From assembly GCA_031255425.1 (NCBI GenBank), contig JAIRSN010000146.1:1-16303 (forward strand): a stretch of DNA of 16,303 nt, written 5' to 3'. The notes beneath the pieces were generated by a model, which saw only the letters and a list, made by a program, of their open reading frames with translations, made no database searches and was not told the DNA's origin. This document shows, piece after piece, positions 1 through 16,303 of this stretch. Source of the DNA: Dysgonamonadaceae bacterium. Its GTDB lineage: Bacteria; Bacteroidota; Bacteroidia; Bacteroidales; Azobacteroidaceae. Every line of letters starts with the position of its first letter. Position 1 is the stretch's first letter. A program made the translations under genes and the position numbers.

Positions 1-121
1 AGTCAACCTAAATCAGGAACAGACACGCCACCTAATGAGGTAATGAGGTAAGTTGTAATATTATATCTGCGTTGCTACTGAGGTTGTTTTGTTTATAAAA
101 TTAGGTAGAAATGAGGTTTTT

Positions 122-134
122 GGGACTGCGTCCC
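122..134. repeat. short hairpin, GGGAC-TGC-GTCCC
   Basis: This is a perfect 5-bp stem around a TGC triloop. A second hairpin of the same form (5-bp stem, TGC loop, sharing AC-TGC-GT) lies 61 bases downstream at 183-195. No T-run follows, so an intrinsic terminator is unlikely. It may be a REP-like short intergenic palindrome; that is inference. Confidence 0.45.
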
Positions 135-182
135 TTTGGTTCCGCAGCCAAGCAGATTACCATGCTTCTTTAAAATATAAAA

Positions 183-195
183 GACACTGCGTGTC
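183..195. repeat. short hairpin, GACAC-TGC-GTGTC
   Basis: This is a perfect 5-bp stem with the same TGC triloop as the hairpin at 122-134. The two differ at some stem positions, but the changes keep the pairing. That is what selection for a structure, or descent from one palindromic element, would give. Confidence 0.45.
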
Positions 196-266
196 CGCCG
201 CCTAAGTAATAAAAAATTAATAAGAAAATAATAAGAAAAAGTCCTGAAATGTAATATCCCCCGATT

Positions 267-281
267 TACATTTGCGCAAAT
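267..281 (+). promoter_or_regulatory. probable promoter -7 box overlapping a 12-bp palindrome
   Basis: TACATTTG at 267-274 fits the Bacteroidota -7 consensus TAnnTTTG and lies 28 bases before the ATG at 303. The -33 region (about 243-247) matches TTTG poorly. The perfect palindrome ATTTGCGCAAAT at 270-281 overlaps the -7 box, so a bound dimeric regulator there would block or modulate initiation. The operator role is inference. Confidence 0.5.
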
Positions 282-302
282 AACAAATTAGAAAGACTAT
301 TT

Positions 303-3300
303 ATGAAAACAAATCTTCTCAAGAAAATTTCGCTTATCGTTTCGATAACCATTTCAACCGTCGTTACGGCGCCGGCGCTCGACGTGTACCTGGCGTCCGG
401 AGGAAGTGACGACAACGACGGATTGACGGCGGGAACAGCCGTCGCAACTTTGCAAAAAGCATATAATTTGATCCCCGCTAATAATAAAGGGGGGCACGTT
501 ATCCATGTTTCGGGATTTATCGACATTCCGGAAGAAGTAAATATGCAAAACCTCAATCAGACTGTTCCCGGAGCGAACGACGGCAGTAAATTCCTCACCC
601 TCGACGGCGGCGATTCCACCACATCCGGATTCGACGGCGGCGACGCTACCCGCCTGATCAATATGCAGGGGAATGCCGGCGCCATTACATTTAAGAACCT
701 GACATTCCGCCACGCGCGCGGCGAAGGCAGTATCCGGATTGTAAACGCCGGGACGAATGTCGATACGCAACTCAAAAAGTTCGAGCAATGCCGTTTTTCC
801 CACAACACCAGTACGGCAAACAGCAGCATCCTGCACTGTTACCGCGGCGGGGTTGTTGTGGACGACTGCGAATTCGACAACAACAGCGGCGTCAACCGCA
901 GCGGCGCCGTTTGGGTCGGGACAGACGCCATCGTAACAATCCGGAACAGCCGGATCCACGATAATATTGCTACGGGTTCCGGCGGCGCTATTTACGTGGA
1001 CGGAAACGGAAAGCTAACGCTTCAATCGACCGCCATCTGGAACCACGACCTGTCGGGCTCGAACAACACCGACGGCGGCGCCATTTTCTGTGCGAATCCC
1101 AACGGTATAAGCATCGACGGCTGCATCATCCGGAACAATAAGGTGAAACGGTCCGGCGGCGCTATCTATATCAATCCAAGCAACAACGCCGACAGTACGG
1201 TTGTCATTAAAAACACCTTGATAGCCAATAACGAAGCAGCCGGAAACAGTGGCGGCGGTGTTTACATTGCCAATGAAACAGCCGGGTCCCGGATCGATGT
1301 TTCCTTTATCAATTCGACCATTTACGGAAATAAAACAACCCACCACGGCGGCGGTGTTTTCGCCACGGGCGCGCAGCCCGGCAGCTCGTTGCGGTTTATC
1401 AACTGCACAGTAACGGACAACGAATCAACCAATAACAACGGAGGCTTCGGTGCCGGCGTAAGCATTCGCGGCGCCGACCAAAACATCCGGACGTATATCT
1501 ACAATTCGATTGTTGAAAGCAACTTTGCAAGCGTTGGCGAAACGACTAAGATATACAGCGATTTCTGGTTCAGCGGCGGAACGATTACCCCGCAAGGGCT
1601 GCTCGAAACCAACTGTTTCCTCCACCATTCGATAGTCGGCACCCATTTCGGCAACCTTCAGGGGAGCATCCCGGCCGACAACCGTATCAATTCGGGCGTC
1701 AACGGCGCCGGACTGGCGGTTCCCCACGCCGATTATATTGCTTCGCAAAACAGCATCCCGCTTGATTTTGATTCCGAAGCCCTGCAATTCGGCGACGCGC
1801 AATACTTGCAGGCATTGGACATTCACACCGACCAGAACGGCAACATTCGCTCTTTCGCCGACGGGAAATGCGCCGCAGGAGCGGTGGAAGTCCCTGCCGA
1901 ATTTGTCGTCACTCATCCGGATCCGCACGATTATCAACATTTTATTATCTACGGACAAAGCCTTTCCGTTGGCTACCAGGCCTATCAATCCCTGTCGCTG
2001 GACAATGTTCCGGGCAATTACATGATTGGCGACCAGGTGTGGTTGAATTACGGCAATACGGTTTTTGATCAGTTGAATCCGTTGACGGCGACTTCTGCCC
2101 TCACTTCGGCGGCGATTGCCGAATGTCCGGTCACTGCGGCGGTAAACCATATCCGCTTACGGCAGGAAACCGATTTTCCCGAACGGGACAACCGTTTCAT
2201 CGCTACTTCGACCGGCATGGGCGGGAAAACAATTGAACAACTCTCGAAAGGACATGCCGAAAGACATTACAATGTGTATGAGTCGGCATTGAAATCGGCT
2301 TACGGCATTGCGGCACGTTCGGGAAGCACGATTACTTGTCCCGCCATCTTTTGGATGCAGGGCGAATATAATTATACGTCCGCCGTGGAAACGCCTACGC
2401 CGAAAGACGACTACAAAGCGGCTTTGGTGCAGTTGAAAAACGATATGCAGGCGGATGCGCAGGAGAAATACGGGCAATCCGGTGCGCCGCTGTTCATTAC
2501 CTACCAGGTGGGGGCGCAATATACGCGCGGCCGGTTGGAAGCCGGGATGGCACAGCTTGAGGCTTCCAATGAATACGAAGACATTATTTGCGCCGGTCCT
2601 GTATACCCCGTTACCGACGTGGGCGGGCACATCGACGCCAACGGTTCGCGCTGGTACGGCGAAATGTTGGGCAAAGCTTATTACCAGACCAAGGTATTGG
2701 GACAAAAATTCAAACCGCTGCAACCGCTGCGAATCACCCTGGACAACAACGACGACAAACAGGTGATTATCCACTATTATGTCCCCGTAAAACCGGTCGT
2801 ACTGGATACGCTGACCTTAAGGCAGGTGTCCGACTACGGTTTTGAGGTATACAGCAACGAGGTCAGGCAACCCATCAGCCGGGTGGAAGTGACCGGGGAT
2901 GATGAGGTGACCATCACCTGTGCCGCCCCGTTAAGCGGCGAGGTGACGGTTGCTTACGCGGGGGTAAACGTAAACACCCGCGGTCACGGCAACCTGCGCG
3001 ACAGCGACCCTGCCAAAGCGTTCGGACGCTATATTGATCCCGAACTGAAAACCGATGGCGAGAACTACGATTATCCGCATTATCCGGATCCCAACCAGGT
3101 GACTTTTATTCCTTCCAGCGGGGAACCCCTGGATCCGGAGACCCTGTTGCCGATTTACGGTCAAGCCTATCCGTTGTACAATTTCAGTGTGGCGTTTTAC
3201 CTGCCCGCCGAAAAACCGACGGCATTGCCTTCTGCAAATGTTCGAAGGACGGATGTATATGTGGCAAAAGATATTTTGCATGTAAACGGAAAAGCGACGG

Positions 3301-3443
3301 TTTCGCTGTTGGATCTGTCGGGTCAAACGGTCGGCAGTTTCCATTCGGAAGGTCGCTACGATTTGGCTTATTTGCCATCGGGTGTTTACATCGTCCGCGT
3401 GCAAACGAAGGAAGAAGTGAAAAGCCTGAAAATCATTCTATAA
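303..3443 (+). CDS. secreted beta-helix / SGNH esterase-like surface protein with T9SS sorting domain (one esterase cassette)
   Basis: This 1046-residue protein starts at ATG 303. Residues 1-25 form a signal peptide (Lys-rich start, hydrophobic core, cleavage after APA). Residues about 27-530 form a right-handed parallel beta-helix with repeated GGA(I/V)(Y/F) or GGGV(Y/F) turns and FxxN-like motifs, as in chlamydial Pmp-type passengers. Residues about 541-795 match SGNH hydrolases of the sialate O-acetylesterase (SASA) group: YGQSLS with candidate nucleophile Ser553, FWMQGE at 683-688, and candidate catalytic His776 in GGHIDANGxRWYGE. A beta-rich module with VLD and YGFEV motifs and a GNLRDSDP motif follows. 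The last ~65 residues look like a T9SS type A sorting domain. It is probably exported and surface-anchored, removing acyl groups from a glycan. The substrate is unknown, and WxQGExD here has Asn in place of the usual Asp. It is probably co-transcribed with its larger homologue 11 bases downstream. Confidence 0.85.
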   Translation: MKTNLLKKISLIVSITISTVVTAPALDVYLASGGSDDNDGLTAGTAVATLQKAYNLIPANNKGGHVIHVSGFIDIPEEVNMQNLNQTVPGANDGSKFLTLDGGDSTTSGFDGGDATRLINMQGNAGAITFKNLTFRHARGEGSIRIVNAGTNVDTQLKKFEQCRFSHNTSTANSSILHCYRGGVVVDDCEFDNNSGVNRSGAVWVGTDAIVTIRNSRIHDNIATGSGGAIYVDGNGKLTLQSTAIWNHDLSGSNNTDGGAIFCANPNGISIDGCIIRNNKVKRSGGAIYINPSNNADSTVVIKNTLIANNEAAGNSGGGVYIANETAGSRIDVSFINSTIYGNKTTHHGGGVFATGAQPGSSLRFINCTVTDNESTNNNGGFGAGVSIRGADQNIRTYIYNSIVESNFASVGETTKIYSDFWFSGGTITPQGLLETNCFLHHSIVGTHFGNLQGSIPADNRINSGVNGAGLAVPHADYIASQNSIPLDFDSEALQFGDAQYLQALDIHTDQNGNIRSFADGKCAAGAVEVPAEFVVTHPDPHDYQHFIIYGQSLSVGYQAYQSLSLDNVPGNYMIGDQVWLNYGNTVFDQLNPLTATSALTSAAIAECPVTAAVNHIRLRQETDFPERDNRFIATSTGMGGKTIEQLSKGHAERHYNVYESALKSAYGIAARSGSTITCPAIFWMQGEYNYTSAVETPTPKDDYKAALVQLKNDMQADAQEKYGQSGAPLFITYQVGAQYTRGRLEAGMAQLEASNEYEDIICAGPVYPVTDVGGHIDANGSRWYGEMLGKAYYQTKVLGQKFKPLQPLRITLDNNDDKQVIIHYYVPVKPVVLDTLTLRQVSDYGFEVYSNEVRQPISRVEVTGDDEVTITCAAPLSGEVTVAYAGVNVNTRGHGNLRDSDPAKAFGRYIDPELKTDGENYDYPHYPDPNQVTFIPSSGEPLDPETLLPIYGQAYPLYNFSVAFYLPAEKPTALPSANVRRTDVYVAKDILHVNGKATVSLLDLSGQTVGSFHSEGRYDLAYLPSGVYIVRVQTKEEVKSLKIIL

Positions 3444-3454
3444 TTCAATTGTAT

Positions 3455-6400
3455 ATGAAAAGTTTTCTCCTGAAAAAAGCAGCCGTATGCTTTCTGCTGC
3501 TCTGTGTCGTCTCCCGCCTGTCTGCTACGGATATTTATTTGTCTGCCGCGGGCAACGATAACAACGACGGCGCTACTTCCGAAAATGCCGTAGCCACATT
3601 AAGCAAGGCAATCGGCTTGATCCCCACCGACGGTACGGATTATGTGATTAAGGTTTCCGGTTTTATCCCGGCAGCATCCGAATGTATCCTCAACCGGCGG
3701 ATCTATTTCACCATCGAAGGCGATCCGGAAATCCCATCGGGGTTCGACAGCGGAAACACGACCCGCGTCCTCAATTTACAGGGCGCACCGGGAAAGGTAA
3801 CGCTGCGAAACCTGACCTTCAAAAACGGAACGGCGGCCGAAGGCGGCGGCGTCAGGGCAATCAACTCCGGCGAAATCGTCCTCGAAAACTGTATTTTCAC
3901 AAACAATACCACCACCGGCAACAGCGGTACGCTGCATCTCTACAATGTGGCGGACACAAAGATTTTCAAATGTACATTCCGGAACAACAAAGCCAAACAG
4001 GGCGGCGGTGTTTTCCAGAACAACGGCGGGAAAATCGCAATGGACTCCTGCTTAATCGAAAACAACGACCTTTCGAGCGTTGGCGGTTCGAGCGGCGGCG
4101 GCATCTACCTCGGCAATCCCAATGGGTTTTCGCTTGCCAACAGCATTATCCGTTTCAATAAGGTAGCTGCTTATGGCGGCGGCATTGCCCTTGCGGTAAG
4201 TACCGCCGCGATGACCGACAAAACGGTCACAATCACGAATACCTTGCTTGCCAACAACGAATCCAACCAGGGCGGCGGCATTTATATCAACAATGCCGTG
4301 GCAGGCGGCAGCACGGCGTTTTCGCTGATCAACTCTACGCTGTACAAAAACCTGTCGGTCTCTTACGGAGGCGCGCTGTTTGTTGTCGGCAATACGGCAA
4401 CCGGCAGCAGCGTGAAAATCGTCAACGCCACCATCGTCGAAAACTATACGCAGGGCAATGGCGGACACGGCGGCGGCATCAATTTCCGTGATGCTTCGCC
4501 CGCAAGCCTCACGCGCTACATCTACAACAGTATTCTGGAGGATAATGGCGCTTTGAATAACGGAAATCCACAAAACTCCGATCTGACGTCGTCCTACACA
4601 GCCGCAGACGGAACCGATTTCTTCCTGCGCAATTCCTTTGTTGCCGTCACACAAGCCGGTTTGAATGCTTATGAGGATCAGGCGGGCTACGGAAATAAAA
4701 TCCGTTACGGCAGTCAACATGCATCGGGACTGGCTTCTCCGAGTCAGGCGTATATCGATTTGCAAAACGCCATTCCTTTATTGTCCGATGCCTTTCCGGC
4801 GCTTACGGGAGGCAATGCGCAATACCTGAAAGACTTGAATATCAACACCGACCAGTTGGGAAATATCCGCCTGTTTGCCGGTGACAAATGCGCTGCCGGC
4901 GCTGTTGAAGTGCCGGATGATTATATTGTAGATGATCCGAAAAATTATAAATACCAGCATTTTATTATTTACGGACAAAGTTTGTCGGTGGGAAAATTAA
5001 GCTATCAGGCGCTGCCGGAAACGCCGCTGCCGGACAATTATATGCTGGGCGGGCAAATCTGGATAGCCAATGGAAACAGCAATCTCACTACGCTCAATCC
5101 GTTGATCAGCAATTTTAACCACAACATGTCGAACACCGGTGAAAATCCGCTGACCGGCGCCGTGAATCATATCCGCCTTGCCTGCGGCAATACATTGACC
5201 GGCGCCGATAAGTTTATCGCCACTTCGGTGGGCGACGGCGGACGTTCCATTGCGCAATTATCCAAAGGACACGAACTGAAATTGTACGACCATTACTTAT
5301 CCGCCTTGCAGTCGGCGCGTACCGTCGCTCACGGGGAAGGAAGCACGATTACTTGTCCCGCCATCTTCTGGATGCAGGGCGAAACGGATTATATCAACCT
5401 GCCCAGTTTGTCGAAAAATGCGTACAAAGCGGCTTTGATCCAACTGAAAAACGATATGCAAGCCGACGCTATTTCACGCTACGACCAAACGGCAAATAAT
5501 AAACCGTTGTTCTTTACCTATCAAACCAATGGCAGTTGGACCCGTACGAAAGGCGGGCTGGGAGTAGGCATGGCGCAAGTGGAGGCTGCCAACGAAAACG
5601 CCGATATTGTTTGCGCGGGACCGGTGTATCCGGTCACTTCGATGCCGGACGGTCATTTGGACGCGAACGGTTACCGTTGGTATGGCGAAATGTTCGGGAA
5701 GGTGTATTATCAAACCAAAGTATTGGGGCAAAAATTTAAGCCGCTGCAACCCACCGGTGTGGAAATCAACGGAAATGAAATAACCATTCGTTTTTACGTT
5801 CCTGTTCCGCCGTTGGTTTTGGATATAAATACGGTGCAAAAAATCAATGATTATGGTTTTGAGGTTTATGTAGATGGTTTTGAACCCGCGAACAAAAAAA
5901 CCATTACGTCCGTACAACTGGTGGGCGCCGATGCGGTCAAGCTGACTTGCCCCGGTTCGTTAACCGGCGAGGTTCACGTCGTTTACGCAGGACAGGGCAG
6001 CGGTTCCGGACAAAAATCAGGTCACGGCAACCTGCGCGACAGCGATCCTGCCACCGGTTATTACAACTACCGTAATCCGGAGGGCAAAAGCGACGGGGTG
6101 AATTACGATTACCCGCACAATCCCTTCGACGACCCCCGGCATGTCGACTGGACGTACGTTCCTGCCGGCGGCGAACCGAAGGATGAGGAAGGTCATGAAA
6201 TATGGGAGAAGCCTTATCCGCTCTATAATTTCAGCGTGGCGTTTTGCAAAACCATCGACAATAATCCGTTAGCCACCGGTTACAAGCATCTCATCATGTA
6301 TGGGCAAAGCCTTTCATGCGGTGCGCAGGGGTATCCGCCGCTTTCCACCGAGCCGGTGCGCGGAAATTACATGCTCGGCAGCCAGGTATGGATAAACTAC

Positions 6401-7828
6401 GGACATCCTGCCGGCGACTTGAATCAACTGAATCCGCTTGTGTCCAACATCCCTTATTCCGATAGGACCAAAGACCGCAATTACGCCATTATGGGCGAAC
6501 ATCCCTTAACCGGTGCCGTCAATCACATTCAGGCAAAAACACAGGGAACGGCAGATGCTTCGCGCATTTTAGCGACTTCAGCCGGAACCGGCGGATGCGC
6601 CATCGAACAGTTGGAGAAAGGAACGGGATTGTACACCAATCAGTTTTACAAATCGCTGACGGTAGCGAAGGATGTGCTGGGAAACGAAGTAAATCTTTCC
6701 TGCCCGGCGATTTTCTGGTTACAGGGCGAAGCCAATACGGTGGAAAATACCAACGGATACACCACCGGCAAAAACGAATACAAAGCGAAGCTGCTCCACC
6801 TGAAAAACGATATGCAAGCCGATGTGCAGGCGAAATACGGGCAAGCCGTCCCACCGGTATTGATTACCTATCAAATGGGGGGACCCTGGTTGAAAACCTT
6901 TTACGACCTGCCCATTTCGATGGCACAGCTCGAAGCGTCCAATGAAAATGCCGACGTCATTTGCGCCGGGCCGGTGTATCAACTGACCTTGCCCACTTCG
7001 GGCGCACATCCCAACTCCAACGGTTACCGCTGGTATGGCGAAATGCTGGGCAAAGTGTATTACAAAACGCAAATCCTGAAAGAAGATTTCAAACCCTTGC
7101 AACCCATCGCTTTTTACCGGACGGAAAACGCCAATGAATTGAAAATACGGTTCCTTGTTCCGCATTTGCCTTTGGTGTTGGACGACAATCTGGTGGCACA
7201 TAAGACCGGCTACGGCTTTGAAGTGAAACGAAACAACAGTAAGTTGACCGTCAGCAACGTAAGCATTGACAACGATTGTGTGATTCTGTCATTGTCGCAA
7301 GCGTTGTTGCCGGCGGATGAAATAGAAATTTCTTACGCCGGAATTGATTTACAGGCGGGGAATTTGCGCGACAGCGATCCGTATCAGGCACTTACTGCTT
7401 ACGAAGATTTAGACCGCAGCGCCGAAGGCATTTTCTTCTATCCCCGCAAGGATAACGCTACGCTCCGTCCGCGCCTGGAGCCGAAAGATGCAGCCGGTAA
7501 TGCCATTTACAACAAGCCTTATCCTTTGTATAATTTCTGCGTCGCGTTTTACAAAAAACTCCTTGTCGGAGAGATGCAAACGACAAGCCTGAACGCATTT
7601 GCCGGGAAACAGCATCAACCGGAGGTTTACATCACCGGCAACACGCTGGTTGTTGAAGGCGCCCAGGTACGTAAACTCGAAATCTTCGACCTTTCCGGAA
7701 AGTGCGTAAAATCCTTTCCGGAAAATGCCGGTCTTGGAAAGTTTTTACTGGATAACCTGAATAAAGGAATATATATCAGTAGAATAATTACCGAAAAAGA
7801 GAATTATTCCACGAAGATTGTTTGGTGA
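3455..7828 (+). CDS. secreted beta-helix protein with two tandem SGNH esterase-like cassettes and T9SS sorting domain
   Basis: The frame is open from TTG 3449, but ATG 3455 gives a normal signal peptide (residues 1-24, ending LSA), so I chose 3455 (1457 residues). Residues about 25-485 form a beta-helix with many GGG(I/V) turns, homologous to that of the preceding gene. The first esterase-like domain (about 497-755) has YGQSLS with Ser509, FWMQGETD at 638-645 and His734 in DGHLDANG. The second (about 940-1205) has YGQSLS with Ser952, FWLQGE at 1087-1092 and His1185 in SGAHPNSNG. Each is followed by a beta-rich module with VP-PLVLD, YGFEV and GNLRDSDP motifs, so the repeat unit is about 443 residues. 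The C-terminal ~70 residues resemble a T9SS type A domain (DLSGK, GIYI). No Shine-Dalgarno site is visible, as is usual in this phylum. It is probably the second gene of an operon. The second domain lacks the Asp near its catalytic His. Confidence 0.85.
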   Translation: MKSFLLKKAAVCFLLLCVVSRLSATDIYLSAAGNDNNDGATSENAVATLSKAIGLIPTDGTDYVIKVSGFIPAASECILNRRIYFTIEGDPEIPSGFDSGNTTRVLNLQGAPGKVTLRNLTFKNGTAAEGGGVRAINSGEIVLENCIFTNNTTTGNSGTLHLYNVADTKIFKCTFRNNKAKQGGGVFQNNGGKIAMDSCLIENNDLSSVGGSSGGGIYLGNPNGFSLANSIIRFNKVAAYGGGIALAVSTAAMTDKTVTITNTLLANNESNQGGGIYINNAVAGGSTAFSLINSTLYKNLSVSYGGALFVVGNTATGSSVKIVNATIVENYTQGNGGHGGGINFRDASPASLTRYIYNSILEDNGALNNGNPQNSDLTSSYTAADGTDFFLRNSFVAVTQAGLNAYEDQAGYGNKIRYGSQHASGLASPSQAYIDLQNAIPLLSDAFPALTGGNAQYLKDLNINTDQLGNIRLFAGDKCAAGAVEVPDDYIVDDPKNYKYQHFIIYGQSLSVGKLSYQALPETPLPDNYMLGGQIWIANGNSNLTTLNPLISNFNHNMSNTGENPLTGAVNHIRLACGNTLTGADKFIATSVGDGGRSIAQLSKGHELKLYDHYLSALQSARTVAHGEGSTITCPAIFWMQGETDYINLPSLSKNAYKAALIQLKNDMQADAISRYDQTANNKPLFFTYQTNGSWTRTKGGLGVGMAQVEAANENADIVCAGPVYPVTSMPDGHLDANGYRWYGEMFGKVYYQTKVLGQKFKPLQPTGVEINGNEITIRFYVPVPPLVLDINTVQKINDYGFEVYVDGFEPANKKTITSVQLVGADAVKLTCPGSLTGEVHVVYAGQGSGSGQKSGHGNLRDSDPATGYYNYRNPEGKSDGVNYDYPHNPFDDPRHVDWTYVPAGGEPKDEEGHEIWEKPYPLYNFSVAFCKTIDNNPLATGYKHLIMYGQSLSCGAQGYPPLSTEPVRGNYMLGSQVWINYGHPAGDLNQLNPLVSNIPYSDRTKDRNYAIMGEHPLTGAVNHIQAKTQGTADASRILATSAGTGGCAIEQLEKGTGLYTNQFYKSLTVAKDVLGNEVNLSCPAIFWLQGEANTVENTNGYTTGKNEYKAKLLHLKNDMQADVQAKYGQAVPPVLITYQMGGPWLKTFYDLPISMAQLEASNENADVICAGPVYQLTLPTSGAHPNSNGYRWYGEMLGKVYYKTQILKEDFKPLQPIAFYRTENANELKIRFLVPHLPLVLDDNLVAHKTGYGFEVKRNNSKLTVSNVSIDNDCVILSLSQALLPADEIEISYAGIDLQAGNLRDSDPYQALTAYEDLDRSAEGIFFYPRKDNATLRPRLEPKDAAGNAIYNKPYPLYNFCVAFYKKLLVGEMQTTSLNAFAGKQHQPEVYITGNTLVVEGAQVRKLEIFDLSGKCVKSFPENAGLGKFLLDNLNKGIYISRIITEKENYSTKIVW

Positions 7829-7864
7829 GAGGCGGTAAAAGAGGGTTTACAATGATTTTATCTC

Positions 7865-9376
7865 TCAAAGCTCATTCAATTTAATATCCGGCAATGAGCG
7901 GTCGATTATGTGCAATTTCCCTTCCGAAGGCTCCTTGTAGGCATCGGTTGCTTTGAAATACTCGTTCAATTCGTCGAAACTTTCACCGAAAATATTGTTG
8001 GAAAAATGTTGAAGTTTGTCCATCACGCGGATAAATGCGTCAGGCTCGCGACGGTTGGTGAATTTCTTGAGCGACATAATGTAATCTTCTCTGAATACAG
8101 TCGGTACAATGATTCGCGACAGTCCGCTACGGAACAGTTCGGCATTGCCCATAATCCGCGAAATTCGTCCGTTGCCGTCGGTAAACGGATGCACTTCGGC
8201 AACCATAAACATGATAAAAATCGCTTTTGCCATCGGGTCTGTCAGGGCGGCGTAATATTTGAAACCTTGTTTGAGCGTGCCTTCAACCAACGTGTAGTCA
8301 ACAAATTCGGTATTCCCTGCGCGGTTGTTTTGCGTTTTGAACAGCCCTGCATTTACTTCTTCTGCTCTTGCCGACATCATCGTTAAGTGGCGGCGTTTCA
8401 GGATTTCGGTAAGGTTTTCGACGGATGCAGGGGTAATATTCATTTCGTGACTGTTGGATACGATGTTGAATGTGCCGAGAATATCGTGCGAATCCTTGCT
8501 GCGTTTCGGAATAACAATCCCTGTGTCGACAATCTTTTTAGCGTCCTCTATAACGAACTTTGTGCCTTCGATATAATTTGAAAAATAGGCTTCAAAAAAC
8601 GAAAACAGGCGGAAAGAATCTTCCGAAACGTTTTTGTCTGTCCGTTCCGGGAAATAGTAATCCCTTAACTTATCGTACAGGATTTCAAACAATTCCACAC
8701 GCTTGGCATCATAAGGCATTCCAACCGCTCTCGCCTTTGCGGTATCGGATCTCAAAACGGTAGCATTGTGCGTATTAAGCAATGCCGATATGATTTGATT
8801 CAACTTGTCAAATTCCTCCGAAAACGCCAACTGTCCGGCAATTTCGCGGGCTTTATCCCTGAACTTGTTGATGCCTTCTTCGCCCTCGCGGATGATGATT
8901 TTTTCCAATTTATCTTCAATCTGCTCAATCGGGAATATCTTTGATTCGCCTCCTTTTTTGCGTGAAACCTGCATATTTTCAAGTACCCACCGCCATTCGG
9001 ACGAAGCATAGATGCCGCCGAGATTCACATCGGAATCCAAAGCGGGCTTGCCTGCCGTAACATTGAGCGTAACGCCCTGTAATTCTGTGATTTTTTTTGT
9101 ATAATTACTTGTTATAAAGAAATTTCCTGTTTCTGTCGGGCGCAGTTCCGATGCGCTGCGGTGACTGATTACGGCATTGGGAAACCGCCATTTGAGAATG
9201 TCGAAAAAATGCCGCTTGATGATATATTCCGCCGAATCCCGCAGATTTGCCGTGTAAATGCGCGGGGCGATTTTGCGAATTTGTCCGCTCTTTTCCGCCT
9301 TTGTAATCAGATAAGAAGTATTTTTGTCGGACGAAGCAAAAATCAGTTCTTTCGTAAGATCAATATTGTTTGCCAT
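7865..9376 (-). CDS. Fic-family protein (probable AMP transferase) with N-terminal AbiEi-like domain
   Basis: This 503-residue protein starts at ATG 9376. Fic enzymes usually transfer AMP from ATP to a target hydroxyl and often act as toxins or housekeeping modifiers. The core motif HPFTDGNGRISR is complete at residues 396-407, with catalytic His396, so activity is plausible. SNYIEG at 266-271 fits the (S/T)xxxE(G/N) inhibitory helix placed before the core (class II), meaning self-inhibition. Residues about 1-180 do not belong to the Fic fold. They look like an AbiEi-type antitoxin or DUF6088-like region: a winged-helix-like start, the pattern SGQIRKIAPRIY, then VISHRSASEL and a RWVLENM segment. 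That assignment is by pattern and less sure than the Fic call. It converges with the upstream surface-protein operon (36-base gap). No separate antitoxin gene adjoins it. The frame is intact. Confidence 0.88.
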   Translation of the reverse strand: MANNIDLTKELIFASSDKNTSYLITKAEKSGQIRKIAPRIYTANLRDSAEYIIKRHFFDILKWRFPNAVISHRSASELRPTETGNFFITSNYTKKITELQGVTLNVTAGKPALDSDVNLGGIYASSEWRWVLENMQVSRKKGGESKIFPIEQIEDKLEKIIIREGEEGINKFRDKAREIAGQLAFSEEFDKLNQIISALLNTHNATVLRSDTAKARAVGMPYDAKRVELFEILYDKLRDYYFPERTDKNVSEDSFRLFSFFEAYFSNYIEGTKFVIEDAKKIVDTGIVIPKRSKDSHDILGTFNIVSNSHEMNITPASVENLTEILKRRHLTMMSARAEEVNAGLFKTQNNRAGNTEFVDYTLVEGTLKQGFKYYAALTDPMAKAIFIMFMVAEVHPFTDGNGRISRIMGNAELFRSGLSRIIVPTVFREDYIMSLKKFTNRREPDAFIRVMDKLQHFSNNIFGESFDELNEYFKATDAYKEPSEGKLHIIDRSLPDIKLNEL

Positions 9377-9532
9377 AAGAAATTTTTCTATTAGGATTGC
9401 TATTCGGGTATAAATTTAGGATTTTTTTTTAGTATGACTTTGAAAACACGGAATATTTTCCATTATAAACTTTTCAGTTCGATGTATGTAGCGTTTTGGA
9501 ACAGTAAAAAATGAATTTCGCCGCCGCCGGTT
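9377..9532. other. short intergenic region between hutU and the Fic gene
   Basis: No gene is seen. On the minus strand a weak -7-like TAAATTTA lies at 9418-9411 without a good -33 box, so the start of Fic transcription is unclear. No strong terminator hairpin with a T-run is visible for hutU. Confidence 0.5.
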
Positions 9533-11491
9533 TTACCACGAAGTAAGATACGGCATCGTAATCCGATAATCGTTGCCGTATTTTCTATTAAATTCCTCAC
9601 AGACTTCCATTGCATGGGGATTTCTTGCCCACGACCGCCGGGCGACCCCTCCCATCACGTCCCAAATCATCGCCGATTTCAGGATTTCGTCGACCCGCTC
9701 GCTGCCGTCCAGAACCATGCCGAAGCCGCCGTTGACGGCTTTCCCGATTCCTACGCCCCCGCCGTTGTGCAGGGCGACGAGGCTCATGCCCCGGGCGGCG
9801 TTCCCGGCGAAACACTGAACCGCCATATCTGCCATCACGTTACTGCCGTCCTTGATGTTTGCCGTTTCCCGGAAGGGCGAATCCGTTCCGCTGACGTCGT
9901 GATGATCCCGTCCCAGCATGATGGGACCCACTTCTTTTTTCCGGACCATCTCGTTGAAATGCAAGGCTATCGACAACCGTCCTTCGGCGTCGGAATAGAG
10001 AATCCGCGCTTGTGTGCCGACCACCAGCTTGTTCTTTTCCGCATCGCGAATCCAATTGTAATTGTCCCGGTCCTGCCCCCTGCGGTGGGGATCGATACAC
10101 GCCATCGCTGCTTTGTCGGTTTTTATCAAATCGTCGTGATTTCCGCTCAAACAAACCCAGCGGAAAGGCCCGTAGCCATAGTCAAACAGTTCCGGACCCA
10201 TGATGTCTTCCACGTACGAAGGCCAGATGAAACCTTCTTTTTCGTCTGTTTTGTTCCGGGAAATTTCTTTTACGCCCGCATCATAAATAGCTTTCATAAA
10301 AGAGTTTCCGTAGTCGAAAAAGTACGTTCCGCCGGCAACCAGTTTTTTAATCACTTCGAAATGCCTGTGCAGGGAGGCATTTATCCTTTGATAAAACTGC
10401 GGACGGTCTTCTTTTAACAACCGGGTGCGTTCTTCAAACGAAATGCCTGCCGGACAGTATCCTCCTTCGTAAACCGCGTGGCAGGAAGTTTGGTCGGAAA
10501 GCAAATCAATGCGGATCGGCTCCGACGCTGCAAATTCCAGCAAATCTATGATATTCCCCTGGTAAGCAATCGAGTAGGGGCGCTTTTCGTCCAAGTATTT
10601 CCCGGCAAGGTCAAACGCTTTTTGAGCATCGTCCGTCACCGATTGCACCCAGCCTTGCTTCCTGCGTGTCTCGATTCTGGACGGATCGACTTCCGCAATA
10701 ATGGCTACGGCGCCGGCTATTTCTGCGGCTTTGGGTTGCGCGCCGCTCATCCCTCCCAATCCGGAGGAAACGAACAGCCGTCCTTTTAAGTCGCCGCCGG
10801 GAGGAATCCCCAGTTTCAATCTTCCGGCATTCAACAACGTATTAAAAGTGCCATGCACAATCCCTTGCGGACCGATGTACATCCAGCCGCCGGCGGTCAT
10901 CTGCCCGTAGTTTGCCACGCCCATTTGGGCAGCCGTTTCCCAATCCGCCTGATTGTCGTACATCCCAATCATCATCGAATTGGTAAGGATAACCCGGGGC
11001 GCGCCGGGAGCGGACTTGAACAGTCCCAACGGATGTCCGGATTCGACAACCAGCGTTTGTTCGCCGGTCAACACCTGCAAATACTGTTTGATAAGACGGT
11101 ATTGCATCCAATTTTGACAAACCTGCCCGGTTTCGCCGTAAGTCACCAACTCATAGGGATAAAGGGCGATGTCGAAGCAGAGGTTATTATCTATCATAAC
11201 CTGAAATGCTTTTCCTTCGATGCAATTGCCCTCGTATTCGTGAATGGGTTTGGGACGAATGTCGCCCTCGGGACGGTAACGGTAGCCGTAAATCCGTCCT
11301 CTTGTCTGTAATTCCTCCAGAAATTCGGGAATTAACGAGGCGTGCAATTCGGTGGGAATATAGCGGAGTGCGTTTTTCAAGGCTATTTCTGTTTGCGCCG
11401 GATTTAACTTGAATCCCCTGTCGGGAGCGCGTCTGATTCCTTCCGCGAAGGGTGGGTATTTGGGTAAAAAAGAAGGCATGTTAACTTTCAT
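9533..11491 (-). CDS. hutU: urocanate hydratase (urocanase)
   Basis: Urocanase converts urocanate to 4-imidazolone-5-propionate, the second step of cytosolic histidine degradation, using tightly bound NAD as an electrophile. The 652-residue protein shows the NAD-binding GLGGMSGAQ stretch at 244-252 and the signature SDQTSCH at 332-338 followed by GYCPAG. It also has the TNSMMIGMYDN and GWMYIGPQGIVHGT blocks near the N-terminal third. It is longer than the ~555-residue proteobacterial enzymes and fits the longer Bacteroidota/eukaryote-like form. The frame is open back to a TTG at 11515, but that codon lies inside the predicted -7 box, so ATG 11491 is preferred (ATG 11479 is also possible). No hutH, hutI or hutG gene adjoins it, so the rest of the pathway must be elsewhere or absent. 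Confidence 0.95.
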   Translation of the reverse strand: MKVNMPSFLPKYPPFAEGIRRAPDRGFKLNPAQTEIALKNALRYIPTELHASLIPEFLEELQTRGRIYGYRYRPEGDIRPKPIHEYEGNCIEGKAFQVMIDNNLCFDIALYPYELVTYGETGQVCQNWMQYRLIKQYLQVLTGEQTLVVESGHPLGLFKSAPGAPRVILTNSMMIGMYDNQADWETAAQMGVANYGQMTAGGWMYIGPQGIVHGTFNTLLNAGRLKLGIPPGGDLKGRLFVSSGLGGMSGAQPKAAEIAGAVAIIAEVDPSRIETRRKQGWVQSVTDDAQKAFDLAGKYLDEKRPYSIAYQGNIIDLLEFAASEPIRIDLLSDQTSCHAVYEGGYCPAGISFEERTRLLKEDRPQFYQRINASLHRHFEVIKKLVAGGTYFFDYGNSFMKAIYDAGVKEISRNKTDEKEGFIWPSYVEDIMGPELFDYGYGPFRWVCLSGNHDDLIKTDKAAMACIDPHRRGQDRDNYNWIRDAEKNKLVVGTQARILYSDAEGRLSIALHFNEMVRKKEVGPIMLGRDHHDVSGTDSPFRETANIKDGSNVMADMAVQCFAGNAARGMSLVALHNGGGVGIGKAVNGGFGMVLDGSERVDEILKSAMIWDVMGGVARRSWARNPHAMEVCEEFNRKYGNDYRITMPYLTSW

Positions 11492-11512
11492 ATATAATTT
11501 TATTAGGTTTGA

Positions 11513-11543
11513 CAAAGATACTATTTTACTTAAGAAGTCGCAA
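11513..11543 (-). promoter_or_regulatory. hutU promoter
   Basis: Read on the minus strand, TATCTTTG (11520-11513) matches the Bacteroidota -7 box TAnnTTTG exactly. A TTG at 11543-11541 sits 20 bases upstream as a -33 box. The -7 box ends 21 bases before the chosen ATG, giving a short leader. This site argues against a start at TTG 11515. Confidence 0.6.
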
Positions 11544-11566
11544 TTATTGTTCTCTTAAAAAGAGGG

Positions 11567-11950
11567 CGAACCCCTAAATCCATTGAAAATCTGTTAATAT
11601 TTATTATTTCACAGCCCGCGAAAACCTGAATCTGTTAACATTTGCACTTTCGCGTGACGCGAAAACGCAAATTTGTTAATGCCCGTTAATTCGCGCCACG
11701 CGAAAAAGTGGAAACGTTAATGCCCGTTAATTCGCACGACGCGAAAAAGTGAAAAAGTTAATGCTCGTTAATTCGCGTCGCGCGAAAATGAAAAAACGTT
11801 CTGCGGCGGGTTTTCGCGCCCCGCGAAAGTATGAAAAAATTCTGCGGGACGTTTTCGCGCGGCGCGAAAGTGTAAAAAAGTTCTGCGGGACATTTTCGCG
11901 TCACGCGAAAGCATAAAAAACTTCTGCGGAACGTTTTCGCGGAGCTGCGG
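11567..11950. repeat. tandem 41-base array of TTCGCG-N3-CGCGAA palindromes
   Basis: Palindromes begin at 11608, 11649, 11690, 11731, 11772, 11813, 11854, 11895 and 11936, exactly 41 bases apart each time. Those at 11649, 11690, 11772, 11813, 11854 and 11895 are perfect 6-bp inverted repeats; the last three and the 11649 unit extend to 7 bp. The 11608 and 11731 units have a changed left arm (TTCACA, TTCGCA), and the 11936 unit has lost its right arm. Central triplets are GCC, TGA, CCA, CGA, TCG, CCC, CGG, TCA and GAG. A tenth decayed unit at 11567-11607 lacks the palindrome but keeps the linker (TCTGTTAA at the same phase). Linkers of early units share GTTAATGCCCGTTAA; later ones share TTCTGCGG and an A-run. 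Function is unknown: a regulator or nucleoid-protein binding array, or a string of RNA hairpins, are all possible. Confidence 0.92.
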
Positions 11951-11959
11951 CTTTCACTG

Positions 11960-12051
11960 TTTCATTGCACCTTACTATATATACAGGTACAGGATGACAA
12001 TACGCGCCCGGCTATTTCATTACACCTTATATATATACAGATACAGGATGA
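11960..12051. repeat. pair of ~38-base direct repeats, 55 bases apart
   Basis: Copy 1 is 11960-11997 and copy 2 is 12015-12051. Both run from TTTCATT through CACCTTA, a TATATATACAG tract and TACAGGATGA, differing at two substitutions and one deleted base. The DNA after each copy is only loosely similar. The pair starts about 10 bases after the 41-base array and lies about 110-200 bases before the kbl start, upstream of its predicted promoter. A role as regulator sites is inference. Confidence 0.85.
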
Positions 12052-12074
12052 TGACCCCGCGGTTATGAAAATCC

Positions 12075-12087
12075 CACCCTCCGGGTG
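12075..12087. repeat. short hairpin, CACCC-TCC-GGGTG
   Basis: A perfect 5-bp stem surrounds a TCC triloop. It lies upstream of the predicted kbl -7 box, so it is not an attenuator for that promoter. In form it matches the two triloop hairpins near the left end of the window. Confidence 0.4.
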
Positions 12088-12093
12088 TAGAGG

Positions 12094-12124
12094 TGTGGAA
12101 TATAAAATTTTTCATTTATCTTTG
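12094..12124 (+). promoter_or_regulatory. kbl-tdh(-mutL) promoter
   Basis: TATCTTTG at 12117-12124 matches the -7 consensus TAnnTTTG. A TGTG at 12094-12097 (3 of 4 to TTTG) lies 19 bases upstream as a weak -33 box. The -7 box ends 35 bases before the ATG at 12160. The same octamer serves hutU and the tRNA gene. Confidence 0.55.
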
Positions 12125-12159
12125 CCGGCAGTATAACGGATATTTTTTAAAACTACTAT

Positions 12160-13347
12160 ATGAATACCTACTTAAAATTTCAAAAACATCTGACAGATGT
12201 CATTGATGCAATCAAAACAGAAGGACTCTACAAAACAGAACGGATTATCGTGTCGCCTCAATCGGTGAAAATCCGCTTGCAAAACGGGCAGGAAGTGCTG
12301 AATTTCTGTGCAAATAATTATCTGGGACTGTCCGGCCACCCCGGATTGATAGAGTCTGCGGAAAAAGCCATGAAAAATCGAGGCTATGGAATGTCGTCCG
12401 TCCGTTTTATTTGCGGCACGCAGGATTTGCATAAAGAATTGGAACAAACGATTTCCGAATTTTTCGGAACGGAAGACGCCATCCTGTATGCCGCCTGTTT
12501 CGATGCAAACGGCGGCGTATTTGAACCTTTATTGACGGAAGAAGATGCCATTATTTCCGACACCTTAAACCATGCATCCATTATCGATGGCGTGCGCCTG
12601 TGCAAGGCAGTCCGTTATCGTTATGCAAATGCCGATATGAAAGAGTTGGAAAGCCAATTGCAAGCAGCTCAAGGGCAACGCTTCCGGCTGATCGTCACAG
12701 ACGGCGTGTTTTCGATGGACGGGAATGTCGCCCCCCTGGACAGGATTTACGAACTGGCGCAGCAATACGACGCCATGATTATGGTAGACGAATCCCATTC
12801 GGCAGGCGTCGTCGGCAAAACCGGGAAAGGCACAACCGAACAGTTCAACCTGAGAGGCCGTATCGAAATCATCACCGGCACACTGGGAAAAGCCTTCGGA
12901 GGCGCTATCGGCGGATTTACCACCGGTAAGAAAGAAATTATAGAACTGTTGCGTCAACGTTCGCGGCCGTATCTGTTTTCCAACTCCCTGCCGCCTTCGG
13001 TGGCGGGCGCCGGGCTGTACACCTTCCGGTTATTGGAAAAATCCAATGATTTGCAGGATAAATTACATGCCAATACCCATTACTTTGTGGAAAAAATGTT
13101 GGCAGCAGGATTTGATATAAAACCCACTCAATCGGCGATTTGTGCAGTCATGTTGTACGATGCCAAATTGTCGCAGGAGATGGCAGCACGCCTGTTGGAA
13201 GAAGGCATCTACGTCACCGGATTTTATTATCCCGTCGTTCCGAAAGGGCAGGCGCGGATACGCATCCAGCTTTCCGCCGCACACGAAAAGGAACAGTTGG
13301 ACAAATGTATCGCCGCCTTTATAAAAGTAAGAAACAAAATGATATGA
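12160..13347 (+). CDS. kbl: glycine C-acetyltransferase (2-amino-3-ketobutyrate CoA ligase)
   Basis: This is a PLP enzyme of the alpha-oxoamine synthase family. It splits 2-amino-3-ketobutyrate with CoA into glycine and acetyl-CoA, the second step of threonine degradation. The 395-residue length matches the family (E. coli about 398). Visible motifs are NFCANNYLGLSGHP near residue 47; the substrate-site region SSVRFICGTQDLHKELE; VDESHSAG with Asp210 and His213, which contact PLP; and TGTLGKAFGG with the Schiff-base Lys244, the same number as in E. coli Kbl. The start ATG 12160 has no Shine-Dalgarno site but follows a good -7 box. The dehydrogenase gene for the preceding step begins 9 bases after its stop. 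Confidence 0.96.
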   Translation: MNTYLKFQKHLTDVIDAIKTEGLYKTERIIVSPQSVKIRLQNGQEVLNFCANNYLGLSGHPGLIESAEKAMKNRGYGMSSVRFICGTQDLHKELEQTISEFFGTEDAILYAACFDANGGVFEPLLTEEDAIISDTLNHASIIDGVRLCKAVRYRYANADMKELESQLQAAQGQRFRLIVTDGVFSMDGNVAPLDRIYELAQQYDAMIMVDESHSAGVVGKTGKGTTEQFNLRGRIEIITGTLGKAFGGAIGGFTTGKKEIIELLRQRSRPYLFSNSLPPSVAGAGLYTFRLLEKSNDLQDKLHANTHYFVEKMLAAGFDIKPTQSAICAVMLYDAKLSQEMAARLLEEGIYVTGFYYPVVPKGQARIRIQLSAAHEKEQLDKCIAAFIKVRNKMI

Positions 13348-13356
13348 TACCGCACT

Positions 13357-14319
13357 ATGAAAAAAATATTAATCATTGGAAGTACAGGACAGATAGGTTC
13401 TGAGTTAAGCATTCGCCTGCGTTCCCTCTACGGAACGGAAAATGTGGTTTGCGGGTATTACGCCCCCCCTTTCCCCGACGGATTTTTTGATGCCGGACCT
13501 ACGGTGAAAGTCGACGCATTGCAAATAGACCAAATAGCAGAAGCCGTTCGCAAATATCGAATCGATACGATTTATAACCTGGCGGCAATCCTGTCGGCAA
13601 CCGCCGAAAAGAAACCGCAATTAGGCTGGGACGTCGGTGTCGGCAGCCTGTTGAACTGTTTGGACGTGGCGCGCGACCTGAAATGCGCCCTTTTCACGCC
13701 AAGTTCCATCGGCGCTTTCGGACCAAATACACCCAAAGACAACACGCCGCAGGACACCATCCAGCGTCCGAACACGGTTTATGGAATAACAAAGGTAATC
13801 GGCGAATTAGTAAGCGATTATTACTACGATCATTGGGGCGTAGACACCCGTTCGGTGCGTTTTCCGGGCATCATTTCCAACCTGACGCTACCGGGAGGCG
13901 GCACGACCGACTACGCCGTGGAAATATTCTACAAAGCCGTAAAAGGAGAAACATTTGAGTGTCCCGTAAAAGCGGGAACGTTTATGGATATGATGTATAT
14001 GCCGGACGCCTTGGAAGCTGCCATCCGGTTGATGGAAGCCGATCCCGCCAAGCTCGTTCATCGCAATTCGTTCAATGTCACCGCGATGAGTTTTGATCCG
14101 GAAATGCTTTACCAGGCAATCCGGCGGCATTATCCGGATTTCCGGATGGTTTATAAAATCGATCCTTTGAAACAGCATATTGCCGATTCGTGGCCGAATA
14201 AATTGGATGATTCGTGCGCCCGTGAAGAATGGGGCTGGCGTCCTTCCTACGATTTGGAGTTGATGACGGCAGATATGCTATTGAAACTAAAAACGAAACA
14301 AGCAGTAAGAAGTGAGTGA
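13357..14319 (+). CDS. tdh: SDR-type L-threonine 3-dehydrogenase (NAD-dependent epimerase family)
   Basis: This 320-residue protein is of the extended short-chain dehydrogenase type. A Rossmann motif GSTGQIG lies at residues 8-14. Ser116/Ser117 (PSSIGAFGP) and Tyr142-x-x-x-Lys146 (YGITK) form the catalytic set. In sequence and size it resembles the short-chain L-threonine dehydrogenases known from Flavobacterium, unrelated to the zinc-dependent E. coli Tdh. These oxidise threonine with NAD to 2-amino-3-ketobutyrate. Its place 9 bases after kbl, whose product consumes that unstable compound, supports the substrate. By sequence alone it could be called only NAD-dependent epimerase/dehydratase. 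The symbol tdh refers to the function, not to homology with the E. coli gene. Its last 8 bases overlap mutL. Confidence 0.85.
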   Translation: MKKILIIGSTGQIGSELSIRLRSLYGTENVVCGYYAPPFPDGFFDAGPTVKVDALQIDQIAEAVRKYRIDTIYNLAAILSATAEKKPQLGWDVGVGSLLNCLDVARDLKCALFTPSSIGAFGPNTPKDNTPQDTIQRPNTVYGITKVIGELVSDYYYDHWGVDTRSVRFPGIISNLTLPGGGTTDYAVEIFYKAVKGETFECPVKAGTFMDMMYMPDALEAAIRLMEADPAKLVHRNSFNVTAMSFDPEMLYQAIRRHYPDFRMVYKIDPLKQHIADSWPNKLDDSCAREEWGWRPSYDLELMTADMLLKLKTKQAVRSE

Positions 14320-16108
14320 TATAATACATTTGTTGCCGGATTCGATTGCCAATCAGATTGCGGCAGGAGAAGTGATTCAGCGGCCGGCGTCCGTAGTAAA
14401 AGAACTGATGGAAAATGCAGTGGACGCCGGCGCGGATACGGTTCAGGTTGTTTTGAAAGATGCGGGGCGGTCTTTGATTCAAGTCATAGATAACGGGAAA
14501 GGCATGTCGGAAACAGACGCCCGCATGTCTTTCGAACGGCATGCCACTTCCAAAATCAATACGGCACACGATTTATTTGCCCTTCAAACGATGGGTTTCA
14601 GGGGGGAAGCGCTGGCGTCTATCGCCGCGGTAGCCCAGGTAGAACTGAAAACCCGCCGGAAAGAGGATGAAACGGGAACACTGCTTCAACTATCCGCTTC
14701 CAAAGTAGAAAAACAGGAAGCGGTAGTCATCCATCCCGGAAGCATATTTTCGGTGAAAAATCTTTTTTTCAACATTCCTGCCCGGAGGAAATTTCTCAAA
14801 TCCAATGAAACGGAATTTAAAAATGCCATCACCGAGTTTGAGCGGATAGCGTTGGTTTATCCATCCGTTTCATTTTTGCTTTATCACAACGGCAACGAGG
14901 TATTCAATCTTCCGGCTTCCGGTTTGAAACAAAGGATAACCAATCTGACCGGGAAAAAAAACGCACAGTCTTTGTTGCCGATTCACATCGACACCTCGAT
15001 TATCCGGATTTCCGGATTTATCGGATCGCCCGGTTCGAGTAAAAAACGGAATGCGCTTCAATACTTCTTTGTAAACGGGCGGTATATGCGTCATTTTTAC
15101 TTTCACAGAGCCGTTGCATTGGCCTTCGAGCCGTTTATTCCGGCGGGCGAGCATCCCAGTTATTTCATTTATATGAATGTCGATCCGGCAAGCATCGACG
15201 TGAATATCCATCCGACAAAAACAGAAATAAAGTTTGAAAACGAGCAATTACTTTTTCAGGTAATCACTTCTGCCGTAAAAGAAGCGATAGCCGTTCCGTC
15301 CCTCGAATTTGACCGGGAAGGCGCCATTGAGATGCCGGTGTACGTCGCCGGAAAAGAAACGCCCTCGAAGTCGCCGGAAATTCAGATACATCCGGATTAC
15401 AATCCATTTAAAACCTCCGGATACAGACGGCAGGAACAGAGCTGGGAACAGTTATATAGAAGAAACGCTTCGGTCGACATTCCGGACGCCGAAACGCAAA
15501 TTGAATTTACCGGCGAAGAAACGAAAGCGGAAACAGACCTCGAGTCTTCATCCCACCTGCTGCAATACAAAGGGCGTTATTTGATTACTTCGCTCAAATC
15601 GGGATTAGCTATTATCGACCGGCAACGAGCACATATCCGCATTCTTTTTGATGAATACATGCTGCGGATGACTCAAAAACGGGGCATCTCCCAAAAATTA
15701 ATATTTCCCGAAATGATCACATTCACATCCAAAGAGGCAACCATCCTTCCCTACCTCTTGGACGACCTGGCATTTATAGGCTTCGACCTTGCCGACTTGG
15801 GAGGCCATTCGTATTCGGTGAACGGGATTCCGTCCGGCCTGGAGAATATGAACATCACGGAAACCCTCCAAGACATGGTTGATTTGGCATTGGAAACCGG
15901 CTGCGAAGTCAAAGAAGAAGTCATGGAATCCTTAGCGATCGCATTGGCCAAAAAAGCAGCAATAGACCCGGGGAAAAATCTTCCGGAAGAAGACGCAATG
16001 GCATTGGTAGCCCGGTTATTTTCATCCTCCGCACCCAACTACACCCCGGACGGGAAACCAATTATATCCATCCTATCGGAAGAAGAAGTCAAAAAACGAT
16101 TTAAGTAA
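14312..16108 (+). CDS. mutL: DNA mismatch repair protein MutL
   Basis: MutL couples mismatch recognition by MutS to strand removal. The 598-residue protein has a GHKL ATPase N-terminal region: KELMENAVDAG (general base Glu31, Mg-binding Asn35), DNGKGM (60-65) and FRGEAL (96-101). NVDPASIDVNIHPTK, near the end of the transducer domain, is also typical. The start is GTG 14312, chosen because the N-terminus (SDIIHLLPDSIANQIAAGEV) then matches Bacteroidota MutL. The start overlaps the end of tdh by 8 bases, suggesting translational coupling. A low-complexity linker (about 340-410) precedes the C-terminal dimerisation domain. There the nuclease motif DQHA(x)2E(x)4E reads DRQRAH (436-441) without the Glu, and the CPHGRP motif reads TPDGKP (578-583). 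Metal-dependent nicking by this protein is therefore unlikely. Confidence 0.97.
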   Translation: MSDIIHLLPDSIANQIAAGEVIQRPASVVKELMENAVDAGADTVQVVLKDAGRSLIQVIDNGKGMSETDARMSFERHATSKINTAHDLFALQTMGFRGEALASIAAVAQVELKTRRKEDETGTLLQLSASKVEKQEAVVIHPGSIFSVKNLFFNIPARRKFLKSNETEFKNAITEFERIALVYPSVSFLLYHNGNEVFNLPASGLKQRITNLTGKKNAQSLLPIHIDTSIIRISGFIGSPGSSKKRNALQYFFVNGRYMRHFYFHRAVALAFEPFIPAGEHPSYFIYMNVDPASIDVNIHPTKTEIKFENEQLLFQVITSAVKEAIAVPSLEFDREGAIEMPVYVAGKETPSKSPEIQIHPDYNPFKTSGYRRQEQSWEQLYRRNASVDIPDAETQIEFTGEETKAETDLESSSHLLQYKGRYLITSLKSGLAIIDRQRAHIRILFDEYMLRMTQKRGISQKLIFPEMITFTSKEATILPYLLDDLAFIGFDLADLGGHSYSVNGIPSGLENMNITETLQDMVDLALETGCEVKEEVMESLAIALAKKAAIDPGKNLPEEDAMALVARLFSSSAPNYTPDGKPIISILSEEEVKKRFK

Positions 16109-16144
16109 GTCGTAAGAGGAGCCGGAAAAATTATTTCTAAAAAA

Positions 16145-16176
16145 GTTGTAAGAATAAAAACTTTGATATATCTTTG
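16145..16176 (+). promoter_or_regulatory. tRNA-Asp promoter
   Basis: GTTG at 16145-16148 (-33-like) and TATCTTTG at 16169-16176 (-7, exact TAnnTTTG) are separated by 20 bases. The -7 box ends 19 bases before the mature tRNA 5' end. It lies in the 87-base gap after mutL, in which I see no clear terminator. Confidence 0.6.
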
Positions 16177-16195
16177 CACTCGCAAAAACGAACTT

Positions 16196-16269
16196 GGTGT
16201 GGTAGTTCAGCTGGTTAGAATACCTGCCTGTCACGCAGGGGGTCGCGGGTTCGAGTCCCGTCCATACCG
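16196..16269 (+). tRNA. tRNA-Asp (anticodon GTC)
   Basis: A 74-base cloverleaf. Acceptor arms GGTGTGG (16196-16202) and CCATACC (16262-16268) pair with one G-T wobble, and the discriminator base is G. The D arm, the anticodon stem around GTC (16230-16232) and the TTCGAGT T-loop are standard and very close to E. coli tRNA-Asp. The 3' CCA is not encoded (CAG follows), so it must be added by nucleotidyltransferase. Confidence 0.97.
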
Positions 16270-16303
16270 CAGAAACGCTTGATAGTTTATTGATTATCAG
16301 GCG

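What the first reader, a model, noticed from the sequence alone, without database searches (positions are those of the whole stretch)
11567..11950. Exact 41-base array of TTCGCG-N3-CGCGAA palindromes between hutU and kbl
Nine successive palindrome positions are spaced exactly 41 bases start to start, with no insertion or deletion, plus a tenth decayed unit on the left. The linkers have diverged while the 6-bp arms are mostly kept, so the arms look selected or homogenised. Forty-one bases is close to four helical turns, so every site faces nearly the same side of the DNA; A-runs follow most palindromes at the same phase. This would suit cooperative binding of a dimeric protein, a DNA-bending scaffold or a methylation/nucleoid site cluster. 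If transcribed, it would give a string of stable triloop hairpins. I know of no described element with this sequence.
Basis: seen in the sequence. Interest (0 to 1): 0.72.

Follow-up and report, generated by a model that had tools for sequence, protein, structure and literature searches.

The report
Four-turn palindrome arrays tied to DUF6261
A gut Bacteroidales bacterium carries many short DNA arrays whose repeats sit about four helix turns apart; arrays carry different palindromes, and the same kind of array lies in front of nearly every tested gene of an unstudied protein family (DUF6261), which points to an undescribed genetic module.

Summary
The array is real: eight TTCGCG-N3-CGCGAA sites (six exact, one with 1 and one with 2 mismatches) exactly 41 bp apart at 11608-11909, plus a truncated ninth. 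It is not alone. In 81 fetched contigs of this termite-gut Dysgonomonadaceae-like MAG, 128 of 168 tandem-repeat rows have period 41-43 or a multiple, forming 67 arrays. Linkers are shared between arrays; palindrome arms are nearly constant within an array but differ between arrays (identity 0.90 versus 0.46; linkers 0.88 versus 0.82).

DUF6261 (PF19775) genes have a 41-43-bp array just upstream in 9 of 9 testable own genes, 24 of 27 genes from 13 other Bacteroidales genomes and 3 of 3 named records. Controls from other genomes: 0 of 60 hutU upstream regions, 1 of 200 random windows; DUF6261 downstream 0 of 25. Sequences differ; pitch is kept (mean 41.6 bp).

Most likely the window array is a satellite copy of this module: DNA-level dimer sites on one helix face. 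What binds them, and why, is inferred. RNA hairpins lack support; a neutral, hairpin-driven origin is not excluded.

The parts
11608..11909 (.). eight palindromic sites TTCGCG-N3-CGCGAA at exact 41-bp pitch (starts 11608, 11649, 11690, 11731, 11772, 11813, 11854, 11895)
   Evidence: arm diversity 0.05 and 0.00, loop 0.60 without the first unit
11623..11771 (+). stretch with the four B-type linkers (..GTTAA..), hutU side of the array
   Evidence: same linker type in other arrays
11787..11935 (+). stretch with the four A-type linkers (..AAAAANNTTCTGCGGNRSRTT), kbl side of the array
11936..11958 (+). truncated ninth palindrome at the right end
   Evidence: sequence
11583..11607 (+).
11544..11581 (+). 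left flank TTATTGTTCTCTTAAAAAGRRGGCGAACCCCTAAATCC, also at the left end of the array on contig C139
11513..11520 (-). TATCTTTG, match to the Bacteroidetes -7 motif TAnnTTTG (motif recalled), upstream of the hutU ATG at 11491
   Evidence: sequence
12117..12124 (+). TATCTTTG, match to the same motif (recalled), upstream of the kbl ATG at 12160
   Evidence: sequence
9533..11491 (-). hutU, urocanate hydratase

Best explanation
The array is a satellite ('orphan') member of a DUF6261-array module. Shown: (1) the assembly holds many apparently noncoding arrays with a pitch of 41-43 bp, shared linkers and array-specific palindromes; (2) arrays of the same pitch lie immediately upstream of DUF6261 genes across Bacteroidales, with different sequences. 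Inferred: (3) the palindromes are dyad-symmetric sites for a dimeric protein, repeated every four helical turns so that all dimers sit on one face and form one cooperative nucleoprotein patch; (4) specificity is private to an array or small group of arrays and is set by the DUF6261 locus, through DUF6261 itself or a partner; (5) arrays at other promoters, such as hutU-kbl, are trans targets or decoys of the same system. Steps 3 to 5 are untested; the confidence is for the whole statement.
For: Pitch: in 81 contigs (647,433 bp) 90 of 168 TRF rows have period 41-43 and 38 more a multiple of it; 40 have other periods. Anchored on linkers without looking at palindromes, same-type spacing is 41 (44), 42 (98), 43 (2), and the interval holds a 7/7 stem in 95 and 6/7 in 52 of 164 units, against 1 and 13 after shuffling (chaining accepted gaps of 18-28). 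Own arms pair better than arms exchanged between arrays: 353 against a maximum of 281 in 5000 permutations of 56 representatives. Identity of the inner six arm bases is 0.897 within arrays, 0.847 within an array across A and B linkers (50 pairs), 0.462 between arrays; linkers 0.88 and 0.82, the linkers being picked by similarity. DUF6261 upstream periodicity at 41-43: own 9 of 9, without shuffle control; other genomes 24 of 27 above 20 shuffles each; named records 3 of 3 above 20 shuffles. Controls: 0 of 60 hutU upstream regions and 1 of 200 windows of B. xylanisolvens and Petrimonas at 41-43 above shuffles, although 20 of 60 and 35 of 200 exceed shuffles at some lag; DUF6261 downstream best lag never 41-43 in 25. 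63 other Bacteroidia loci (771 kb) have no TRF row of period 41-43. Pitch of 23 linked arrays: 41 x13, 42 x7, 43 x3. Two paralogous DUF6261 loci (C163, C60; 84.8% identical over 164 aa) agree at 0.734 of linker but 0.375 of arm positions over four B units each, while within each locus the arms agree at 1.0 and 0.90. Similar palindromes occur in DUF6261-linked arrays and in arrays with no DUF6261 match on their contig: C15 and C218, C60 and C212, G142 C33 and C76.
Against: DUF6261 does not look like a simple DNA-binding protein: the helical part has net negative charge in 32 of 35 homologues and the model gives no PDB match that stands out. No DUF6261 gene carrying the window's palindrome was found; only 4 of the 67 sampled arrays are known to lie next to DUF6261. 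Three of 27 DUF6261 genes show no such periodicity, and 45 of the 72 matches in other genomes were not cut out and not tested. A stem in the array consensus is significant in only 10 of 28 linked arrays. Of the own nine, C176 is recognised by 11 N-terminal residues only, and C15 and C111 by N-terminal similarity. The controls come from other genomes. Arm sameness inside an array could come from local conversion instead of selection. The MAG is 77% complete in 274 contigs.
Confidence: 0.45

Rival explanations
1. Neutral hairpin-driven minisatellite. Arrays grow by slippage; arms stay complementary and alike because replication switches template between arms of different units, so arms turn over in concert without selection. 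The pitch is inherited from one ancestral unit.
For: Explains why arms are homogenised independently of linker type and why loops vary freely in the window. Arrays are copied with flanks (left flank shared by window and C139).
Against: Does not explain a 41-43 pitch shared by arrays of different sequence in other genera, nor the placement upstream of DUF6261. Linkers stay similar between arrays while arms do not, which suggests constraint on linkers.
Confidence: 0.27
2. RNA system resembling type III toxin-antitoxin: the array upstream of DUF6261 is transcribed into repeated structured RNAs that bind the cognate protein; orphan arrays are stand-alone RNAs.
For: Tandem array directly upstream of a gene, differing between copies, multi-copy and patchy. 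In 5 of 26 loci the periodic stretch ends 17-47 bp before ATG, leaving little room for a promoter between them.
Against: Stem mismatches show no clear wobble asymmetry: own A/B/C arrays 15 G-T against 10 A-C distinct events on the array strand, D arrays 3 against 2; linked arrays 32 G-U against 27 A-C cells on the gene strand. In 5 of 26 loci a TAnnTTTG motif lies between array and gene, in four of them within 70 bp of ATG. The window array lies between divergent promoter-like motifs. No Rfam family reached its gathering score in window 11300-12300.
Confidence: 0.12
3. REP or MITE-like mobile palindromes spread by a transposase.
For: Many dispersed copies, palindromes, copied flanks.
Against: No Y1 (RAYT-type) transposase found in the 77% complete assembly; strict tandem pitch; palindromes differ between arrays while linkers are shared.
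Confidence: 0.08
4. An ordinary local operator array for hutU/kbl regulation.
For: Position between two divergent genes.
Against: The exact motif has no dispersed single sites (7 copies in the assembly, 6 here and 1 in another array); the array is one of many; no 41-bp array was found around hutU in the relatives L054, L055, L058, L059 and, with short upstream stretches, L056 and L057.
Confidence: 0.05

Closest known systems
F-plasmid sopC (parS-F) centromere
   Same: tandem repeats of nearly the same pitch (twelve 43-bp repeats), each with a 16-bp inverted repeat bound by a dimer (PMC9178275, passages seen)
   Different: many arrays per chromosome, palindrome differs between arrays, no Par domain in the four window genes tested; DUF6261 proteins match only PF19775 or nothing
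Type III toxin-antitoxin loci (ToxIN, CptIN, TenpIN)
   Same: tandem repeats upstream of one gene, repeats differing in sequence and length between loci (PMC4627078, passages seen)
   Different: no clear sign of RNA-level constraint; DUF6261 model is a helical bundle plus a beta domain; arrays also away from DUF6261
REP / BIME elements with RAYT transposases
   Same: dispersed extragenic palindromes (PMC3733652, passages seen)
   Different: fixed tandem pitch, array-specific palindromes, no Y1 transposase found in the incomplete assembly
Plasmid iterons (recalled)
   Same: helically phased direct repeats near the gene of the protein that binds them
   Different: dyad-symmetric sites, about four instead of two turns, chromosomal multi-copy

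Membership tests
DUF6261-array module (defined here) | tandem array with 41-43 bp pitch | tested here: met
   window array at 41 bp
DUF6261-array module (defined here) | linker family and left flank shared with other arrays of this genome | tested here: met
DUF6261-array module (defined here) | DUF6261 gene directly downstream of the array | tested here: not met
   no PF19775 match on the window contig C64; hence called a satellite array
sopC-type centromere | tandem about 43-bp units each with an inverted repeat | tested here: met
sopC-type centromere | ParA/ParB genes beside the array | tested here: not met
   Pfam on four window genes: urocanase, aminotransferase, epimerase, Fic
sopC-type centromere | segregation function | not testable with these tools
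   needs experiment
Type III toxin-antitoxin, applied to DUF6261 loci | array directly upstream of the gene | tested here: met
   not so for the window array
Type III toxin-antitoxin, applied to DUF6261 loci | ToxN/CptN/TenpN-type endoribonuclease fold | tested here: inconclusive
   no PDB sequence match; fold search gives mostly helical bundles
Type III toxin-antitoxin, applied to DUF6261 loci | array acts as structured RNA | tested here: inconclusive
   no clear G-U over A-C excess; transcription not testable
REP/RAYT | Y1 tyrosine transposase in the genome | tested here: inconclusive
   0 matches to PF01797 in the 77% complete assembly; 5 of 14 control genomes ring
CRISPR | identical repeats separated by unique spacers | tested here: not met
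   both palindrome and linker recur within arrays; cas genes not searched
Known Rfam RNA family | match over gathering score | tested here: not met
   window 11300-12300

The most novel reading that the evidence does not exclude
DUF6261 and its upstream array are an undescribed addressing system of Bacteroidales: each locus reads a private palindrome repeated every four helical turns, palindrome and reader change together while linkers and pitch stay fixed, and satellite arrays such as the one at hutU-kbl place other promoters under the same private address.
Probability: 0.25. Interest if true: 0.9.

Novelty: categorically new. Interest (0 to 1): 0.74.

Why it matters
It gives an unstudied protein family (DUF6261, up to 18 matches per genome) a strong genomic partner that can be tested in cultured species: Parabacteroides distasonis and Prevotella nigrescens records carry such pairs. 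The double pattern (pitch and linkers conserved, palindromes differing between arrays and changed in concert) is unusual: in an ordinary operator the palindrome is the conserved part. It offers a natural system for asking how a DNA address changes in all sites of an array at once. Such arrays may also explain contig breaks in this MAG (39 of 67 arrays lie within 300 bp of a contig end).

Tried and rejected
Literature: searches for the motif, for tandem palindromic repeats in Bacteroidetes, for 22- and 41/42-bp repeats, for Symbiothrix repeats and for DUF6261 found no description (the single DUF6261 paper was seen in the search listing only). This covers only the held open-access library.

Synteny: the array is absent upstream of hutU in L054-L059 (L056 and L057 have only about 440 and 610 bp of upstream sequence), so unit number could not be compared between strains.

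A first gene call placed 41 of 67 arrays at least 30% inside called ORFs. I took these for spurious frames (a 42-bp period easily stays open; a 41-bp period shifts frame at each unit) and repeated the call with arrays masked. So 'noncoding' is a judgement, not a test. With masking, 22 arrays have both neighbours: tandem 11, divergent 9, convergent 2, against 251, 44 and 49 for all adjacent gene pairs and 44, 23 and 8 for pairs at least 250 bp apart; not pursued.

Other Bacteroidales: 200 kb of Petrimonas had no 41-43-bp rows; 200 kb of B. xylanisolvens had ten 21-22-bp rows and one 42-bp row that is a doubled 21-bp unit. In stretches of 20 relatives of the own genus, 41-42-bp rows occurred in G016 and G017, which have DUF6261, in none of 15 genomes without it, and also not in three others that have it.

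Full report
Observation. The window holds eight TTCGCG-N3-CGCGAA sites exactly 41 bp apart from 11608 to 11909, six of them exact, followed by a truncated ninth at 11936. They lie between divergent hutU (ATG 11491, minus) and a kbl-like gene (ATG 12160, plus). Both genes have a TAnnTTTG promoter-like motif (motif recalled) between the array and the start codon, at 11513-11520 and 12117-12124. Within the array the arms hardly vary, while the three-base loop differs almost from unit to unit and linkers have diverged (diversity without the first unit: arms 0.05 and 0.00, loop 0.60, linker 0.48).

The organism. The best hutU matches are MAGs named Dysgonamonadaceae, Candidatus Symbiothrix and Candidatus Azobacteroides (84-87% identity); that these are termite-gut bacteria is recalled. 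The window is contig C64 of a 2.01-Mb, 274-contig, 77% complete assembly.

A genome-wide family. A search with the array finds 58 places at E up to 1 in the assembly, itself included, 30 of them below 0.01. I fetched 81 contigs (647,433 bp): 38 taken regardless of hits (C1-C40 without C10 and C36) and the other 43 because of hits or as the window contig. Of 168 tandem-repeat rows 90 have period 41-43 and 38 have multiples of it (82-86, 123-129); these merge into 67 arrays. In the 38 unselected contigs there are 18 arrays in 254 kb, 1.8% of the DNA. Linkers fall into families (A: AAAACTTCTCCGGGACGT; B: AAATCTGTTAATTTCTTAC; C: AAATGAGACTCCGGGACGT and AAATGTTAACGCCGGGACGT; D: TTTTCAACTGAATTCATG), and several arrays, the window's among them, run from B to A units.

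Private palindromes. Anchoring on linkers alone gave 164 units in 56 chains; 147 have at least 6 of 7 complementary pairs in the interval, against 14 after shuffling. The arms belong to each other: exchanging right arms between arrays never reached the observed total in 5000 permutations. Arm identity is 0.897 within arrays, 0.847 within an array even when one unit precedes an A and the other a B linker, and 0.462 between arrays. Linker identity is 0.88 within and 0.819 between; linkers were chosen by similarity, so the second figure is biased upward. So arms are the most constant part inside an array and the least constant part between arrays. Some arm types recur in several arrays (for example TTTCCGG in seven), so 'private' means private to an array or a group of arrays.

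DUF6261. Clustering 420 predicted proteins of the sample showed a group of four next to arrays; Pfam names three of them DUF6261, PF19775. The assembly has 14 matches, 12 over the cut-off. Every own DUF6261 gene with at least 148 bp of upstream DNA on its contig (9 of 9: C61, C40, C60, C163, C47, C15, C176, C111, C209) has its strongest upstream periodicity at 41 or 42 bp (no shuffle control; the weakest is C209 with 148 bp). Three of the nine were cut by contig ends and are recognised only from the N-terminus: C15 and C111 by tblastn, C176 by 11 residues. In 119 Bacteroidales genomes, 14 including the own one have DUF6261, with 1-18 matches. The tool cut 27 of 72 matches of 13 other genomes; 24 of 27 have their best upstream lag at 41-43, above all of 20 shuffles each (23 of 26, L327). 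The three without are L320, L322 and L331. The same test gave 0 of 60 for hutU upstream regions and 1 of 200 for windows of B. xylanisolvens and Petrimonas; other lags beat their shuffles in 20 of 60 and in 34 of 200, so it is the lag, not the mere excess, that is telling. Downstream of DUF6261 the best lag was never 41-43 in 25. Three named records found afterwards, Prevotella nigrescens NZ_CP082843 and Parabacteroides distasonis NZ_OY725757 and NZ_OY725748, are positive in 3 of 3 (in P. nigrescens the array runs past the annotated start); a phage-labelled gut contig, MT837725, shows lag 41 without a shuffle control. In the own genus 13 of 38 genomes, the own included, have DUF6261. The A linker (up to 2 mismatches) occurs 72 times in the own genome, once in G017 and twice in G025, which both have DUF6261, and once in G008, which has none and where the reversed control pattern also occurs once.

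Concerted palindrome change. The DUF6261 loci on C163 and C60 are close paralogues (84.8% identity over 164 aa). Their upstream DNA aligns unit by unit. Over four B units each, linkers agree at 0.734 of positions and arms at only 0.375, although within each locus the arms agree at 1.0 and 0.90. The A units of each locus carry the same or a closely similar palindrome as its B units. The palindromes of an array therefore changed together while much of the linker stayed.

Level of action. If stems were kept as RNA, G-U mismatches should clearly exceed A-C on the transcribed strand. They are 15 against 10 distinct events for A/B/C arrays on the array strand, which is antisense to DUF6261 at C163, C60 and C176, 3 against 2 for D arrays, and 32 against 27 cells on the gene strand of linked arrays. 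In 5 of 26 DUF6261 loci the periodic stretch ends 17-47 bp before ATG, and in 5 of 26 a TAnnTTTG motif lies between array and ATG, so the array is not always in the leader. This favours DNA, weakly.

What DUF6261 is. A 34-sequence alignment gave a model with mean pLDDT 89.8: a helical part of about 226 residues and a C-terminal beta part. PDB fold comparison gave no match that stands out. The helical part has net negative charge in 32 of 35 homologues, which speaks against simple DNA binding. No gene family recurs beside it within 1.5 kb, apart from three pairs.

Comparison. F-plasmid sopC has twelve 43-bp repeats, each with a 16-bp inverted repeat bound by a ParB dimer (PMC9178275, passages): the architecture is nearly the same, but no Par domain was found beside the window array and the palindromes differ between arrays. 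Type III toxin-antitoxin loci have tandem repeats upstream of the toxin gene that differ between loci (PMC4627078, passages): the layout is that of DUF6261 loci, but RNA evidence is lacking. REP elements are dispersed palindromes tied to RAYT transposases (PMC3733652, passages): no such transposase was found in the incomplete assembly. I therefore file it under none of these.

Limits. The mechanism is inference. The window array has no DUF6261 on its contig and its palindrome has not been matched to a DUF6261 locus. Similar palindromes in a linked array and in one elsewhere were seen for C15 with C218 and C60 with C212 and in another genus for G142 C33 with C76. Contig-end arrays may belong to DUF6261 genes cut off by the assembly. 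That the arrays are noncoding is a judgement.

Noticed in passing
control loci L071, L074, L075, L081, L090, L100, L108, L122: Other Bacteroidia have tandem repeats of 21-22 bp (42 of 116 TRF rows in 63 loci), a number of them palindromic with different palindromes: possibly a two-turn counterpart of the 42-bp arrays.
   Followed up: partly
window 11953-12055: Two copies of TTTCATTRCACCTTA..TATATACAGRTACAGGATGA right of the array; similar sequence recurs in other fetched stretches of the assembly.
   Followed up: no
several own contigs, e.g. L047, L048: A MITE-like element bounded by inverted AAAAGCGGCTGCGCCGCC / GGCGGCGCAGCCGCTTTT copies, often abutting array ends.
   Followed up: no
G000 contigs: 39 of 67 arrays lie within 300 bp of a contig end, so arrays may cause much of the fragmentation of this MAG.
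   Followed up: partly
C163, C60, C176, C36, C139, C109: A conserved flank at the A-linker end (parts of TGATATTATCTAAACGTTYATTCTTTCRATTTATTT and variants) occurs at DUF6261-linked arrays and at arrays without DUF6261.
   Followed up: no
window 303-7828: Two large paralogous proteins side by side, with a third relative on contig C75.
   Followed up: no
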